A stretch of 64,000 bases of DNA from Clostridia bacterium (GTDB taxonomy: Bacteria > Bacillota > Clostridia > Oscillospirales > Acutalibacteraceae). The DNA lies in the NCBI GenBank assembly GCA_017517665.1, contig JAFWYP010000054.1, positions 62,001-126,000 of the forward strand, given 5' to 3'. The notes beneath the pieces are model-generated. The model saw nothing but the letters and a program-made list of their open reading frames with translations, was not told the origin of the DNA and made no database searches. Positions 1 through 64,000 of the stretch are shown here, in pieces (the first letter of the stretch is position 1; the number at the start of each line of letters is the position of its first letter). A program made the position numbers and the translations under genes.

Positions 1-1446
1 CACGGTCTGATTATTGAGCAGGGCGGTGAGATTCTCTTTGAGGAATATGCTTATCCGTATTCCGCCGATATGCCGCACACTCTTTTTTCTGTAACCAAAT
101 CAATTGTTGCAACGGCGGCAGGCTTTGCGATTGATGAGGGTCTCTTCTCGCTTGATACGAAAATTCTGCCTCTTTTTCCCGAATATGAGCATTGCGAAAG
201 TGCCGAATGGGGGAATGTGACCGTCAGAAGCGTTCTCACCATGCAGAGCAACAAGGAATTCAGTTTTCTTCAGGATATGACGGGCAACTATGCCGAAATG
301 TTCATGAAAGCTCCGTTCAGAAAAGAAAAAGGCTTTTTATACAGCAACAACGATGCGCATATGGTTGCGGCTGTTATTCAGAAAACCTCGGGCATGAATC
401 TTGTTGATTATCTGACGCCCCGACTTTTTGAGCCCCTCGGAATAAATCCTCCTGCATGGGAAACGAACTCAATCGGCGAATGCATAGGCGGCACGGGCGC
501 ATATCTGACCTTGCGGGACCTTGTCAGAATCTGCCGTTGCTATGCCGACGGCGGTGTGTATAAGGGAAAGCAGATTATCCCCGAATGGTGGACAAAGGAA
601 GCAACCAAAAGACAGGTTGAATTGCCCGGCAGAGAAAATGAAGACGGCTACGGCTATCTTTTCTGGATTGACGGCGATACCTTCAGCATGAACGGAATGT
701 TTGGTCAGCAGATTACATATATCCCGAAATACGATGCCGTTATCGGAAGCCTTAACAGCGTTGTGGGCGATGATATGCATAATCAGCTCGTCAAAAATTT
801 CCTTCCGCTTGCATTTGAGGAGGAGTCAACCGTCGAATCGGATGAAATGCTTCGTGATTATCTTGAAAACAGAGGCGAAAGGATTCCTGACTGCGGTCCT
901 CTGCCTCCGATTCCCACGGGCAAAACGTTTTATATAACTCCCGCTTCCGATGCCCTTGCAAAATTCATGTTCCCCGCAAGCCTCATTCCCCGTTCGGTGA
1001 CGTCAAGCTTTGCAAAAAGACCCAAGAAAAATCTTGACTGCGTATCCTTTGAGCTTGATGAAAATGTGCTTCACATAAGCTGGTTTGAGGAAGAGGATAA
1101 GGTTGTTGTTGACTGCGGTCTTGACGGAAATTCCCGTATAACTCATTGCACGATAAAGGGTTATCCCTACACGGTGTGGGCATATGCATATGCGAGAAAA
1201 AATGTTGTTCATGCCGTTGTTAAACCGATAAATACCCTTGCAACGCAGAGAATAACCTTTGAATTTTCGGGAGATACGATGAAAATGAGCATGAAGGGTA
1301 CGCCAGATTTCAAGAAATTTATAGCAGGCAATGCAGAGCAAAGCGAGTTTTACAGAAAAACCAACAAGCACCTGCGGTTTATCTCGAAGGGACTCGATTT
1401 TGCCCTTTCAACCATCGAAATGCCGATGAAGTTCAGAACAAGATAA
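1..1446 (+). CDS. Serine beta-lactamase-like protein (class C / PBP fold), 5' truncated
   Basis: The reading frame is already open at base 1, so the N-terminus lies outside the window; 481 residues are present. The N-terminal part is a beta-lactamase-family serine hydrolase domain. The SxxK motif reads SVTK, with Ser30 and Lys33 of the visible frame, and the second motif YSN is at residues 114-116. The third motif is not a clear HSG or KTG; the region reads GMFGQQ. From about residue 270 there is an additional C-terminal region of roughly 210 residues that I do not recognise. The family includes esterases, peptidases and true beta-lactamases, so the substrate is unknown. The gene lies 9 bases before a GH127-like glycosidase and is probably co-transcribed with it, which argues for a role in glycan or ester hydrolysis rather than drug resistance. 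No signal peptide can be judged because the start is missing. Confidence 0.85.
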   Translation, partial: HGLIIEQGGEILFEEYAYPYSADMPHTLFSVTKSIVATAAGFAIDEGLFSLDTKILPLFPEYEHCESAEWGNVTVRSVLTMQSNKEFSFLQDMTGNYAEMFMKAPFRKEKGFLYSNNDAHMVAAVIQKTSGMNLVDYLTPRLFEPLGINPPAWETNSIGECIGGTGAYLTLRDLVRICRCYADGGVYKGKQIIPEWWTKEATKRQVELPGRENEDGYGYLFWIDGDTFSMNGMFGQQITYIPKYDAVIGSLNSVVGDDMHNQLVKNFLPLAFEEESTVESDEMLRDYLENRGERIPDCGPLPPIPTGKTFYITPASDALAKFMFPASLIPRSVTSSFAKRPKKNLDCVSFELDENVLHISWFEEEDKVVVDCGLDGNSRITHCTIKGYPYTVWAYAYARKNVVHAVVKPINTLATQRITFEFSGDTMKMSMKGTPDFKKFIAGNAEQSEFYRKTNKHLRFISKGLDFALSTIEMPMKFRTR

Positions 1447-1455
1447 GGAGCAATT

Positions 1456-3264
1456 ATGAATAAGTGGAATTTTTATACTTCAAACGAAATAAAACCCCTC
1501 GGCTGGCTTAAAAAACAGCTTGAAATTCAGGCGGAGGGTCTCAGCGGAAACCTCGATAAAATGTGGAACGACATCAAAAACAGCGCGTGGATTGGCGGAG
1601 ATAAGGAAGGCTGGGAAAGAGTTCCCTATTGGCTTGACGGCTTTATTCCGCTTGCATATCTTCTCAAAAATGAGGATATGATTGCGAGAGCGAAGAAATA
1701 TATTGATGCGATTATTTCCTATCAGAAGTCCGACGGCTGGATTTGTCCCTGCAAGGATGAGGACAGAAACAGATATGATACATGGGCTGTTCAGCTTATA
1801 ACAAAAACTCTGACAGTCTATTATCAATGCTCAAATGACGAAAGAATCCCCGATGTTATATACAGAACGCTCAGAAACTACTATGAATTGCTCGAAAACG
1901 GCGAGATAAAGCTGTTTGACTGGGGCAACGCAAGGTGGTTTGAGTGCTTCATTGCGATAAACTTTCTTTTTGAAAGATGCGGTGAAGAGTGGCTCAAAGA
2001 CCTTGCAAAAATTCTCAAAGAGCAAGGCATGGATTATAATGAGGTAACACCTCTGTGGAAAAGGCCTCTCAACCGCTGGAGATTCGATACCCATATCGTT
2101 AATATCGGAATGATGCTCAAAAGCGAGGCTGTTTCATGCGGGATTCTCGGCGAGGAATATACGGATAATGCCGAAAAACTCCATGAAATCCTTAAGAAAT
2201 ATAACGGCACTCCCGTGGGACTTTTCACGGGTGACGAATGTCTTTCCGGCTTAAGTCCCATTCAGGGAACGGAACTTTGCGCCGTTGCGGAACAGATGTA
2301 TTCCTATGAAATCCTCTATGCCTTCACGGGCGATAAAAAATGGGCGGAAAGGCTTGAGGTTCTTGCCTTCAACGCACTTCCCGCAACCATCAGCGATGAT
2401 ATGTGGACTCATCAGTATGACCAGATGAGCAACCAGATTGCCTGCATAAAATTCCCCGGAAAGCCGATTTTCAGAACCAATTGGCAGGAGTCACATCTTT
2501 TCGGTCTTGAACCGAATTACGGCTGCTGCACCGCAAACTTCAATCAGGCATGGCCCAAATTCGCGCTTTCCGCATTTATGCATGACGGCGATGAGGTTAT
2601 CAATGCTGTTCCCGTTCCGAGTGAGCTTAAAACAGATGATAAATATATCTGTATCGAAACCGAATATCCGTTTAAGAATACATTTAAATATACAGTAAAA
2701 GCCGAAAACGGATTTACATTTAAAATCCGCATTCCGTCATTTGCCGAAAATCTTACCGTCAACGGCGAAAAAGCAAGCGGAAATATGCTTTCGTTTGATA
2801 TCGGCGCAGGCGAAGAAAAGGAAATTATCATCGGTTTTGATGCAGTGCCTTATTTTGAAAAGCGACCCCATGACCTCAACACCGTGAAATGCGGTTCGCT
2901 TGTTTTCTCCGTTCCCGTTAAATTTGAAAAGAATATGCTCGAATATGAGCGTGACGGAGTTGAGAGAAAGTTCCCCTACTGCGATTATGAGCTTATTCCC
3001 GTTTCGGACTGGAACTATGCTTATTGTTCCGACAGTCTTGAAATTCATCGGAGTGAAGTCGGAGATGTTCCGTTTTCTTCGGAAAAGCCGCCTGTTACGG
3101 TTAAGACAAGTGTAAAGAAAATCAATTGGGGCTATGAGGACGGTTATGATGCCGTGTGTGCTAAAGTTCCCGAATCAAGAGAAGCGATAAGCGAGGCAGA
3201 GGAAATTTTGCTTTATCCCTACGGTTGCGCAAAGCTTCGCATGACGGAGATACCTATTTTATAA
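1456..3264 (+). CDS. GH127-like glycoside hydrolase (DUF1680; putative beta-L-arabinofuranosidase)
   Basis: This 602-residue protein matches the DUF1680 / glycoside hydrolase 127 family, whose characterised members release beta-L-arabinofuranose from plant glycans. The family uses a zinc-bound cysteine as nucleophile. The expected ligands are visible: Glu273 and Cys275 in GTELCAVAEQ, and the adjacent pair Cys357-Cys358 in NYGCCTANF. The alpha/alpha-barrel part is N-terminal and a beta-rich region follows from about residue 400. No signal peptide is visible, so it probably acts in the cytoplasm on imported oligosaccharides. The start is preceded by AAGGAG. It follows the beta-lactamase-like gene by 9 bases and is ended by a strong hairpin. 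GH146 and GH142 are related families, so the exact substrate is inference. Confidence 0.85.
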   Translation: MNKWNFYTSNEIKPLGWLKKQLEIQAEGLSGNLDKMWNDIKNSAWIGGDKEGWERVPYWLDGFIPLAYLLKNEDMIARAKKYIDAIISYQKSDGWICPCKDEDRNRYDTWAVQLITKTLTVYYQCSNDERIPDVIYRTLRNYYELLENGEIKLFDWGNARWFECFIAINFLFERCGEEWLKDLAKILKEQGMDYNEVTPLWKRPLNRWRFDTHIVNIGMMLKSEAVSCGILGEEYTDNAEKLHEILKKYNGTPVGLFTGDECLSGLSPIQGTELCAVAEQMYSYEILYAFTGDKKWAERLEVLAFNALPATISDDMWTHQYDQMSNQIACIKFPGKPIFRTNWQESHLFGLEPNYGCCTANFNQAWPKFALSAFMHDGDEVINAVPVPSELKTDDKYICIETEYPFKNTFKYTVKAENGFTFKIRIPSFAENLTVNGEKASGNMLSFDIGAGEEKEIIIGFDAVPYFEKRPHDLNTVKCGSLVFSVPVKFEKNMLEYERDGVERKFPYCDYELIPVSDWNYAYCSDSLEIHRSEVGDVPFSSEKPPVTVKTSVKKINWGYEDGYDAVCAKVPESREAISEAEEILLYPYGCAKLRMTEIPIL

Positions 3265-3270
3265 AAATAA

Positions 3271-3312
3271 GGGGCTGTCTCACAAATGAAGTGAGACAGC
3301 CCTTTGTGTTTG
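3271..3312. terminator. Bidirectional terminator between convergent genes
   Basis: An 11-bp perfect stem (GGCTGTCTCAC, 3273-3283, pairing with 3291-3301) with a 7-base loop is followed by a U-rich run on the minus strand and a weaker one on the plus strand. It lies between the GH127-like gene and the small minus-strand gene at 3316. Confidence 0.85.
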
Positions 3313-3315
3313 AGA

Positions 3316-3498
3316 TTAAACTGTTCCGTAGAAGATTTCCATAAGGAATTCGGAAACTGATGCCCAGATGGGATTCCAGATAGGAGCAACGAGGTCAAGA
3401 AGTTCGCCGAGATAGTCAAAGTTGATTGTTCTCAGATCGAGTTTGGCGATGCCTTCAAGAATGGTTGTCATAAGTTCTGCAAGTCCGGTAAAATCCAT
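3316..3498 (-). CDS. Small orphan protein, 60 residues, unknown function
   Basis: I do not recognise this protein. It is acidic and strongly hydrophobic, with no cysteine and no signal peptide. It contains two amphipathic-looking segments (about residues 5-20 and 28-38) and an aromatic stretch, IWNPIWASVSEF, near the C-terminus. I believe it is a real gene because every expression element is in place: a consensus TTGACA-17-TATAAT promoter, a stem-loop at the expected 5' end of the transcript, an AGGGGG ribosome binding site about 7 bases before the ATG, and a terminator right after the stop. It is thus a single-gene transcription unit. A membrane-associated or peptide-like role is possible but not shown. 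Confidence 0.6.
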   Translation of the reverse strand: MDFTGLAELMTTILEGIAKLDLRTINFDYLGELLDLVAPIWNPIWASVSEFLMEIFYGTV

Positions 3499-3537
3499 TT
3501 TAAATGTCCCCCTTAATATATTTTCGTGTTATGTAAA

Positions 3538-3561
3538 GTGAACAAGACGGCTCTTGCTCAC
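3538..3561 (-). promoter_or_regulatory. 5'-terminal stem-loop in the leader of the 60-residue gene
   Basis: On the minus strand the expected transcription start is about base 3560. The first transcribed bases form a 10-bp stem (GTGAGCAAGA pairing with TCTTGTTCAC, one G-U pair) with the loop GCCG. A stem at the extreme 5' end typically protects an mRNA from decay. Confidence 0.5.
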
Positions 3562-3565
3562 TCAC

Positions 3566-3594
3566 ATTATATAGTATAGCAATTTTCTTGTCAA
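3566..3594 (-). promoter_or_regulatory. Consensus sigma-A promoter for the 60-residue gene
   Basis: Read on the minus strand: -35 TTGACA (3594-3589), a 17-base spacer, and -10 TATAAT (3571-3566). This is an exact match to the vegetative consensus and one of the best promoters in the window. Confidence 0.8.
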
Positions 3595-3615
3595 GCACGG
3601 GAGTGTAAAAAAACT

Positions 3616-4863
3616 TTAAACACAGTATTTCTGATATCTGTCAATCATTGCAACATCGGCAATGAGTTCAAAATAAAGACCGTCCGCACGGTACTCTTCA
3701 ACATTGATAATGCTGTCCTTGCGCAGAATTGCCGCCGCCGAGCCGTCGGAATAGGGGATAAGCATTTTTGCCTTTGCTCTTGTGGGCGGAAGTGCCTTTG
3801 AAATTGCATCGAGAAGCTTGTCAAAGCCTTTTTCTTCGAGCGCGGAAATCATAACCGAATTTGGTTCGAAAAGGATATTATCCTTTGCTTCGGGTTTGTC
3901 GCATTTGTTGAAAACGGGAATGACGGGTTTACCCGAACAGCCGAGTTCCTCAAGAAGGTCATTTGTGACTTTGATATGCTCGGAACATTCGGGGTCGGAA
4001 GCATCGCAAACATTAAGAATAACCTTTGCGCAGGCGGCTTCTTCGAGAGTTGATTTGAACGCTTCAACGAGGTGATGCGGCAGACGACGGATGAATCCTA
4101 CCGTGTCAATAAGCATAACCTTTCGTCCGTCGGGCAAGGTCAATGCTCTTGATGTGGGGTCAAGCGTTGCAAAAAGCTTGTCCTGCGCAAGAACACCCGC
4201 TTCTGTGAGTGCGTTCATAAGAGTGGATTTGCCTGCGTTTGTGTAGCCGACAATAACAACGGTTTCAACTCCGTCTTTTTCGCGTCTTGCTCTTGCAAGG
4301 GTTCTTCTTTTTTCAAGAGCCTCAAATTCGTCCTCGAGTGCTTTTATTCTGCGTCTGATGTGACGTTTGTCGCTTTCAAGCTTTGTTTCACCGGGACCTC
4401 TTGTGCCGATACCGCCGCCCAGACGCGAGAGCTTTGTTCCCTGACCTGTGAGTCTCGGCAGAGAATAGCGAAGCTGAGCAAGCTCAACCTGAAGCTTGCC
4501 TTCGTTGCTTCGTGCTCTGTCGGCAAAGATATCAAGGATAAGAGTTGTTCTGTCGATAACTCTTACCTTTGTTTCCTTTTCGATGTTACGCAGCTGTGAG
4601 GGAGAAAGCTCGCTGTCTGCAATAACAAGGTCGATTTCGTTGTTTTCGCAGAATTCTGCAAGTTCTTCAAGTCTGCCGCTTCCGAGGAAGGTTGCCGAAT
4701 CGGGTTTGTCGCGCTTTTGCCAGAGCTTTCCGATTACCTCTGCGCCTGCGGTTTTTGCAAGCTCTTCAAGCTCGTCAAGCGAAAGCTCACAGTCGTATTC
4801 GCCCGTGTCAACGGCAATGAGCACCGCCTTTTCAGGTTCCTGTTTGTTTTCGTAAAAATCCAT
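3616..4863 (-). CDS. hflX: Ribosome-associated GTPase HflX
   Basis: HflX binds the 50S subunit and splits or rescues stalled ribosomes, especially under stress. The 415-residue protein has the family layout: an N-terminal HflX subdomain, the glycine-rich linker with GGGIGTRGPGETKLE, then a GTPase domain. Visible G motifs are G1 GYTNAGKST (residues 206-214), G3 DTVGF and G4 NKCD. The length is typical for the family. The start ATG at 4863 gives the expected N-terminus with the conserved SLDELEEL segment. It lies downstream of the 590-residue membrane protein gene on the same strand, separated by a GC-rich hairpin. Confidence 0.95.
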   Translation of the reverse strand: MDFYENKQEPEKAVLIAVDTGEYDCELSLDELEELAKTAGAEVIGKLWQKRDKPDSATFLGSGRLEELAEFCENNEIDLVIADSELSPSQLRNIEKETKVRVIDRTTLILDIFADRARSNEGKLQVELAQLRYSLPRLTGQGTKLSRLGGGIGTRGPGETKLESDKRHIRRRIKALEDEFEALEKRRTLARARREKDGVETVVIVGYTNAGKSTLMNALTEAGVLAQDKLFATLDPTSRALTLPDGRKVMLIDTVGFIRRLPHHLVEAFKSTLEEAACAKVILNVCDASDPECSEHIKVTNDLLEELGCSGKPVIPVFNKCDKPEAKDNILFEPNSVMISALEEKGFDKLLDAISKALPPTRAKAKMLIPYSDGSAAAILRKDSIINVEEYRADGLYFELIADVAMIDRYQKYCV

Positions 4864-4883
4864 AAATCTCTCCGTAAATCAAA

Positions 4884-4914
4884 GACGGCGGGAGCAAGCC
4901 CCCGCCCTACTTTG
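4884..4914. repeat. GC-rich intergenic hairpin, possible dispersed repeat or terminator
   Basis: On the minus strand the sequence GGCGGGGGCTTGCTCCCGCC folds into a short hairpin and is followed by a T-containing run. It sits between the 590-residue protein gene and hflX. Its GTAGGGCGG edge resembles short GC-rich intergenic repeats common in gut Clostridia. A weaker relative may lie at 39798-39834. Confidence 0.4.
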
Positions 4915-4916
4915 AA

Positions 4917-6689
4917 TCAGTTAAGTTTGATTGAATCTGCATCAATGATTGCGCCTTCGCCCGAATAGGTTACTGTTACGCTGTCGCCCTTGTTGAGAAT
5001 AACAACGGTTTCATTCTTTGATGCCGCGATTGAGAAGTAAGCTGCGTTTGAATCGAGCTTGATATAGTAATAGCTGTTGCCGCTGATAACTGCGGTTCTG
5101 ATGTCGGCAATTGTGCCCGAAGCTGTGAGAACTTCCTTTGCAGGCTTATCGGAGGGTTTTGCCGAGGGATCAACAACTGCATCGGGGTCGATGTCAACCT
5201 TGATGCCGCTTTCTTCAAGTGCGGAAACATAGCTTGCAAGGCACTTTGAAAGGTCTGTACCGGTTGCGCCCATCTTGTTGTTGTTATACTGAGCAACGTT
5301 GATAAGAGCGTACTGCTGAACGATGTTGCTGTCGTCCTTAAGAGAAAGGAAGTAAGTGGGTTCGCCGCCGATGTTGAGAAGAAGCGGGAAGGTTGCCTTA
5401 TAACCAAGGTCCTTAACACGGCCCTGTGCAGCCTGCTGTGCGGAATACTCTGTACCGCCCGTAACTCTGTAGTAAATAGCTTCCTTGGTTCTCTGGTTAA
5501 CAAGAACAAAGCCTGTGATTGACTGGTCGGAGGTTACGGAGGTAACGCCGGTATACATCCATACGTCGTCGTCCTTGGCGATGTAGTTGTAGTTGGCTGT
5601 GGTTGTGATAACATCTCTCTGACCGAGGATTGAGTTCCAGAAACCGTTCTGATACTTACCGTAGAAGTTATACTGCTGAACGATAAGGTCTGAATCGTAA
5701 ATTCTGTCGAGCCACTGAAGCTCGGGGCTGTTCTTGATTTCGTCAACTGTGTAATATGCGCTTTCGCCTGTTGCGCTGTCCGCCTTAACAACAACCGCAC
5801 CGATAACGTCGGTACCGCCGAAAAGACCGATTGTTTTGTCAAGGCGTGCGCAAATCCAGTAGGGATTGCCTTCGTCGTCGATTTCAAAGGTTGCATCCGC
5901 AAACATATATGTGGGATATTCAAAGCGGAGATGACGCTTGAGAAGCTTGTTGAAATGCTCTGCGGGTGAATATCTGATGCTGTTTTCGGTTTCAACGAAT
6001 TCGGTTGATTCGTTTGCCATGTCGATAACAACATAACCGGGGAAGCCGTTTTTGGTGTTTGTGAACCACTTGATGATGTTTGCATACTGGAGAGGAGCAA
6101 CTCTTACGGGAGTTTCCTTGTAGTTTATCTGAGTGTATTCGGGATAAACGGTGAACTGTGAAACATAGCCCTTTTCTTCAAGAACACCGAGTGCTCTTGT
6201 TGCAAGCTGTGCGGCAGCTTCTTCGTCAAGCTTGGGGATTGCGCTGAAGCTTTCGGCATTCTGTTCTTCGATTTCTTCGGAGAAATTGGAGTCTGTTCTT
6301 ACGTCGATAATCTGACTGTAGCTTGAAGCTCTGAAAAATTCGCTTGACACGAGATAGCCGATGCCGACGGTTACAATAAGAAGACCGATGATGATACCGG
6401 GAACAATCGCTCTTTTCTTAACATACGGAATATACTCGGGTTTATTCATGACATTTGTAAAAATGCCGTTGAATACGATGTATGAAGCCGCAACAAGTCC
6501 TATATAAATATAGAAATCATAGGATTTGAAGTTGATTGCGGGAAGCATTACATAAAATGCAACAGCAGCAAAAACTATCATACAGAGAACGCTGAGAATG
6601 ATTTTGAGTGCGGCTTTCTCGGGAGGAATAACTATGTCCTTTTTACCGCCGCCGTCTTTTTTTGAAAAATCAACCTTAATGGGGTCCAT
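4917..6689 (-). CDS. Membrane-anchored protein of unknown function, 590 residues
   Basis: I do not recognise the family. The N-terminus is a basic cytoplasmic segment of about 25 residues. It is followed by three hydrophobic helices (about residues 27-52, 60-80 and 93-113), so most of the protein (about 115-590) is probably outside the membrane. The extracellular part is rich in Tyr, Asn and acidic residues. It contains repeated structural phrases such as VQQYNFYGKYQN and VQQYALINVAQYNN, and a Pro/Lys/Asp-rich linker (near residue 508) before a small beta-rich C-terminal module of about 70 residues that resembles an OB-like fold by pattern only. It has a good ribosome binding site (AAAAGGAGATG) and its own promoter. 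A cell-surface role is inferred. Confidence 0.8.
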   Translation of the reverse strand: MDPIKVDFSKKDGGGKKDIVIPPEKAALKIILSVLCMIVFAAVAFYVMLPAINFKSYDFYIYIGLVAASYIVFNGIFTNVMNKPEYIPYVKKRAIVPGIIIGLLIVTVGIGYLVSSEFFRASSYSQIIDVRTDSNFSEEIEEQNAESFSAIPKLDEEAAAQLATRALGVLEEKGYVSQFTVYPEYTQINYKETPVRVAPLQYANIIKWFTNTKNGFPGYVVIDMANESTEFVETENSIRYSPAEHFNKLLKRHLRFEYPTYMFADATFEIDDEGNPYWICARLDKTIGLFGGTDVIGAVVVKADSATGESAYYTVDEIKNSPELQWLDRIYDSDLIVQQYNFYGKYQNGFWNSILGQRDVITTTANYNYIAKDDDVWMYTGVTSVTSDQSITGFVLVNQRTKEAIYYRVTGGTEYSAQQAAQGRVKDLGYKATFPLLLNIGGEPTYFLSLKDDSNIVQQYALINVAQYNNNKMGATGTDLSKCLASYVSALEESGIKVDIDPDAVVDPSAKPSDKPAKEVLTASGTIADIRTAVISGNSYYYIKLDSNAAYFSIAASKNETVVILNKGDSVTVTYSGEGAIIDADSIKLN

Positions 6690-6719
6690 TGATTCATCTC
6701 CTTTTAAGTGTTATCATAC

Positions 6720-6748
6720 AGTATAACCTATTTATTAAAATATTACAA
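6720..6748 (-). promoter_or_regulatory. Promoter for the 590-residue membrane protein gene
   Basis: On the minus strand: -35 TTGTAA (6748-6743), a 17-base spacer, and -10 TATACT (6725-6720), about 30 bases before the start codon. It diverges from the glyA promoter. Confidence 0.55.
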
Positions 6749-6771
6749 GTCTTTTTTGTTAACAATGCGGT

Positions 6772-6801
6772 TTGACATATTTCCTTGTTTTGTGGTAATA
6801 T
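6772..6801 (+). promoter_or_regulatory. glyA promoter
   Basis: -35 TTGACA (6772-6777), an 18-base spacer, and -10 TAATAT (6796-6801), about 40 bases upstream of the glyA start. No purine operator was recognised. Confidence 0.65.
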
Positions 6802-6842
6802 AACAAAGTAGAATAAAAATTGACAAAAGAGGTGCCAGTCCA

Positions 6843-8093
6843 ATGTTTTCCGATTACATCGACACAATAACTCCCCTTATCAGATATGACGAAGAAGTAG
6901 GCAAGGCTATGGAAGCTGAGCTTAAAAGACAGAAGAGAAATCTTGAACTTATCGCATCCGAAAATATCGTTTCTCCCGCAGTTATGGCGGCTATGGGCAG
7001 CGTTCTGACAAACAAATATGCCGAGGGTTATCCCGGAAAGAGATATTACGGCGGCTGTGAATGCGTTGACGTTGTTGAAACAATCGCAATCGAAAGAGCC
7101 AAAAAGCTTTTTGGCGCAGAAGCTGCAAACGTTCAGCCTCACTCGGGCGCGCAGGCAAACATGGCGGCTTATTCCGCAATTCTTGAACCCGGTGATGTTG
7201 TTATGGGCATGAATCTTGCTCACGGCGGACATCTCACCCACGGTTCACCCGTTAACGCAAGCGGCAAGCTTTATAAATTTGTTCCCTACGGCGTAAACGA
7301 TGACGGATTTATTGACTACGATGAATTTGAAAAAACCGCAAACGAAATCAAGCCCAAGCTTATTGTTGCAGGTGCATCGGCATATCCCAGAGTTATTGAT
7401 TTTGAGCGCATCGGCAAGATTGCAAAGGCAGTCGGTGCATATTTCATGGTTGATATGGCACATATCGCAGGTCTTGTTGCCGCAGGTCTTCATCCCTCAC
7501 CCGTGCCCTATGCCGATATCGTAACAACCACAACCCACAAGACTCTCAGAGGTCCCAGAGGCGGTCTTATTCTCTGCAAGGAAGAGCTTGCAGCAGCTAT
7601 AAATAAGGCTATCTTCCCCGGAAATCAGGGCGGACCCCTTATGCATATCATTGCCGCAAAGGCAATCTGCTTCGGCGAAGCACTTGACCCCTCATTCAAG
7701 GATTATCAGGAAAACATCATAAAAAATGCCGCCGCACTTGCAAAGGGCCTTATGTCAAGAGGTATCAACCTTGTTTCGGGCGGTACAGACAACCACCTCA
7801 TGCTTGTTGACCTTCGTTCGCTCGGAATCACGGGCAAGGAGCTTGAAAAAAGACTCGACGAGGTTTATATCACAGCAAACAAGAACGCAATCCCCAACGA
7901 TCCCGAAAAGCCTTTCGTAACAAGCGGTATCAGACTGGGTACAGCGGCTGTTACATCAAGAGGTCTTAACGAAGAGGATATGGATAAAATCGCAGAGTTT
8001 ATTTATCTCTGTGCAACCGATTTTGAAAACAGCGCAGAAAAAATCAAGCTGGGCGTTGAAGAAATCTGCAAGAGATATCCTATTTATGAATAA
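6843..8093 (+). CDS. glyA: Serine hydroxymethyltransferase
   Basis: GlyA is a cytosolic PLP enzyme that converts serine and tetrahydrofolate to glycine and methylene-tetrahydrofolate, the main source of one-carbon units. The 416-residue length is standard. The PLP-binding lysine is Lys233 in the signature [14 protein letters not shown]. The N-terminal LIASEN motif and the [13 protein letters not shown] segment are also present. The ATG at 6843 is preceded by AGAGGTG. The gene is a single unit with its own promoter and a strong terminator. Confidence 0.98.
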
Positions 8094-8120
8094 ATAGTTT
8101 TAAAATAATCACAAAACAAA

Positions 8121-8166
8121 AAGTGGCTTGCAAAGGTTGATTTCCTCTGCAAGCCACTTATTATTT
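8121..8166. terminator. Bidirectional terminator between glyA and the O-acetylhomoserine sulfhydrylase gene
   Basis: A long near-perfect stem (AAGTGGCTTGCA-type arm at 8121-8136 pairing with 8144-8159) is followed by TTATTATTTATTT on the plus strand. The minus side is also A/T-rich, so it can serve both convergent units. Confidence 0.85.
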
Positions 8167-8206
8167 ATTTAGTTTCTTTTGGTTTTCGCTTAGTGAGGCA
8201 GTCCTA

Positions 8207-9487
8207 TTAGTTTTGTGAAGCTTCAAGAGCCTGCTTTACGTCGGCGATGATATCGTCAACGTGTTCAATACCGACGGAAAGACGGATAAGGTCATCCGAA
8301 ATGCCGCAGTTGATAAGCTCCTGAGCTGTGAGCTGACGGTGAGTTGTGCTTGCAGGGTGGAGGCAGCAGGTGCGTGCATCTGCAACGTGAGTTGCGATTT
8401 CCGCAATATGAAGGCTGTCCATGAATTTTGTTGCGGCATCTCTTCCGCCCTTGATTCTGAATGAGATAACGCCGCTTGTGCCGTCGGGCATATATTTCTG
8501 TGCAAGCTCGTAACCCTTGCTGCCCTTCATGCCGGGATAGGTAACTTCAACCGCATATCCGCTGTCACGGATAAACTCTGCAACCGCGAGAGCATTTGAG
8601 CAGTGTCTTTCGATACGAAGGGGGAGAGTTTCAAGTCCGAGGTTGAGAAGGAATGCGTTGAAGGGCGAGGGGATTGAGCCGAGGTCGCGCATGAGCTGTG
8701 CCATACATTTGGTAATATAAGCGGCATTGCCGAAACGTTCTGTGTAGGTGATGCCGTGATATGAATCGTCGGGAGTGGTGAGACCGGGGAATTTGTCATT
8801 CTGTGTCCAGTCAAATTTACCGCCGTCAACGATAACACCGCCAACGCTTGTTGCATGACCGTCCATATATTTTGTTGTTGAGTGGATAACAATATCCGCA
8901 CCAAGCTCAAAGGGACGGCAGTTTACGGGAGTGGGGAAGGTGTTATCAATGATGAGGGGGATACCGTGCGAATGAGCAGCGTTTGCGAATTTTTCAAAAT
9001 CGAGCACTTCGAGTGCAGGGTTTGAAAGTGATTCTGCAAAAATTGCCTTTGTGTTGGGTCTGATAGCGGCGTTGAGTTCTTCTTCGGTTGCCTGAGGGCT
9101 TACGAAAGTGAATTCAATTCCGAGCTTTCTCATTGTAACGTTGAAAAGATTGAATGTGCCGCCGTAGATTGTTGATGCGCTCACAACGTGGTCGCCTGCA
9201 CCTGCAATGTTGAAAATTGAATAGAATGAAGCTGCCTGACCCGATGATGTGAGCATTGCGCCTACGCCGCCTTCAAGGTCAGCAATTTTAGCCGCAACCG
9301 CATCGTTGGTGGGGTTTGCAAGACGGGTATAGAAATAACCCGAAGCCTCAAGGTCAAAAAGCTTACCCATTTCAACGCTTGAATCATATTTATAGGTTGT
9401 GCTCTGATAAACGGGAACCTGTCTGGGTTCGCCGTTCTTGGGTGAATAACCGCTTAAAATGCATTTTGTATTAATTTTGTAGCTCAT
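8207..9487 (-). CDS. metY: O-acetylhomoserine sulfhydrylase (Cys/Met metabolism PLP enzyme)
   Basis: This is a 426-residue member of the Cys/Met metabolism PLP-dependent enzyme family, long type, as expected for O-acetylhomoserine (thiol)-lyase. It makes homocysteine directly from O-acetylhomoserine and sulfide. The PLP lysine is Lys206 in HSTTKYMDGH. The N-terminal YQSTTYKYD and YTRLANPTND segments match this group rather than cystathionine gamma-synthase. It lies 3 bases after an ApgM-type gene in an apparent operon ymdB-ttcA-apgM-metY. No S-box or other methionine riboswitch is visible directly upstream. Confidence 0.93.
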   Translation of the reverse strand: MSYKINTKCILSGYSPKNGEPRQVPVYQSTTYKYDSSVEMGKLFDLEASGYFYTRLANPTNDAVAAKIADLEGGVGAMLTSSGQAASFYSIFNIAGAGDHVVSASTIYGGTFNLFNVTMRKLGIEFTFVSPQATEEELNAAIRPNTKAIFAESLSNPALEVLDFEKFANAAHSHGIPLIIDNTFPTPVNCRPFELGADIVIHSTTKYMDGHATSVGGVIVDGGKFDWTQNDKFPGLTTPDDSYHGITYTERFGNAAYITKCMAQLMRDLGSIPSPFNAFLLNLGLETLPLRIERHCSNALAVAEFIRDSGYAVEVTYPGMKGSKGYELAQKYMPDGTSGVISFRIKGGRDAATKFMDSLHIAEIATHVADARTCCLHPASTTHRQLTAQELINCGISDDLIRLSVGIEHVDDIIADVKQALEASQN

Positions 9488-9490
9488 TTT

Positions 9491-10702
9491 TTATGCCTCC
9501 AGAAATTCTTTCATAAGTCCGCAGCCGATTTCAACGAAGTCGCCCGTTGCCTTGGCTGTGGTTTCATTTATTGTTTCAACGCCGTCAACCTCGCCGTTCT
9601 TATGATAAATCATAAACGGAACGGGGTCGGAAGCGTGGGTTTTTGTAACGATGGGTGTGGGATGGTCAGGGAGAATCATGATTTTGTAATCCTCGCCGCA
9701 GTTGTTGAGGTAATCGAGAACAATGGGAAGCACTCTCTCGTCGATAAGCTCAATTGCGCGGATTTTATTTTCGGGTTCGTTTCTGTGACCGCATTCATCG
9801 GGAGCTTCGATGTGGATATAAACAAGGTCTTTGCCGTTTTTCCATTCGTCAACCGCCGCCTGAGCCTTGCCCTCAAAGTTTGTGTCGATATAACCCGTTG
9901 CGCCTTCAACCTCGGGAACGCCCATACCTGCGCAGATTGCAATGCCCTTAAGAAGGTCAACTGCGGAAACGATACTGCCCTTTACGCCGTAGGTTTCTTC
10001 AAAATCGGAAAGTGCAGGCTTGCTTCCCTCGCCCCAGAGCCAGATTGAATTTGCAGGAGCTTTGCCCTCTGCAATTCTCTTTTTGTTGACGGGGTGGTCC
10101 TTGAGAAGCTCATAGCTTTCTTTCATCATTGCGATGAGTTTTTCTGCATTGGGTGCGGTTGAAAGATATTCGCCCACAACTCTGCCCGAAATATCGTGAG
10201 GAGGGGTCATTTTGCCGAGATCGGTTGTGCCGTTGTTCCAGATAAGGCAGTGACGGTAGCTGACGCCGTTGTAATATCTGAATTCGTCATTGCCGAAATG
10301 TTCCTGAACGGTTTTGATGATTTCCGCCGCATCCTCGCTTGAAATATCGCCTGCGGAATAGTCAATCATGGTTTTGTCTTCGTAGTTTTCCTCATCGCTG
10401 AGTGTAACGACATTGCAGCGAAGCGCAACGTCGGTGTCCTTCATTTTAACGCCGATGCTCACAGCCTCGAGGGGTGAACGACCCGTGTAGCAGACCTTGG
10501 GGTCATAGCCGAGAACGCTTAAGTTTGCAACATCGCTGCCGGGTTTAAGACCGTCTGCAACTGTCTTTACAAGACCTACTCTGCCTTTCTTTGCAAGAGC
10601 ATCGAAATTCGGCTTTTGGGCAAGCTCCATGGGAGTTTTGCCGCCGAGTGCGGGAACGGGATAATCCGCCATTCCGTCATAAAGTATAACTGCGTATTTC
10701 AT
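9491..10702 (-). CDS. apgM: ApgM-type cofactor-independent phosphoglycerate mutase, or related homoserine kinase
   Basis: The 403-residue protein belongs to the archaeal-type (ApgM) branch of the alkaline phosphatase superfamily. Visible landmarks are the metal-binding YDGMAD at the N-terminus, the active-site serine segment PGSDVANLSVLGYDP, and the C-terminal LPDHPTP. The family interconverts 2- and 3-phosphoglycerate; as I recall, one subgroup has been proposed to act as homoserine kinase. Its position 3 bases before an O-acetylhomoserine sulfhydrylase gene makes a link to homoserine metabolism worth testing. I chose the ATG at 10702 rather than an upstream in-frame TTG at 10711, because AAAGG is spaced about 7 bases from it. 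Confidence 0.88.
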   Translation of the reverse strand: MKYAVILYDGMADYPVPALGGKTPMELAQKPNFDALAKKGRVGLVKTVADGLKPGSDVANLSVLGYDPKVCYTGRSPLEAVSIGVKMKDTDVALRCNVVTLSDEENYEDKTMIDYSAGDISSEDAAEIIKTVQEHFGNDEFRYYNGVSYRHCLIWNNGTTDLGKMTPPHDISGRVVGEYLSTAPNAEKLIAMMKESYELLKDHPVNKKRIAEGKAPANSIWLWGEGSKPALSDFEETYGVKGSIVSAVDLLKGIAICAGMGVPEVEGATGYIDTNFEGKAQAAVDEWKNGKDLVYIHIEAPDECGHRNEPENKIRAIELIDERVLPIVLDYLNNCGEDYKIMILPDHPTPIVTKTHASDPVPFMIYHKNGEVDGVETINETTAKATGDFVEIGCGLMKEFLEA

Positions 10703-10718
10703 ATATATCAACCTTTCC

Positions 10719-11429
10719 TTAATATCCGTTGATTTCTTTTCTCTGCATTGCGCCGAGGATTTTTTCGCGGACGTTGCCGTATTTCTTTTCGAGGGAATTG
10801 AGGAAATCCTTGACCTCCTGCCTCTCGGTTGTGCCGTCGGCGGGGCATTTGCTCTTGACGGTCGGCAGGTTTTCTTTGCGGCAAACTCTTGCGCAGTCGC
10901 TTTCCCTTGCGAAAATCATGGGTCTTATCATATAAATATCTTTTCGTGAAAGATAAGTCACGGGCATAAAGCAATCAAGCGTGCCGCCGTTAAAAAGATT
11001 CATGATGAAGGTTTCGGCAACGTCGTCGAGGTGATGACCGAGTGCGATTTTGTTGCAGCCTGCCGCTTTTGCCGCATCGTGAAGCGCACCTCTGCGCATT
11101 CTTGCGCACAGACTGCACGGGTTTGTTTCTTTTCTTATGTCAAAAATAACTTCGGCAAGCTGTGTTCTTTTTATAATGTATTCAATATCATACTTTTTGC
11201 AAAGCTCCTCAATAGCCGAATAATCGGCATCCTCACCGCCGAAACGGGGGTCAAGAGTTATTGCGACAAGTTCAAATTTTTCGGGATAAAATATGCGAAG
11301 GTTTGCCATTGCCGCAAGAAGTGCAACCGAATCCTTGCCGCCCGATACACCGACGGCGATTCTGTCGCCTTCTTTTATCATGTCATACTGCTGACAGGCA
11401 GAACGCATATAGCTCAATAATTTCTGCAT
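10719..11429 (-). CDS. ttcA: TtcA-family tRNA 2-thiolation protein
   Basis: This 236-residue protein has the PP-loop motif SGGKDS (residues 29-34) and the three cysteines expected of TtcA: Cys105 and Cys108 in PCSLCAR, and Cys195 in KSKCPADG. TtcA adds sulfur to C32 of tRNA in an ATP- and Fe-S-dependent reaction. The GHHLDD segment fits as well. TilS and CTU1/NcsA are relatives, but the short length and cysteine spacing favour TtcA. It follows ymdB by 4 bases. Confidence 0.88.
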   Translation of the reverse strand: MQKLLSYMRSACQQYDMIKEGDRIAVGVSGGKDSVALLAAMANLRIFYPEKFELVAITLDPRFGGEDADYSAIEELCKKYDIEYIIKRTQLAEVIFDIRKETNPCSLCARMRRGALHDAAKAAGCNKIALGHHLDDVAETFIMNLFNGGTLDCFMPVTYLSRKDIYMIRPMIFARESDCARVCRKENLPTVKSKCPADGTTERQEVKDFLNSLEKKYGNVREKILGAMQRKEINGY

Positions 11430-11433
11430 ATTA

Positions 11434-12204
11434 TCACTCTATGGTAACGGGTTCGATATTGATAACCTTACCCGTTTTATTTTCAATTTCAAAAATACAG
11501 CCGTTCATCATGCAGTTGCCCTCGGCTGTGTCAAATCTTGCAGGCATTCCCGTGCGAAGCCAGTCAATCGAGATTTCGGGCTTGACGCCTAAAACAGACT
11601 GCTTCGGACCCGTCATGCCGATGTCGGTTATATATGCCGTGCCGTTGGGAAGAATTTGTGCATCATTGGTCATGACATGGGTGTGAGTGCCGAAAACAGC
11701 GGACACTCTGCCGTCAAGATAAAATCCCATGGCTCTTTTTTCGGCGGTTGCCTCTGCGTGAAAATCAACGAGTTTTATTTTGCAGTCGCTGATTTTCGGG
11801 AGGATTTCGTCAATCGCCGCAAACGGATTATCGCATTTGTCCATATAAACCGTACCTGCGAGATTGACAATTGCGATTTTGAGAAAACCCATGTCAACAA
11901 CGGAATAACCCTTGCCGGGATTGCCTTTGTGGAAATTTGCGGGTCTAATGATATCTTCTCTTTCGTCGAGCATTTCATAAAACTCACGGCGGCGGTAAAC
12001 ATGATTTCCCGTTGTTATGAAATCAACGCCGCTGTCAAAAAGATACTGCGCAGAAAACGGAGTTATGCCGTTGCCCACAGCGGAATTTTCGCCGTTGGCA
12101 ATGCAGAAATCTATTCCCTTTATTTTTTTGTATGCAGGCAAAACACTGCGCAGGAATTCGCAGCCTTTTGCGGAAACAACATCACCGATAACGAGAATAT
12201 TCAT
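11434..12204 (-). CDS. ymdB: YmdB-family metallophosphoesterase (cyclic nucleotide phosphodiesterase)
   Basis: This 256-residue protein is a calcineurin-like phosphoesterase of the YmdB type. The metal ligands are visible in order: GDVV near the N-terminus, GENS, TGNHVYRRRE, DFHAEATAEK and GTHTHVMT. In Bacillus subtilis YmdB hydrolyses 2',3'-cyclic nucleotides, interacts functionally with RNase Y and influences biofilm and motility switching. The gene follows rny, as in many Firmicutes, but a terminator hairpin separates them. I chose the ATG at 12204 (MNILVIGDVV) over an upstream ATG at 12228, which abuts the terminator and has no ribosome binding site. Confidence 0.93.
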   Translation of the reverse strand: MNILVIGDVVSAKGCEFLRSVLPAYKKIKGIDFCIANGENSAVGNGITPFSAQYLFDSGVDFITTGNHVYRRREFYEMLDEREDIIRPANFHKGNPGKGYSVVDMGFLKIAIVNLAGTVYMDKCDNPFAAIDEILPKISDCKIKLVDFHAEATAEKRAMGFYLDGRVSAVFGTHTHVMTNDAQILPNGTAYITDIGMTGPKQSVLGVKPEISIDWLRTGMPARFDTAEGNCMMNGCIFEIENKTGKVINIEPVTIE

Positions 12205-12233
12205 TCTTATTTTCCAACTTTCTTTCATAAAAC

Positions 12234-12259
12234 AAGGGGCTGCAATAACGCAGCCCCGT
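12234..12259 (-). terminator. Terminator or attenuator between rny and ymdB
   Basis: An 8-bp GC-rich stem (GGGGCTGC with GCAGCCCC) and a 6-base loop are followed on the minus strand by TTGTTTT. It ends rny and may let part of the transcription run into ymdB. Confidence 0.75.
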
Positions 12260-12264
12260 TGGTC

Positions 12265-13827
12265 TTATTTTGCGTAATCAATAGTTCTGCTTTCTCTGAT
12301 AAGGTTAACTTTAATCTGACCGGGATATTCCATGCTTTCTTCGATTTTCTTTGCAACATCTCTTGCAAGAAGAACCATCTTATCGTCATTGATAACCTCG
12401 GGCTTAACCATGATTCTGACCTCACGGCCTGCCTGAATGGCAAATGAACGGTCAACACCCTCAAATGAGCAAGCGATTTCTTCAAGCTTTTCAAGGCGCT
12501 TGATATAGTTCTGAACATCCTCACGTCTTGCACCGGGTCTTGCGGCTGAAATTGCGTCTGCAGCCTGAACAAGAACGGCGGTAATCGTTTTTGCTTCAAT
12601 TTCACCGTGGTGAGCCTTGATTGCGTGGATGATGTTATCGTTTTCTTTGAATTTCTTTGCGAAATCTGCGCCGAGGTCAACGTGTGAGCCTTCCATTTCA
12701 TGGTCAAGTGCCTTACCGATATCGTGAAGCAAGCCGGCTCTCTTTGCTGTCTTGACGTCGGTGCCAAGTTCCGAAGCCATAAGACCTGCAATATAAGAAA
12801 CCTCAAGTGAATGCTTGAGAACGTTCTGACCGTAGCTTGTGCGGTATCTGAGCTTACCGATGAGCTTGACGATTTCGGGGTGAACTCCGTTAACGCCTGC
12901 GTCGATAAGTGCGTGTTCACCTGTCTGCTTGATGGTTGTTTCAACCTCGCGCTTTGCCTTTTCATACATCTCTTCAATTCTTGCAGGATGTATTCTTCCG
13001 TCTGCAATGAGCTTTTCAAGAGTAAGGCGAGCAATTTCTCTGCGAACGGGGTCAAAGCTGGAAACGGTGATTGCCTCGGGAGTATCGTCGATAATGAGGT
13101 CAACACCTGTTATCATTTCAAGAGTTCTGACGTTTCTGCCCTCTCTGCCGATGATTCTGCCCTTCATTTCGTCATTGGGAAGAGCGACAACGGAAACTGC
13201 GGCTTCCGCAATGTGGTCAGCGGCGCATCTCTGGATTGCGGTTGAGATAATTTCCTTCGCAATCTGGTCAGCTTCGTCTTTTGCCTTCTGTTCTGTTTCC
13301 TGAATCCTGACAGCTTTTTCGTGGTCAAGTTCATTTGTGAGAGCGTTGAGGATGTATTCCTTAGCCTGCTCTTTTGTGAATCCGGAGATTCTTTCGAGCA
13401 TTTCAAATTCACTCTTTTTGATGCTCTCGATTTCCTCGAGCTTAAGGTCTGCCGCCTTGATTTTTTCGTTGAGGAGTTCGTCCTTCTTTTCGAGGTTTTC
13501 GCTCTTCTTATCAAGAGTTTCTTCCTTCTGATTGATTCTGCGCTCCATGCGCTGAACCTCGTTGCGTCTTTCACGCAGTTCTTTTTCTGTTTCTGTTCTC
13601 TGCTTGTGGATTTCGTCCTTAGCTTCAAGGATTGCTTCTTTTTTCTTTGCTTCTGCAGCCGCAATGGCATCGCTCACGATTTTGTTTGCTTCCTGCTCTG
13701 CCGAACCTATAGCTGCTTCAGCGATTTTCTTTCTATGTAAACCGCCGAGAATAAACATAACTACCATGCCTATTACTCCGACAACGGCAACAAGAATTAA
13801 AATCCAAAGGGATATCTGTGTGTTAAT
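12265..13827 (-). CDS. rny: Ribonuclease Y, apparent ATT start
   Basis: RNase Y is the membrane-anchored endoribonuclease that starts mRNA decay in many Firmicutes. The domains are in the usual order: an N-terminal membrane helix, a long charged coiled coil (about residues 30-180), a KH domain with [15 protein letters not shown], and an HD domain with [12 protein letters not shown]. The first in-frame ATG (13767) would cut the membrane helix in half. Reading upstream without a stop adds 20 residues ([20 protein letters not shown]), beginning at an ATT codon that sits about 8 bases after a strong AAAAGGAGG. I therefore place the start at that ATT, giving 520 residues. A GGAG before the 13767 ATG keeps the shorter form possible. 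Both the rare start and the structured leader hint at translational control. Confidence 0.93.
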
Positions 13828-13893
13828 GGCTGTTTCCTCCTTTTCAGATTTTTTTGATTTTTGTTAATATAAGAAATTAATTGAAAAATCAAC

Positions 13894-13947
13894 CAATGGT
13901 GCTTCAGAGTGCAAAAACACTCATCTTGGCACAAAATAACACCATTG
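13894..13947 (-). promoter_or_regulatory. Structured RNA element in the rny 5' leader
   Basis: On the minus strand an 8-bp outer stem CAATGGTG/CACCATTG (13947-13940 with 13901-13894) encloses an inner hairpin GAGTG-TTTTTG-CACTC. It lies between the rny promoter and the start codon. There is no following T-run, so it is not a terminator. Confidence 0.5.
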
Positions 13948-13952
13948 TATTA

Positions 13953-13981
13953 ATAGTATACTTTTATATAGTTATTGTCAA
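13953..13981 (-). promoter_or_regulatory. rny promoter
   Basis: On the minus strand: -35 TTGACA (13981-13976), a 17-base spacer, and -10 TACTAT (13958-13953). The resulting leader is about 120 bases long. Confidence 0.65.
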
Positions 13982-14012
13982 GTTTTTTATGAATATTTCC
14001 TTATAATTTCTA

Positions 14013-14041
14013 TTGACTTTGATGATTTTGAGTGATAATAT
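14013..14041 (+). promoter_or_regulatory. thrS promoter
   Basis: -35 TTGACT (14013-14018), a 17-base spacer, and -10 TAATAT (14036-14041), directly upstream of the T-box leader. Confidence 0.7.
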
Positions 14042-14047
14042 AATGAT

Positions 14048-14290
14048 AACATCGAAAAATCGTTGAAGCAGAAGGCTGTTTGCAACAAATTCTTTTCAGA
14101 GAGCCGCCCCTCGGCTGTGAAGGCGGCAAAGAATCAGCATTCAGTTACCGCCTGCCGAGTGCCGCCGTAATCAAGGTGTGCCGTTCAAGCCGCGTTAAGG
14201 CTTCCGAGAGCCGATTTTATGTCGGAATGACGGGTGGAACCGTGGAGTTTTATGCTTCATCCTGTTTTTACGGGATGGAGCTTTTTTATT
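14048..14290 (+). promoter_or_regulatory. T-box leader of thrS
   Basis: The leader carries the conserved T-box sequence GGGTGGAACCGTGG (14232-14245) that pairs with the uncharged tRNA acceptor end. It is followed by a competing terminator hairpin (stem arms at 14254-14264 and 14271-14281) and a T-run. An AGAGAG-type element (about 14098-14103) marks the distal part of stem I. The specifier codon is probably ACC (14147-14149), fitting threonine, though I could not fold stem I fully. Uncharged tRNA-Thr should raise thrS expression. Confidence 0.85.
14254..14288 (+). terminator. Regulated terminator of the thrS T-box
   Basis: An 11-bp stem with two G-U pairs (GCTTCATCCTG with CGGGATGGAGC) and a 6-base loop is followed by six T residues. 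It is the attenuator that the T-box controls. Confidence 0.8.
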
Positions 14291-14317
14291 TGTAAATTAA
14301 GAAAGGATATGATAAAT

Positions 14318-16264
14318 ATGGTAAATGTAACCCTTAAAGGCGGAGTTGTCAAGGAATTTGAAAACGGCACAACCGCTATGGAAATCACCAAAAGCCTCGG
14401 CATGGGTCTTTATAAGGCTGCCTGTGTGTGCAAAATCAACGGCGAAGTAAAGGACCTCAGAACTCCCATTGAAAAGGACTGCGAGCTTGAAATTCTCACA
14501 TTCGATGATGCAGACGGCAAGTGGGCACTCCGCCACACAGCTTCCCATGTTCTTGCTCAGGCTGTTAAAAGACTTTATCCCAACGCAAAGCTTGCAATCG
14601 GTCCCGCTATTGATAACGGCTTCTACTATGATTTTGATGTTGACGTACCCTTCACTCCCGAGGTTCTCGAAAAAATCGAGGCAGAGATGAAGAAAATCGT
14701 TAAGGAAGGTCTTGTTCTTGAACAGCATGAGCTCGACGCCGACGAAGCAATAAAGCTCATGGAAGAAAAGGGCGAAACCTTCAAGGTTGAGCTTATTCAG
14801 GAGCATGCAGGCAAGGGCGAAAAGATTTCGTTCTATAAGCAGGGCGAATTCGACGAACTCTGCGCAGGTCCCCATATCCCCGACACAAGCAGAATCAAGG
14901 CTTTCAAGCTCACATCCTGCACGGGTGCATACTGGAGAGGCGACTCAAAGAACAAGATGCTTCAGAGAGTTTACGGTACTGCTTTCACAAAGAAAGAGGA
15001 CCTCGAAGCTCATCTTGAAGCAATTGAAGAAGCAAAGAAGCGTGACCATAACAAGATAGGCAGAGAGCTTGGTTATTTCACAACGGTTGATTCAATCGGT
15101 CAGGGTCTTCCCGTTCTCATGCCCAAGGGCGCAAGAGTTATTCAGCTTCTTCAGCGCTGGGTCGAAGATGTTGAACAGCAGAACGGCTATCTTCTCACAA
15201 AAACTCCTCTCATGGCAAAGAGAGACCTTTACAGAATTTCAGGACATTGGGACCACTACCGTGACGGTATGTTCATTCTCGGCGATCCCGATGATGAAGA
15301 AAAGGAATGCCTTGCGCTTCGTCCCATGACCTGCCCCTTCCAGTATCAGGTTTATCTCAACAGCGCAAGAAGCTACCGCGACCTTCCCATGCGTCTTGGC
15401 GAAACATCAACTCTTTTCCGTAACGAGGATTCGGGCGAAATGCACGGTCTTATCCGTGTACGTCAGTTCACAATTTCGGAAGGACACCTTGTTCTCAGAC
15501 CCGATCAGCTTGAAGAAGAATTCAAGGGCTGCCTGAGTCTTTGCAAATATTTCCTCGGAACAGTCGGTATGCTCGATAAGTGCACCTTCCGTTTCTCGCA
15601 GTGGGATCCCGACAACACAGCAAAGTACGAAGGCACTCCCGAGCAGTGGAATGCCGCTCAGGAAACAATGGGCAAAATCCTCGATAATCTCGGCGTAGAC
15701 TACGAAATCGGCATTGACGAAGCTGCTTTCTACGGTCCTAAGCTCGATATTCAGTTCAAAAATGTTTTTGGCAAAGAGGACACAATCGTTACAATTCAGA
15801 TTGATATGCTTCTTGCAGAGAAGTTCGGCATGTACTATGTTGATACAGACGGACAGAAGAAGCTTCCCTATATCATCCACAGAACAAGCCTCGGCTGCTA
15901 CGAAAGAACACTTGCTTATATTCTTGAAACCTTTGCGGGTGCACTTCCTCTCTGGCTTTCACCCGAGCAGGTAAGACTTCTTCCCATCGCAGACCGTCAC
16001 CATGCATATGCAAAGGAAGTTGCCGCAAAGCTTGAAAGCATGGGCATGAGAGTTTCCGTTGATGACAGAAGCGAAAAAATCGGTTATAAAATCCGTGAAG
16101 CACAGCTTGAAAAGATTCCCTATATGCTTCTTGTGGGCGATAAGGAAATCGAAGACGGCGCAGTTTCAATCCGTAAGAGAGGTGAAGGCGATCTCGGTGC
16201 AAAGAGCGTTGATGAATTCATCGCATCCGCACTTGCCGATATAGCTTCAAAGAAGATTTGGTAA
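14318..16264 (+). CDS. thrS: Threonyl-tRNA synthetase
   Basis: ThrS charges tRNA-Thr. The 648-residue class II enzyme shows an N-terminal TGS domain (residues 1-62), the editing domain with HTASH (His73, His77) and its partner Cys region, the catalytic core with MTCPFQYQVY and the tRNA-binding GCYERTLAYI, and an anticodon-binding domain at the C-terminus. The frame is open upstream into the T-box terminator. The start at 14318 (MVNVTLKGG) is preferred because AAAGGA lies about 10 bases upstream; an ATG at 14309 overlaps the ribosome binding site. It is followed 11 bases later by a PanE-like gene. Confidence 0.97.
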   Translation: MVNVTLKGGVVKEFENGTTAMEITKSLGMGLYKAACVCKINGEVKDLRTPIEKDCELEILTFDDADGKWALRHTASHVLAQAVKRLYPNAKLAIGPAIDNGFYYDFDVDVPFTPEVLEKIEAEMKKIVKEGLVLEQHELDADEAIKLMEEKGETFKVELIQEHAGKGEKISFYKQGEFDELCAGPHIPDTSRIKAFKLTSCTGAYWRGDSKNKMLQRVYGTAFTKKEDLEAHLEAIEEAKKRDHNKIGRELGYFTTVDSIGQGLPVLMPKGARVIQLLQRWVEDVEQQNGYLLTKTPLMAKRDLYRISGHWDHYRDGMFILGDPDDEEKECLALRPMTCPFQYQVYLNSARSYRDLPMRLGETSTLFRNEDSGEMHGLIRVRQFTISEGHLVLRPDQLEEEFKGCLSLCKYFLGTVGMLDKCTFRFSQWDPDNTAKYEGTPEQWNAAQETMGKILDNLGVDYEIGIDEAAFYGPKLDIQFKNVFGKEDTIVTIQIDMLLAEKFGMYYVDTDGQKKLPYIIHRTSLGCYERTLAYILETFAGALPLWLSPEQVRLLPIADRHHAYAKEVAAKLESMGMRVSVDDRSEKIGYKIREAQLEKIPYMLLVGDKEIEDGAVSIRKRGEGDLGAKSVDEFIASALADIASKKIW

Positions 16265-16275
16265 GGTGAATTATT

Positions 16276-17295
16276 ATGAATAAAGTTGCAATTTACGGCG
16301 CAGGCTCACTCGGTACTGTTCTCGGCGCGTATATGACCAAAAACGGCGTTGATGTTGAGCTTGTAAACAGAAACAAGGCTCATGTTGCCGCACTCAACGA
16401 AAAGGGTGCGCATATCACGGGTACAGTTGAAATGACAGTTCCCGTAAAGGCTATAACTCCCGACGAAATGGAAGGAGTTTACAGCGTTATCTTCCTTATG
16501 ACAAAGCAGCTTTTCAATGCTGAGGTCTGCACATTCCTCAAGCCTTTCCTTGCAGAAGACGGCGTTATCGTAACTCTTCAGAACGGTATTCCCGAACCCG
16601 GAGTTGCCGAAATCGTAGGTAAAGAGCACACAATGGGCTGCGCTGTTGAATGGGGTGCAAATCTCTCCGCACCCGGTGAGTGCGTGCTCACAAGCGAACC
16701 CGACAGCCTTTCATATCATATGGGCAAAATGGACGGAATCACCGATGCACAGGTGAAGACGGTGACAGAGCTTCTCGAAAAGATGTGCCCCGTTCATTTT
16801 GAAGATAACCTTATCGGCACAAGATGGTCAAAGCTTCTTATCAATGCAACCTTCTCGGGTCTCGGCACGGTTATGGGCGGAACATTCGGTGCTGTTACGG
16901 GCGATGCATATGCAAGAAAGGTTGCGATCCGCTGCATGAAGGAATGCATTGATGTCGGTCATGCCGCAGGTGCTGAATTCGCACCCGTTCAGGGCAAGGA
17001 TATCACAAAGCTTTTCTATTATAAAAACGGCTTCAAGAGAGCAATCGGCGAATTCCTTATTCCCATTGCAATGAAGAAGCATAAGGACATCATTCCCTCA
17101 ATGCTTCAGGATTTGCGCAACGGCAAGCCTTGTGAAATTGATGCAATCAACGGCGTTGTATGTGAATGGGGCAGAAAGTGCGGAATTCCCACTCCCATCA
17201 ATGACAGAATCGTTGAAGTTATCAAAAAAGAGCAGTCGGGCGAGCTCAAGCTTGAGGCTGCAAACATCAAGCTTTTTGACGATTTGCTTAAATAA
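16276..17295 (+). CDS. Ketopantoate reductase family protein (PanE/ApbA)
   Basis: This 339-residue protein has the N-terminal Rossmann motif GAGSLG and the family's middle segment RWSKLLINATFSGLG, which carries the catalytic lysine. The C-terminal part EIDAINGVVCEWG is also characteristic. True PanE reduces 2-dehydropantoate to pantoate with NADPH for coenzyme A synthesis. The family is broad and often includes enzymes with other 2-oxo acid substrates, and no panB or panC is nearby. Specific function is therefore open. It lies 11 bases after thrS and probably shares its transcript. Confidence 0.85.
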   Translation: MNKVAIYGAGSLGTVLGAYMTKNGVDVELVNRNKAHVAALNEKGAHITGTVEMTVPVKAITPDEMEGVYSVIFLMTKQLFNAEVCTFLKPFLAEDGVIVTLQNGIPEPGVAEIVGKEHTMGCAVEWGANLSAPGECVLTSEPDSLSYHMGKMDGITDAQVKTVTELLEKMCPVHFEDNLIGTRWSKLLINATFSGLGTVMGGTFGAVTGDAYARKVAIRCMKECIDVGHAAGAEFAPVQGKDITKLFYYKNGFKRAIGEFLIPIAMKKHKDIIPSMLQDLRNGKPCEIDAINGVVCEWGRKCGIPTPINDRIVEVIKKEQSGELKLEAANIKLFDDLLK

Positions 17296-17298
17296 AAG

Positions 17299-17336
17299 AA
17301 TGACCGCTTCGGGTTTTCCGAGGCGGTCATTTTGCG
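17299..17336. terminator. Bidirectional terminator
   Basis: The arms AATGACCGC and GGCGGTCATT form a long stem (17299-17332) with a TTTT run on the plus side and an A-rich stretch on the other. It separates the convergent PanE-like and GH78 genes. Confidence 0.8.
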
Positions 17337-17338
17337 AT

Positions 17339-19522
17339 TTATTTGATTATTTCTGTTACACCTGCACCGATTTCGGTGGTTTCTCCGTCGAGAATGACGG
17401 TTGCGGTTGAACCTTCGGGAACGGTGAAAACATAAGCGGTTTTGCCGTTTTCGGTTTTCCATTCGGATTTTACCGTGCCGTTTCTTGCTTCAATCGAAGC
17501 CTTGACATAGGTCAGGCGGCTGTCGGTAATGGGTGCAAAAATGATGTGTTCAAAAGCGGGTTTACTTTCATCAATCTTGATGCCTGCGGCATCGCCGTAA
17601 AGCCAGTCGGCAACAGAGCCGTAAGCATAGTGATTGAATGAATTCATTGAGGTATCCCACATCGAGCCGTCCTCACGCATACTGTCCCAATGCTCCCAGA
17701 TGGTTGTTGCGCCCATCTTGACGGAGAAGAGCCATGAGGGATATTCTTCGCGGAGAAGGAGGCTGTATGCGGTTTCGGTATAACCGTTATCGCTGAGTGC
17801 ATGAAGGAGATAAGGTGTGCCGACGAAGCCTGTTTTCAGATGTCCGCATTCGGTGACAAGCTCGTTGAGCTGCTTTGCGGTTTCGGGAATATTGTCGCTT
17901 ATTCCGAAATGAACGGCAAGCACGCAGGCTGTCTGTGTTGCTTTTTCGGGAATAATTCTGCCGTCCTTCATGAAAGCGCTTCTGAAAGCTTCAATTGATT
18001 TTTCACGCTTTGCAATATATTCCGAAGCATCCTCGCCCCACATTTCCATGCACTTGATGAGAATCTGCGTTGAATAAATATAGTAAGCGGTTGCGATTAT
18101 GGTTTTATCCGTGCCCTTTGAACAGTCCTCGGGACTGCTGCCGTCAAGATTGAGCCAGTCGCCGAAATGCCAGCTTCTTGACCAGAGACCGTTATCGCTG
18201 AATTCTTCAATATGCTCAAGATAATTTTTCATGCATTCAAGCGATTCCTTGAGGATATCCTTGTTTGCATATGTGAGATAGAGCTGCCACGGACAGATTG
18301 TTGCGGCGTCTGCCCATGCGGCAGAGCAGTCGTTGTCCGGACTGAAAGCGTTAGGGATAACGTGCGGAATTGTTCCCCAGCCCGTCTGGTCGGCACGCAA
18401 ATCTCCGAGCCATTTGAGGAAGAATTTTTCAACATCGTAGTTATATGAAGCGGTCTTGATGAATACCTGAGCATCGCCAGTCCAGCCGAGGCGTTCGTCT
18501 CTCTGCGGACAGTCGGTGGGCACATCGAGGAAGTTGCTTTTCTGACCCCATATGATGTTTGAGAAAAGCTTATTGATTCTTTCGTCCGAGCATTCAAAAT
18601 AACCCGTGCGCTTCATTTCGGAATGAACAACGATTGCGGTGAAGTTTTCTTTCTTCACTTCGTCGCTCCAGTTTTCAAGCCTGATATATCTGAAGCCGAA
18701 GAAATTGTGCTTTGATTTGTGGGTGTGTTCTTTTCCGTCGCAGATAAAGATTGCCTGTGCCTTTGCGCTTCTGAGGTTGTCGGTGTAGAAATTACCGTCA
18801 GCGTCAAGCACCTCCGCATGGCTGATAACGGCTCTTTCACCCTTGTTTCCCTTGATTTTAAACTCGACATAGCCCGTCATGTTCTGACCGAAATCAAGCA
18901 CGGTTTCGCCTTTCGGAGTGAGGATGATTTCTTTCGGCTCAAGGCGCTCATGCTCAATAACCTTTTCGCCTTCTCTGTCGATAAGGCATTTTTTATCGTG
19001 GTTGATAACAACTGCATTTGAGGGAGCGATATCCTTGTATGCGGGGTCGTGGATATAGCCGTTATAGAAGCTCGAATAAATGTCCTTGCCGATTTCGGTT
19101 GTCCAGTCACCGCCGGTTGTGATTATGCGCTTTTCGCCGTCGGCATATTCAAGGGTGAGTGATGCGATTGTTGCGGTTTCCTTTCCGCCGAGCTCGGGGT
19201 CACCCTTTTGCTGATTTTTGTAATTCTGAATTTTCCAGCCGGGCGCAACGGAGATCACGATTTTGTTTTCGTTCTTTATCATTGAGGTAACGTTATGGGT
19301 ATCAACCTGCAGACGCTTGCGGTATGATGTCCAGCCGGGCGCAAGAATGTTGTTGCCGACTCTTTCGCCGTTGATGTGAACGGTGTAAACGCCCAGAGCA
19401 GTTGCTTCAAGAGTTGCGGAAACAAGTTCTTTTTTTGAAGCAAACTCCTTGGTATAGTAAATTTCGCATTCGCCCGAGGGCTTTGTGCTTTTAATCCATA
19501 ATGCATTGAGAATATTTTTCAT
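17339..19522 (-). CDS. GH78 alpha-L-rhamnosidase
   Basis: The 727-residue protein has the GH78 signature DVPTDCPQRDERLGWTGDAQ, with the conserved acidic pair Asp342-Glu343 expected to take part in catalysis. Family layout: an N-terminal beta-sandwich with a sugar-binding region (about 1-300), the (alpha/alpha)6 catalytic barrel (about 310-640), and a C-terminal beta domain. GH78 enzymes remove terminal alpha-L-rhamnose from pectin fragments and plant glycosides. There is no signal peptide, so it should act on imported substrates. The start has a strong AAGGAGG. It stands alone between a terminator and an upstream AT-rich region. Confidence 0.93.
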   Translation of the reverse strand: MKNILNALWIKSTKPSGECEIYYTKEFASKKELVSATLEATALGVYTVHINGERVGNNILAPGWTSYRKRLQVDTHNVTSMIKNENKIVISVAPGWKIQNYKNQQKGDPELGGKETATIASLTLEYADGEKRIITTGGDWTTEIGKDIYSSFYNGYIHDPAYKDIAPSNAVVINHDKKCLIDREGEKVIEHERLEPKEIILTPKGETVLDFGQNMTGYVEFKIKGNKGERAVISHAEVLDADGNFYTDNLRSAKAQAIFICDGKEHTHKSKHNFFGFRYIRLENWSDEVKKENFTAIVVHSEMKRTGYFECSDERINKLFSNIIWGQKSNFLDVPTDCPQRDERLGWTGDAQVFIKTASYNYDVEKFFLKWLGDLRADQTGWGTIPHVIPNAFSPDNDCSAAWADAATICPWQLYLTYANKDILKESLECMKNYLEHIEEFSDNGLWSRSWHFGDWLNLDGSSPEDCSKGTDKTIIATAYYIYSTQILIKCMEMWGEDASEYIAKREKSIEAFRSAFMKDGRIIPEKATQTACVLAVHFGISDNIPETAKQLNELVTECGHLKTGFVGTPYLLHALSDNGYTETAYSLLLREEYPSWLFSVKMGATTIWEHWDSMREDGSMWDTSMNSFNHYAYGSVADWLYGDAAGIKIDESKPAFEHIIFAPITDSRLTYVKASIEARNGTVKSEWKTENGKTAYVFTVPEGSTATVILDGETTEIGAGVTEIIK

Positions 19523-19600
19523 TTCAGACCTCCTTGCGGTTTATAGTTTAATATTATATCAACGGGTGGATTTTTGCAATAAAAATTTATATTTATACAC

Positions 19601-19629
19601 TTGAATTAATTCGGCGATGTTGGTAAAAT
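19601..19629 (+). promoter_or_regulatory. Promoter of the 266-residue lipoprotein gene
   Basis: -35 TTGAAT (19601-19606), a 17-base spacer, and -10 TAAAAT (19624-19629), about 20 bases before the start codon. Confidence 0.5.
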
Positions 19630-19649
19630 ATGCGTGAAAGGATGATTAT

Positions 19650-20450
19650 ATGAAACGAGTATTGAGCATAACCATGATTCTTGCGGTTTTGTTTTCTTTT
19701 GCATCATGCAGAAATATAAAGGAGCTTAATGAAGAAACAACCACAGTCTCCCCGATTGTCACAGCCGCGCCGCCTATTGTCAATGAAAAGAAACAGTCGA
19801 AAGAATTCAAGGATGCAAACGGCAGGACGGTCTATGTCGTTGATGTTGTTCTTCCTGAAATTTCAGAGAATATTGAGCAGAGCATGATTGACTATGTCAA
19901 CGGAGTTATAAACAAATTTTTTGAGGATGCCTGCACTCAGGCACAGAGCAACCTTGAAGCCGCCTCGAATTTCATGGATAAACATAATTCCGACAAACCG
20001 TGGAGAAACACGATTACGTTTGAAGCAAAATATGTCAGCGGTTATTTTGTGAGCTTTTTAATCAAAGACAGCCTGTCTTATTACGGCTCAAGCAACAATT
20101 CTCCTTCCGTATATTCAAGATGTTTTCAGGTGCAGGAGGGGAATCCCGTAAATGCGGCATATTTCACCGATGTGCCCGAAAATCCCGAGGTTGCAACGAG
20201 TCATATTGCAGACCTGCTTAAAAGCAGAGCAAATGCGAATTTTTACGGCTATTATTATGATATAGACGAAGAAATTCTTGCTGCTTTTGATGAAGCGGTC
20301 AGCATTGAAAACTTTTATCTTACCGAGAACGGCATGGCTTTTTATGTGAGCAAAAGCGCGGTTGATCAATATGAAATTGAGGGTATATATACCGAGGAGT
20401 TCACATGGGATGAACTTGCGGGACTTTTCAACAAACCTGAATTGTATTAA
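19650..20450 (+). CDS. Putative lipoprotein, 266 residues, RsiV/DUF3298-like
   Basis: The N-terminus is a lipoprotein signal peptide with the lipobox SFASC, giving Cys20 as the lipid-modified residue. A Thr/Pro-rich linker follows (about 30-50). The remainder has the look of the DUF4163/DUF3298 pair found in RsiV-type proteins. It is predicted to sit on the outside of the membrane. No sigma or anti-sigma gene is adjacent, so a role in signalling cannot be claimed. It has its own promoter and a shared terminator with the convergent lipoprotein gene. Confidence 0.75.
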   Translation: MKRVLSITMILAVLFSFASCRNIKELNEETTTVSPIVTAAPPIVNEKKQSKEFKDANGRTVYVVDVVLPEISENIEQSMIDYVNGVINKFFEDACTQAQSNLEAASNFMDKHNSDKPWRNTITFEAKYVSGYFVSFLIKDSLSYYGSSNNSPSVYSRCFQVQEGNPVNAAYFTDVPENPEVATSHIADLLKSRANANFYGYYYDIDEEILAAFDEAVSIENFYLTENGMAFYVSKSAVDQYEIEGIYTEEFTWDELAGLFNKPELY

Positions 20451-20453
20451 AAA

Positions 20454-20492
20454 ACAACGGGACTGTTAAAACGAAACAGTCCCGTTTAGCTT
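20454..20492. terminator. Bidirectional terminator between convergent lipoprotein genes
   Basis: A stem of about 11 bp (ACGGGACTGTT with AACAGTCCCGT) is followed by TTAGCTTTTT on the plus strand and by TTGTTTTTT on the minus strand. Confidence 0.85.
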
Positions 20493-20494
20493 TT

Positions 20495-21376
20495 TCAAAA
20501 TCCGCCGCCGACGGTGATTATGTAATCGACCTCGCCGTGCGCCTTTTCAACCATAGCCTGAATCGGAAGTCTTACCGCCGCAACATGGAGATTTTCAACA
20601 TTGATTTTTATTGTGTATGACCATGTTCCTTTTTCGATTACTCCGTCTTTGATTTTAACCTTTAAAACAGGCTCTATGTAGCGGAGAGTTATTTTTGCGT
20701 TTTCAAAATCAATATCAAACCACTCTGACAGAGCTTCTTCAACCGATGAAATATCGCCTACAACCGAGATTGCATGACCTACGGTGCCGCCGTATCTGTC
20801 ACCGTGAATGCCGTCGGTCTGCTCTTTCATCTTCATTTCAACAACGGTATATTCGCCGCTTTTGTAAGCTTTTGCAGACTGAACATCGGATGCAGCCAGA
20901 TTTTCATAGCCGCCGGTTATTCCGTCAAATTCAACCTGACTGTCCTCGAGTGCTTTTACAAGGAACGGAGTTGCCCATTCAACAAGAGTTCCGAGAAGAC
21001 CGTCGCCGTCATTGACAACCATTTCAACAAGAGATTTCATCTCTTTTGATTTAACATTTGTTTTTGAACTGATTGCCGCAGACTTATAGAATTCAACGAT
21101 TTCCTCGGTTGTCCATTCCGTCGGATTATCGGATGAAAGGCTGACGGAAGGAATTGTCGTTTCGGGAACGGTTGTGCTTTCAGCGATGGTTGTTTCTGTT
21201 GTTTCCGATTCTTCAACAAGCTTTGTTACGGTTTCGCCCGCTTCGTTTGTGACTGCTTCGCCTGCTTTATCGGTTACGATTTCGGTTTTTTCTTCTTCCT
21301 TAACCTTGTTTTCGCCGCATGAAGCAAATGCGAAAAGCATGAGGAATGCCGTGGTGATTGCAATTATTTTTTTCAT
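20495..21376 (-). CDS. Putative lipoprotein, 293 residues, unknown function
   Basis: I do not recognise this family. The N-terminus is a lipoprotein signal peptide with lipobox FASC (Cys20). It is followed by a low-complexity region rich in Glu, Thr and Val (about 25-80) that includes two near copies of KAGEAVTN/EAGETVTK. The remaining 210 residues form a folded domain containing several alternating hydrophobic strands. It has a consensus promoter, an AAGGGGG ribosome binding site and a terminator. Its signal peptide is similar to that of the facing lipoprotein gene, but the mature domains do not look related. Confidence 0.75.
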   Translation of the reverse strand: MKKIIAITTAFLMLFAFASCGENKVKEEEKTEIVTDKAGEAVTNEAGETVTKLVEESETTETTIAESTTVPETTIPSVSLSSDNPTEWTTEEIVEFYKSAAISSKTNVKSKEMKSLVEMVVNDGDGLLGTLVEWATPFLVKALEDSQVEFDGITGGYENLAASDVQSAKAYKSGEYTVVEMKMKEQTDGIHGDRYGGTVGHAISVVGDISSVEEALSEWFDIDFENAKITLRYIEPVLKVKIKDGVIEKGTWSYTIKINVENLHVAAVRLPIQAMVEKAHGEVDYIITVGGGF

Positions 21377-21399
21377 TATAAGTCCCCCTTTGCGTTTGT

Positions 21400-21428
21400 A
21401 TTTTACATCATTAATCCCTGAATGTCAA
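21400..21428 (-). promoter_or_regulatory. Promoter of the 293-residue lipoprotein gene
   Basis: On the minus strand: -35 TTGACA (21428-21423), a 17-base spacer, and -10 TAAAAT (21405-21400). Confidence 0.7.
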
Positions 21429-21465
21429 TCTGACAATATATAATTTTGTCTGATTTTATACAAAA

Positions 21466-21497
21466 TTAAAGGCTTGCACAACCGTGCAAGCCCATTT
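21466..21497 (-). terminator. murD terminator
   Basis: A 9-bp stem (GGCTTGCAC with GTGCAAGCC, 21471-21492) is followed on the minus strand by TTTAATTTTG. Confidence 0.8.
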
Positions 21498-21499
21498 TT

Positions 21500-22804
21500 T
21501 CATTCTTTGTAGTTTTTGATGCACTCTTTATAATGATTGCCCTTGTGCTCAAAGTCCTTGTATATATTGTAGCTTGAAGCGGCGGGGGACATTATACAGC
21601 TTTTGCCTTTTCTTGTGAATCTGAAAGCGGCATCAACTGCTTCCTCCATGGTGTTTGCGATAATGAGGTTTTTCGGACAGCCTTTTTCGAGAAGTGCATT
21701 GCAGATGTCGACTCCCGTGTCGGGCATACCGATGAGGTTTCTGACCTTGCATTTTTCAAGATATTTTTCAAATCCTGAATAGTCAATGCCCCTGTCCATA
21801 CCGCCGAAGATAAGAGTATCAACATCGTCGAGTGCTTCAATCGCGCATTCAACGGCATGAGGAATGGTGGCGATTGCATCGTTGTAGAATTTTATTCCGT
21901 AATATTCTCCGATGGGCTCCATTCTGTTTTCAATGCCCGAAAACTTTTCAACGGCTTTGAGAATATCATCATTGCTTACGCCGAGACAGCGTGCAACAGT
22001 TGCCGCAACGCAGACGTTCTGTCTGTTATGTATACCCTTGAGGCGTTCGTTAACATCAGCGGCGGCTATGATAAGCTCATCGCCCTTTCCGCCGTTTTTG
22101 CTCACCTTTATGACTGTCGGCAGGGATTTTGAGAAATTATAGTATTTATCAAAATCCTGTTCCGCGTTGCAGATGAAATAGTCGCATCCTACCTGATGGC
22201 GGATGATGTTCAGTTTTGCGGTAACGTAGCCCGAGAAGCCGTTATAGTGGTCAAGATGCTCGGGATAAATATTTGTCATAACCGCAATATGAGGCGATGC
22301 GGTTGTGTATTCAAGCTGATGTGACGACATCTCGATAACGGCGATTTCCGCGTCACCGTTTTCAAGCTCATCAAGCACGGGAATTCCCATATTACCTATA
22401 AGGCAGGCTTTTTTGCCCGACTGCTTTACCATTTCGTAAATCAGCGTTGATGTTGTTGTTTTGCCCTTTGTGCCCGTAACGCCTACGCAGGTGCATTTTG
22501 AAAAACGCAGGAACAAATCCGTCTGGCAGGTGACTTCGGTTTCGCGGGGAACCATAACATCACGGAACGATATGCCGGGCGTTTTGATAACTGTGTCGTA
22601 TTTCTCGATCGCATCAAGATAATCTTCACCGCAATGAAGAACAACGTTTGGGTCATCAATTTCAACCTGACGCATATCCGCAATGCCGATTTGCTTATCG
22701 GGCAGATTTCTCCTGAGAACATTATATGTTGAGCGTCCCTCTCTGCCGAAACCGAGAATAAGTACGCTGCGTTCTCTGAAATATTCAATCATGTGATTAA
22801 ACAT
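21500..22804 (-). CDS. murD: UDP-N-acetylmuramoyl-L-alanine:D-glutamate ligase
   Basis: MurD adds D-glutamate to UDP-MurNAc-L-Ala in the cytoplasmic phase of peptidoglycan synthesis. The protein has the Mur ligase ATP motif GVTGTKGKTTTSTL, an N-terminal Rossmann region with LILGFGREGRST, and the middle NIYPEHLDHYN. The C-terminus ends with SPAASSYNIYKDFEHKG, the MurD-specific segment. Several ATGs are possible (22828, 22810 and 22804). I prefer 22804, since AAGGGA lies 9 bases upstream and the Rossmann motif then starts at the usual distance. The gene is not in a dcw cluster; it lies 96 bases after truB. Confidence 0.94.
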   Translation of the reverse strand: MFNHMIEYFRERSVLILGFGREGRSTYNVLRRNLPDKQIGIADMRQVEIDDPNVVLHCGEDYLDAIEKYDTVIKTPGISFRDVMVPRETEVTCQTDLFLRFSKCTCVGVTGTKGKTTTSTLIYEMVKQSGKKACLIGNMGIPVLDELENGDAEIAVIEMSSHQLEYTTASPHIAVMTNIYPEHLDHYNGFSGYVTAKLNIIRHQVGCDYFICNAEQDFDKYYNFSKSLPTVIKVSKNGGKGDELIIAAADVNERLKGIHNRQNVCVAATVARCLGVSNDDILKAVEKFSGIENRMEPIGEYYGIKFYNDAIATIPHAVECAIEALDDVDTLIFGGMDRGIDYSGFEKYLEKCKVRNLIGMPDTGVDICNALLEKGCPKNLIIANTMEEAVDAAFRFTRKGKSCIMSPAASSYNIYKDFEHKGNHYKECIKNYKE

Positions 22805-22900
22805 ATTCATACATCCCTTCAGCCGCATAAAATCTGCGGTTTATCCAATCAATTATAGCAAAAACAAATTATATATTCAAGTAAAACAAATCGGATTTTG

Positions 22901-23791
22901 TTATCCCATGAAAACTCTTTTAATTTCAAGGCAGTCTTTCTGTCCGATTTCACCTATCCCGATGAAATTTCCGTTCGGGTCATAAACTCTGAAAAATCCG
23001 AGCATACGGGGATATTTCAGTCTTTCAAGCGATAATTCTCCGCCGTTTCTGAAGCGTTTTGCCTGCGCCTCGGAAACTTTTATAACGGGATATTCTTCAA
23101 GTGCACGGTCAACGGGAATGAGCAAATCAAAGATTTTTCCGCTGTTTACGGCTTCTTCAAGCTGTTCAAGGGTTACGGCGTTTTCAATTTCAAAGCCGTT
23201 TGCCTTTGTGCGGCGCAAATCTGTCATAACCGCACCGCAGCCGAGCGCTTCTCCCAAATCAGAAATGAGCGTTCTTATATATGTTCCCGATGAGCATTCA
23301 ACCAGAATTACATATTCGCCCGCTTCTTCGTTTTCCGAGAGAACATCAATCGAAAAAACAGTTACCTGCCTTGATTTTCTTTCAACCTCAATACCCTGCC
23401 TTGCGAGGTCATAGAGCCGCTGTCCGTTAACTGAAACTGCCGAATACATGGGCGGAAGCTGATTTATATCACCGATAAAATCATTGATTTTTTCTTTCAC
23501 TTCTTTCGCGGTTACATTAACTTCTCTTGTTTCAAGGATTTTGCCCGTTATGTCGAGAGTGTCGGTTGTTGTTCCAAGACGGAACAAAGCGCGGTAAGCC
23601 TTGTTATGGCTCGGGAGAAGCTCGATAAATCGGGTTGCACCGCCGAGCATAACCGTCAGAACACCGGTTGCCATGGGGTCAAGAGTGCCGGTGTGTCCGC
23701 ATTTTTTCTCGCCGCAGATTCTGCGCACTCTTGCAACCGCACCGAACGAGGTTATGTCTTTCGGTTTATCAAGAAGAATAATTCCTGTCAT
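22901..23791 (-). CDS. truB: tRNA pseudouridine(55) synthase
   Basis: TruB makes the universal pseudouridine at position 55 in the T-loop of tRNA. The 296-residue protein has the catalytic motif GHTGTLDPMATGVL with the nucleophile Asp38, and a PUA-like C-terminus. The length fits the bacterial form. In most Firmicutes truB follows rbfA and nrnA, but here that operon is about 4 kb away and truB instead sits 12 bases after a sortase-domain gene. Confidence 0.95.
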   Translation of the reverse strand: MTGIILLDKPKDITSFGAVARVRRICGEKKCGHTGTLDPMATGVLTVMLGGATRFIELLPSHNKAYRALFRLGTTTDTLDITGKILETREVNVTAKEVKEKINDFIGDINQLPPMYSAVSVNGQRLYDLARQGIEVERKSRQVTVFSIDVLSENEEAGEYVILVECSSGTYIRTLISDLGEALGCGAVMTDLRRTKANGFEIENAVTLEQLEEAVNSGKIFDLLIPVDRALEEYPVIKVSEAQAKRFRNGGELSLERLKYPRMLGFFRVYDPNGNFIGIGEIGQKDCLEIKRVFMG

Positions 23792-23802
23792 ATAAAACCT
23801 TT

Positions 23803-25659
23803 CTAATCGTTAAACAAATTTATATCGTCTTTATAAGGATTTTTTTCGCCTTTGGCATCGTAATAAGCCTGCGGAAGTTTGGGACTTGGGTTCATAACCG
23901 CAAGAGAAGTGTCAACGGCGGGGCTTTCTCCTTCGCGGAGAAGTCTGCCCACAACAACAAGCCTTGCATCCGAAAAATCGTAACAGCAGGTTGAAAGAGT
24001 CAGAATTCTATCCGAGGGATTGATATCAACACCTGTTGTGTAAAATTTTCTCTTGTCAATTTCCGCAATATAGTTTGCAAAGTTTTCGTCGGGTGTATTC
24101 GTAAAAATGAAGTTCAGGAAATTGCCGTTATCGTCATCTCTGTCGCTGTTCGAGATGAAAGTGGCATAAATCTTGAAGGTGTAATCGCCGTAAAGAGTGC
24201 TCATGCCGATTATGGGTGCTCTTGCAAAACCTTCAACCGTGCGGTACTGCTCGAGAGTGCCGAAAATCTTATCGTCACGGCGCATATTGTGACCGAAAAT
24301 TATCGTATTGCGGTCGAGAGAATGGAGAGAATTTCTTGAATCAAAAAACGGAACACCGTATGATGTTGTATTACCGTAGAAATCTTTACGCTCATATTCT
24401 TTGTTGTCTTTTCCCTGAACAACGGCATAGTTTATATTCATATCAGGGATTGATATCCAGCCTGCAAAATCGCGGTTTGCCGCATAAAGGTCGGCAAATG
24501 CAGGGTTCATGCCCGAGGGGAAATCAATGTCGGGGTGTTTGCTTTTTATCTCCTGCCACGGGTCAACGGAGTTATCGGACAGCGTGGTTTGTATCATTGA
24601 AACGATATCCGATGACTGCTTTGATTCTTTATACGGTTCGATAACATAGCTGTTCAGCAGTATTCCGCCGCTGACGATGAAGCACAAAACAGCAAATGCA
24701 AGTGTCAGTCTGCGAACGATTTCGGAACGCGGAAGCTTTTCCGATGTGGGCTTTCCGCCTCTCAATGCGGCATAAAATTCTTCGGTATTTGCGTATCTTT
24801 CGGACTTGTCGAGTGCAAGACCTTTTTCTATAACAGCTCTTTCTTTTTCGGGAAATCCCGCAGGAAACCGCAGCTTTCTTCCCTCTGCTCTCTGTGCCGC
24901 GTTTGGAGGAAGGAAGCCTGTTACCGCTTCATAGAGTATCGCGGAAACAGCATACACATCCGTAAACGGACCGCACTCCTTTGCACCGAGCTGTTTTTCG
25001 GGTGCATCAAAAGGAGAATATGCATTTTTCGGGGGATATGTATATCCCGTAACCGAGGAAATTTTTCCGTTTTCCGTTAATATCGAATACGGAGAAACCG
25101 AGCCGTGCCATTTTCCGACTTTTTCGAGTGCCGAAGTGCATTTAAATAAAGGCTCGAGCATTCTGACAGCCTTTGAAAACGAAACGGTTTTTCCGTTACC
25201 TATGAGAGATGAAAGGGGAGTACCGTTATCAATGGAATTGACAAAATAAAAGGTTGAATTTTCCGCAAAGCAATCCGTGAAATTCAATGCGGTTTTTTCG
25301 GAAGCGGTGCAGAGTTTTTTATAGTGAGTATAATATACGGCAATTTCCTTATCGACTTGTGCGAGGCATTGCTCATTGTGGTATTTTATAATCAGTTCGC
25401 CTGTGTGGCGGTAGACAAGCTTTTCATTCAGATATTCGGTAATCCTGACTCTTTGCGAAGTTTTTGTGTCGAAGGCATAATACGAAACAAAAACTTTTTC
25501 TTTTGAGAAAACTCCGCCGAGAACATAGCGGTTATTGAGCTTTGTGCCCGTGGGCAGGCAGTTTCTGAACTGCTTTTCCATAACTCCGCCGAAACCGCAG
25601 ACGGTGCATGACTCCGAATTTTCGGGACATTCGCTCATGCAATAAATACAGCGTTTCAT
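23803..25659 (-). CDS. Zinc-ribbon, pseudokinase, transmembrane and class B sortase fusion
   Basis: The 618-residue protein has four parts. Residues 1-25 form a zinc ribbon with two cysteine pairs (CIYC and CTVCGF). Residues 35-300 resemble the clostridial Ser/Thr kinase fold, including GPFTDVYAVSAILYEAVTG, but the catalytic residues are missing: HRD is HGS (185-187), DFG is TGY (204-206), and the VAIK lysine position reads RITE. It should be a pseudokinase. A single membrane helix spans about 318-340. The outer part is a class B sortase with His457 in IIFGHNM, Cys558 in TLSTC and Arg566 in DARLVVVGR. The intact triad suggests an active transpeptidase with a cytoplasmic sensor. truB follows at 12 bases. 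No obvious sorting-substrate gene is adjacent. Confidence 0.9.
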   Translation of the reverse strand: MKRCIYCMSECPENSESCTVCGFGGVMEKQFRNCLPTGTKLNNRYVLGGVFSKEKVFVSYYAFDTKTSQRVRITEYLNEKLVYRHTGELIIKYHNEQCLAQVDKEIAVYYTHYKKLCTASEKTALNFTDCFAENSTFYFVNSIDNGTPLSSLIGNGKTVSFSKAVRMLEPLFKCTSALEKVGKWHGSVSPYSILTENGKISSVTGYTYPPKNAYSPFDAPEKQLGAKECGPFTDVYAVSAILYEAVTGFLPPNAAQRAEGRKLRFPAGFPEKERAVIEKGLALDKSERYANTEEFYAALRGGKPTSEKLPRSEIVRRLTLAFAVLCFIVSGGILLNSYVIEPYKESKQSSDIVSMIQTTLSDNSVDPWQEIKSKHPDIDFPSGMNPAFADLYAANRDFAGWISIPDMNINYAVVQGKDNKEYERKDFYGNTTSYGVPFFDSRNSLHSLDRNTIIFGHNMRRDDKIFGTLEQYRTVEGFARAPIIGMSTLYGDYTFKIYATFISNSDRDDDNGNFLNFIFTNTPDENFANYIAEIDKRKFYTTGVDINPSDRILTLSTCCYDFSDARLVVVGRLLREGESPAVDTSLAVMNPSPKLPQAYYDAKGEKNPYKDDINLFND

Positions 25660-25751
25660 ATTAGCCTCCTTTCCGGTGAATAAACTGTGAGTTGAAAAAT
25701 GAAAAATATTATGATATTATTGATATACTAACTTTTTAATGGTGATTATAT

Positions 25752-26333
25752 ATGAAAAACGGATTTTTTGCAATGGTTTCAAGAATGAAATATATAAACC
25801 GCTGGGCGCTCATGAGAAATGAACACAGCGAGAATTTGTGCGAACACAGCTTTGAGGTTGCCTCAATTGCGCACGCTCTTGCAATTATCGGAAACCGCCG
25901 TTTCGGCAAGAATCTCAACGGTGAAAGAGCCGCATTTCTCGGACTTTATCACGATACGCCCGAAACCCTGACCGGCGATATGCCCACTCCCGTCAAGTAT
26001 TACAGCGACGAGGTGCGACTTGCATATAAGACGGTTGAGGAAAATGCCTGCAAGAGTCTTATTGATATGCTACCCGAGGATTTCCGTGAGGATTATAAGT
26101 CGGCGCTTATTCCCGAAAAAAAGGATGCAGAGCTATGGAAACTCGTGAAAGCGGCGGATAAAATCAGCGCGCTTATCAAGTGCATCGAAGAAAAAAAGGC
26201 GGGCAACAGCGAATTTGTTAAGGCGGGCGAGGGTCTGCGCGAAGCTGTTGAAAAGCTTGATTTGCCCGAAGCAAAGGTTTTCATTGAAGAATTTCTGCCC
26301 GCATACGAAATGACCCTTGATGAATTAAGATAA
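25752..26333 (+). CDS. yfbR: YfbR-like 5'-deoxynucleotidase (HD domain)
   Basis: The 193-residue protein matches YfbR, an HD-domain phosphatase that removes the phosphate from deoxynucleoside 5'-monophosphates. The metal ligands are His32 in EHS and His67-Asp68 in LYHDTPE. The family motifs RWALMRNEHSEN and LTGDMPTPVKYY are both present. The length is typical. The gene diverges from the sortase fusion and converges on the amidohydrolase gene, with only 2 bases between the stops and no terminator seen. Confidence 0.9.
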   Translation: MKNGFFAMVSRMKYINRWALMRNEHSENLCEHSFEVASIAHALAIIGNRRFGKNLNGERAAFLGLYHDTPETLTGDMPTPVKYYSDEVRLAYKTVEENACKSLIDMLPEDFREDYKSALIPEKKDAELWKLVKAADKISALIKCIEEKKAGNSEFVKAGEGLREAVEKLDLPEAKVFIEEFLPAYEMTLDELR

Positions 26334-26335
26334 TT

Positions 26336-27130
26336 TTATATACCAAGCAGTTTTCGTGCATTGCCGCCGAGAACTGCTTTTTCTTCGTTTTCCGTCAGAC
26401 CGAAGCATTCTATGAGTTCCATGTCCTGCGACGGTGCGTTCCACGGTGCGTCGCTTCCGAAAAGAATTTTATCAACTCCATGGATATCAATGATTTCCTT
26501 TGCATATCTCGGAGTTGCCGTGCCGTAGCAGTAGGCGGTGTCAAGACAAACATTTTTACCTGCAAGATGCTTTCTTGTTTCGGGCATCGACCATATTCCT
26601 CCGAAATGCGCGGCAACAACGGGCGACGCGCCGAAAATATCAAGAACACTCGCAAGTGCCTCTGCGGTGCAATGTACGGGTTCGGGATAACCTATGTCGA
26701 AACCGCAATGAAAAAGAGTTATCATGCCGAGTGAAGCGATTTTCTCATATATCGGAAACAGCTTTTCATCGTTGACAAAGAATCCCTGATAATCGGGATG
26801 AAGCTTTACTCCCTTTATCCCGTTTCGAGCAAGCCTTTCAAGCTCATCAAGAGCATCGGCGCTGTCGGGATGAACGCTTCCGAACGGAATTATACCTTCA
26901 ACATTTTTCAGGGATATTGCAAAATCGTTAACACTTTTTTGCTGGTGAGGATTGGTTGCAATATTAAGCACAACGGAACAGTCGACGCCGTCGTTTTTCT
27001 GAAGCGACAGCAAGCCGCCAACCGTGCCGTCGTGAAACGGTCTTGTTATTCCCGAGCGTTTGCGGAGAATTTCAATCGCTTTTGCGGCAATTTTATCAGG
27101 GAAACAATGGGTGTGAAAATCTATTATCAA
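26336..27130 (-). CDS. Amidohydrolase-family TIM-barrel protein
   Basis: This 264-residue protein belongs to the amidohydrolase 2 group, which includes decarboxylases and lactonases. Metal-ligand motifs are DFHTH at the N-terminus, the strand-end HCG and AAHFGG, and the late aspartate in LFGSDAPWN. The KLHPDYQGF segment is also typical. The substrate is not deducible from sequence alone and the neighbours give no pathway. Confidence 0.85.
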   Translation of the reverse strand: MIIDFHTHCFPDKIAAKAIEILRKRSGITRPFHDGTVGGLLSLQKNDGVDCSVVLNIATNPHQQKSVNDFAISLKNVEGIIPFGSVHPDSADALDELERLARNGIKGVKLHPDYQGFFVNDEKLFPIYEKIASLGMITLFHCGFDIGYPEPVHCTAEALASVLDIFGASPVVAAHFGGIWSMPETRKHLAGKNVCLDTAYCYGTATPRYAKEIIDIHGVDKILFGSDAPWNAPSQDMELIECFGLTENEEKAVLGGNARKLLGI

Positions 27131-27232
27131 TTAAATCATCGTCTTTCTTTGTTTGTTTTTACTATTTTACACCGAAAAGGGCGGCATATCAATATGAAAA
27201 AAGGATAATTCACGGTTTTTTTAAAATAACTC

Positions 27233-27261
27233 TTGATATTTATAATATTATGTGTTAAAAT
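27233..27261 (+). promoter_or_regulatory. Promoter of the rimP-nrnA operon
   Basis: -35 TTGATA (27233-27238), a 17-base spacer, and -10 TAAAAT (27256-27261). The transcript would start about 20 bases before the leader hairpin. Confidence 0.6.
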
Positions 27262-27287
27262 AACCACAGTAAGATTTATTGTTCGGT

Positions 27288-27316
27288 AAAGAGTGGGGCG
27301 ACCCGCTCTTTTGTTT
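27288..27316 (+). promoter_or_regulatory. Terminator-like hairpin in the rimP leader
   Basis: A 10-bp stem (AAAGAGTGGG with CCCGCTCTTT) closed by a GCGA tetraloop is followed by TTGTTT. It lies between the promoter and rimP, so it can act as an attenuator for the whole operon. Confidence 0.6.
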
Positions 27317-27343
27317 ATGTTAAGAGAAAAGGAGAATTTACTC

Positions 27344-27820
27344 ATGGCAAAAGGTAAGGGCGGCAACACCGTAGCCGCTGTATGGGAAATCGCAGAGCCT
27401 ATCGCCGAAGAGCTCGGCCTTGTTATCTGGGATATCCGTTTTGTTAAAGAAGGCGCAGACTGGTTTCTCCGCATTTTCATTGACAAAGACGGCGGCGTGG
27501 GAATTACGGACTGCGAAAACATGAGCAGGGCAATTGACAAGCCTCTTGATGAGGCAGATCCCATTGAGCAGAGCTACTGTCTTGAAGTTTCTTCCCCCGG
27601 TCTCGAAAGAGAGCTTACCCGCGAAGCTCACTTTGAGGTATGCAAGGGCGAGAAAATCAAGGTTAAGATGATAAGAGCGATTGACGGAGTGCGCGAGTTT
27701 TCGGGCATACTCGAAAGCAGCGAGGGCATGAGCATTGTTCTTCGTCTTGAAGACGGCAGCGCGATGAATATCGAAAAGAAAGAAACAAGTTATATAAAAC
27801 TCGATGATTTTAATTTCTAA
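27344..27820 (+). CDS. rimP: Ribosome maturation factor RimP
   Basis: RimP helps mature the 30S ribosomal subunit. The 158-residue protein shows the family segments GLVIWDIRFVKEGADWFLRI, the D-rich DCENMSRAID, and the signature YCLEVSSPGLERELT. I chose the ATG at 27344 because AAAAGGAG lies 9 bases before it; the upstream frame overlaps the leader hairpin and is not conserved. It is first in the operon rimP-nusA-ylxR-ylxQ-infB-rbfA-nrnA. Confidence 0.95.
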   Translation: MAKGKGGNTVAAVWEIAEPIAEELGLVIWDIRFVKEGADWFLRIFIDKDGGVGITDCENMSRAIDKPLDEADPIEQSYCLEVSSPGLERELTREAHFEVCKGEKIKVKMIRAIDGVREFSGILESSEGMSIVLRLEDGSAMNIEKKETSYIKLDDFNF

Positions 27821-27842
27821 TTTTGAAAGGAATGGTCAGAAA

Positions 27843-28907
27843 ATGGCTAACAATGAATTTTTCGACGCAGTCAGACTCCTCGGCAAGGAAAAGAAAATAT
27901 CGGAAGAGCTTCTTCTTGAAAGCATTCAGAAGGCTCTCGTAGCATCAATAAAGAGAGATTTCAACAACAAGGATATCGTTTTCTGCGAAATAGATGCAGA
28001 TAAAAAAGATCTCAGAGTTTTTGTTCGCAAGAATGTTGTAACAGAAATCGTTGACCCCGATGAGGATTTAACCGTTGAGCAGGCACAGCGCTTCAAGAAG
28101 AATGCAATGGCAGGCGATATCATTGAAATCGACCTTGAAACAAAGGAAGTCAGCCGTATTGCCGCTGAAAAAGGCAAGCATATTCTCCGTCAGGCAATCC
28201 GCGAGGCTGAACACGGTCAGATAAGAGAAGAATTCCAGAGCAAGACTCAGGAAATCGTTACCGTAAAGGTTTCCAAGGTTGACCCCGTATCACTTGATGC
28301 AATAGTTGAAATCGGCAAGGTTACCGAAAGACTTCCCAGAAGCGAGCAGCTTCCCACCGACAGCTTTTCGGAAGGAGATATTGTCAAGGTTTATATCGCT
28401 GAAATCAGAGAAGCTGCAAAGGGTCCCAAGATTCTTATTTCAAGAACTCATCCCGGTCTTGTAAGACGTCTTCTTGAAAGTGAAGTTCCCGAAATCTTTG
28501 ACGGCACGGTTGAAATCAAGTCCGTATCCCGCGAAGCAGGCTCAAGAAGCAAGATTGCCGTTTACAGCGCAGACGAAAATGTTGACCCCATCGGCGCATG
28601 TATCGGTCAGAGAGGCGCAAGAATCGGCAAGGTTATCGACTTCCTCGGAGGCGAGAAGCTCGACCTTATCCGCTACAGCGAAGACCCTGCAGAGTATGTT
28701 GCTCAGGCACTTGCACCCTCGGACGTTATTTCCGTTACCGTCATCAGCGAGGAAGAACGCTCATGCAGAGTTGTAGTTCCCAACGACCAGCTTTCTCTTG
28801 CAATCGGCAACAAGGGTCAGAATGCACGTCTTGCCGCAAAGCTCACAGGATGGAAAATTGATATCAATCCCGAAACAGAGGAAGAAGTTATCAACTTCGA
28901 CGAATAA
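27843..28907 (+). CDS. nusA: Transcription termination/antitermination protein NusA
   Basis: NusA binds RNA polymerase and controls pausing, termination and antitermination. The 354-residue protein shows the N-terminal polymerase-binding domain, an S1 domain (about 135-200) and two KH domains; GQRGARIGKVIDFLGGEKLD and the C-terminal IGNKGQNARLAAKLTGW are both present. It lacks the extra C-terminal acidic repeats of the enterobacterial form, as usual in Firmicutes. The ATG at 27843 (MANNEFFDAV) follows AAAGGA; the extension upstream overlaps rimP. Confidence 0.97.
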   Translation: MANNEFFDAVRLLGKEKKISEELLLESIQKALVASIKRDFNNKDIVFCEIDADKKDLRVFVRKNVVTEIVDPDEDLTVEQAQRFKKNAMAGDIIEIDLETKEVSRIAAEKGKHILRQAIREAEHGQIREEFQSKTQEIVTVKVSKVDPVSLDAIVEIGKVTERLPRSEQLPTDSFSEGDIVKVYIAEIREAAKGPKILISRTHPGLVRRLLESEVPEIFDGTVEIKSVSREAGSRSKIAVYSADENVDPIGACIGQRGARIGKVIDFLGGEKLDLIRYSEDPAEYVAQALAPSDVISVTVISEEERSCRVVVPNDQLSLAIGNKGQNARLAAKLTGWKIDINPETEEEVINFDE

Positions 28908-28943
28908 TATATGAATAACATATAAAGGTAAGGAGCTGAACCG

Positions 28944-29213
28944 ATGCAAACCCGCCGGATTCCTTTAAGAAAATGCACAGGCTGCAATGAAATGAAACCT
29001 AAAAAAGAGCTTGTAAGGGTAGTAAAAAGCCCCGAAGGCGAAATATCGCTCGACTTAACGGGCAAGAAACCGGGCAGAGGCGCTTATGTGTGCCGTGACG
29101 CCGAGTGCCTTGTCAAGGCAAGAAAGGCAAAGAGGCTTGAAAAGGCTTTCTCCTGTGCGATTCCGGACGGAGTTTACGAGAGAATGGAGGAAGAGCTCAA
29201 AAATGACGGATAA
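28944..29213 (+). CDS. rnpM: YlxR/RnpM family protein
   Basis: The 89-residue protein has the YlxR (DUF448) signature: LRKCTGCNEMKPKKELVRVV at the N-terminus and GRGAYVCRDAECL in the middle. In B. subtilis the family member RnpM binds RNase P RNA and modulates its activity. The gene lies in its usual position between nusA and the L7Ae-like gene, and its end overlaps that gene by 11 bases, suggesting translational coupling. Confidence 0.93.
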   Translation: MQTRRIPLRKCTGCNEMKPKKELVRVVKSPEGEISLDLTGKKPGRGAYVCRDAECLVKARKAKRLEKAFSCAIPDGVYERMEEELKNDG

Positions 29214-29535
29214 TCCGAAGCTTCTTTCTCTTCTCGGTATGTGCCGCAGAGCAGGAAAGCTCAGTTGCGGACATGACGCCGCAGTTGGTTCGGTCAGAAG
29301 CAAAAGCGCAAGGCTCTGTTTGCTTAGCAGCGACGCTTCTCAAAGACTGAGAAAAGAAATAGAGCGTGAAGCAAATTTTGACGGAAGGGATGTTCCCGTC
29401 CGCGAATTGTTTTCAACAATGGAAGAAATAGGCAGAGCCACGGGTCTCAAATCCGCCGTGGTAACAGTCAATGATGAAGGCTTTGCAAAATCTATGCTTG
29501 GGCTTCTGAACACAACAGGGGAGGTTAACCTATGA
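29203..29535 (+). CDS. rplGA: L7Ae-like RNA-binding protein YlxQ
   Basis: The 110-residue protein belongs to the L7Ae/L30e family found between rnpM and infB in Firmicutes. The N-terminal [19 protein letters not shown] segment and the SDAS region are characteristic. Members bind kink-turn RNA. The start at 29203 ([10 protein letters not shown]) overlaps the rnpM stop; the longer open frame upstream is a shadow of rnpM. The stop overlaps the infB start in an ATGA arrangement. Confidence 0.92.
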
Positions 29536-32045
29536 TTAATAAATACAGAGTACATGAGGTTGCTAAAGATTTTAACATCAAAAGCAATATAGTCGTCGAT
29601 TTGCTCGGAAAGTATTTCGACGGTCAGAAAAAGCATATGACGGTTCTCGAAGAGGATGAACTTGATATGATATTTGAAACCTTCACAAAGGAATATGAGG
29701 TTTCGGATTTAAACGAATATTTTGAATTCGCTCCCGCGCCCAAGAAGGCAAAGGATGCTCCTGCCGAAGAAAAGGCAGAGGAAACAAAGGAAGAGGTAAA
29801 GGAAGAAGTCAAATCCGAGCCTGTTCCCGAAAAGAAAAAGGAAGAAAAAGCTTCTGCAGCTCCCGAAAAGAAGGAGCAGAAAAAAGAGGCAAATAAAGAA
29901 GACAAGAAGCAAGCAAACGAAAAGAAGGACGCAAAGCCTGCAGAGAAGAAACCCGTTCAGGTTTCCCAGAAACCCGGCAAGCTTCCTCCCATGCCTCAGA
30001 AGCAGAAACCCGTTGAAAAGAAAGAAAAAGAAGATAAGCCCATGCAGTCAAGAACAAAGGGCGAAATGAGAACAATTGATACAAGAGCGGATAACGTTGA
30101 CCTTGAAAAGTATAACGAGAGATACGAAAACATTGCTCCCGAAAACAAGACAAAGCAGCACGCAAATTCCGTAAGCAAGCAGAAGATAAAGCAGAAGAGC
30201 CAGCAGTACAGAAAGCAGGGCGGTATGCGTTCTTCACGCCGCGAAACAGAGGCTGAAAGACTTAAGAGAATTGCGGCAGAAAGAGCAAAGAAGCCTCAGA
30301 TGCTTCTCAAGCTTCCCGAAGAAATCACGGTCGGCGAGCTTGCAGCAATGCTCAAAATGACTGCTGCCGAAGTTATCAAGAAACTCTTCACTCTCGGTCA
30401 GATGGCTACAGTCAACGAAGTGCTCGACTACGATACAGCCGCAATCGTTGCCGAAGAGCTCGGTGCAAAGGTTGAAAAAGAAGTTGTTATCACAATCGAA
30501 GACAGAATTATCGACGACCATGTTGACGATGAGAGCGAGCTCATCACAAGAGATCCCGTTGTTGTTGTTATGGGTCACGTTGACCACGGTAAAACATCGC
30601 TTCTTGATGCTATCAGAAACACATCTGTTACATCAACCGAAGCAGGCGGTATCACACAGCATATCGGTGCTTACAGAGTTGACCTCAACGGTCAGAAAAT
30701 CACTTTCCTTGATACTCCCGGCCACGCAGCTTTCACATCAATGCGTCTGAGAGGTGCAATGGCAACGGATATAGCTATCCTTGTTGTTGCCGCAGATGAC
30801 GGCATCATGCCCCAGACAATTGAAGCCATTAACCACGTAAAGGCTGCAGGCGTTCAGATTATCGTTGCAGTCAATAAAATGGATAAACCCGCCGCAAATC
30901 CCGACAGAGTTCTTCAGCAGCTCACTGAGCATGAGCTCGTTCCCGAAGAATGGGGCGGTGAAACAATCTGCGTTCCCGTTTCTGCACTCAAGAGAACAGG
31001 TATCGACAGTCTTCTTGAATCCGTTCTTCTTGTTGCCGAAATGCAGGAGCTCAAGGCTAATCCCAACCGTTCAGCAAAGGGTGTTGTTATCGAAGCAAGA
31101 CTTGATAAGGGCAGAGGTCCCATTTCAACTCTTCTTGTTCAGAACGGTACACTCAAATCGGGCGATATCATCGTTGCAGGTACAGCTGTCGGCCGTGTAA
31201 GAGTTATGACCGATGACAAGGGCAGAAAGGTTAACGAGGCAGGTCCCTCCGTTCCTGTTGAAATCATGGGTCTTGCAGAAGTTCCTCAGGCAGGTGATAC
31301 CTTCGACGCAGTTAATGATGAAAGACTTGCGAGAGAGCTTGTTGAACAGAGAAAGGCAAAGGCCAAGGAAGAACAGTTCAAGGAATTCCAGAAGGTTACT
31401 CTTGATAATCTCTTTGCTTCGATTCAGGAAGGTCAGCTCAAAGACCTCAACATCATCATCAAGGCTGACGTTCAGGGCTCGGCAGAAGCAGTCAAGCAGA
31501 GTCTCGTGAAGCTCTCAAATGAAGAAGTAAGAGTTAAGGTTATTCACAGTGCAGTAGGTGCCGTTACCGAAAGCGATGTTATGCTTGCGAATGCATCAAA
31601 TGCAATTATCGTCGGATTTAACGTAAGACCCGACAACGTTGCAAGCGAAAGTGCAGAGCGTGACGGCGTTGAAATCAGATGCTACAGAGTTATTTATGAC
31701 TGCATCGAAGAAGTTGAAGCGGCTATCAAGGGTATGCTTGCTCCCAAGTTCAGAGATGTTGATATCGGTAAGGCAGAGGTGCGTCAGGTTGTCAAGATTT
31801 CATCCGTCGGTAACATCGCAGGCTGCCATGTTACAAGCGGTAAAATCACAAGAGGCGCAAAAATCCGTGTAGTCAGAGACGGTATTGTTGTTGCAGAAGA
31901 CGAAATGGCATCGCTCCGCCGCTTCAAGGATGACGTTAAGGAAGTTGCTTCGGGATATGACTGCGGTATCGGTCTCAACAAGTTCAACGATATCAAGGAA
32001 GGCGACGTATTTGAAGCCTATATTACCGAGGAATACAGAGATTAA
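29532..32045 (+). CDS. infB: Translation initiation factor IF-2
   Basis: IF-2 delivers initiator tRNA to the 30S subunit and promotes subunit joining. The 837-residue protein has an N-terminal IF2N-like domain (about 1-55), a long Lys/Glu/Pro-rich linker (about 70-240), a second IF2N-like domain, and the GTPase with G1 GHVDHGKTS (from residue 348), DTPGHAAF and NKMDKP. Domains II, III and IV follow. The low-complexity linker is normal for this factor. Start and stop overlap with the previous gene by four bases. Confidence 0.98.
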
Positions 32046-32057
32046 GGTGAATTTATA

Positions 32058-32423
32058 ATGTCAGGATACAGAATAGACAGAGTATCGGAAGATATAAAGC
32101 GCGAAATTGCCGCGATTATGCGCGAGCTTAAGGACCCGAGGATTCAGGGCTTACTTACCGTTGTCAACGTTGAAGTAAGCTCCGATGCGTCCTTTGCAAA
32201 GGTATATATCAGCGCAATGGAGGGCATTGAAACTGCTGCACTTGCCGTTAAAGGTCTTACTGCGGCAACGGGTTATATCCGCAGAGAAGTCGGTAAAAGA
32301 CTTCGTCTGCGCAAGACCCCCGAGCTTAAATTCGTAGCCGATGATTCTATTGAAAGAGGAATGAAAATAGCGGGAATGCTCGGAAACATGAAAGATGATT
32401 CAAACGAAATTAACGACGATTAA
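32058..32423 (+). CDS. rbfA: Ribosome-binding factor A
   Basis: RbfA binds the 30S subunit and helps finish 16S rRNA processing, especially in the cold. The 121-residue protein has the typical N-terminal YRIDRVSEDIKREIAAIM and the core segment KDPRIQGLLTVVNVEVS. The C-terminal LKFVADDSIERGMKI is also conserved. It starts 12 bases after infB with AAGGTGA as ribosome binding site. Confidence 0.96.
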   Translation: MSGYRIDRVSEDIKREIAAIMRELKDPRIQGLLTVVNVEVSSDASFAKVYISAMEGIETAALAVKGLTAATGYIRREVGKRLRLRKTPELKFVADDSIERGMKIAGMLGNMKDDSNEINDD

Positions 32424-32437
32424 AGGGGTGTAAGCCG

Positions 32438-33403
32438 ATGAGAATTGATTTGCATGAAACCGCAATGCTCCTTGAAAATTCAGATAAAATTCTGCTTCTT
32501 TGCCACGCTCATCCGGACGGTGACACTCTCGGAAGCGCAACTGCGCTTGCAAGAGGACTTATGCAAAAGGGCAAAAAAGTGAAGGTCGACTGCTCGGACG
32601 CAATCCCCAAGGATTTTTCGTTTATGTTTGAGGGTCTTGAATTTGAAGAGTTTGAACCTGAACTTATCGTTGCGGTTGATGTTGCGGATTTAAAGCTTCT
32701 CGGCAAGGATTACGAGGGAAAATATACCGGTAAGATTGATTTGTGCATAGACCATCACGGCTCTAATATGCTATATGCCGAAAAAGTCTGCCTTGAACCT
32801 GATTCTGCATCGGCGGCAGAGATGATTTATCTTCTTCTCGGCATCATGAATGTTGAAATAACCCCCAAAATCGCTTCGTGTCTGTTTACGGGTGTTTCAA
32901 CCGATACAGGCTGCTTCCGTTTTTCAAACACAACGGTGAGAACCTTTGAAATTGCGGCACGGCTTGCAAAGCTCGGCGCGGACACCTATAATATTATTCA
33001 GGTTTTCTTTGAAACCAAAACAAAAACCTATGCGGCGCTTGAACGTCTTGCGCTCGAAAGCATGAGATTTTATTTTTCCGATAAATGCGCTCTTATCTGC
33101 GTTACGCAGGATATGTTCAGGAGAGCGGGCTCGGATGAAAGTGAGGTTGACCGCCTTGCAAACCTTCCCCGTCAGGTTGAGGGTGTGCTTGTTGGCGTTA
33201 CCATGCGCGAGCTTAAGGACGGCAATTTCAAGGCTTCTGTGAGAACCCACGGCGATATTGATGCTTCCGCTATCTGTAAAAGACTCGGCGGCGGCGGACA
33301 TATGGGTGCTGCAGGCTGCACTCTTTACGGTCCTAAACAGACCGCAATCAACAGCCTTCTTAAAGAGGTTCAGGCGGAAATAGACGCATATATAATTGAT
33401 TAA
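32438..33403 (+). CDS. nrnA: NrnA-like DHH phosphoesterase (nanoRNase / pAp phosphatase)
   Basis: NrnA degrades short RNA fragments and dephosphorylates 3'-phosphoadenosine 5'-phosphate. The 321-residue protein has the DHH motifs: CHAHPDGDTLGS, AVDVAD, the DHH motif itself in IDHHGSN, and a DHHA1 domain ending in GGGGHMGAAGC. Length and operon position after rbfA fit. It is the last gene before a strong terminator; the usual next genes truB and ribF are elsewhere in this window. Confidence 0.93.
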   Translation: MRIDLHETAMLLENSDKILLLCHAHPDGDTLGSATALARGLMQKGKKVKVDCSDAIPKDFSFMFEGLEFEEFEPELIVAVDVADLKLLGKDYEGKYTGKIDLCIDHHGSNMLYAEKVCLEPDSASAAEMIYLLLGIMNVEITPKIASCLFTGVSTDTGCFRFSNTTVRTFEIAARLAKLGADTYNIIQVFFETKTKTYAALERLALESMRFYFSDKCALICVTQDMFRRAGSDESEVDRLANLPRQVEGVLVGVTMRELKDGNFKASVRTHGDIDASAICKRLGGGGHMGAAGCTLYGPKQTAINSLLKEVQAEIDAYIID

Positions 33404-33414
33404 TGTATTATATA

Positions 33415-33450
33415 AACAACTCCCGAAAAAATTATCGGGAGTTGTTTTTT
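33415..33450 (+). terminator. Terminator of the rimP-nrnA operon
   Basis: A 9-bp stem (AACTCCCGA with TCGGGAGTT) and an 8-base loop are followed by GTTTTTT. Confidence 0.9.
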
Positions 33451-33455
33451 ATGCA

Positions 33456-33484
33456 TTGACTTTTGCTTGTTAACGTGGTAAACT
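33456..33484 (+). promoter_or_regulatory. Promoter of the DUF554 gene
   Basis: -35 TTGACT (33456-33461), a 17-base spacer, and -10 TAAACT (33479-33484), just after the operon terminator. Confidence 0.55.
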
Positions 33485-33511
33485 GTTCCCGTAAATTTCG
33501 GAGGAATGTTT

Positions 33512-34234
33512 ATGACAGGTACACTTGTTAACTGCGTTGCGGTTATAGTCGGCGGACTGATAGGTCTGCTTCTGAAAAAAGGAATAAAAGAAACTTATGC
33601 GCAGGGGATAAACAAGTCCCTCGGAATTGCCGTTCTTATTATAGGTCTTAACGGTGTTATTTCAAATATGTTCACCGTTGAGAGCGGCACGCTTAAAAGC
33701 AGCGGGGAATTGCTGCTGATTGTTTTTCTTGTTGCAGGTACGCTTATCGGCGAGCTTCTGAAGCTTGATGACCGTTTCAATTCATTTTGCAAAAAAATTG
33801 ACTCAAAATTTAAAGACGGCGGCTTTGCCTCGGGCTTTATCAACGGCACAATTCTTTTCTGCGTGGGTGCAATGTCGATTATCGGTTCTCTCAATGACGG
33901 TCTTACGGGTGACAGCTCGGTACTATTTGTAAAAAGTGCACTTGACTTTGTAAATGCCGTTGTCTTCGGCGCAACTCTTGGCTTCGGCGTTATCTTTGTC
34001 TGTGTTCCGATGCTGATTTATCAGGGCGGAATCAGCCTTCTTGCAGGTTCGCTCAGCGGTATTCTTCAAGGCGAACTGCTTACTCATATCTGCATGGTCG
34101 GATATGCAATAATCGTTGCAATCGGATTTAATTTTTTCCTTGAAAAGAAATTTAAAACTCTCAACATGGTTCCTGCCTTGTTTCTTCCGCTTGTGTATCG
34201 CGCGGTAATTTTGTTGATTGAATATGTAAAATAA
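33512..34234 (+). CDS. DUF554 family integral membrane protein
   Basis: The 240-residue protein matches the DUF554 (YdfK-like) family by its N-terminal TGTLVNCVAVIVGGLIGLL and GINKSLGIAVLIIGL segments. Seven or so hydrophobic helices are visible. The central GFINGTILFCVGAMSIIGSL stretch is family-typical. No function is established. The ATG at 33512 is preferred because GGAGG is 7 bases upstream; the ATG at 33506 abuts the binding site. Confidence 0.88.
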   Translation: MTGTLVNCVAVIVGGLIGLLLKKGIKETYAQGINKSLGIAVLIIGLNGVISNMFTVESGTLKSSGELLLIVFLVAGTLIGELLKLDDRFNSFCKKIDSKFKDGGFASGFINGTILFCVGAMSIIGSLNDGLTGDSSVLFVKSALDFVNAVVFGATLGFGVIFVCVPMLIYQGGISLLAGSLSGILQGELLTHICMVGYAIIVAIGFNFFLEKKFKTLNMVPALFLPLVYRAVILLIEYVK

Positions 34235-34271
34235 ATATATTTGTAAAATTAATTTTCAGAGCAAAAAAGTG

Positions 34272-34300
34272 TTGATTTTTTAATAAAAATATGATAAAAT
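34272..34300 (+). promoter_or_regulatory. Candidate promoter upstream of the HTH gene
   Basis: -35 TTGATT (34272-34277), a 17-base spacer, and -10 TAAAAT (34295-34300). A second -10-like TATAAT is at 34362-34367, inside the downstream direct repeat region. Confidence 0.45.
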
Positions 34301-34325
34301 CACCGATATAGACATTGATTGTGTA

Positions 34326-34378
34326 AATTTTGATGCAAAATTGTCGAGATTATACTGATAGTATAATTTTGATGCAAA
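34326..34378 (+). repeat. Direct repeat pair upstream of the HTH gene, possible operator
   Basis: The 14-mer AATTTTGATGCAAA occurs exactly twice, at 34326-34339 and 34365-34378, a 39-base offset or close to four helical turns. The second copy overlaps a TATAAT. The position between promoter and HTH gene suggests an autoregulatory binding site. Confidence 0.5.
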
Positions 34379-34404
34379 TTCAAATCACTCGGAGGACAAA
34401 AAAC

Positions 34405-34653
34405 ATGAGAATCAGAAAGCAGTCGCTTGGCGACAGAAACATTGTAGGCGCAAAAATTGAAGCAAGACGCAAGGAAATCAACATGAAGCAGAAAGATCTT
34501 CTCACTCAGCTTCAGATTAAGGGTATAGACCTCAATGCATCAGGTCTTTCAAAGCTTGAAGGACAGCTCAGATTTGTTACCGATTTTGAACTTAAAGCTC
34601 TTTCCGAAGTTCTTGATATGAGTGTCAATGAGCTTCTCGGTATAGATGAATAA
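34405..34653 (+). CDS. Small XRE-type helix-turn-helix protein
   Basis: The 82-residue protein consists of little more than one HTH domain of the XRE/Cro type: KIEARRKEINMKQKDLLTQL, then a recognition-helix region LNASGLSKLEGQLR, and a closing ALSEVLDMSVNELLG. Such proteins are DNA-binding repressors. The ATG at 34405 has GGAGGA 8 bases upstream; the longer open frame would run through the direct repeats. No regulated partner gene is adjacent, since the aquaporin converges on it. An exact 14-base direct repeat lies upstream. Confidence 0.85.
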   Translation: MRIRKQSLGDRNIVGAKIEARRKEINMKQKDLLTQLQIKGIDLNASGLSKLEGQLRFVTDFELKALSEVLDMSVNELLGIDE

Positions 34654-34685
34654 TAACCACTACTTACCCTCTTATATACAACTCC

Positions 34686-34733
34686 TCAAAAGCAAAGCCG
34701 CATCCGGAAGGATGCGGCTTTGCTTATTTTATT
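34686..34733. terminator. Bidirectional terminator, HTH gene and aquaporin
   Basis: A perfect 16-bp stem (34690-34705 with 34710-34725) with a GGAA loop is flanked by A-rich and T-rich tracts, serving both converging genes. Confidence 0.9.
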
Positions 34734-34739
34734 TTCAGA

Positions 34740-35405
34740 TTATTTCTTTTCTGCTGCGAGGAACTTGTAAACGAGTGCTGCAAGAACACCGCCGACAAGG
34801 GGAGCAACGATGAATACCCATACGCATGAAAGAGCATCGCCGCCGAGAAGAATTGCGGGGCCGAAGCTTCTTGCGGGGTTAACGGAAGTGCCTGTGAAGG
34901 AAATTCCGAGGATGTGAACGAGAGTGAGTGTGAGACCGATTACGATGCCTGCAACGGATGAATTTTCAACCTTTGAGGTAACGCCGAGAATTGCGATAAC
35001 GAAAACGAAAGTGAGGATTATTTCAACAAGGATTGAAAGACCGATGCTGTCATTGTAAAGTGCATTTGCACCGAGACCGCTTTCCTTGCCCACAAGAGCC
35101 ATAAGAACCGCTGCGCCTGCTGTTGCGCCTGCAAACTGAGCGACGATGTAGCCGATGAAATCTGCGATTGAGAGCTTGCCACTGACGAGCATTGCGATTG
35201 AAACTGCGGGGTTGATGTGGCAGCCTGAAACGTTGCCGATTGAGTATGCCATTGCAACGATAACAAGACCGAATGCAAGAGCCGTGAGAAGATAGCCTGT
35301 TCCGTTTTCAGCCGAGCAGCCTACAACGGCGGCTGTGCCGCAGGCAAAGAGAACGAGAACAAAAGTGCCGATGAATTCTGCGATGTACTTTTTGATTGCT
35401 TGCAT
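34740..35405 (-). CDS. aqpZ: Aquaporin of the MIP family
   Basis: The 221-residue protein has six membrane helices and both pore motifs, NPA at 65-67 (SGCHINPAVS) and NPA at 176-178 (TSVNPARSFGPA). The arginine after the second NPA (Arg179) and the histidine-containing second half (LVHILGI) fit the water-selective AqpZ group better than glycerol facilitators. It starts 21 bases after argD with a GGAGGT ribosome binding site, so it may be transcribed with the arginine operon. Confidence 0.93.
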   Translation of the reverse strand: MQAIKKYIAEFIGTFVLVLFACGTAAVVGCSAENGTGYLLTALAFGLVIVAMAYSIGNVSGCHINPAVSIAMLVSGKLSIADFIGYIVAQFAGATAGAAVLMALVGKESGLGANALYNDSIGLSILVEIILTFVFVIAILGVTSKVENSSVAGIVIGLTLTLVHILGISFTGTSVNPARSFGPAILLGGDALSCVWVFIVAPLVGGVLAALVYKFLAAEKK

Positions 35406-35426
35406 AAAGATACCTCCAAAAATTAT

Positions 35427-36590
35427 TTATTCTTCGATAGCTTCAATGAGCTTATCAATTGCCATTTCGAGAAGACAGAAGGGAATGTTGAGAGGGGGAA
35501 GAAGGCGTACCTTCGTTTTTGCGCTCAGAACAAGAACTCCCTTTTCCATTGCCGATGCAATAACCGCCTTTGCAGGCTTTGTGCATTCAATGCCGAGCAT
35601 AAGACCTTTGCCGCTTACGCTTTTAACGTTTTTGCACTGTGAAAGTCTGGAAATTATGTATTCGCTCTTTTCGTTTACTTCGTCAAGAAGCTCATCGGTA
35701 ATTCTTGAAAGAATGCTGATTGCACCTGCACAACAGATGGGGTTACCGCCGAAGGTTGAACCGTGCGAGCCTGCGGTGAGAACATCCTGCACCTTCTCTC
35801 CGAGCATTGTGCATCCGAGGGGCAGACCGCCTGCGAGACCCTTTGCGGTTGAAACGATGTCGGGTGTGATGCCGTAGTTCATGTAGCCGTAAAGCTTGCC
35901 CGTTCTGCCGTTGCCCGTCTGAACCTCGTCGATGATAACGAGCATATTCTTCTCTTTTGCAATTTCGCAAACGCCCCTCACGAATTCCTCCGTCAGAGGA
36001 AGAACGCCGCCTTCGCCCTGGATTGTTTCCATCATGATTGCGGCGCAGTTGTTGTTTTCCGCAAGCTCCTTAACGGAGTCAAGATTGTTTGCTTCCGCAT
36101 AAACAAAGCCTTCCGTGAATGGTCCGAAATCGGTGTGGAAATTATCCTGACCCGTTGCGGCAAGAGTTGTGATTGTTCTGCCGTGAAAGCTGTTTTTGAG
36201 GGTGATAATTGTTGAATTGCCATCACCCTTATTCTTGAGTGCCCAGAGTCTTGCCGTCTTGATTGCGCATTCGTTTGCTTCAGCACCCGAGTTTGAAAAG
36301 AAAACCTTTTTCATTCCCGTTCTTTCGCAGAGCATTTCGGCAAGGTCTGCGCAGGGCTTTGTGTAGTAGAGATTTGAAGTGTGACCGAGAAGCGAAGCCT
36401 GAACGGTTATTGCTTCGAGCCATTCATCGTCGGCAGCACCGAAGGTGTTAACGGCAATACCGCTTCCGAGGTCGATATATTCTTTTTCGTTGTTGTCGTA
36501 GAGCAATGCACCGTTGCCTTCGCAAAGCTCAAGGGGGAAACGTGCATATGTGCCTGCGATATACTGTTTATCTTTTTCAATAATTGACAT
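35427..36590 (-). CDS. argD: Acetylornithine aminotransferase
   Basis: ArgD transfers an amino group to N-acetylglutamate semialdehyde, the fourth step of ornithine synthesis. The 387-residue class III aminotransferase has the PLP-lysine segment STAKGLAGGLPLGC, the VIIDEVQTGNGRTG motif and the N-terminal DLGSGIAVNTFG. The length is normal. It lies 12 bases after argB in the order argC-argJ-argB-argD. Some enzymes of this group also act on N-succinyl-diaminopimelate, but the context fixes arginine synthesis. Confidence 0.95.
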   Translation of the reverse strand: MSIIEKDKQYIAGTYARFPLELCEGNGALLYDNNEKEYIDLGSGIAVNTFGAADDEWLEAITVQASLLGHTSNLYYTKPCADLAEMLCERTGMKKVFFSNSGAEANECAIKTARLWALKNKGDGNSTIITLKNSFHGRTITTLAATGQDNFHTDFGPFTEGFVYAEANNLDSVKELAENNNCAAIMMETIQGEGGVLPLTEEFVRGVCEIAKEKNMLVIIDEVQTGNGRTGKLYGYMNYGITPDIVSTAKGLAGGLPLGCTMLGEKVQDVLTAGSHGSTFGGNPICCAGAISILSRITDELLDEVNEKSEYIISRLSQCKNVKSVSGKGLMLGIECTKPAKAVIASAMEKGVLVLSAKTKVRLLPPLNIPFCLLEMAIDKLIEAIEE

Positions 36591-36601
36591 GATTATTTAC
36601 C

Positions 36602-37459
36602 TCAACTCTGGACAAACATTGTGCCGAGACCTTCATCGGTAAGAATTTCGATGAGGAGTGAATGGGGCACTCTGCCGTCAATGATAAATACTTTTTTAAC
36701 TCCTCTGCGGATAGCTTCGCGGCAGCATTCAATCTTGGGAATCATGCCGCCCGAGATAATTCCGTCATTGATAAGTTCGGGAATTTCGCTCACGGAAACC
36801 TTTGAAATGAGAGATGACGGGTCGTTGATATCGCGCAGGAGACCTGCGATATCGGTCATGGAAATAAAGCTTTCCGCACCGAGAATGCCTGCGATTTTTG
36901 CGGCGGCTGTGTCAGCATTGATGTTGTAAACATTGCCGTCATTGTCGCAGCCCGTTGTTGAAATAACGGGAACATAACCCATATTAAGCAAATCCGTGAT
37001 GGGTTCGGGATTGATGTCGGTGATTTCACCCACAAAACCGAGTCTTTCGTCCTTCACCTCTGCGGTGATAAGGTGGTTATCTGCACCGCAAAGACCGATT
37101 GCCTTACAGCCGAGTCTGCCGAGAAGTGCAACAAGGCTCTTGTTGACCTTGCCTGCAAGCACCATCTGAACAATATCTGCGGTTTCCTTGTCGGTAACGC
37201 GAAGACCGTCAACAAATTCGCTCTTTTTGCCGATTTTGCCGAGCATATCGGTGATTTCGGGGCCGCCGCCGTGGACAAGAACAACCTTGATGCCGATTTG
37301 CGAAAGCAGAGCGATATCGCCCATAACCGCATCCTTGAGTTCTTCGTTAATCATGGCGTTGCCGCCGTATTTGATAACAACAATCTTGTCTGAATATTTC
37401 TGTATGTAGGGGAGAGCTTCAACAAGCACCTGACCCCTCATTGCGTTTGAAAGTTCCAT
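36602..37459 (-). CDS. argB: Acetylglutamate kinase
   Basis: ArgB phosphorylates N-acetylglutamate. The 285-residue amino-acid kinase has IVVIKYGGNAM near the N-terminus, VLVHGGGPEI for substrate binding and the C-terminal GGMIPKIECC typical of the arginine-sensitive type. It lies 12 bases after argJ. The N-terminal helix that mediates hexamer formation and arginine inhibition appears to be present (MELSNAMRGQVLVEALPYI), so feedback inhibition is likely. Confidence 0.96.
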   Translation of the reverse strand: MELSNAMRGQVLVEALPYIQKYSDKIVVIKYGGNAMINEELKDAVMGDIALLSQIGIKVVLVHGGGPEITDMLGKIGKKSEFVDGLRVTDKETADIVQMVLAGKVNKSLVALLGRLGCKAIGLCGADNHLITAEVKDERLGFVGEITDINPEPITDLLNMGYVPVISTTGCDNDGNVYNINADTAAAKIAGILGAESFISMTDIAGLLRDINDPSSLISKVSVSEIPELINDGIISGGMIPKIECCREAIRRGVKKVFIIDGRVPHSLLIEILTDEGLGTMFVQS

Positions 37460-37471
37460 TTTTATTACCTC

Positions 37472-38683
37472 TTAAGTTCTGTAATCGCCGTTGATTTTAA
37501 CATAGTCATATGTAAGGTCGCAGCCCCATGCAGTTGCGGATGCATCGCCGCTGCCCAGTTCGATAAGCACCTGAATTTCTTTTTCGGTGAGAACTTCTTT
37601 TGCAATTTCCTCCGAAAAATCAATGCCTGCACCGTTTTTGCAGACCTCAACCGTACCTGCAGCCGATTTGAATGCAACGTCAACCTTGTTGACATCAACA
37701 TCTGCTCCGCTGTAGCCTATTGCGCAGAGAACTCTGCCCCAGTTTGCGTCAGCACCGAACATTGCAGCCTTGAAAAGTGATGAGCAGATAACCGATTTTG
37801 AAACGGTGACTGCGGTTTCCTTTGAGTTTGCACCTGTTACGATGCATTCGAGAAGCTTTGTTGCGCCCTCGCCGTCGCCTGCAATCATGCGGCAAAGGTG
37901 AGTTGTAACGGCATTGAGTGCTTTGCAGAATTCATCAAATTCAGCACCCTCTGCGGTGATTTCTTCGTTTCCTGCCATGCCGTTTGCCATAACGGAAACC
38001 ATGTCGTTTGTTGATGTGTCACCGTCAACGCTTACCATGTTGAACGAATCCTTGACATCCTCGCTGAGTGCCTTCTGAAGCATCTCACTTGAAATTGCGC
38101 AGTCGGTGGTTACGAAAACGAGCATTGTTGCCATATTGGGATGAATCATGCCCGAACCCTTTGCGATACCGCCGATTCTGCATTCAACGCCTCCGATTTC
38201 AAATGAATATGAAACGATTTTTTCAACCGTATCGGTTGTCATGATAGCTGCTGCAGCATCGTCGCTTTCAGCCTTAAGCTCTTTTACAAGCGAGGGGATA
38301 CCCTCTGCAATGGGAGTTATGTCGAGAGTCTGACCGATAACGCCCGTTGATGCAACGATTATATCATTTGCGGAAATGCCGAGCTCTTTTGAGATAAGAG
38401 CACACATCTCCTCGGCAATTTCAATTCCGTTTGCGTTGCAGGTGTTTGCGTTGCCGCTGTTGCAGATAACAGCCTGAGCACAGCCGTCGGCAACGTTATT
38501 TTTGGTAACGGTTATGGGTGCACCCTTAACGAGATTTGTTGTGTAAACACAAGCGGAATTAGCCTTTTTCTCGCTGAAAATGAGTGCAAGGTCCTTTTTG
38601 GTTTTATTTTTTCTTATACCGCAGTGAACTCCGCTTGCGGTAAAGCCTTTTGCGGCGCAGATGCCGCCCGAGATTTGTTTCAT
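37472..38683 (-). CDS. argJ: Bifunctional glutamate N-acetyltransferase / ornithine acetyltransferase
   Basis: ArgJ recycles the acetyl group from acetylornithine to glutamate. The 403-residue precursor self-cleaves before the nucleophile Thr186 in the motif PNMATML. The surrounding GGIAKGSGMIHPNMA matches the family. The ATG at 38683 (MKQISGGICAAKGF) follows AAAGGA and is preferred to an upstream TTG. The ribosome binding site overlaps the end of argC. No separate argA or argE is seen here, which fits the cyclic pathway. Confidence 0.96.
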   Translation of the reverse strand: MKQISGGICAAKGFTASGVHCGIRKNKTKKDLALIFSEKKANSACVYTTNLVKGAPITVTKNNVADGCAQAVICNSGNANTCNANGIEIAEEMCALISKELGISANDIIVASTGVIGQTLDITPIAEGIPSLVKELKAESDDAAAAIMTTDTVEKIVSYSFEIGGVECRIGGIAKGSGMIHPNMATMLVFVTTDCAISSEMLQKALSEDVKDSFNMVSVDGDTSTNDMVSVMANGMAGNEEITAEGAEFDEFCKALNAVTTHLCRMIAGDGEGATKLLECIVTGANSKETAVTVSKSVICSSLFKAAMFGADANWGRVLCAIGYSGADVDVNKVDVAFKSAAGTVEVCKNGAGIDFSEEIAKEVLTEKEIQVLIELGSGDASATAWGCDLTYDYVKINGDYRT

Positions 38684-38701
38684 TCTTATGTATCCTTTCA
38701 A

Positions 38702-39640
38702 TCAAAGGGACAACCCTGTTTTCGGGTCAATTCCCATGAGTATGTTCATGCATTCGATTGCCGCACCCGATGCACCTTTACCGAGGTTATCGTAGCGTGC
38801 AAGCAGTAAAATTCTTTCTTCGTTGCCCTGAACGAAAATCTGCATTCCGTCGTTACCGCTCATGCTTTCGGCGCAGAACATTGCATCGTCGCCGAGGTTT
38901 TCGGTGTATTTTACGAAATCCGAATTATATGAAGCCTTGTAAACATCTATTATATCACAGATACCCTTGCCATTGCAAAGGTTTTTTGAAAAAATCGGCA
39001 CGGAAACTGCCATTCCGCTGTAAAAATCCGCAACGATGGGGCTGAACATGGGTGCATTTTCAATTCCCGTTATTGCTTTCATCTCTTTGAGATGCTTATG
39101 CTCCTGGGTCAGACCGTACTGACGGGGAGAATTGAGGAAGAATTCTCTTGTTCCGCTTTCATACTGAGCAATCATCTTTTTTCCGCCGCCGCTGTAGCCC
39201 GTTACGGATGTGCAGGTCAGAAGTGCATCGGCAGGAAGAATTCCTGCCGCAACGAGGGGATAAACGAGAGCGATAAATCCGCTTGCGTGACAGCCGGGAA
39301 CAGCAACACGCTTTGAATTCTTGATTTTTTCAAGATGTGCGGGTGAAAGCTCGGGAAAACCGTATGCCCAGTCGGGAAGAGTGCGGTGGGCGGTTGAAGC
39401 GTCAATAACCTTGACTTCGGGGTTTTCAATGAGAGAAACAGCTTCTTTTGCCGCCGCATCGGGAAGGCAGAGAAAGGCGATGTCGCAGGAATTGAGAGCC
39501 TCTTTTCTTGCCTCGGTATCCTTTCTCTTTTCTTCGCTCAATGTTATGAGTTCAATATCGTCACGGGATGAAATGCGCTGAAAAATGCGCAGACCCGTTG
39601 TTCCTTCTTTGCCGTCTATAAAAATTTTTGTCTTTTTCAT
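38702..39640 (-). CDS. argC: N-acetyl-gamma-glutamyl-phosphate reductase (short type)
   Basis: ArgC makes N-acetylglutamate semialdehyde with NADPH. At 312 residues it belongs to the shorter (type 2) group. The N-terminal FIDGKEGTTGLRI is the nucleotide-binding segment and the catalytic cysteine is Cys117 in VPGCHASGF. It is the first gene of the operon and sits behind a near-consensus promoter with possible ArgR sites. Its TGA overlaps the argJ leader. Confidence 0.94.
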   Translation of the reverse strand: MKKTKIFIDGKEGTTGLRIFQRISSRDDIELITLSEEKRKDTEARKEALNSCDIAFLCLPDAAAKEAVSLIENPEVKVIDASTAHRTLPDWAYGFPELSPAHLEKIKNSKRVAVPGCHASGFIALVYPLVAAGILPADALLTCTSVTGYSGGGKKMIAQYESGTREFFLNSPRQYGLTQEHKHLKEMKAITGIENAPMFSPIVADFYSGMAVSVPIFSKNLCNGKGICDIIDVYKASYNSDFVKYTENLGDDAMFCAESMSGNDGMQIFVQGNEERILLLARYDNLGKGASGAAIECMNILMGIDPKTGLSL

Positions 39641-39664
39641 TTTATTATACCTCGAGAATTAATA

Positions 39665-39701
39665 TATGCATAATTATACGGAAATATTTGCATAAAGTCA
39701 A
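39665..39701 (-). promoter_or_regulatory. arg operon promoter with a possible ARG box
   Basis: On the minus strand: -35 TTGACT (39701-39696), a 17-base spacer, and -10 TATAAT (39678-39673). An ARG-box-like sequence (TGCATAATTATACG, 11 of 14 to the core consensus by my count) overlaps the -10, and more TATGCA-like half sites lie up to about 39752. ArgR control is inferred. Confidence 0.6.
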
Positions 39702-39797
39702 GCTGATTTTGCATAACGGTGTATATTTGTGAATAATATGCAATAACCTGCTGTGCTTTGTTCCTGTTTGTGCAAAGTGTCATATTTAAGGATTAAG

Positions 39798-39834
39798 CCG
39801 CCTGTGTATGCGGGCGGATAATATACGCTCCTAC
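39798..39834. repeat. GC-rich hairpin, degenerate intergenic repeat
   Basis: CCGCC and GGCGG form a short hairpin, followed by GATAATATACGCTCCTAC. This resembles a decayed GGGCGGATAATATCCGCCCCTAC-type intergenic repeat. The surrounding 218-base gap otherwise holds the arg promoter. Confidence 0.35.
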
Positions 39835-39858
39835 CCCCAAAATGCAATGCGAAAACGG

Positions 39859-40857
39859 TTATATAACTATCTTCTTCTTTGCAACTATCTCGTTTTCAGG
39901 TTCATTGCCGTCAAAAAAGCTTTTGATGTTGCCGAGAGTGATTTCCGCAATTCTTTTGAGTGCTTCGTGAGTGAGGAATGCCTGATGGGAGGTAACAAGT
40001 ACATTCGGCATCATGATGAGTCGTGAAAGAACATCGTCTTTTAAGATGCTTTCGGATAAGTCCTCGTAGAAGAATTCGCTTTCTTCTTCGTAAACGTCAA
40101 GACCCGCACCGCCGATTTTTCCGCTTTTGATACCGTTGATGAGAGATTCCGTGTCGATGAGTGCACCTCTTGAAGTGTTGAGAATAAACACTTTTTCTTT
40201 CATCATTTTTATCGAATAATCGTTTATCATATGGTAGGTATCGCTTGTGAGAGGGCAGTGAAGCGAAATAACGTCGGCACGTTGAAAAAGCTCTTCAAGC
40301 GGCACATATTCAAGGTAGCCTTGTGAGGGGAAGGGGTCGTAGGCGATAACATTCATGCCGATGCCTCTGCATATATCAATGAAAGCCATGCCGATTTTAC
40401 CCGTGCCGATTGCACCGAGGGTTTTGCCGTGCAAATCAAATCCCACGAAGCCGTTGAGGCTGAAATTGAAATCCCTTGTGCGGATATATGCCTTGTGTGT
40501 TTTTCTGACAAGAGTGAGCAGAAGGGCAAGTGTATGCTCTGCAACAGCGTGGGGAGAATATTCGGGCACACGAACAACGGTCATAACATCCTTTGCGGCG
40601 TGAAGGTCAACGTTGTTGTAGCCTGCACAGCGCATGGCAATCAGCTCAACACCGTTTTCTTTGAGAACATCAATAGTTTCCTTGCATATATCGTCGTTGA
40701 CAAAGGCACAGACTGCCCTGACGTTTTTTGCCATGACAGCGGTGCGTGGACTGAGCTTTGATTCAAAATATTCGATTTCAATGCCGTATTCTTCTTTTAA
40801 AGTATCAAAATAAATTTTATCATAGGGTTTTGTATCGAAAAAAGCAATTCTTAACAT
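39859..40857 (-). CDS. ldhA: D-lactate dehydrogenase-like D-2-hydroxyacid dehydrogenase
   Basis: The 332-residue protein is an NAD-dependent D-isomer-specific 2-hydroxyacid dehydrogenase close to fermentative D-lactate dehydrogenases. Seen are the substrate-binding RCAGYNNVD, the EHTLALLL segment, the Rossmann motif GAIGTGKIG, the LNTSRGALID segment and the catalytic histidine in TSHQAFLTHEA. The N-terminal FDTKPYD is typical of LdhA. It would regenerate NAD from pyruvate during fermentation. Other 2-keto acids remain possible. Confidence 0.9.
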   Translation of the reverse strand: MLRIAFFDTKPYDKIYFDTLKEEYGIEIEYFESKLSPRTAVMAKNVRAVCAFVNDDICKETIDVLKENGVELIAMRCAGYNNVDLHAAKDVMTVVRVPEYSPHAVAEHTLALLLTLVRKTHKAYIRTRDFNFSLNGFVGFDLHGKTLGAIGTGKIGMAFIDICRGIGMNVIAYDPFPSQGYLEYVPLEELFQRADVISLHCPLTSDTYHMINDYSIKMMKEKVFILNTSRGALIDTESLINGIKSGKIGGAGLDVYEEESEFFYEDLSESILKDDVLSRLIMMPNVLVTSHQAFLTHEALKRIAEITLGNIKSFFDGNEPENEIVAKKKIVI

Positions 40858-40879
40858 AAAATCATCCTTCTGACATAAA

Positions 40880-40918
40880 GATATCCTTTCGGGAATAGTT
40901 TATCCCCGAAAGGAATGT
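40880..40918 (-). terminator. Hairpin between the DUF1015 and ldhA genes
   Basis: TCCTTTCGGGG and CCCGAAAGGA form a 10-11-bp stem (40884-40914) with a long AT loop. On the minus strand it is followed by TATCTTTATG, a modest terminator that also lies in the ldhA leader. Confidence 0.6.
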
Positions 40919-40922
40919 TTTA

Positions 40923-42167
40923 TTATTTTAATTTGTGAATGAACAAACCGCTTAAGAGCTTGGGTTCAAACCATGTTGATTTGGGGGGCATAATCTGACC
41001 TGCATCGGCGATATCCATGAGTTCTTTGAGAGTTGTGGGATACATTGAGAATGCAAGGCACATATCCTCGCTCGCTCTGCGTTCAAGCTCTCCGAGACCT
41101 CTGATTCCGCCAACGAAATCAATGCGCTTGTCTGTTCTCGGGTCGTCAATTCCGAGGATGGGGGAGATGAGGTTGCTCTGAAGAATGGAAACATCGAGTG
41201 CTTCAACAGGGTCTGCCGCATTGAAGGTGCCTTCCTTTGCGGTGAGCTTATACCATTTTCCGCCGAGAAGCATTCCGAAGGTGTGAGCCGATTCGGGTTT
41301 GTATGCGTTTTCACCGATTTCTTCAACGGTAAATTTATCGCTGATTTTTTCAATGAATTCTTCTTTGGTATTGCCGTTCAGGTCTTTCATGACACGGTTG
41401 TAGTCCATGATTTCAAGCTCGTCACAGTCGAAAAGCACGGCAAGGAAGAAATTGAATTCTTCGTTTCCGTTATAATCGGGATACTGTTCTCTGCGTTTAA
41501 GACCGACCTTGACTGCGGAAGCGGCTCTGTGATGTCCGTCGGCAATGTAGAGATAATCAACGTCAGCAAAAAGCTTTGCAATTTTTTCGTTTGTTTCGGG
41601 GCAGTCGATAACCCACACGGTGTTTGCAATGCCGTCATCCGTCACGAAATCATAAACGGGAGCATTGCTTTCTTTCCAATCGGAAACCGTTTTTGCGATT
41701 TCAGCCTGCGGACGGTAGGTGAGGAAAATCGGACCTGTGTTGGCATCGCAGTAATCAACGTGATTGATTCTGTCGGCTTCCTTATCGGCTCTTGTGAGTT
41801 CATGCTTTTTTATAACGGAATTGATATAATCGTCAATCGAAACGCAGCCGACGAGACCCGTCTGGCTTCTGCCGTTCATAATCTGACGGTAAATATAGAA
41901 TTTTGCTTCTTCGTCCTGTTTGCAGATGCCGTCGGAAACAAGCTTATCGAGATTTTCTCTTGCTTTGAGATAAACTGCTTCGGAATAGAGGTCGGTACCC
42001 TCGGGCAAATCAATTTCCGCCTTGTCAACATGAAGGAAGGAATAAGGATTTCCCTTGACCATTTCTGCGGCTTCCGCGCTGTTCATAACGTCATAGGGAA
42101 GCGCTGCAACCTTGTCTGCATATTCGGGAAGAGGTCTTATAGCTTTGAAAGGTCTGAAAACTGCCAT
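40923..42167 (-). CDS. DUF1015 family protein
   Basis: The 414-residue protein matches the DUF1015 family by its N-terminal FRPFKAIRPLPEYADKVAAL, PYDVMN and NPYSFLHVDKAE, and by the central YIADGHHRAASA. The family is widespread in anaerobes and has been linked by context to serine or D-2-hydroxyacid metabolism, often beside a dehydrogenase such as SerA. Here it precedes an LdhA-like gene. The function is not established. The ATG at 42167 follows AAAGGTGAT; an ATG 9 bases upstream is less likely. Confidence 0.85.
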   Translation of the reverse strand: MAVFRPFKAIRPLPEYADKVAALPYDVMNSAEAAEMVKGNPYSFLHVDKAEIDLPEGTDLYSEAVYLKARENLDKLVSDGICKQDEEAKFYIYRQIMNGRSQTGLVGCVSIDDYINSVIKKHELTRADKEADRINHVDYCDANTGPIFLTYRPQAEIAKTVSDWKESNAPVYDFVTDDGIANTVWVIDCPETNEKIAKLFADVDYLYIADGHHRAASAVKVGLKRREQYPDYNGNEEFNFFLAVLFDCDELEIMDYNRVMKDLNGNTKEEFIEKISDKFTVEEIGENAYKPESAHTFGMLLGGKWYKLTAKEGTFNAADPVEALDVSILQSNLISPILGIDDPRTDKRIDFVGGIRGLGELERRASEDMCLAFSMYPTTLKELMDIADAGQIMPPKSTWFEPKLLSGLFIHKLK

Positions 42168-42239
42168 GTATATCACCTTTGTTTTGTTTTTTTATATATT
42201 ACATTAATATGAATTGTTTGTCAATTTATTGTGAGAATA

Positions 42240-42268
42240 TTGATTTTTATTTTACTAAATAGTATAAT
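42240..42268 (+). promoter_or_regulatory. Promoter of the zinc-ribbon membrane gene and uxuA-eda-kdgK
   Basis: -35 TTGATT (42240-42245), a 17-base spacer, and -10 TATAAT (42263-42268). Confidence 0.65.
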
Positions 42269-42300
42269 GCAGATGTATTTTAAAATAGGAGGAATATTTT

Positions 42301-42963
42301 ATGTATTGTTCAAAATGCGGAAAACAGCTTCCCGACGGAACCGTTAACTGTCCCGATTGCGACCCCATAGTTATCAACCCCCAGCCACAGGCAAAACCTC
42401 AGAAGGAATCCTTCTTCAAGCCCGCAGGTAAGGGTTCAAAGAGCTATGCGGCACTTTTTACCGCTCTTCTCGTTTTCCCCGCAACAATCTGCACGGCAAT
42501 CGACCTTGCCTTTGACAAATACGATTATTGGTTCGGCTATGTTGTAGGCGCCCTTATCGTCACATGGGTGCTTGCCGTTCTTCCCGTTCTCAGAATTACT
42601 CCGCCGCTTGTTACAGCATTCATTTGTTTCGGCGCAATAGTCAGTTACACGATGTTTATTGTTTACAAAACGGGACATTTTATGTGGCTCTCAAAATTCA
42701 TCCTTCCGATGTTCATACTGACTGCCGCGTTCATTGCAATTGACGTTTCTCTGATTGGTTCAAAGAGAATAAGTGGTTTACATATTCTTTCGCTTCTTTC
42801 AATTGAATGTGCGGGTTATCTCGTATGTCTTGAAGCAACGCTCGATAACTGGATAAACGGCGTTGTTGACCTCAAATGGTCGCTCATTCTTGCCTGCGGC
42901 TTCATTTCCGTTGTTGCGGTTTTAGAAGCATTCAGCTATATCGGAAGAATCAATAAGAAATAA
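42301..42963 (+). CDS. Zinc-ribbon integral membrane protein, unknown function
   Basis: The 220-residue protein starts with a zinc ribbon (CSKCGKQLPDGTVNCPDC, cysteines 3, 6, 17 and 20) followed by a Pro/Gln/Lys-rich linker and six to seven hydrophobic helices from about residue 48 onward. I do not recognise a functional family. It shares an apparent promoter with the uronate genes: uxuA starts 16 bases after its stop with a GGAGG in between. A regulatory or transport-associated role in that operon is possible but unproven. Confidence 0.8.
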   Translation: MYCSKCGKQLPDGTVNCPDCDPIVINPQPQAKPQKESFFKPAGKGSKSYAALFTALLVFPATICTAIDLAFDKYDYWFGYVVGALIVTWVLAVLPVLRITPPLVTAFICFGAIVSYTMFIVYKTGHFMWLSKFILPMFILTAAFIAIDVSLIGSKRISGLHILSLLSIECAGYLVCLEATLDNWINGVVDLKWSLILACGFISVVAVLEAFSYIGRINKK

Positions 42964-42978
42964 TCGGAGGAAATCCAA

Positions 42979-44025
42979 ATGAAAATGTCGTTCCGTTGGT
43001 ACGGAGAATCAGACCCCGTTTCACTTCAGTATATCCGTCAGATTCCCAACATGAAAAGCATCGTAAGCGCGGTTTATGACGTTAAACCCGGCGAAGTATG
43101 GCCCGAAGAAAGCCTTGCAAAAATGAAAAAGCAGTGCGAGGATAACGGTCTTGTTTTTGATGTTGTTGAATCAATCCCCGTGCATGAAGATATCAAGCTC
43201 GGCAGGGGAGATGTTGATAAGCTTATTGAAGTTTATTGCGAAAATATCCGCCGCTGTGCAAAATACGGCGTTAAGTGCGTAACCTATAATTTCATGCCCG
43301 TTTTTGACTGGACACGCACACAGCTTGACAAAGAAGCTCCCGACGGCTCAACAAGTCTTGTTATGTACTGGGAGCAGATGAAGGGTCTTAACCCTCTTAA
43401 GGATGATATCCACCTTCCCGGCTGGGATTCGAGCTACACTCAGGATGAAGTCAGAGAGCTTATCTCCGCTTACGGTGAAATCGGTGCGGAAGGACTCTGG
43501 GAAAATCTTGAAAGATTTCTCAAGAAGGTTATTCCCGTTGCCGAGGAATGCGGAGTGAGAATGGCAATTCATCCCGATGATCCCCCGTATCCCATTTTCG
43601 GACTTCCCAGAATCATCACCAACGAAGAGAATCTTGACAGAATGCTTGCTATCGTTGACAGTCCCGCCAACAGCCTTTGCCTTTGCACGGGCTCGCTCGG
43701 CTGTGCATCGTCAAACGATGTTGTTGCCATGGTTCGTAAATACAGCGCAATGGACAGAATCGCTTTCATGCACATGAGAAATATTCTCATAATGGAAGAC
43801 GGCAGCTTTGAAGAAAGCGGACATCTTTCCGACTGCGGCAGCCTTGATATGTATGATATTACAAAGGCACTTGTTGAAACAGGCTTTGACGGCTATGTAA
43901 GACCTGACCACGGCAGAATGATATGGGGCGAAACCGGAAAACCCGGCTACGGACTCTATGACCGTGCGCTCGGCGCGGCTTATATCAACGGACTTTTTGA
44001 AGCCTGCGAAAAAGCAGTTAAATAA
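42979..44025 (+). CDS. uxuA: Mannonate dehydratase
   Basis: UxuA dehydrates D-mannonate to 2-keto-3-deoxygluconate in glucuronate catabolism. The 348-residue TIM-barrel protein has the family N-terminus [20 protein letters not shown], the segment [18 protein letters not shown] with metal and substrate contacts, and FMHMRNI near the end. It is followed by eda and kdgK, which complete the route from mannonate to pyruvate and glyceraldehyde-3-phosphate. The usual partners uxuB and uxaC are not in this window. Confidence 0.95.
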
Positions 44026-44036
44026 AGGAGAAAATC

Positions 44037-44678
44037 ATGAATCCCATTTCAGAAAAAATAATGTCAATCGGCGTTGTGCCGGTTATCAAACTCAATAATC
44101 CCGAGAGAGATGCTGTTGCTCTCGCAAAGGCTCTCGTTGAAGGCGGTGTACCCGTTGCAGAGGTTACATTCCGTGCGGCAGGTGCGGCAAAAGCAATAAA
44201 GCTCATGAGCGATAACTTGCCCGAAATGCTTGTGGGTGCAGGCACCGTGCTTGAAACCTCGCAGGTTGACGAAGCAATCGAAGCAGGCGCAAAGTTTATC
44301 GTAACCCCCGGTCTTGACGAAGAAATCGTTAAGTACTGTCAGAGCAAGAATATCCCCATCTATGCAGGCTGCACAACTCCCACAGACTATCACACTGCAT
44401 ACAGACTCGGTCTTGACGTGCTTAAATTCTTCCCTGCAGAGCAAAGCGGCGGTCTTGCAAAAATAAAGGCGATGAGCGCACCCTTCCCCATGTTCAAGGT
44501 TATGCCCACGGGCGGTATCTCGCTCAAAAATCTCGGCGAATATCTTTCATGCCCCGTTATCGCGGCTTGCGGAGGTTCATACATGGTAACCGCAGACCTT
44601 ATCGACAATCAGAAGTGGGATGAAATCATCGACCTTTGCAAAAAATCGGTTGAAATCGTTAAGGAGGCAAGAGGATAA
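44037..44678 (+). CDS. eda: KDPG/KHG aldolase
   Basis: Eda splits 2-keto-3-deoxy-6-phosphogluconate into pyruvate and glyceraldehyde-3-phosphate. The 213-residue class I aldolase has the general base Glu42 in VAEVTFR and the Schiff-base lysine Lys130 in DVLKFFPAEQSGG. The phosphate-binding PTGGI is also present. It starts 11 bases after uxuA, and its stop overlaps the kdgK start by one base. Confidence 0.95.
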   Translation: MNPISEKIMSIGVVPVIKLNNPERDAVALAKALVEGGVPVAEVTFRAAGAAKAIKLMSDNLPEMLVGAGTVLETSQVDEAIEAGAKFIVTPGLDEEIVKYCQSKNIPIYAGCTTPTDYHTAYRLGLDVLKFFPAEQSGGLAKIKAMSAPFPMFKVMPTGGISLKNLGEYLSCPVIAACGGSYMVTADLIDNQKWDEIIDLCKKSVEIVKEARG

Positions 44679-45700
44679 TGGCAAAAGTAGTAACCTTCGG
44701 CGAAATCATGCTTCGCCTTGCCCCCAACGGATATTACCGCTTCTTTCAGGATGACCAGATGCAGGCAACCTTCGGCGGCGGTGAAGCCAATGTTTCCGTT
44801 TCGCTTGCAAACTACGGCATGGAGTCCGTTTATGTAACGAAGCTTCCTGCTCACGCAATCGGTCAGGCGGCTGTGAATTCACTCCGCTATTTCGGCGTTG
44901 ACACAAGCAAAATCGTAAGAGGCGGCGACAGAGTAGGCATTTATTTCCTTGAAAAAGGTGCTTCACAGAGAGGCAGTGTGTGCATCTATGACAGAGCGCA
45001 TTCCGCAATTCAGGAGGCTGCCCCCTCGGATTTTGACTGGGACAGCATTTTTGAAGGCGCAGACTGGTTTCATTTCACGGGCATCACACCCGCACTCGGC
45101 GCAAATCTTGTTGAAATCTGCAAGCAGGCTTGTCTTGCCGCAAAGGCAAAGGGCGTTAAAATCTCCTGTGACCTCAACTACAGAGGCAAGCTCTGGACAA
45201 GAGCAGAGGCAAGAGAGGCGATGACCGAGCTTTGCAAATATGTTGATGTCTGCATTTCAAACGAAGAAGATGCAAAGGATGTTTTCGGAATTGAAGCCGA
45301 GAATACCGATATTTACGGCGGAAAGCTCAATAAAGAGGGCTATAAATCCGTTGCAAAACAGCTTGCCGATAAATTTGGCTTTGAAAAGGTTGCAATTACT
45401 CTGCGTTCTTCGATTTCCGCAAACGACAATGACTGGGCAGGTATGCTCTATGACGGCGAAAACTATTGCTTCTCAAAGGAATACCACCTTCATATCGTTG
45501 ACAGAGTAGGCGGCGGCGACAGCTTCGGCGGCGGTCTTATCTATGCTCTTCTTTCGGGCAAGGATACACAGAGCGCAATCGAATTTGCGGTTGCGGCATC
45601 GGCACTCAAGCATTCAATCGAAGGCGACTTCAACAGAATCGGCGTTGCCGAGGTTGAAAAGCTCGCAGGCGGAGACGGCTCGGGCAGAGTTCAGAGATAA
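44678..45700 (+). CDS. kdgK: 2-keto-3-deoxygluconate kinase (PfkB family)
   Basis: KdgK phosphorylates KDG to KDPG, the substrate of the preceding aldolase. The 340-residue PfkB-type kinase shows GEIMLRLAPN at the N-terminus, the substrate-binding FGGGEANVSVSLA, and the anion-hole/catalytic segment VDRVGGGDSFGGGL with the base aspartate. The insertion around residues 200-220 is common in Clostridia KDG kinases. It is the last gene of the unit before a strong terminator. Confidence 0.93.
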   Translation: MAKVVTFGEIMLRLAPNGYYRFFQDDQMQATFGGGEANVSVSLANYGMESVYVTKLPAHAIGQAAVNSLRYFGVDTSKIVRGGDRVGIYFLEKGASQRGSVCIYDRAHSAIQEAAPSDFDWDSIFEGADWFHFTGITPALGANLVEICKQACLAAKAKGVKISCDLNYRGKLWTRAEAREAMTELCKYVDVCISNEEDAKDVFGIEAENTDIYGGKLNKEGYKSVAKQLADKFGFEKVAITLRSSISANDNDWAGMLYDGENYCFSKEYHLHIVDRVGGGDSFGGGLIYALLSGKDTQSAIEFAVAASALKHSIEGDFNRIGVAEVEKLAGGDGSGRVQR

Positions 45701-45710
45701 CTTAAATTTT

Positions 45711-45758
45711 AACAACCCCCGATTTTTTGAATCACCAAAAAATCGGGGGTTGTTTTTG
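45711..45758. terminator. Bidirectional terminator, kdgK and rpoD
   Basis: A long perfect stem (45713-45730 with 45735-45752; core ACCCCCGATTTTTT) is flanked by TTTTT on the plus side and an A-rich/T-rich context on the other. Confidence 0.9.
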
Positions 45759-45766
45759 TTGAATTA

Positions 45767-46852
45767 TTAATCAAGGAAATCCTTAAGGCGCTTGCTTCTG
45801 CTGGGATGGCGGAGCTTGCGGAGTGCCTTTGCTTCAATCTGACGGATTCTTTCACGGGTAACGCCGAATTCGCTGCCCACTTCTTCAAGAGTGTGGGGAT
45901 GTCCGTCTTCAAGACCAAAACGGAGAGCAAGAACCTTTGCTTCTCTCGGAGTGAGGGTTTTGAGAACCTCGTTGAGCTGTTCTTTGAGAAGAAGCATTGA
46001 AGCCGCATCTGCCGGTGCGGGAGCATCGTCATCGGGAATGAAGTCGCCGAGGTGGCTGTCTTCTTCTTCGCCGATAGGTGTTTCGAGTGAAACGGGTTCC
46101 TGTGCCACACGGTTGATTTCGCGAACCTTTTCGACGGGCATATCGAGGAATTCAGCGATTTCTTCTGCAGAGGGTTCTCTGCCTGTCTGATGAAGAAGCT
46201 GGCTGTTTGCTTTTTTAACCTTATTGATAGTTTCAACCATGTGAACAGGGATACGGATTGTTCTTGCCTGGTCGGCAATTGCTCTTGTGATAGCCTGCCT
46301 TATCCACCATGTTGCATAGGTTGAGAACTTGAAGCCTTTGGTATAATCGAACTTGTCAACAGCTTTGATAAGACCGAGGTTGCCTTCCTGAATGAGGTCA
46401 AGGAACTGCATTCCTCTGCCTACATAACGCTTTGCAATGCTTACAACAAGACGGAGGTTTGCTTCTGCAAGACGCTGCTTTGCGTGCTGGTCATCATCGG
46501 AAATTCTGATAGCAAGCTCAATTTCTTCTTCGGGGGTGAGAAGGGGAACTCTGCCGATTTCCTTAAGATAAACCTTTACGGGGTCATCAACAGCCATGCC
46601 CTTATCATCACCGCCGCCGATATCAAGGGACTTGGGAAGGTCAACATCAAAGTTTTCGATTGCCGCACTTGAAAGGTCATCAACAATTTCAATGTTGTTT
46701 GCTTCAAGAGTTTCATAAAGCTTATCAAGCTCTTCGATATCGAGATCCATTTCGATGATTACGGTATCAATTTCCTGAGTTGTCAGTTTGCCTGATGCCT
46801 TACCTTTTTCCACCAATGTTCTGAAAGGCGCTTTTAATTCTTTAACTTCCAT
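45767..46852 (-). CDS. rpoD: Primary sigma factor RpoD/SigA
   Basis: The 361-residue sigma-70 group 1 factor has an N-terminal region 1.1, region 2 with the -10-recognising [14 protein letters not shown], region 3, and region 4 with the helix-turn-helix [19 protein letters not shown]. The conserved end [13 protein letters not shown] identifies it as the housekeeping factor. It is the last gene of the dgt, CHAP-like, dnaG, rpoD run. It starts 24 bases after dnaG. Confidence 0.97.
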
Positions 46853-46876
46853 ACAATCACATCCTATAAATTATTT

Positions 46877-48622
46877 TTACTTAAACAGCTTTAAAAATTC
46901 CTCGTCGCTCAAAGAACCTGCATCCGTCACCTTTGAAGCGGCGGCGTTGTTCCTGAGAACCTTTATGCAATCCTCGCATTCCTGCAAAGTGTTGCTCAGA
47001 TTCGTCGCGATTAACGATATTCTTGTTACCGAGTCCATCTCATCAGGTGTAAAATCTGCGGAAAACATACTCAAATCGGGTTCAAGTCCGCTGTCAAGTC
47101 CTTTTATAAGGCATTCAAATATCCTGCGGTTGAATGCGGTAACAAAATCATCGGGAGAAATTTTTTCTTTTAATTTATTATAAAAATCGGGGTTGCGCAG
47201 GAATGAGGCGATAAGAGTTTCCTCAGCCTTTGCCGCTCCGAGATTTTTTGCCCTTTCGGGGTTGTTTTTGTCCTCGTTGCTTTTCAGAAGCATCTCTGCG
47301 GTTTCGGTCCGCTTTTTTGCTTCATCCATTCGCCTCTGCCGCACGGATGCGGTTTTCAGCTGTGCTTTGATGCTTTCAACGCTGACTCCGAGTTCATTTG
47401 AAAGACGGGTAGCGTAAATATCCTGCTCAATGCTTCCGCAGGTCGCGAGCACTTGCGTTGCCGCCATAAGGAAACGAAGCTTTCCGTCATCGGTGTTAAG
47501 GTTATATTTGTTTCTCTCTTCAAGAAGCTTGTATTCCGTTTTGTTGGAAGCTTCTTTCAGGAGGTCTGCAAATCTTTCTTTTCCGTGTTTTCTTATGATT
47601 TCATCGGCATCCTTGCCGCCTGCCATTCGCACAACTCTCAGCTTAAGACCCGTTTTGCCGAGTACACCGAGTGCTCTCGCCGTTGCGGTTTTGCCGGCTT
47701 CATCGTTATCGTAGCAGATAATGATTTCTTCGGCATAGCGTGAAAGCAGATTTGCCTGCTCGTTTGTGAATGCTGTGCCCAGACAGGCAATTGCATTTGT
47801 GAATCCTGCCTGATGAAGTGCGATAACATCCATATATCCTTCAACAAGAATAAACTTGTTTTCGTTGTTGTTTTTGGCAAGATTCATGGCAAAAACGCCG
47901 TTGCTCTTTTTATAAACCAAGGTGTCAGACGTGTTTATGTATTTCGGCTTTGAATCGTCCATGACTCTGCCGCCGAAAGCGATAACATTGCCGCGCAGGT
48001 CGATTATCGGAAACATAACGCGGTTGCGGAAGTTATCGTAATAATTCGCTCTGCCGTTTTTATCGGACCGTCTTGCAAGGTTTGCAAGCACAAGCTCGTG
48101 CTCCGTGAAGCCCTTGCTTTTGAGGTGGTTTATCAGCTCGCGCCAGTCATTGGGTGCATATCCCAGACCGAAACGGCGGATTGTGTTTATTGAAAGACCT
48201 CTTTTGAGAAAATAATCGAGAGCATCTTTGTTTTTGGGGTCCATAAGACAGGAGTGATAGAATCTTGCCGCCTCACGGTTTGCTTCAAGCAGACGCATTC
48301 TCTGCTTTGAAAGAGTGTCGTCATAGCCGTCTTCAGGCATTGACATACCTGCCATCTGTGCAACAGCCTTGACTGCTTCAACATAATCAAGGTTGTCCAT
48401 TCTGCGCACGAAGCTTATAACATCGCCGCCTGCACCGCAGCCGAAGCAGTAAAATGAACGGCTTTCGGGATAAACGGTGAACGAAGGAGTTTTTTCATTG
48501 TGAAACGGGCAAAGTCCGACGAGATTTTTGCCTCTGCGTTTGAGACTTATGTGTGAGGAAATAACCTGTTCAATATCAATTTTATCCTGCAATTCCTGAA
48601 TGAAACGCTCATTGATTCTCAT
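46877..48622 (-). CDS. dnaG: DNA primase
   Basis: DnaG makes RNA primers for DNA replication. The 581-residue protein has the N-terminal CHC2 zinc finger (Cys38, His41, Cys59, Cys62), the RNA polymerase core, the Toprim motif VEGYMDVIALHQ, and a C-terminal helicase-binding region. Length and order are normal. It lies between the CHAP-like gene and rpoD. Confidence 0.97.
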   Translation of the reverse strand: MRINERFIQELQDKIDIEQVISSHISLKRRGKNLVGLCPFHNEKTPSFTVYPESRSFYCFGCGAGGDVISFVRRMDNLDYVEAVKAVAQMAGMSMPEDGYDDTLSKQRMRLLEANREAARFYHSCLMDPKNKDALDYFLKRGLSINTIRRFGLGYAPNDWRELINHLKSKGFTEHELVLANLARRSDKNGRANYYDNFRNRVMFPIIDLRGNVIAFGGRVMDDSKPKYINTSDTLVYKKSNGVFAMNLAKNNNENKFILVEGYMDVIALHQAGFTNAIACLGTAFTNEQANLLSRYAEEIIICYDNDEAGKTATARALGVLGKTGLKLRVVRMAGGKDADEIIRKHGKERFADLLKEASNKTEYKLLEERNKYNLNTDDGKLRFLMAATQVLATCGSIEQDIYATRLSNELGVSVESIKAQLKTASVRQRRMDEAKKRTETAEMLLKSNEDKNNPERAKNLGAAKAEETLIASFLRNPDFYNKLKEKISPDDFVTAFNRRIFECLIKGLDSGLEPDLSMFSADFTPDEMDSVTRISLIATNLSNTLQECEDCIKVLRNNAAASKVTDAGSLSDEEFLKLFK

Positions 48623-48638
48623 TTGCCCGCCTCCTTTT

Positions 48639-49652
48639 TTATTTTTTCTTGATTATCAATACAACAAGTGCCGCAATTCCCATCACAAGCGCCGCACATA
48701 CCGCGCCGATAACAATTTTCCCCGCGGGGGAGGAATTATTATTTTCCGAAATCGCTTCGGAAGCGGTTTCCTGAATAAACGAATGATAATTTTCCGTTAT
48801 TTCAATGTTTAAAAAAGTTACGGCAAAAGTTTCGGTTTCCGTTATCGGCAGGGTGGTCTGCGTTACCGAAGTAACCGCAGATGTTGTTACCGTTGTTGAG
48901 GGGATTGTTGTTGTAACTTTCGTTGTTGTAACGGGTTTTGTGGTGGTAGGTTTAGTAGTTGTCGGTTTTGTTGTTGTGGGTCTGGTAGTTGTAGTGGTGA
49001 GCTTTGTTGTGGTGGTTGTTGTCGGTTTTTCGGTTGTTGTAACGGTGGTTTTTTCTGTAGTGGTTACTGTTGTTTTTTCGGTGGTTTTTTCGGTTGTCTG
49101 TGTGCTGACCGGTGCGCCTTTCAGAACAGGGTCGGGTTTCTCGCCCGTACTCACGGGAGTATAAAGCAAATACGAATCCGAGGGATATTTCAGCGTTCTT
49201 TCAACGCCTGCTTTGCCGCTGTTCACAACATTCTGCTCAAAAAGAACGAGGTGGTCGCCTTTATTATATTTGACAATCGCCCAATGGTCGGAAGTGCCGC
49301 GCATTGCCGCGCTGACATAAACAACATCACCGGGTTTCGGATTTGAAGGAGTAACAAATTTATATCCTTCGCTTTTCAAGGATATTCCCGATGTACCTGC
49401 GGAAACATCAAGACCGTATGCCTCTTTATAAAAACGGATTACAAGCTCGTTGCAATATAGGGTAGGTCCGCCTTCGTTATAAAGTGCCTTGACACCGTGG
49501 AAGGTATCCGCAACAAAATTTTTACCTTTTATTTCTACATATGTTCCCGAACTGATATCGTCATACCAGTCGGCAAACGCATCCGGTACTGCTCCGCTGA
49601 CAAAAAGCAGAACAGCACAAAGCACGGCTATCGCCGTTTTTTTGATATTCAT
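48639..49652 (-). CDS. Secreted CHAP-like protein with Thr-rich stalk and C-terminal membrane anchor
   Basis: The 337-residue protein has a signal peptide (about 1-27), then a CHAP/NlpC-like domain with the candidate catalytic pair Cys67 (TLYCNELV) and His123 (SDHWAIV), supported by PKPGDVVYVS. A Thr-rich stalk covers residues 183-274, with repeats of TTEK and TTTKP. A membrane helix (about 312-334) ends in KKK. Such domains cut peptidoglycan cross-links or amide bonds. The end resembles a cell-wall sorting tail, but there is no clear LPxTG; the nearest sequence is SSPAG. The gene is inserted in the otherwise conserved dgt-dnaG-rpoD run, 16 bases before dnaG. Confidence 0.82.
   Translation of the reverse strand: MNIKKTAIAVLCAVLLFVSGAVPDAFADWYDDISSGTYVEIKGKNFVADTFHGVKALYNEGGPTLYCNELVIRFYKEAYGLDVSAGTSGISLKSEGYKFVTPSNPKPGDVVYVSAAMRGTSDHWAIVKYNKGDHLVLFEQNVVNSGKAGVERTLKYPSDSYLLYTPVSTGEKPDPVLKGAPVSTQTTEKTTEKTTVTTTEKTTVTTTEKPTTTTTTKLTTTTTRPTTTKPTTTKPTTTKPVTTTKVTTTIPSTTVTTSAVTSVTQTTLPITETETFAVTFLNIEITENYHSFIQETASEAISENNNSSPAGKIVIGAVCAALVMGIAALVVLIIKKK
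48831..49106 (-). repeat. Threonine-coding tandem repeat region
   Basis: A stretch of ACA/ACC-rich codons encodes imperfect units of 4 to 8 residues, including three near-identical TTTKP units. It lies within the CHAP-like gene and is likely to vary in length between strains. Confidence 0.75.
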
Positions 49653-49682
49653 TTTCTCTGTTCACTCAATTTTCTTTAAATA

Positions 49683-50699
49683 TTAAAGGAATGCATCATT
49701 GATTTCACTCCATGCCTTGGGGATATAAAGCTCGTTGAATATCCTTACGGCGTATCTGTCCGTCATGCCTGCTATGTAATCACAGGCGGCAGTTCCGATG
49801 CCGTCTTTTTCGGCAATTTCAAGGAACTGAGGAGGAAGATTCTCTTCTTTTTTTGCGAAATGGAAATAAAGCTTCTGAATAAGGTCAACCGCTTTTTTCT
49901 CTTCGCTCTTGCAGGCAGGGTTTGTGTAAACCTTTGCAAACATAAAGCTGTGAAGCTCGTCGAATGCCTGCTGAATACCCGTTTCCATGCGGATATCGTT
50001 ATCGCTGTTTTCTATGCAGCTCAAAACAAGAGTATTTATTCTTGCGCTTTTTGATGTTCCGAGTTCATGGCGGATTGCAAGAGGAATATCGTCCTCACGC
50101 ATTATTCCCGCTATGGTCGCATCGTCGATATCGTGATTTATGTAGGCAATTTTATCGGCAAGACGGACAATTCTGCCCTCTAAGGTTGCCGCCTGTTCGC
50201 CGTTTGTGTGTCTTTCGATGCCGTTGCGCACTTCAAATGTCAGATTGAGACCCTTGCCGTCTTTTTCGAGCACGTCAACAACACGCAGACTCTGCGCATA
50301 ATGCTTGAAGCCCGTGGGACAAACTGCATTGAGTGCTCTTTCGCCTGCATGGCCGAACGGGGTATGCCCCAAATCGTGGCCGAGTGCAATTGCTTCGGTG
50401 AGGTCGCAGTTGAGCATGAGCGCACCTGCGATTGTTCTTGCAATCTGCGAAACCTCGAGGGTGTGGGTAAGACGGGTGCGGTAATAGTCGCCTTCGGGGG
50501 AGAGGAAAACCTGGGTTTTGTGCTTAAGACGGCGGAACGAACTGCAATGGATGATTCTGTCGCGGTCACGCTGAAAAGCGGTTCTTACGGGACATTCTTC
50601 CTCGGGACGCAGTCTTCCCTTGCTTTCGCTTGCAAGCGCCGCATAGGGAGATAATGTCTGTTTTTCTCTTTCACAAGCCGTTTCTCTGATGGTTTTCAT
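49683..50699 (-). CDS. dgt: dGTPase-like HD-domain triphosphohydrolase
   Basis: The 338-residue protein belongs to the dGTP triphosphohydrolase family, which converts dNTPs to nucleosides plus triphosphate. The metal ligands are His79 in THTLEVS and His108-Asp109 in GHDLGHTPFGH. The N-terminal FRRLKHKTQVF is family-typical. The length corresponds to the short, broad-specificity form. In Clostridia this gene often precedes dnaG and rpoD. Confidence 0.92.
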   Translation of the reverse strand: MKTIRETACEREKQTLSPYAALASESKGRLRPEEECPVRTAFQRDRDRIIHCSSFRRLKHKTQVFLSPEGDYYRTRLTHTLEVSQIARTIAGALMLNCDLTEAIALGHDLGHTPFGHAGERALNAVCPTGFKHYAQSLRVVDVLEKDGKGLNLTFEVRNGIERHTNGEQAATLEGRIVRLADKIAYINHDIDDATIAGIMREDDIPLAIRHELGTSKSARINTLVLSCIENSDNDIRMETGIQQAFDELHSFMFAKVYTNPACKSEEKKAVDLIQKLYFHFAKKEENLPPQFLEIAEKDGIGTAACDYIAGMTDRYAVRIFNELYIPKAWSEINDAFL

Positions 50700-50832
50700 C
50701 TTTTTTCACCCCTTCATATACTAATACGCAGGAAATCCGTTAAATCCTACAATAATTTTATGAACTTTTTGTTAACAATTTATTTTTGCAGGAAAGTTGC
50801 CTGACCTGTTACGTCAAGACATCTGAATTCAC

Positions 50833-50861
50833 TTGTTTTTTTATGTATTATATGATATTAT
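50833..50861 (+). promoter_or_regulatory. Candidate promoter of the comM-like gene
   Basis: -35 TTGTTT (50833-50838), a 17-base spacer, and -10 TATTAT (50856-50861), ending 29 bases before the start. Confidence 0.45.
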
Positions 50862-50890
50862 ACTATATTGAAACAGTAGGGGGTGAATTG

Positions 50891-52423
50891 ATGTTTGCAA
50901 GAATAAACAGCATGGGTCTTTTCGGTATTGACAGCTACATGGTTGGAGTTGAGGTCGATTTCGGACAAGGTCTGCCGAGGATAGATATTGTCGGTTTGCC
51001 CGATGCATCCGTTACCGAATCGCGCAACAGAGTGCGTTCTGCTATTAAAAACAGCGGTTATTCTTTTCCGCAAAGCCGCATGACAATCAATCTTTCCCCT
51101 GCGGACATCAAAAAAGAAGGCCCTGTTTACGATTTGCCGATATTCATATCAATCCTCTGCGCAAACGAACAGCTTAAGTGCAGGGTTGATGACTGCGCAT
51201 TTATCGGAGAGTTATCGCTTGACGGCCTTGTTCGACGTGTAAACGGTGCGCTTTCAATGGTTATCCGTGCAAAGAAAAGCGGAATAAAAAGAGTTTTTGT
51301 TCCTGCGGAAAACGCACTTGAATGCTCCGTTGTAAACGGCATAGAGATTTATGCGGTGGAAAAAGTCACTCAGGTCATCGACCATCTGACAGATAAAGAG
51401 CAGCTTGTTCCAGTGAGATACGAGGAGCTTGCAAAAAACGAAAACGCATTCGGAATATTTGCACCCGATTTCAAGGATGTCAAAGGACAGATTGAAGCAA
51501 AGCACGCAATGGAAATTGCCGCCGCGGGAGGACATAATATCATTATGGTAGGCCCTCCGGGGTCGGGCAAAAGCATGCTTGCCAAAAGACTTCCCTCAAT
51601 TCTCCCCGATATGACATTTGAGGAGAGTCTTGAAACAACGGAAATTTATTCGATTGCCGGCGCAATGCCCGAAGGTGTTTCGCTTATCCGTGAAAGACCT
51701 TTCAGGTCGCCTCATCATACGGTGTCTCCTGCAGGTCTTTCGGGCGGCGGTGCAATTCCGAGGCCGGGCGAAATCTCTCTTTCGCATAACGGTGTTCTTT
51801 TCCTTGATGAGCTTCCCGAGTTTTCGAGGGTTGCAATGGAGGTTCTCCGTCAGCCGATTGAAGACGGAAAAGTTACCATTTCAAGAGCAAGCGCATCTCT
51901 TACCTATCCTTGCTCAACAATGGTTGTTTGCGCAATGAATCCCTGTCCCTGCGGCTTCAAGGGACATCCCCAAAAGGATTGTACCTGCTCCGAGATTGCG
52001 GCAAAACGTTATCTTTCCAAGGTGTCGGGTCCTCTTCTTGACAGAATGGATATTCATATCGAGGTTCCTCCCGTTGATTTCAACAGTCTTTCCAGCAAGG
52101 TCCCCACGGAAAGCTCGGCGGAAATCAAGAAAAGAGTCAATGCGGCAAGAAAGATTCAGCTTGAGCGTCTTGAAGGTACAGGCATAACCTGCAACGCAAA
52201 AATGAGTCCGGAACTTACAAAGAGATTCTGCCGTCCCGAAGCCTCGGCAATGGCATTCCTTGAAAATGTGTTTGAAAAGTTAGGATTTTCTGCGAGAGCA
52301 TATGATAAAATTCTTCGTATTGCAAGAACCGCCGCAGACCTTGAGGGAAGTGAAAAGATAGAAATTCCTCATATTGCTCTGGCGGCACAGTACAGAAGCC
52401 TCGACAGAAAATTCTGGAGATGA
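50891..52423 (+). CDS. comM: YifB/ComM family Mg-chelatase-like AAA+ ATPase
   Basis: The 510-residue protein has the YifB layout: an N-terminal Lon-type fold with INSMGLFGIDSYMVGVEVD, an AAA+ domain with Walker A VGPPGSGKSM and the family motif RPFRSPHHTVSPAGLSGG, and a Cys-rich segment (NPCPCGFKGHPQKDCTC). ComM is a hexameric helicase that promotes branch migration in natural transformation; in Clostridia the role is less clear. The ATG at 50891 has GGGGGTG upstream. The longer upstream frame has no ribosome binding site. Confidence 0.93.
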   Translation: MFARINSMGLFGIDSYMVGVEVDFGQGLPRIDIVGLPDASVTESRNRVRSAIKNSGYSFPQSRMTINLSPADIKKEGPVYDLPIFISILCANEQLKCRVDDCAFIGELSLDGLVRRVNGALSMVIRAKKSGIKRVFVPAENALECSVVNGIEIYAVEKVTQVIDHLTDKEQLVPVRYEELAKNENAFGIFAPDFKDVKGQIEAKHAMEIAAAGGHNIIMVGPPGSGKSMLAKRLPSILPDMTFEESLETTEIYSIAGAMPEGVSLIRERPFRSPHHTVSPAGLSGGGAIPRPGEISLSHNGVLFLDELPEFSRVAMEVLRQPIEDGKVTISRASASLTYPCSTMVVCAMNPCPCGFKGHPQKDCTCSEIAAKRYLSKVSGPLLDRMDIHIEVPPVDFNSLSSKVPTESSAEIKKRVNAARKIQLERLEGTGITCNAKMSPELTKRFCRPEASAMAFLENVFEKLGFSARAYDKILRIARTAADLEGSEKIEIPHIALAAQYRSLDRKFWR

Positions 52424-52441
52424 TAAATTTCTTCATGTCTA

Positions 52442-52470
52442 TTGATAATGAACGGGATTTGATATATAAT
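52442..52470 (+). promoter_or_regulatory. Promoter of the smsCB-flavodiiron-rubredoxin genes
   Basis: -35 TTGATA (52442-52447), a 17-base spacer, and -10 TATAAT (52465-52470), about 30 bases before the SufC-like gene. Confidence 0.65.
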
Positions 52471-52502
52471 AAATTGATAAACTTCTGAACGGAGAAAGAT
52501 GT

Positions 52503-53231
52503 ATGTTAAAGCTTGAAAATGTTTCCTTCAAGGTTGATGTTGACGGCAGAAACCTTGAAATAATAGATAACATCAATATCGAAATTCCCGACGGTGCTTT
52601 CACCGTTATCACGGGACCCAACGGCGGCGGCAAGTCAACTCTTGCACGCCTTATTATGGGCATCAAAAAACCCACAAGCGGCAAAATTTATTATAATGAT
52701 ATTGATATCACCGATATGTCCGTCACAGAAAGAGCAAAGCTCGGCATAGGCTATGCATTCCAGCAGCCTCCGAGATTCAAGGGTCTTACCGTGCGCAGAC
52801 TTCTCTCTCTTGCGGCAGGCAGCGAACTTCCCGTTGACGAGTGCTGCGGATATCTCACAAGCGTAGGTCTTTGCTCAAAGGATTATCTCAACCGCGAAAT
52901 GGACTATTCCCTTTCGGGCGGTGAGGCAAAGAGAATTGAAATCGCAACTCTCATGGCACGCAAGCTCGACCTTGCCATTTTTGATGAACCCGAAGCAGGT
53001 ATCGACCTCTGGAGTTTCTCAATGCTCGTTGAATCATTCAAGGCAATGAGCAAGGGCAGCCACAGAAGCGTGATCATCATTTCCCATCAGGAAAGAATCA
53101 TGCAGCTTGCAGATAAGATGATTGTTATTGCCGACGGTAAGGTCAGAAACACGGGTACAAAAGACGAAATTTTCCCGCAGCTTATGGGCGAATTCAGTGA
53201 AAACTGCGGATTCAGAGGAAAGGAGAATTAA
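52503..53231 (+). CDS. SufC-like ATPase of a minimal SUF system (SmsC)
   Basis: The 242-residue ABC-type ATPase shows Walker A GPNGGGKST, the signature LSGGEAKRIEIA and Walker B with DEPEAGIDL. It has no membrane partner. Instead, a SufB/D-like gene follows 3 bases later. It therefore corresponds to the two-gene SUF-like minimal system of many anaerobes and archaea, in which one scaffold protein and one ATPase build Fe-S clusters without SufS, SufU or SufD. It acts in the cytosol. Confidence 0.9.
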   Translation: MLKLENVSFKVDVDGRNLEIIDNINIEIPDGAFTVITGPNGGGKSTLARLIMGIKKPTSGKIYYNDIDITDMSVTERAKLGIGYAFQQPPRFKGLTVRRLLSLAAGSELPVDECCGYLTSVGLCSKDYLNREMDYSLSGGEAKRIEIATLMARKLDLAIFDEPEAGIDLWSFSMLVESFKAMSKGSHRSVIIISHQERIMQLADKMIVIADGKVRNTGTKDEIFPQLMGEFSENCGFRGKEN

Positions 53232-53234
53232 ACA

Positions 53235-54152
53235 ATGGATAAAAGAGATATGGGATTGCTTGAATCCATTGCCGACCTCCATGAAATTCCCGCAGGCGCA
53301 TATAACATAAGAAAAAACGGTGAGGGTCATTCAAGACGCTCAACCGCAAACATTGAAATTGTTTCAAAAACGGACAAGCCGGGCATTGACATCATAGTTG
53401 CACCCGGCACAAAAAACGAGAGCGTTCATATTCCCGTTATCATTACCGAAACGGGCGTGAATGACCTTGTTTATAACGACTTTTTCATTGGCGACGATGC
53501 GGATGTGCTTATCGTTGCAGGCTGCGGAATTCACAACAGCGGCGATGAAAAATCACAGCACGACGGTATTCACACCTTCCATATCGGCAAAAATGCAAAA
53601 GTCAGATATGTTGAAAAGCATTACGGAGAGGGCGACGGCAAGGGCGAAAGAATCCTCAATCCCGTTACCGTTGTTGAGCAGGACGAAAATTCCGTTTGCG
53701 AAATGGAAATGGTGCAGATAAAGGGCGTTGACTCAACGGTAAGAGATACAAAGGCTCATCTCAAAGCAGGCGCAAAGCTTGTTATGACGGAAAGACTTCT
53801 CACCCACGGAAATCAGTATGCGCGCTCGGATATGGATGTTTATCTGGACGGCGAGGATGCTTCTTCGCAGATTATTTCGCGTTCCGTTGCAAAGGATAAT
53901 TCGGTTCAGATTTTCCATCCCAATGCAATCGGCAATGCAAAGTGCAGAGCTCATGTGCAGTGTGATTCAATCATTATGGATGATGCAACTGTCAGCTCAA
54001 TTCCCGCAATCACGGCTAATTCGGCAGATGCGCAGATTGTTCACGAAGCGGCAATCGGCAGAATCAATAATGATCAGCTTATAAAACTCATGACCTTCGG
54101 CATGAACGAGGAAGAAGCCGAAGAAGTTATCATTCAGGGCTTTTTGAAATAG
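53235..54152 (+). CDS. SufB/D-like scaffold of a minimal SUF system (SmsB)
   Basis: The 305-residue protein corresponds to the core beta-helix domain of SufB/SufD. The conserved Cys243 in HVQCDSIIMDD matches the QCDS segment of SufB, and the C-terminal HEAAIGRINNDQLIKLMTFGM is the characteristic end. It lacks the N-terminal region of full SufB. Together with the preceding ATPase it would form the complete Fe-S scaffold complex. The downstream flavodiiron and rubredoxin genes fit an oxygen-damage and iron-protein context. Confidence 0.9.
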   Translation: MDKRDMGLLESIADLHEIPAGAYNIRKNGEGHSRRSTANIEIVSKTDKPGIDIIVAPGTKNESVHIPVIITETGVNDLVYNDFFIGDDADVLIVAGCGIHNSGDEKSQHDGIHTFHIGKNAKVRYVEKHYGEGDGKGERILNPVTVVEQDENSVCEMEMVQIKGVDSTVRDTKAHLKAGAKLVMTERLLTHGNQYARSDMDVYLDGEDASSQIISRSVAKDNSVQIFHPNAIGNAKCRAHVQCDSIIMDDATVSSIPAITANSADAQIVHEAAIGRINNDQLIKLMTFGMNEEEAEEVIIQGFLK

Positions 54153-54161
54153 GAGAAAATT

Positions 54162-55316
54162 ATGATTATTACAGATACCATTAAATATATAGGTGTTAAT
54201 GACCGCAACATTGACTTATTTGAGGGTCAGTATATCGTTGAAAACGGCATGGCTTATAATTCATATGCTGTTATCGGCGATAAAATCGCAATCATGGATA
54301 CAGTTGACGCCGCATTCGGCGAAGAATGGCTCGGCAACATAAAAAGCGTTCTCGGTGACAGAACTCCCGATTATCTTGTCGTTCAGCATATGGAACCCGA
54401 CCATTCGGCAAACATCAATCTTTTCATGCAGACCTATCCCGAGGCAAAGGTTGTTGCTTCCGCAAAGGCTTTTGTTATGATGAAACAGTTTTACGGCTCC
54501 GATTATGCCGACAGACAGGTTGTTGTGGGCGAAGGGTCAACACTTTCGCTCGGAAACCGCGAGCTTGCGTTCTTTACTGCGCCTATGGTGCATTGGCCCG
54601 AGGTTATCGTAACATATGAAAGCACGGATAAGGTGCTTTTCTCGGCTGACGGTTTCGGAAAGTTCGGAACATGGGATGCCGATGAGGACTGGGCCTGCGA
54701 AGCTCGTCGCTATTATTTCGGAATAGTCGGAAAATACGGCGCACAGGTTCAGGCACTTCTTAAAAAGGCGGCAACTCTTGATATTGAAAAGATTTGTCCC
54801 CTCCACGGTCCCGTACTCACGGAAAATCTCGGATATTATATCAATCTTTATGATATATGGTCATCCTACGGAGTTGAAACCGAGGGCGTTGTTATTGCTT
54901 ACACCTCTGTTTACGGCAACACCAAAAAGGCGGTTGAACTCCTTGCAGAAAAACTCCGCGAAAAGGGATGTCCGAAAGTTGTTGTCAACGACCTTGCTCG
55001 CTGCGATATGGCTGAGGCTGTTGAGGATGCTTTCCGTTACGGCAAAATCGTTCTTGCAACAACCACCTACAACGGCGAGATGTTCCCGTTCATGCACGAA
55101 TTTTTGAAGCATCTTTCCGAAAGATTTTTCCAGAACAAAACCGTTGCTTTTATCGAAAACGGCACATGGGCACTCATGGCGGAGAAGTTTATGAGAAGAG
55201 CGCTTGAAAGCTGCAAAAATCTTACTTACACCGAAGCAGGTGTTCATATCAAATCCGCAGTGAACGAAAACAATATCGCGGAAATCGAGACTCTTGCAGA
55301 AGAGCTTTGCAAATAA
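54162..55316 (+). CDS. fprA: Flavodiiron protein (FprA type)
   Basis: The 384-residue protein has an N-terminal metallo-beta-lactamase-like diiron domain with ligands His76, Glu78, Asp80 and His81 in HMEPDHSAN, and a C-terminal flavodoxin domain with YTSVYGNTKKAVE (from about residue 245). These enzymes reduce oxygen to water, and in some cases nitric oxide, receiving electrons from rubredoxin, which is the next gene. It starts 9 bases after the SufB/D-like gene. Confidence 0.96.
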   Translation: MIITDTIKYIGVNDRNIDLFEGQYIVENGMAYNSYAVIGDKIAIMDTVDAAFGEEWLGNIKSVLGDRTPDYLVVQHMEPDHSANINLFMQTYPEAKVVASAKAFVMMKQFYGSDYADRQVVVGEGSTLSLGNRELAFFTAPMVHWPEVIVTYESTDKVLFSADGFGKFGTWDADEDWACEARRYYFGIVGKYGAQVQALLKKAATLDIEKICPLHGPVLTENLGYYINLYDIWSSYGVETEGVVIAYTSVYGNTKKAVELLAEKLREKGCPKVVVNDLARCDMAEAVEDAFRYGKIVLATTTYNGEMFPFMHEFLKHLSERFFQNKTVAFIENGTWALMAEKFMRRALESCKNLTYTEAGVHIKSAVNENNIAEIETLAEELCK

Positions 55317-55366
55317 AATGCACATAGACGCATATGATATTAAAAAATCAAAGGAGTGTGCGTTTT

Positions 55367-55534
55367 ATGAAGTATATCTGTGACCTCTGCGGCTATGTCT
55401 ATGACGAAGAAATCGGCGACCCCGACAACGGAATCCCCGAAGGAACAAAATTTGAGGATATTCCCGATGATTGGGTTTGTCCCCTTTGCGGAGTAAGTTC
55501 AGATGAGTTTTCGCCCGCAGAAGATTATGCATAA
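55367..55534 (+). CDS. rub: Rubredoxin
   Basis: This 55-residue electron carrier has the four cysteines of the FeS4 centre: Cys5 and Cys8 (YICDLCGY) and Cys38 and Cys41 (WVCPLCGV). It is the expected electron donor for the flavodiiron protein just upstream. The start at 55367 follows AAAGGAG; the frame upstream is not part of the protein. A terminator follows. Confidence 0.96.
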
Positions 55535-55537
55535 TTA

Positions 55538-55575
55538 AAAGCCCCCTCGAAAGAGGGGGCTTCGGCATTTTTAAG
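55538..55575. terminator. Terminator after rubredoxin
   Basis: A 9-bp stem (AGCCCCCTC with GAGGGGGCT) with a GAAA tetraloop is followed by TTCGGCATTTTT; the minus side is rich in T as well. Confidence 0.85.
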
Positions 55576-55586
55576 TTGTTATAAAC

Positions 55587-55865
55587 TTATGCCTGTTCCT
55601 GCTTCTTTGCAAAGCACTCGCTGCAGAAAACAGGTCTGTCCTCACGCGGCTTAAAGGGAACTTTTGCAACTCCACCGCAGGAATCACATGTTGCTTCAAA
55701 CCATTCGCGCTCACCACGTACTGCGTTCTTGCGTGCGTCACGGCAAGTCTTGCAGCGCTGGGGCTCGTTTACAAAGCCTTTTTCAGCATAGAATTCCTGT
55801 TCGCCGGCTGTGAAAGTGAATTCATTGCCGCATTCCTTACAGATGAGAGTTTTGTCTTCGTACAT
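55587..55865 (-). CDS. Small double zinc-ribbon protein
   Basis: The 92-residue protein has two zinc-binding units: CKECGNEF with CKTCRDARK in the first half, and CDSCGG with CSECF in the second. This matches the probable zinc-ribbon (zf-trcl) plus CxxC-x-CxxC family of anaerobic bacteria. Its function is unknown. The ATG at 55865 (MYEDKTLICKECG) is preceded by GAGG and is preferred to an upstream frame with no ribosome binding site. Confidence 0.85.
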   Translation of the reverse strand: MYEDKTLICKECGNEFTFTAGEQEFYAEKGFVNEPQRCKTCRDARKNAVRGEREWFEATCDSCGGVAKVPFKPREDRPVFCSECFAKKQEQA

Positions 55866-55982
55866 TGTTTTTAACCTCGCTTGAAAAATATATTTTTCGC
55901 CCTTGGACGGAATCGCACCGTCACCTTTGTTGAACAACGCTCTGCTTTAAGCTACGGGGGCATATTTAATGCTCAATGAGCA

Positions 55983-56561
55983 TTACTTGTCAAGTTTTGC
56001 ACGCATCTTTTTCCGTATTCTCTGCAAAGCATTGTCAACAGCTTTTTCGCTGCATTCAAGCCGTGAAGAAATTTCTGAGTAGCTCAGACCGAAGAAACGC
56101 AGAAAAATGACCTGCCTTTCAAAGTCCGAAAGGTTACTGTTGATAAGACCCGTGATATATTCAAATTCGAGCTTTGAAGAAAGAATCTTCGCAGGGTCGA
56201 ATTCGTCGCCGCTTATTTCGGAAGCACTGTCATCAAGAGGGAGTGCGCTCGAAAGAGCGGCATTTTTATTGTTATAGCTTGCACGAACGGCAGAGAGAAT
56301 TCTGTTGTTAATGCATGTTTCGGCATATGCCCTGAAGGATGAACCCTTTTCGGGGTCAAAATTTTTAACTGCCTCAAGGAAACCGAGCATGCCTTCCTGA
56401 GTGAGGTCATCGCCTGCGACCCTGTCATCGGCATGGGCATAGCCTTTGGCTTTTGCGATTGGAGTTATGGCGGAAATCAAGAGGGCCATGGATTCATCAT
56501 CGCCGCCTGCAGCAAGCACCGCTAATTCTTCTTCGGTCAAAGAATTTTTCTGTTTTCGCAC
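55983..56561 (-). CDS. sigH: Sigma-70 family factor, SigH-like
   Basis: The 192-residue sigma factor has region 2 with DDLTQEGMLGFLEAVKNFDP and SSFRAYAETCINNRI, and region 4 with LSYSEISSRLECSEKAVDNA. The pattern resembles the SigH/Spo0H group of Firmicutes. It starts with GTG and has GAGAGG about 9 bases upstream. It has its own promoter. Its regulon cannot be read from this window; sporulation is possible but not shown. Confidence 0.85.
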   Translation of the reverse strand: MRKQKNSLTEEELAVLAAGGDDESMALLISAITPIAKAKGYAHADDRVAGDDLTQEGMLGFLEAVKNFDPEKGSSFRAYAETCINNRILSAVRASYNNKNAALSSALPLDDSASEISGDEFDPAKILSSKLEFEYITGLINSNLSDFERQVIFLRFFGLSYSEISSRLECSEKAVDNALQRIRKKMRAKLDK

Positions 56562-56594
56562 TATAAACTACCTCTCAAAACCCTTGTATGCTAT

Positions 56595-56623
56595 ATAATA
56601 AGCTAATTTTTGAATTTTGTCAA
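56595..56623 (-). promoter_or_regulatory. Promoter of the SigH-like gene
   Basis: On the minus strand: -35 TTGACA (56623-56618), a 17-base spacer, and -10 TATTAT (56600-56595). Confidence 0.6.
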
Positions 56624-56663
56624 CAACTTTTTTCATACAATGAAAAATAATTTAGTAAAAATT

Positions 56664-56687
56664 GCATAAAAACGGCAAAAGCCGTCG
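56664..56687 (-). terminator. Terminator after the UDG gene
   Basis: A short GC-rich stem ACGGC-TTTT-GCCGT (56672-56685) is followed on the minus strand by TTTTTAT. Confidence 0.7.
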
Positions 56688-56688
56688 A

Positions 56689-57261
56689 TTAATAGGTGTG
56701 CTCACAGATTTCTTTGATTTTTTTCTCAAGCGCAAGAAAATCTTCGAGTGCATCGGGCTTCTGGTTGGGATTGCGCAGAAGTGCTGCGGGATGGAAAGTA
56801 CCCATGAAAAGAATTCCGCCTTTTTCAATGAATTCGCCGTGCTGTTTTGTGACCTTGAAATCCTTTGAAATAAGTCTTTGCGCAGAAATTCTGCCGAGGC
56901 AGACGATGATTTTCGGGCGGATAAGTCTTGTCTGCTCGCGGAGCCACTCAATGCATTGCTCCTGCTCTTCGGGAAGCGGATCTCGGTTTTTCGGCGGGCG
57001 GCATTTTACCATATTGGCAATATAGATATTCTTTTTGCGGTCAAGGTCAATTGCTTCAAGATATTTGTCAAGAAGCTTTCCGCCTCTGCCGACAAAAGGC
57101 TCGCCCTGCAAATCCTCGTTTTCTCCGGGACCCTCGCCGATAAACATTACCTCGGCATTTTCGTTTCCCACGCCGAAAACAAGGTTGGTTCTCGTTTCGC
57201 AAAGAGAGCATTTTCTGCACTCCATACAGTCAGCTTTAAGCTGTTCCCAATTCTCATACAT
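56689..57261 (-). CDS. Family 4 uracil-DNA glycosylase
   Basis: This 190-residue enzyme removes uracil from DNA. The family 4 motif GEGPGENEDLQGEPFVGRGG is present, as are the Fe-S cysteines (two in CMECRKCSLC, one in MVKCRPPKNR, one in IIVCLGRIS) and the late GTFHPAALLR. I chose the ATG at 57261 because a GAGG lies about 11 bases before it; the frame extends further upstream into ribF, which it then overlaps by only 8 bases. Confidence 0.93.
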   Translation of the reverse strand: MYENWEQLKADCMECRKCSLCETRTNLVFGVGNENAEVMFIGEGPGENEDLQGEPFVGRGGKLLDKYLEAIDLDRKKNIYIANMVKCRPPKNRDPLPEEQEQCIEWLREQTRLIRPKIIVCLGRISAQRLISKDFKVTKQHGEFIEKGGILFMGTFHPAALLRNPNQKPDALEDFLALEKKIKEICEHTY

Positions 57262-58156
57262 TGCTGTTTTCGCCTCTTTCTCCGAAAATTTTTTTGGATT
57301 TTTCCGCATCCTTTTCTATCTGTGTACTCAAAGCCTGCATGCTGTCAAACTTAATCTCGTCACGAAGATATTCAAGAAGCCTCACTTCGATATCCTGACC
57401 GTACAGGTCGCCGCTGAAATCAAGAATGCATGTTTCGCTGCGGAAATCTTCGTTTTCAAACGACGGGCGCAGACCGATATTGGTAACGGAGGGATATTGC
57501 GTACCTTCAACCACCGTAACGGAAGCGTAAACTCCTTTTTTCGGGAGAACAAAGTTTTTTTCAAAATGCTGGTTTATCGTCGGCGCACCGATGAGTCTGC
57601 CTCTCTGATGACCGCTGATAACCGTTGATTTATAACGGAATTCTCTGCCGAGCATTGCGTTTGCAAGTGGAATATCGCCGTTTTCAACCGCTTTCCTGAT
57701 TCTTGTTGAGCTTATCGGCTCGCCGTCAAAATCAACATGGGGCACGATTTTCAGCATCACGCCGTATTCCTCGCAAAGAGCTTTGAGAGTTTCACAGTCA
57801 CCTTCGCCGCCTTTGCCGAAGCGGTAATTCCAGCCGCAGCAAACCGCACCGGCATTCAGCTTTTCAAGAAGTATTTTTTCAAAGAACTCGCGGCACGACA
57901 TATCCTTTATATATATAAAAGGTATAACGGAAGTTTTAATTCCTTCTGTCTTAAGAATCTCATCGCGCAAAAAATCCTGCAGAATTCTTTCCGGTGCAGA
58001 GCCTTTGAGAATAAGTGCGGGATGATTATCAAAAAGAAGAACATGAGGAGAAAGCCCGCACTCCCGTTCAAAGTCGGCGGTGCAGGCAATAACTGACATA
58101 TGACCCCGGTGAAGTCCGTCAAAACTTCCGAGGGCAACGGCGGTTTTTCTCATCAT
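57254..58156 (-). CDS. ribF: Bifunctional riboflavin kinase / FAD synthetase
   Basis: RibF turns riboflavin into FMN and FAD. The 300-residue protein has the nucleotidyltransferase motif LGSFDGLHRGH at the N-terminus and the ISSTRIR segment. The flavokinase domain in the C-terminal third has GAPTINQHF with the metal-binding PTxN. Normally it is near truB, which in this window is 33 kb away. It lies 4 bases after typA and overlaps the UDG gene. Confidence 0.95.
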   Translation of the reverse strand: MMRKTAVALGSFDGLHRGHMSVIACTADFERECGLSPHVLLFDNHPALILKGSAPERILQDFLRDEILKTEGIKTSVIPFIYIKDMSCREFFEKILLEKLNAGAVCCGWNYRFGKGGEGDCETLKALCEEYGVMLKIVPHVDFDGEPISSTRIRKAVENGDIPLANAMLGREFRYKSTVISGHQRGRLIGAPTINQHFEKNFVLPKKGVYASVTVVEGTQYPSVTNIGLRPSFENEDFRSETCILDFSGDLYGQDIEVRLLEYLRDEIKFDSMQALSTQIEKDAEKSKKIFGERGENSNV

Positions 58157-58160
58157 AATA

Positions 58161-59990
58161 TTACTTCTTCTTGAATTGCTGTTTCATTCTGAGTTCCTTG
58201 GAGAGGATTCTCTTGCGGAGTCGGAGCGAATCGGGAGTTACCTCCAAAAGCTCGTCATCCTTTATAAATTCCATGCACTGTTCAAGGCTGAGAACGCTGT
58301 GTGGCACAAGGCGCAGAGCATCATCCGAGCCTGATGCACGGGTGTTTGTGAGATGCTTTGTTTTGCAGACATTGCAAACTATATCTACATTCTTTGCACA
58401 TTCACCCACTATCATACCTTCATAAACCTCAACACCTGCGGGAATAAAGAGTCTGCCTCTGTCCTGAGTGTTGAAAAGACCGTAAGCTGTGCTCATGCCC
58501 GTTTCGTGAACAACGATTGAACCTCTTTCGCGGGTCTGAATGTCGCCCTTGTAGGGTGCATAGCCGTCAAAAAGCTGATTCATGATACCGTTGCCGTTGG
58601 TATCGGTAAGGAATTCCGCACGGTATCCGATAAGGCCTCTTGACGGAATTTTAAACTCGAGATGGGTTGAACCGCCTTCACGGGAACCCATGTTTTCAAG
58701 CTCGCCCTTGCGCGAACCGAGTTTTTCGATAACCGCACCGACATACTGTTCGGGAACTTCAACGATAAGAAGCTCCATGGGTTCCATGAGCTGACCGTCG
58801 ATTTCCTTGAAGATAACCTTTGGTCTTGAAACCTGGAATTCATAGCCCTGACGGCGCATTGTTTCTATAAGGATTGAAAGATGAAGCTCACCTCTGCCCG
58901 AAACCTTGAAGGTGTCGGTTGTTTCGGTTTCTTCAACTCTCATGCTCACATTCGTTTCAACCTCTTTGAAAAGGCGGTCACGGATGTTTCTTGAAGTAAC
59001 AAATTTACCTTCTTTGCCTGCAAACGGGCTGTCATTGACAATAAAGTTCATTGAAATTGTGGGTTCGTCAATCTTGATGAAAGGAAGAGCCTCAACGTGT
59101 TCGGGGTCGCAGGCTGTTTCGCCGATATTGATTCCCTCAATACCCGAAACGCAGATGATATCACCTGCTTCAGCTTCTTCGCACTCAACTCTTGCAAGAC
59201 CTTCAAACTGATAAAGTCTTGAAACCTTAACATTCTGGATTGTGCCGTCGGTTTTGCAAAGAGTAATCTGCTGATTCTTCTTTATTCTGCCCCTCTCAAC
59301 TCTGCCTACGCCGATTCTGCCGACATAGTCATCATAATCAAGGCTTGAGAAAAGAACCTGTAAAGGCTCATCGGGATTGCCCTCGGGAGCGTCAATATTT
59401 TCAAGAATAGCATCGAAAAGGGGCTGCATATTGCCTTCTCTGCAATTGGGGTCAAGGCTTGAATATCCGTCTCTTGCACTTGCGTAAACAACGGGAAATT
59501 CAAGCTGGTCCTCGTCTGCACCAAGGTCGATAAAGAGGTCGAGAACTTCATCCACAACCTCATAGGGGCGTGCATTGGGACGGTCGATTTTATTGATAAC
59601 AACAAGAACCTTCTTCTTGAGATTGAGTGCCTTTTTGAGAACGAATCTCGTCTGGGGCATACAGCCTTCAAAAGCATCAACAAGAAGAAGCACACCGTCA
59701 ACCATCATAAGGATGCGTTCAACCTCGCCGCCGAAATCGGCATGACCCGGAGTATCGACAACGTTGATTTTTGTGCCCTTATAATGAACGGAAGTGTTTT
59801 TGGAAAGAATTGTAATTCCTCTTTCACGCTCAAGGTCATTGGAGTCCATGACTCTGTCGGCAACCTGCTCGTTCTCGCGGAAAGTACCGCTTTGCTTGAG
59901 CATTTCGTCAACCATGGTTGTTTTACCGTGGTCAACATGAGCGATGATAGCAATGTTTCTTAAATCTTTTTTATTGGACAAGGGGGTCAC
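58161..59990 (-). CDS. typA: Ribosome-associated GTPase TypA/BipA
   Basis: TypA is a translation-factor GTPase needed for ribosome assembly and stress responses. The 609-residue protein has G1 [28 protein letters not shown], an EF-G-like beta barrel and the BipA-specific C-terminal domain. The length is standard. It precedes ribF by 4 bases and lies 16 bases after the sugar symporter gene. Confidence 0.97.
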
Positions 59991-60005
59991 CTGTTTTCTT
60001 TTAAT

Positions 60006-61508
60006 TTATTCCGTAACTGCAAAGCCTTCTGCTTCTCTCTTCACCTTGAGGTCGGCAAGCATCTTTTCTTTGTTCTTGCCCGAAATCTTATAGAAGAACA
60101 TGGGAAGCGAGCAAAGAAGCATGCTGATGCCGGGGATAAGAGATACGAGCGAGAACATCGCAAATCTCTGACCGAAATCAATATCGAATGCGAACTTGAG
60201 AGTTTCTGTTGAAAGCATATCCTGAGGATTCATGCCTATTACCATATAAAGAACGATGATTCCGCAGGTTGCGAATGCGTTGCCGATTTTGTTGATGAAG
60301 CCCTGGCAAGCAGAGCCGAGACCGTTTTCTCTCACGCCTGTTGTGAGTTCCATATAGTCAAGGCTGTCGCAAATCATCGCATAGGAAATAACGTTGATAA
60401 CGCCGAGAGGAATGGACTGAACAATGATGAAGGGAGCAAGGATATAGAGGCTTGAAAGGTCGGTCACATAACCGATAACGGTTGTTATAACGCTTGCGGC
60501 AAAGCCTGCAAGGCAGGTTGTGATAACGATTTTCTTGTAGTCAAACTTCTTCATGAGCTTGGGCATGAGAAGAGTTGTGCCGAACATACCCACAACCGTG
60601 CAGATAAGGAAGAGAGTATTTACGGCTGAAACGCTTGTTTCATAAGCCTTTGTCTTTTCTGCAAGCGACATTGCATCGGTGATTTCGGGTCCGATGTAGA
60701 AAGAATAACGTGCAACATGGATTGCAGCCGCCTGAACAAGATATCTTCCGCTTGAAAGAATGCCCATGATAACAACGAGCATGAGGGGCTTGCACTTAAA
60801 AATTCTTGAAAGGCTGCCGGGCTGACCGGGAACTTTTTTCTTATCGGGAAGAACAACTCTTTCCTTGATGTGGAAATAGCTATTGACATACATAACGCCG
60901 CCGATTGCAACGGTTGCGATTGCAATGATAAGATATTTCATCTTGCCGAATTCGATGGGATTTGTGTCCTCATTGATAAACAAACCGACAACAAGAGGAA
61001 TGATGAAGAAGAAAACTTCGGGAATTGCCGAACCGATGCTGTTGATAATCTTTGTGAAAGAAATAACATCGCTGCGTTCTTTCGAGTTGGGAGTAAGAAC
61101 ATTGGGGAGAGTCCAGAAAGGAACGTCGGCAAGAGTATAAGACATTCCCCAGAGAACATAGACGATTGCCGTGAAAATCATAAGGGGAACGGGTGCAAGA
61201 TTCGGACTGAGGAACATGAGAATTGTGAGAACGGAAATAATGGGGGTTGCTATGATGATATAGGGTCTCATTCTTCCGTTTTTGAGGGACTTTCTGTCAA
61301 CAATCATTCCCATCATCGGGTCATTGATTGCATCCCATACTCTTGCAAGAAGCATGAGCATAAGCACAAAAAAGAGGGGAAGCTGGAGCACGTTGACATA
61401 GTAGTCGCTGATTTTGCCTGACATTGTGGCATAAATCATGCCCTGACCGCCTGCACCGAGAGCATACATCCACAGCTCTTTTTTGCTGACATATCTTTTA
61501 TCTTCCAT
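60006..61508 (-). CDS. GPH family sugar:cation symporter
   Basis: The 500-residue membrane protein has 12 predicted helices and the glycoside-pentoside-hexuronide family features: ARVWDAINDPMMGMIVDRK near helix 2 and WGMSYTLADVPFW further on. Members import melibiose, xylosides or hexuronides with sodium or protons. The sugar here is unknown. It lies 16 bases after the GNAT/Gfo-Idh gene, so the two probably form one unit. Confidence 0.9.
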   Translation of the reverse strand: MEDKRYVSKKELWMYALGAGGQGMIYATMSGKISDYYVNVLQLPLFFVLMLMLLARVWDAINDPMMGMIVDRKSLKNGRMRPYIIIATPIISVLTILMFLSPNLAPVPLMIFTAIVYVLWGMSYTLADVPFWTLPNVLTPNSKERSDVISFTKIINSIGSAIPEVFFFIIPLVVGLFINEDTNPIEFGKMKYLIIAIATVAIGGVMYVNSYFHIKERVVLPDKKKVPGQPGSLSRIFKCKPLMLVVIMGILSSGRYLVQAAAIHVARYSFYIGPEITDAMSLAEKTKAYETSVSAVNTLFLICTVVGMFGTTLLMPKLMKKFDYKKIVITTCLAGFAASVITTVIGYVTDLSSLYILAPFIIVQSIPLGVINVISYAMICDSLDYMELTTGVRENGLGSACQGFINKIGNAFATCGIIVLYMVIGMNPQDMLSTETLKFAFDIDFGQRFAMFSLVSLIPGISMLLCSLPMFFYKISGKNKEKMLADLKVKREAEGFAVTE

Positions 61509-61524
61509 GATATCTTCCTTTCAA

Positions 61525-63357
61525 TCAGTTTTCTTGTTTTTTTGCCATTTCTTCGCGGAATTTAGCCTGAAGCTTCAGGTATGTTTCTTCGGGAATATCG
61601 GGGTTGCCCTTTGAATAACCGGGAATAAACATATCGCCTGCAACCTTGGGGTCGGTGCAGCGTGTGTCGTTTCTCCACTTATCTCTTTCTTCTGGATTGC
61701 GGAGATTGGGGATATCCATGGGGATACCGCCTTCAAGTGCCGAGAAATAGGCAAACATACCGGGAAGGAACATATCAAGTCCCTCATAAACATCAATTGT
61801 GTCAGCTTCGTTGCCTCTGAGAGCTTCGATAACGTTGTGCATGAAATAATAATCCGCACCGCCGTGGCCTGTCTTCTCTGCAAAATCCGAAAGATGGTCC
61901 CATGTGGGAACAATGCGGGGTTTGGAGTTATTATCGCCCTCATTTTCATCGCAGTTTACATAGAGAGTCTGAACATCCTCGTTCTCGGCATCTTCACGGG
62001 CGGTTTCCATTCTGCCCTTTGAGCCGTTAACGGAGTACCAGATTGAATGGCCTGCACATCCGATACCGTGAACACTCTTGAGGAGTGCGCCGTTTTCGAG
62101 AGTGATTATTTCAAGACCAATGGGAGCAGCCTTCGCACCCATGCGGTACATTCTGTCGTTATAAGCAACCTCAAAACCGCTGACCTTTACGGGTCTTAAG
62201 CCTGTGATATGGATAAGCGGACCGATTGAATGAGTGCAGTAATAGAAAGCGTGCATGAGGGTTCTCCAGTGGTCGGGTCTTCCCTGAGTATGCATATGCC
62301 AGTCTGCTTCGAGATTGTGCATATATTCTCCTTCGCCGTATTCAAACTTGCCGAGTGCACCTGCCTCATAAAGCTCTTTCATCTTTTTGGGTGCGGGCAT
62401 ATAGCAGCAGTTTTCGGCAAAGAAATACATCTTTCCGCTTCTTTCAACGGCTTCAACAAGCTCAACCGCTTCCTTCATCGTCTGAACGGGAAGAACCTCG
62501 CTGATAACGTTGAAGCCTTTGTCGAGAGCTTTGACCGCAAAGGGAGCGTGTTCCGTTGCATAGTTTGCAAGCACGACAACGTCCATATCATGGGTCAGGA
62601 AATCCTCATAGTTGTCATAGAATGTGACACCCTCGCCCTCATAGTCTTTCTTCGCAAGGTCGAGCATAGGGATATAGTTATCGCAGATCGCAACGGTTTT
62701 TGCGCCTTTTACACTGCGACAGTATTCAATCATGCTTCTGCCTCTGCCGACACCGAGAACACCCACTCTGATTGTGGGAGATTTTTTGATTTTTGCAAAG
62801 AATGAGCAGTCCTCATTGACCATATCAAATTCGCCGTCAACTTCAAGCTCTGCGAGCATCCACTCCCAGCGCTGTTTCATTCCCTTGTTATATTCAACAG
62901 GAACAAAGCCTGCCGTGAGATAGCTCTTTACCGCACCCTTGCGCCATTCATCGGTAGTGAGATAGATATAATCAACATCCTGCGCAGCAAGCTTCTTTAC
63001 GCAGACATTGTTGAGATATTTTCCGAGACCCTTGCCTCTGAATTCGGTTCTGATGCCGACCATGTGAAGCTCGCCGCAGTTATCCTCGGGATGATAAACA
63101 GCGGTTGCAGTGCCGATATGCTCTCCCTCATAGTCAAGGAAGAAAACATCGGTTTCCATGTTTATATCGTCGTGGTTTGTTATGCGGCTGTCAAAACGGC
63201 TTTCATCTGCATCGTCTGCTTCAAGACCGTTTTTGCAGCATTCAACCCACGGCATTTTGTCGGAAGCATCTTTATAATTTGAGATTGAATAACCCTCGGG
63301 CAATTCCAAATCCGCAATGGGAGTGCCCTTGAGCCAATACATTTTAAGCTGTGCCAT
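61525..63357 (-). CDS. Fusion of a GNAT acetyltransferase and a Gfo/Idh/MocA (GH109-like) oxidoreductase
   Basis: The 610-residue protein has two domains. Residues 1-190 form a GNAT fold with the acetyl-CoA loop RGKGLG (107-112) after ELHMVGIRTEF. From residue 196, IRVGVLGVGRGRS opens a Gfo/Idh/MocA Rossmann domain. The usual EKP motif is replaced by EVLP (287-290), while ENCCY (315-319), the EGEYMHN segment and YCTHSIGP with His376 resemble GH109 NAD-dependent glycosidases. So the second half may be a glycosidase acting through NAD-assisted chemistry rather than a plain dehydrogenase. The ATG at 63357 follows AAAGGTGAT. It is upstream of a sugar symporter gene. Confidence 0.88.
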   Translation of the reverse strand: MAQLKMYWLKGTPIADLELPEGYSISNYKDASDKMPWVECCKNGLEADDADESRFDSRITNHDDINMETDVFFLDYEGEHIGTATAVYHPEDNCGELHMVGIRTEFRGKGLGKYLNNVCVKKLAAQDVDYIYLTTDEWRKGAVKSYLTAGFVPVEYNKGMKQRWEWMLAELEVDGEFDMVNEDCSFFAKIKKSPTIRVGVLGVGRGRSMIEYCRSVKGAKTVAICDNYIPMLDLAKKDYEGEGVTFYDNYEDFLTHDMDVVVLANYATEHAPFAVKALDKGFNVISEVLPVQTMKEAVELVEAVERSGKMYFFAENCCYMPAPKKMKELYEAGALGKFEYGEGEYMHNLEADWHMHTQGRPDHWRTLMHAFYYCTHSIGPLIHITGLRPVKVSGFEVAYNDRMYRMGAKAAPIGLEIITLENGALLKSVHGIGCAGHSIWYSVNGSKGRMETAREDAENEDVQTLYVNCDENEGDNNSKPRIVPTWDHLSDFAEKTGHGGADYYFMHNVIEALRGNEADTIDVYEGLDMFLPGMFAYFSALEGGIPMDIPNLRNPEERDKWRNDTRCTDPKVAGDMFIPGYSKGNPDIPEETYLKLQAKFREEMAKKQEN

Positions 63358-63376
63358 ATTTATCACCTTTGTTTAA

Positions 63377-63493
63377 TGAATAGTGAAGAATGAAAAGTGA
63401 ACAGTTATTGACGGGTTTCACCCGTACCCATTAAAATCGGTCATAGGCGGAGCCTATCCGAAACTCTTTATTTTTCACTTTTAACTTTTAACT
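63377..63493. repeat. MITE-like palindromic intergenic repeat
   Basis: The ends are an imperfect inverted repeat (GTGAAGAATGAAAAGTGAA and the matching TTTTCACTTTTAACTTTTAAC). Inside are two hairpins, ACGGGT-TTC-ACCCGT and ATAGGC-GGA-GCCTAT. There is no coding capacity. Confidence 0.55.
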
Positions 63494-63527
63494 CAAAAAA
63501 GGGACTGTGATTACAGTCCCCTTTTGA
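63494..63527 (-). terminator. Terminator of the truncated epimerase-like gene
   Basis: An 8-bp perfect stem (GGGACTGT with ACAGTCCC) extended by A/T pairs is followed on the minus strand by TTTTTTGAG. Confidence 0.85.
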
Positions 63528-63533
63528 ATTGAA

Positions 63534-64000
63534 TTATTCGCCCTTCATTTCAAGGAGCTTTGCAGTGCCGTCATAAACAGCCTGGCTGACCTTGATTGAA
63601 TCTGTGATAGCTGCCTTGATGTCGTCTTCTGTAGCACCGAGTTCAACGGAGTATTTTTTGTCGATGAAAAGATTGCGTGCCATGATATCTGCAAGACCGT
63701 CAACATCAATACCGCTTTCGATGCCCTTTTCGGCATATTCCTTCTTAACACCGCCGAGACCCATTCTCATCATCCAGGGAGGAATGCTGAGTATCTTTCT
63801 GTTTTCGCCCATACCTCTTGCGGCGTAAACAATCTTGAGGAATTCCTTCCATGTCTGGTTATACATGGAGATAGGCCAAGCCTTTGCACCCTTTGACTTT
63901 TCGGCTGCGCCAACGATAACTTCACCAACCTGGCGGACTGTGAGCATAGCTGTACCGCCGCCGGGATACATTGTGAGAGGAAGCTTATCCATCATCTTAA
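63534..64000 (-). CDS. NAD-dependent epimerase/dehydratase-like protein, 5' truncated
   Basis: Only the C-terminal part, about 154 residues, is present; the frame is open at the window edge. The segment MLTVRQVGEVIVGAAEKSKG and the following region resemble the substrate-binding half of extended short-chain dehydrogenases that act on nucleotide sugars. The catalytic and NAD-binding motifs lie outside the window. The assignment is tentative. It is followed by its own terminator and a repeat element. Confidence 0.6.
   Translation of the reverse strand, partial: KMMDKLPLTMYPGGGTAMLTVRQVGEVIVGAAEKSKGAKAWPISMYNQTWKEFLKIVYAARGMGENRKILSIPPWMMRMGLGGVKKEYAEKGIESGIDVDGLADIMARNLFIDKKYSVELGATEDDIKAAITDSIKVSQAVYDGTAKLLEMKGE

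Follow-up and report, generated by a model that had tools for sequence, protein, structure and literature searches.

The gene described here encodes a zinc ribbon, a kinase-like domain, a membrane helix and a class B sortase in one 618-codon open frame without internal stop (Table 1). It lies in a 64,000-nucleotide stretch of the genome of a Clostridia bacterium, hereafter the window, and all of these parts, proposed in a first-pass annotation of that stretch, were found. Our interpretation, which we hold tentatively and with a little less than even confidence, is that the protein is a membrane-anchored class B sortase whose dead kinase end serves as a non-catalytic docking or dimerization module. 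Each half is of a familiar type. The literature searched, which lay largely outside subscription journals, yielded no report of a kinase–sortase fusion.

Table 1. Features of the fusion gene and its neighbors (window coordinates)
Feature	Position	Strand	Remarks
Whole gene	23803..25659	-	618 aa: zinc ribbon, pseudokinase, membrane helix, class B sortase
Ribosome-binding site AGGAGG	25665..25670	-	Shortly 5' of the fusion-gene ATG; from sequence
Zinc ribbon	25585..25659	-	Residues 1-25; C4, C7, C11, C18, C21
Pseudokinase domain	24751..25554	-	Residues 36-303
Degenerate catalytic loop HGSVSPYS (HRDxxxxN position)	25084..25107	-	Residues 185-192
Membrane-spanning helix	24646..24720	-	About residues 314-338; sequence and predicted helix 311-360
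Class B sortase domain	23935..24519	-	Residues 381-575
Sortase catalytic His457	24289..24291	-	
Sortase catalytic Cys558	23986..23988	-	
Sortase catalytic Arg566	23962..23964	-	
Conserved C-terminal extension past the sortase fold	23806..23934	-	Residues 576-618; PKxPQAYYD...NPY
truB	22901..23791	-	11 bases 3' of the fusion gene, same strand
yfbR-like 5'-deoxynucleotidase	25752..26333	+	Divergent neighbor of the fusion gene

The putative zinc ribbon has two CxxC knuckles, C4/C7 and C18/C21, and an extra conserved cysteine, C11; all five cysteines are retained in 15 of 16 relatives. In the predicted structure, a single continuous helix of 50 residues (311–360) contains the membrane segment and runs from the kinase to the stalk of the sortase. 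Among the loci compared, each with 1.5 kb of flank, truB is next to the fusion in two cases, the window and L004. A yfbR gene adjoins 7 of the 12 complete fusions (that of the window and six of the 11 others) and all four N-lobe-only forms described below, and is absent from the 1.5 kb flanks of L009–L012 and L014. The neighboring genes point to no pathway.

A Pfam scan of the 618-residue protein returned the sortase as its sole match (1.4e-11), leaving the kinase part unrecognized. A sequence search of solved structures matched residues 28–295 to the kinase PpkA (9.4e-11), and structure prediction recovered the two-lobed fold of Hanks-type Ser/Thr kinases. The catalytic residues of the active enzymes are gone. 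In the window protein, VRIT stands in place of VAIK, HGSVSPYS in place of HRDxxxxN and VTGY in place of IDFG, confirming the degenerate motifs noted earlier (RITE, HGS and TGY). Twelve fused kinases were aligned with six active-looking zinc-ribbon kinases, five of them from the genus and the sixth from the window's own genome. The VAIK lysine is replaced in all 12 (T in four, S in three, Y in three, A and F in one each), as are the HRD aspartate (S in seven, C in three, G and A in one each) and the catalytic asparagine (S in 10, T and H in one each). The HRD arginine is invariably glycine, and the αC glutamate and the DFG aspartate are missing throughout; at the latter position MAFFT places a glycine, and a shift by one residue brings in Thr or Ser, neither register having an aspartate. 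The Gly-rich loop is lost and the activation segment shortened, while the structural residues (the HRD histidine, the APE glutamate, the F-helix aspartate and the subdomain XI arginine) stay in 12/12. A thirteenth fused kinase, from G001 and cut by a contig end, reads HGA in place of HRD. No relative with an active kinase was found in the same fusion. As judged from these motifs, the fused kinase is catalytically dead wherever relatives retain it; an active kinase with odd motifs was considered and is ruled out by the same alignment.

The sortase half looks active. Residues 389–573 match class B sortases of solved structure (2.3e-30), and a class B β-barrel is predicted. The NCBIfam class B model TIGR03064 covers residues 320–569 at 142.9 bits, below its cut-off of 153.75, so that the class assignment is carried by fold and triad. 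His457, Cys558 and Arg566 are all present, as the first-pass annotation had it. Across the relatives, His457 and Cys558 are invariant (16/16), and Arg566 is kept in 13/16, the exceptions being Ser in L006, Asn in L007 and Lys in L012; Lys or Met also occupies this position in some of the acidic-tailed paralogues introduced below. None of the three findings that the first-pass annotation would have counted as a refutation was made: the same fusion with an active kinase, a frameshift joining two genes, or loss of the triad in most relatives (it is intact in 13/16). The C-terminal extension recurs in the acidic-tailed paralogues and, in part, in L089.

Forty-five genomes of the genus were searched for relatives. 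The full form (ribbon, both lobes and sortase) is present in 11, the window genome included; the ten others carry full-length orthologues at 60–79% identity, which makes the fusion more than chance. G015 has pseudokinase and sortase without the ribbon, and G001 has a near-copy of this ribbon-less form on a contig that ends after the membrane helix. Four genomes (G014, G033, G031 and G006) keep ribbon, N-lobe and sortase, with the C-lobe deleted. Since the C-lobe is missing from four orthologues and the ribbon from one, or from two if the cut G001 is counted, no single complete inner module is essential, as far as sequence comparison can tell. In the remaining 28 genomes no such gene was found. 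Completeness is 90% or more for 10 of them; many of these genomes therefore probably lack the gene in truth, and it is dispensable.

The structure of one N-lobe-only form, L016, was modeled as well. The alignment behind the first structure model, that of the window protein, had 15 paralogous kinase rows misplaced onto the sortase past residue 188; the second model, that of L016, was made from a sequence set without them. N-lobe strands and helix are predicted to fold (block pLDDT mostly 90 or more, model mean 88.5), and Foldseek matched the N-lobe to the kinase PpkA (E 2.3e-4, 106 columns). The VIA-align rows for this model were filled by sortases; the kinase match comes from Foldseek.

Beyond the genus, no fusion was found in a sample of 394 genomes of the order (E ≤ 1e-30) or of 391 genomes of the class (E ≤ 1e-55), with at most three candidates scored per genome; the two samples overlap, and both include the window genome. 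Genome contigs were also scanned with two peptide patterns, which divergent forms may escape. The 46 pattern stretches yielded 12 loci, all in Clostridia or Oscillospiraceae MAGs, with a ruminant gut sample as source for 10 of them and the source unstated for SIG555 and SIG586. Viral contigs gave 24 pattern stretches and no relative, and 22 phage records matched part of the protein, none spanning 80% of it.

In eight full-length pairs, dN/dS (NG86) was 0.05–0.24 for the N-lobe, 0.07–0.23 for the C-lobe and 0.03–0.12 for the sortase. Most of these ratios are rough, as seven of the eight pairs have a dS of some 0.8 or above in lobes and sortase. The closest pair, L009–L011 (dS 0.38–0.72), agrees with the others, at 0.05, 0.07 and 0.03, respectively. 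The N-lobe remnants of two N-lobe-only pairs gave looser values, 0.32 and 0.56. Among the 11 full forms, mean identity was 0.73 for residues 181–226 (the former catalytic and activation segment), 0.75 for the F helix and 0.76 for the sortase, compared with 0.62 for the whole kinase; the linker ahead of the membrane helix was poorly conserved (0.32). Conservation within the kinase is highest in the F helix and the former active-site segment. Segment 181–226 is conserved without being exceptional: 21 of 222 overlapping stretches of equal length match or beat it. These values indicate that the pseudokinase domain is under selection in full-length forms.

By sequence, the dead kinase, predicted to be cytoplasmic, is a relative of the genus's zinc-ribbon Ser/Thr kinase receptors. 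It aligns with 17 of these (L069–L085) at 26–31% identity over most of residues 1–305, in the same motif frame, and has their order of ribbon, kinase, membrane helix and outer domain. It also has their LPxGT...RY kinase entry and, by eye, their pattern of a variable outer part. It differs in having a sortase as that outer part, in the loss of all catalytic residues checked and in forming a clade of its own on a long branch. Five of the 17 paralogues look active (L071, L072, L076, L079 and L085) and twelve are degenerate: L069, L070, L073–L075, L077 and L078 have one outer region in common, by eye, and L080–L084 are a second type, with HRG for HRD in all five. PASTA repeats are present in the outer part of both zinc-ribbon kinases scanned, L076 and L084. 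Further matches of this kind, similar to L080–L084 and roughly 570–670 residues long, are listed for about 40 of the 45 genomes of the genus. A 1286-residue frame of the window genome (contig C44; L108 and L110) combines a first kinase domain that reads HRD and DFG with a second one that reads HGN.

The 16 relatives group as a single clade (100/99) in a tree of 50 sortase domains, where they are joined at 90/89 to the 11 acidic-tailed sortases of the genus (100/99). Within the clade of relatives, the four N-lobe-only forms group together (100/100), as do the full forms (80/89), and the fork among these two and G015 is without resolution. The 12 fused kinases likewise group together in the kinase tree (100/100), where long branches mean that the donor paralogue cannot be named. 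On the simplest history, one sortase copy would have acquired a zinc-ribbon kinase once, and the C-lobe and the ribbon would each have been lost once afterwards.

What might the sortase anchor, and what might the inner part bind? The first-pass annotation had suggested looking for SPxTG- or NPxTN-like tails in the same genomes. Three proteins of the window genome carry an IPSTGS or IPETGS tail. A profile built on the three tails picked up a fourth protein, with PADTGS, giving four candidate sorting signals at E ≤ 1e-4. The same model, built from the window genome's own three tails, found one or more matches in each of the 45 genomes of the genus (E ≤ 1e-4). The signals are therefore independent of the fused sortase, and comparing its presence with theirs gave no useful contrast. 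In the window genome, TIGR03063 (srtB_target) gave three matches, all sub-threshold, and PF00746 (Gram_pos_anchor) eight, two of them above the cut-off. A rough filter for protein tails, applied across the window, returned two matches, neither convincing, and by that measure the earlier statement that no substrate gene sits next to the fusion held. The window genome also encodes two active-looking Ser/Thr kinases (L106 and L107) and has five FHA matches; these proteins are possible partners of the inner part.

The known class B sortases of C. difficile (SrtB, 5gyj), B. anthracis (SrtB, 2oqw) and S. aureus (SrtB) have the fold, the His/Cys/Arg triad and an N-terminal membrane anchor in common with the fusion, which adds about 310 cytoplasmic residues and the conserved C-terminal extension; the fusion family also departs from them in the replaced arginine (3/16) and in the window protein's TIGR03064 score just under cut-off. 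For the inner half, the nearest precedents are other envelope proteins. MviN of Mycobacterium tuberculosis is a MurJ-type membrane protein. Its pseudokinase tail is phosphorylated and recruits FhaA, according to a review (PMC12599244). It is comparable to the fusion as a cell-envelope membrane protein with a recruiting pseudokinase, but the enzyme is different, and MviN has a pseudokinase of the ActPs3 family and a carbohydrate-binding domain (PMC12599244). EssB/YukC of type VII secretion is, in the same review, a Firmicute membrane protein with a cytoplasmic pseudokinase scaffold, like the fusion (PMC12599244); it has no sortase and belongs to a secretion machine. The review names seven families that are wholly or largely pseudokinases, and its main text contains neither the word zinc nor the word sortase (PMC12599244).

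If the dead kinase is a docking module, zinc ribbon and N-lobe would be the minimal docking unit and the former active-site groove a binding surface. The inner part would keep the sortase beside a partner or in a given place, for example with an active Ser/Thr kinase, an FHA protein or the machinery of the cell wall. In this way it would determine the site or the time at which surface proteins bearing IPxTGS-type tails become anchored. Several observations are consistent with this: the prediction of both folds, the loss of catalytic but not structural residues, the low dN/dS on both lobes, the above-average conservation of segment 181–226 and the single sortase clade. So are the four yfbR-adjoining orthologues that keep the N-lobe without the C-lobe (the modeled one folding its N-lobe), the active-looking kinases, FHA matches and sorting signals of the genome, and the precedents of MviN and EssB (PMC12599244). 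Against it stand the loss of the C-lobe in 4/16 relatives and of the ribbon in one, the looser dN/dS of the remnants, the dispensability of the gene, sorting signals in 45/45 genomes, the loss of Arg566 in 3/16 and the uninformative neighbors.

Its main rival, which we consider doubtful, is that the pseudokinase is a tolerated tail, a decaying accessory for targeting, stability, folding or membrane insertion. The closest paralogues do have acidic, disordered-looking tails, some sortases of other genera carry CinA or decayed CinA-like domains (see below), and N-lobe-only and ribbon-less orthologues exist; yet both lobes of the full-length forms are under purifying selection, and the kinase is best conserved at its former active-site segment and F helix. 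A narrower version of docking, put forward in the first-pass annotation, is inside-out signaling, in which binding of a cytoplasmic ligand or phosphorylated partner to the pseudokinase would turn the sortase on or off across the membrane. The conserved pseudo-active-site segment, the predicted helix linking kinase to sortase stalk and the outer PASTA repeats of the related L076 and L084 would fit such a switch, but four relatives have lost the C-lobe, half of any switch, and the linker preceding the helix is weakly conserved; we regard it as unlikely. Other chemistry on cytoplasmic proteins, AMP transfer or glutamylation in the style of SelO and SidJ, is known from other bacterial pseudokinases (PMC12599244) but is very improbable here, the active-site Lys, both Asp and the Asn being absent in 12/12 and the Gly-rich loop lost. 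That sequencing error or misassembly joined two genes is hardly credible: the window comes from a draft assembly of 68 contigs, but the frame is single and the same fusion recurs in eleven other genomes, ten with the full form and one without the zinc ribbon.

Sortases are commonly regarded as constitutive outer enzymes. With a conserved dead kinase inside, and decayed CinA-like domains at the same place in other sortases, regulated anchoring of surface proteins would become testable in gut Clostridia, and the C-lobe-free 'half kinase' offers a natural test of which part of the pseudokinase is required.

Inner domains were also found on other class B sortases, in a set of 40 loci selected in the main because their sortase frames were long; three of these loci come from the genus. 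CinA and sortase share one frame in 16 of the 40 (L086, L087, L088, L089, L090, L092, L093, L095, L098, L147, L148, L150, L152, L154, L156 and L157), as Pfam confirmed in the three scanned. These fusions occur in several families of the order, 10/16 in other families, and the literature searched held no report of one. Like the pseudokinase fusion, they (L086, L092, L148 and others) join a class B sortase to a large N-terminal enzyme domain in one polypeptide, with CinA replacing the kinase. Eight further sortases (L100, L153, L155, L158, L159, L162, L163 and L164) have an N-terminal domain whose profile matches the molybdopterin-type domain of CinA in hhalign (96.5%, E 8.7e-10), compared with 0.06% in a control run against the pseudokinase. 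Pfam left it unrecognized in the seven scanned, and it is probably a decayed CinA. Inner enzyme domains, some probably decayed, thus appear to recur on class B sortases of the order. The view that sortases normally have only short cytoplasmic tails does not hold as a rule in this order, since long acidic tails, CinA or decayed CinA-like domains occur on some of its class B sortases. More broadly, class B sortases of the order might be cytoplasmically controlled wall-anchoring enzymes, to which inner enzymes (kinase, CinA-type) were attached more than once and lost catalysis in several lineages while keeping a sensor or docking role. We think this rather unlikely; if true, events inside the cell would select the surface proteins that become anchored outside. 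In the window genome, a cinA gene is followed by the other two sortases, the short one first and the acidic-tailed one next, and then by a gene that by eye is SpoIID-like; this cinA (L104) is a separate gene immediately 5' of the sortase pair. Two of the sortases read, L102:4609-6096 and L089 (frame from 2362), are apparently dead, with His and Cys positions altered; L089 nevertheless has its CinA match along its length.
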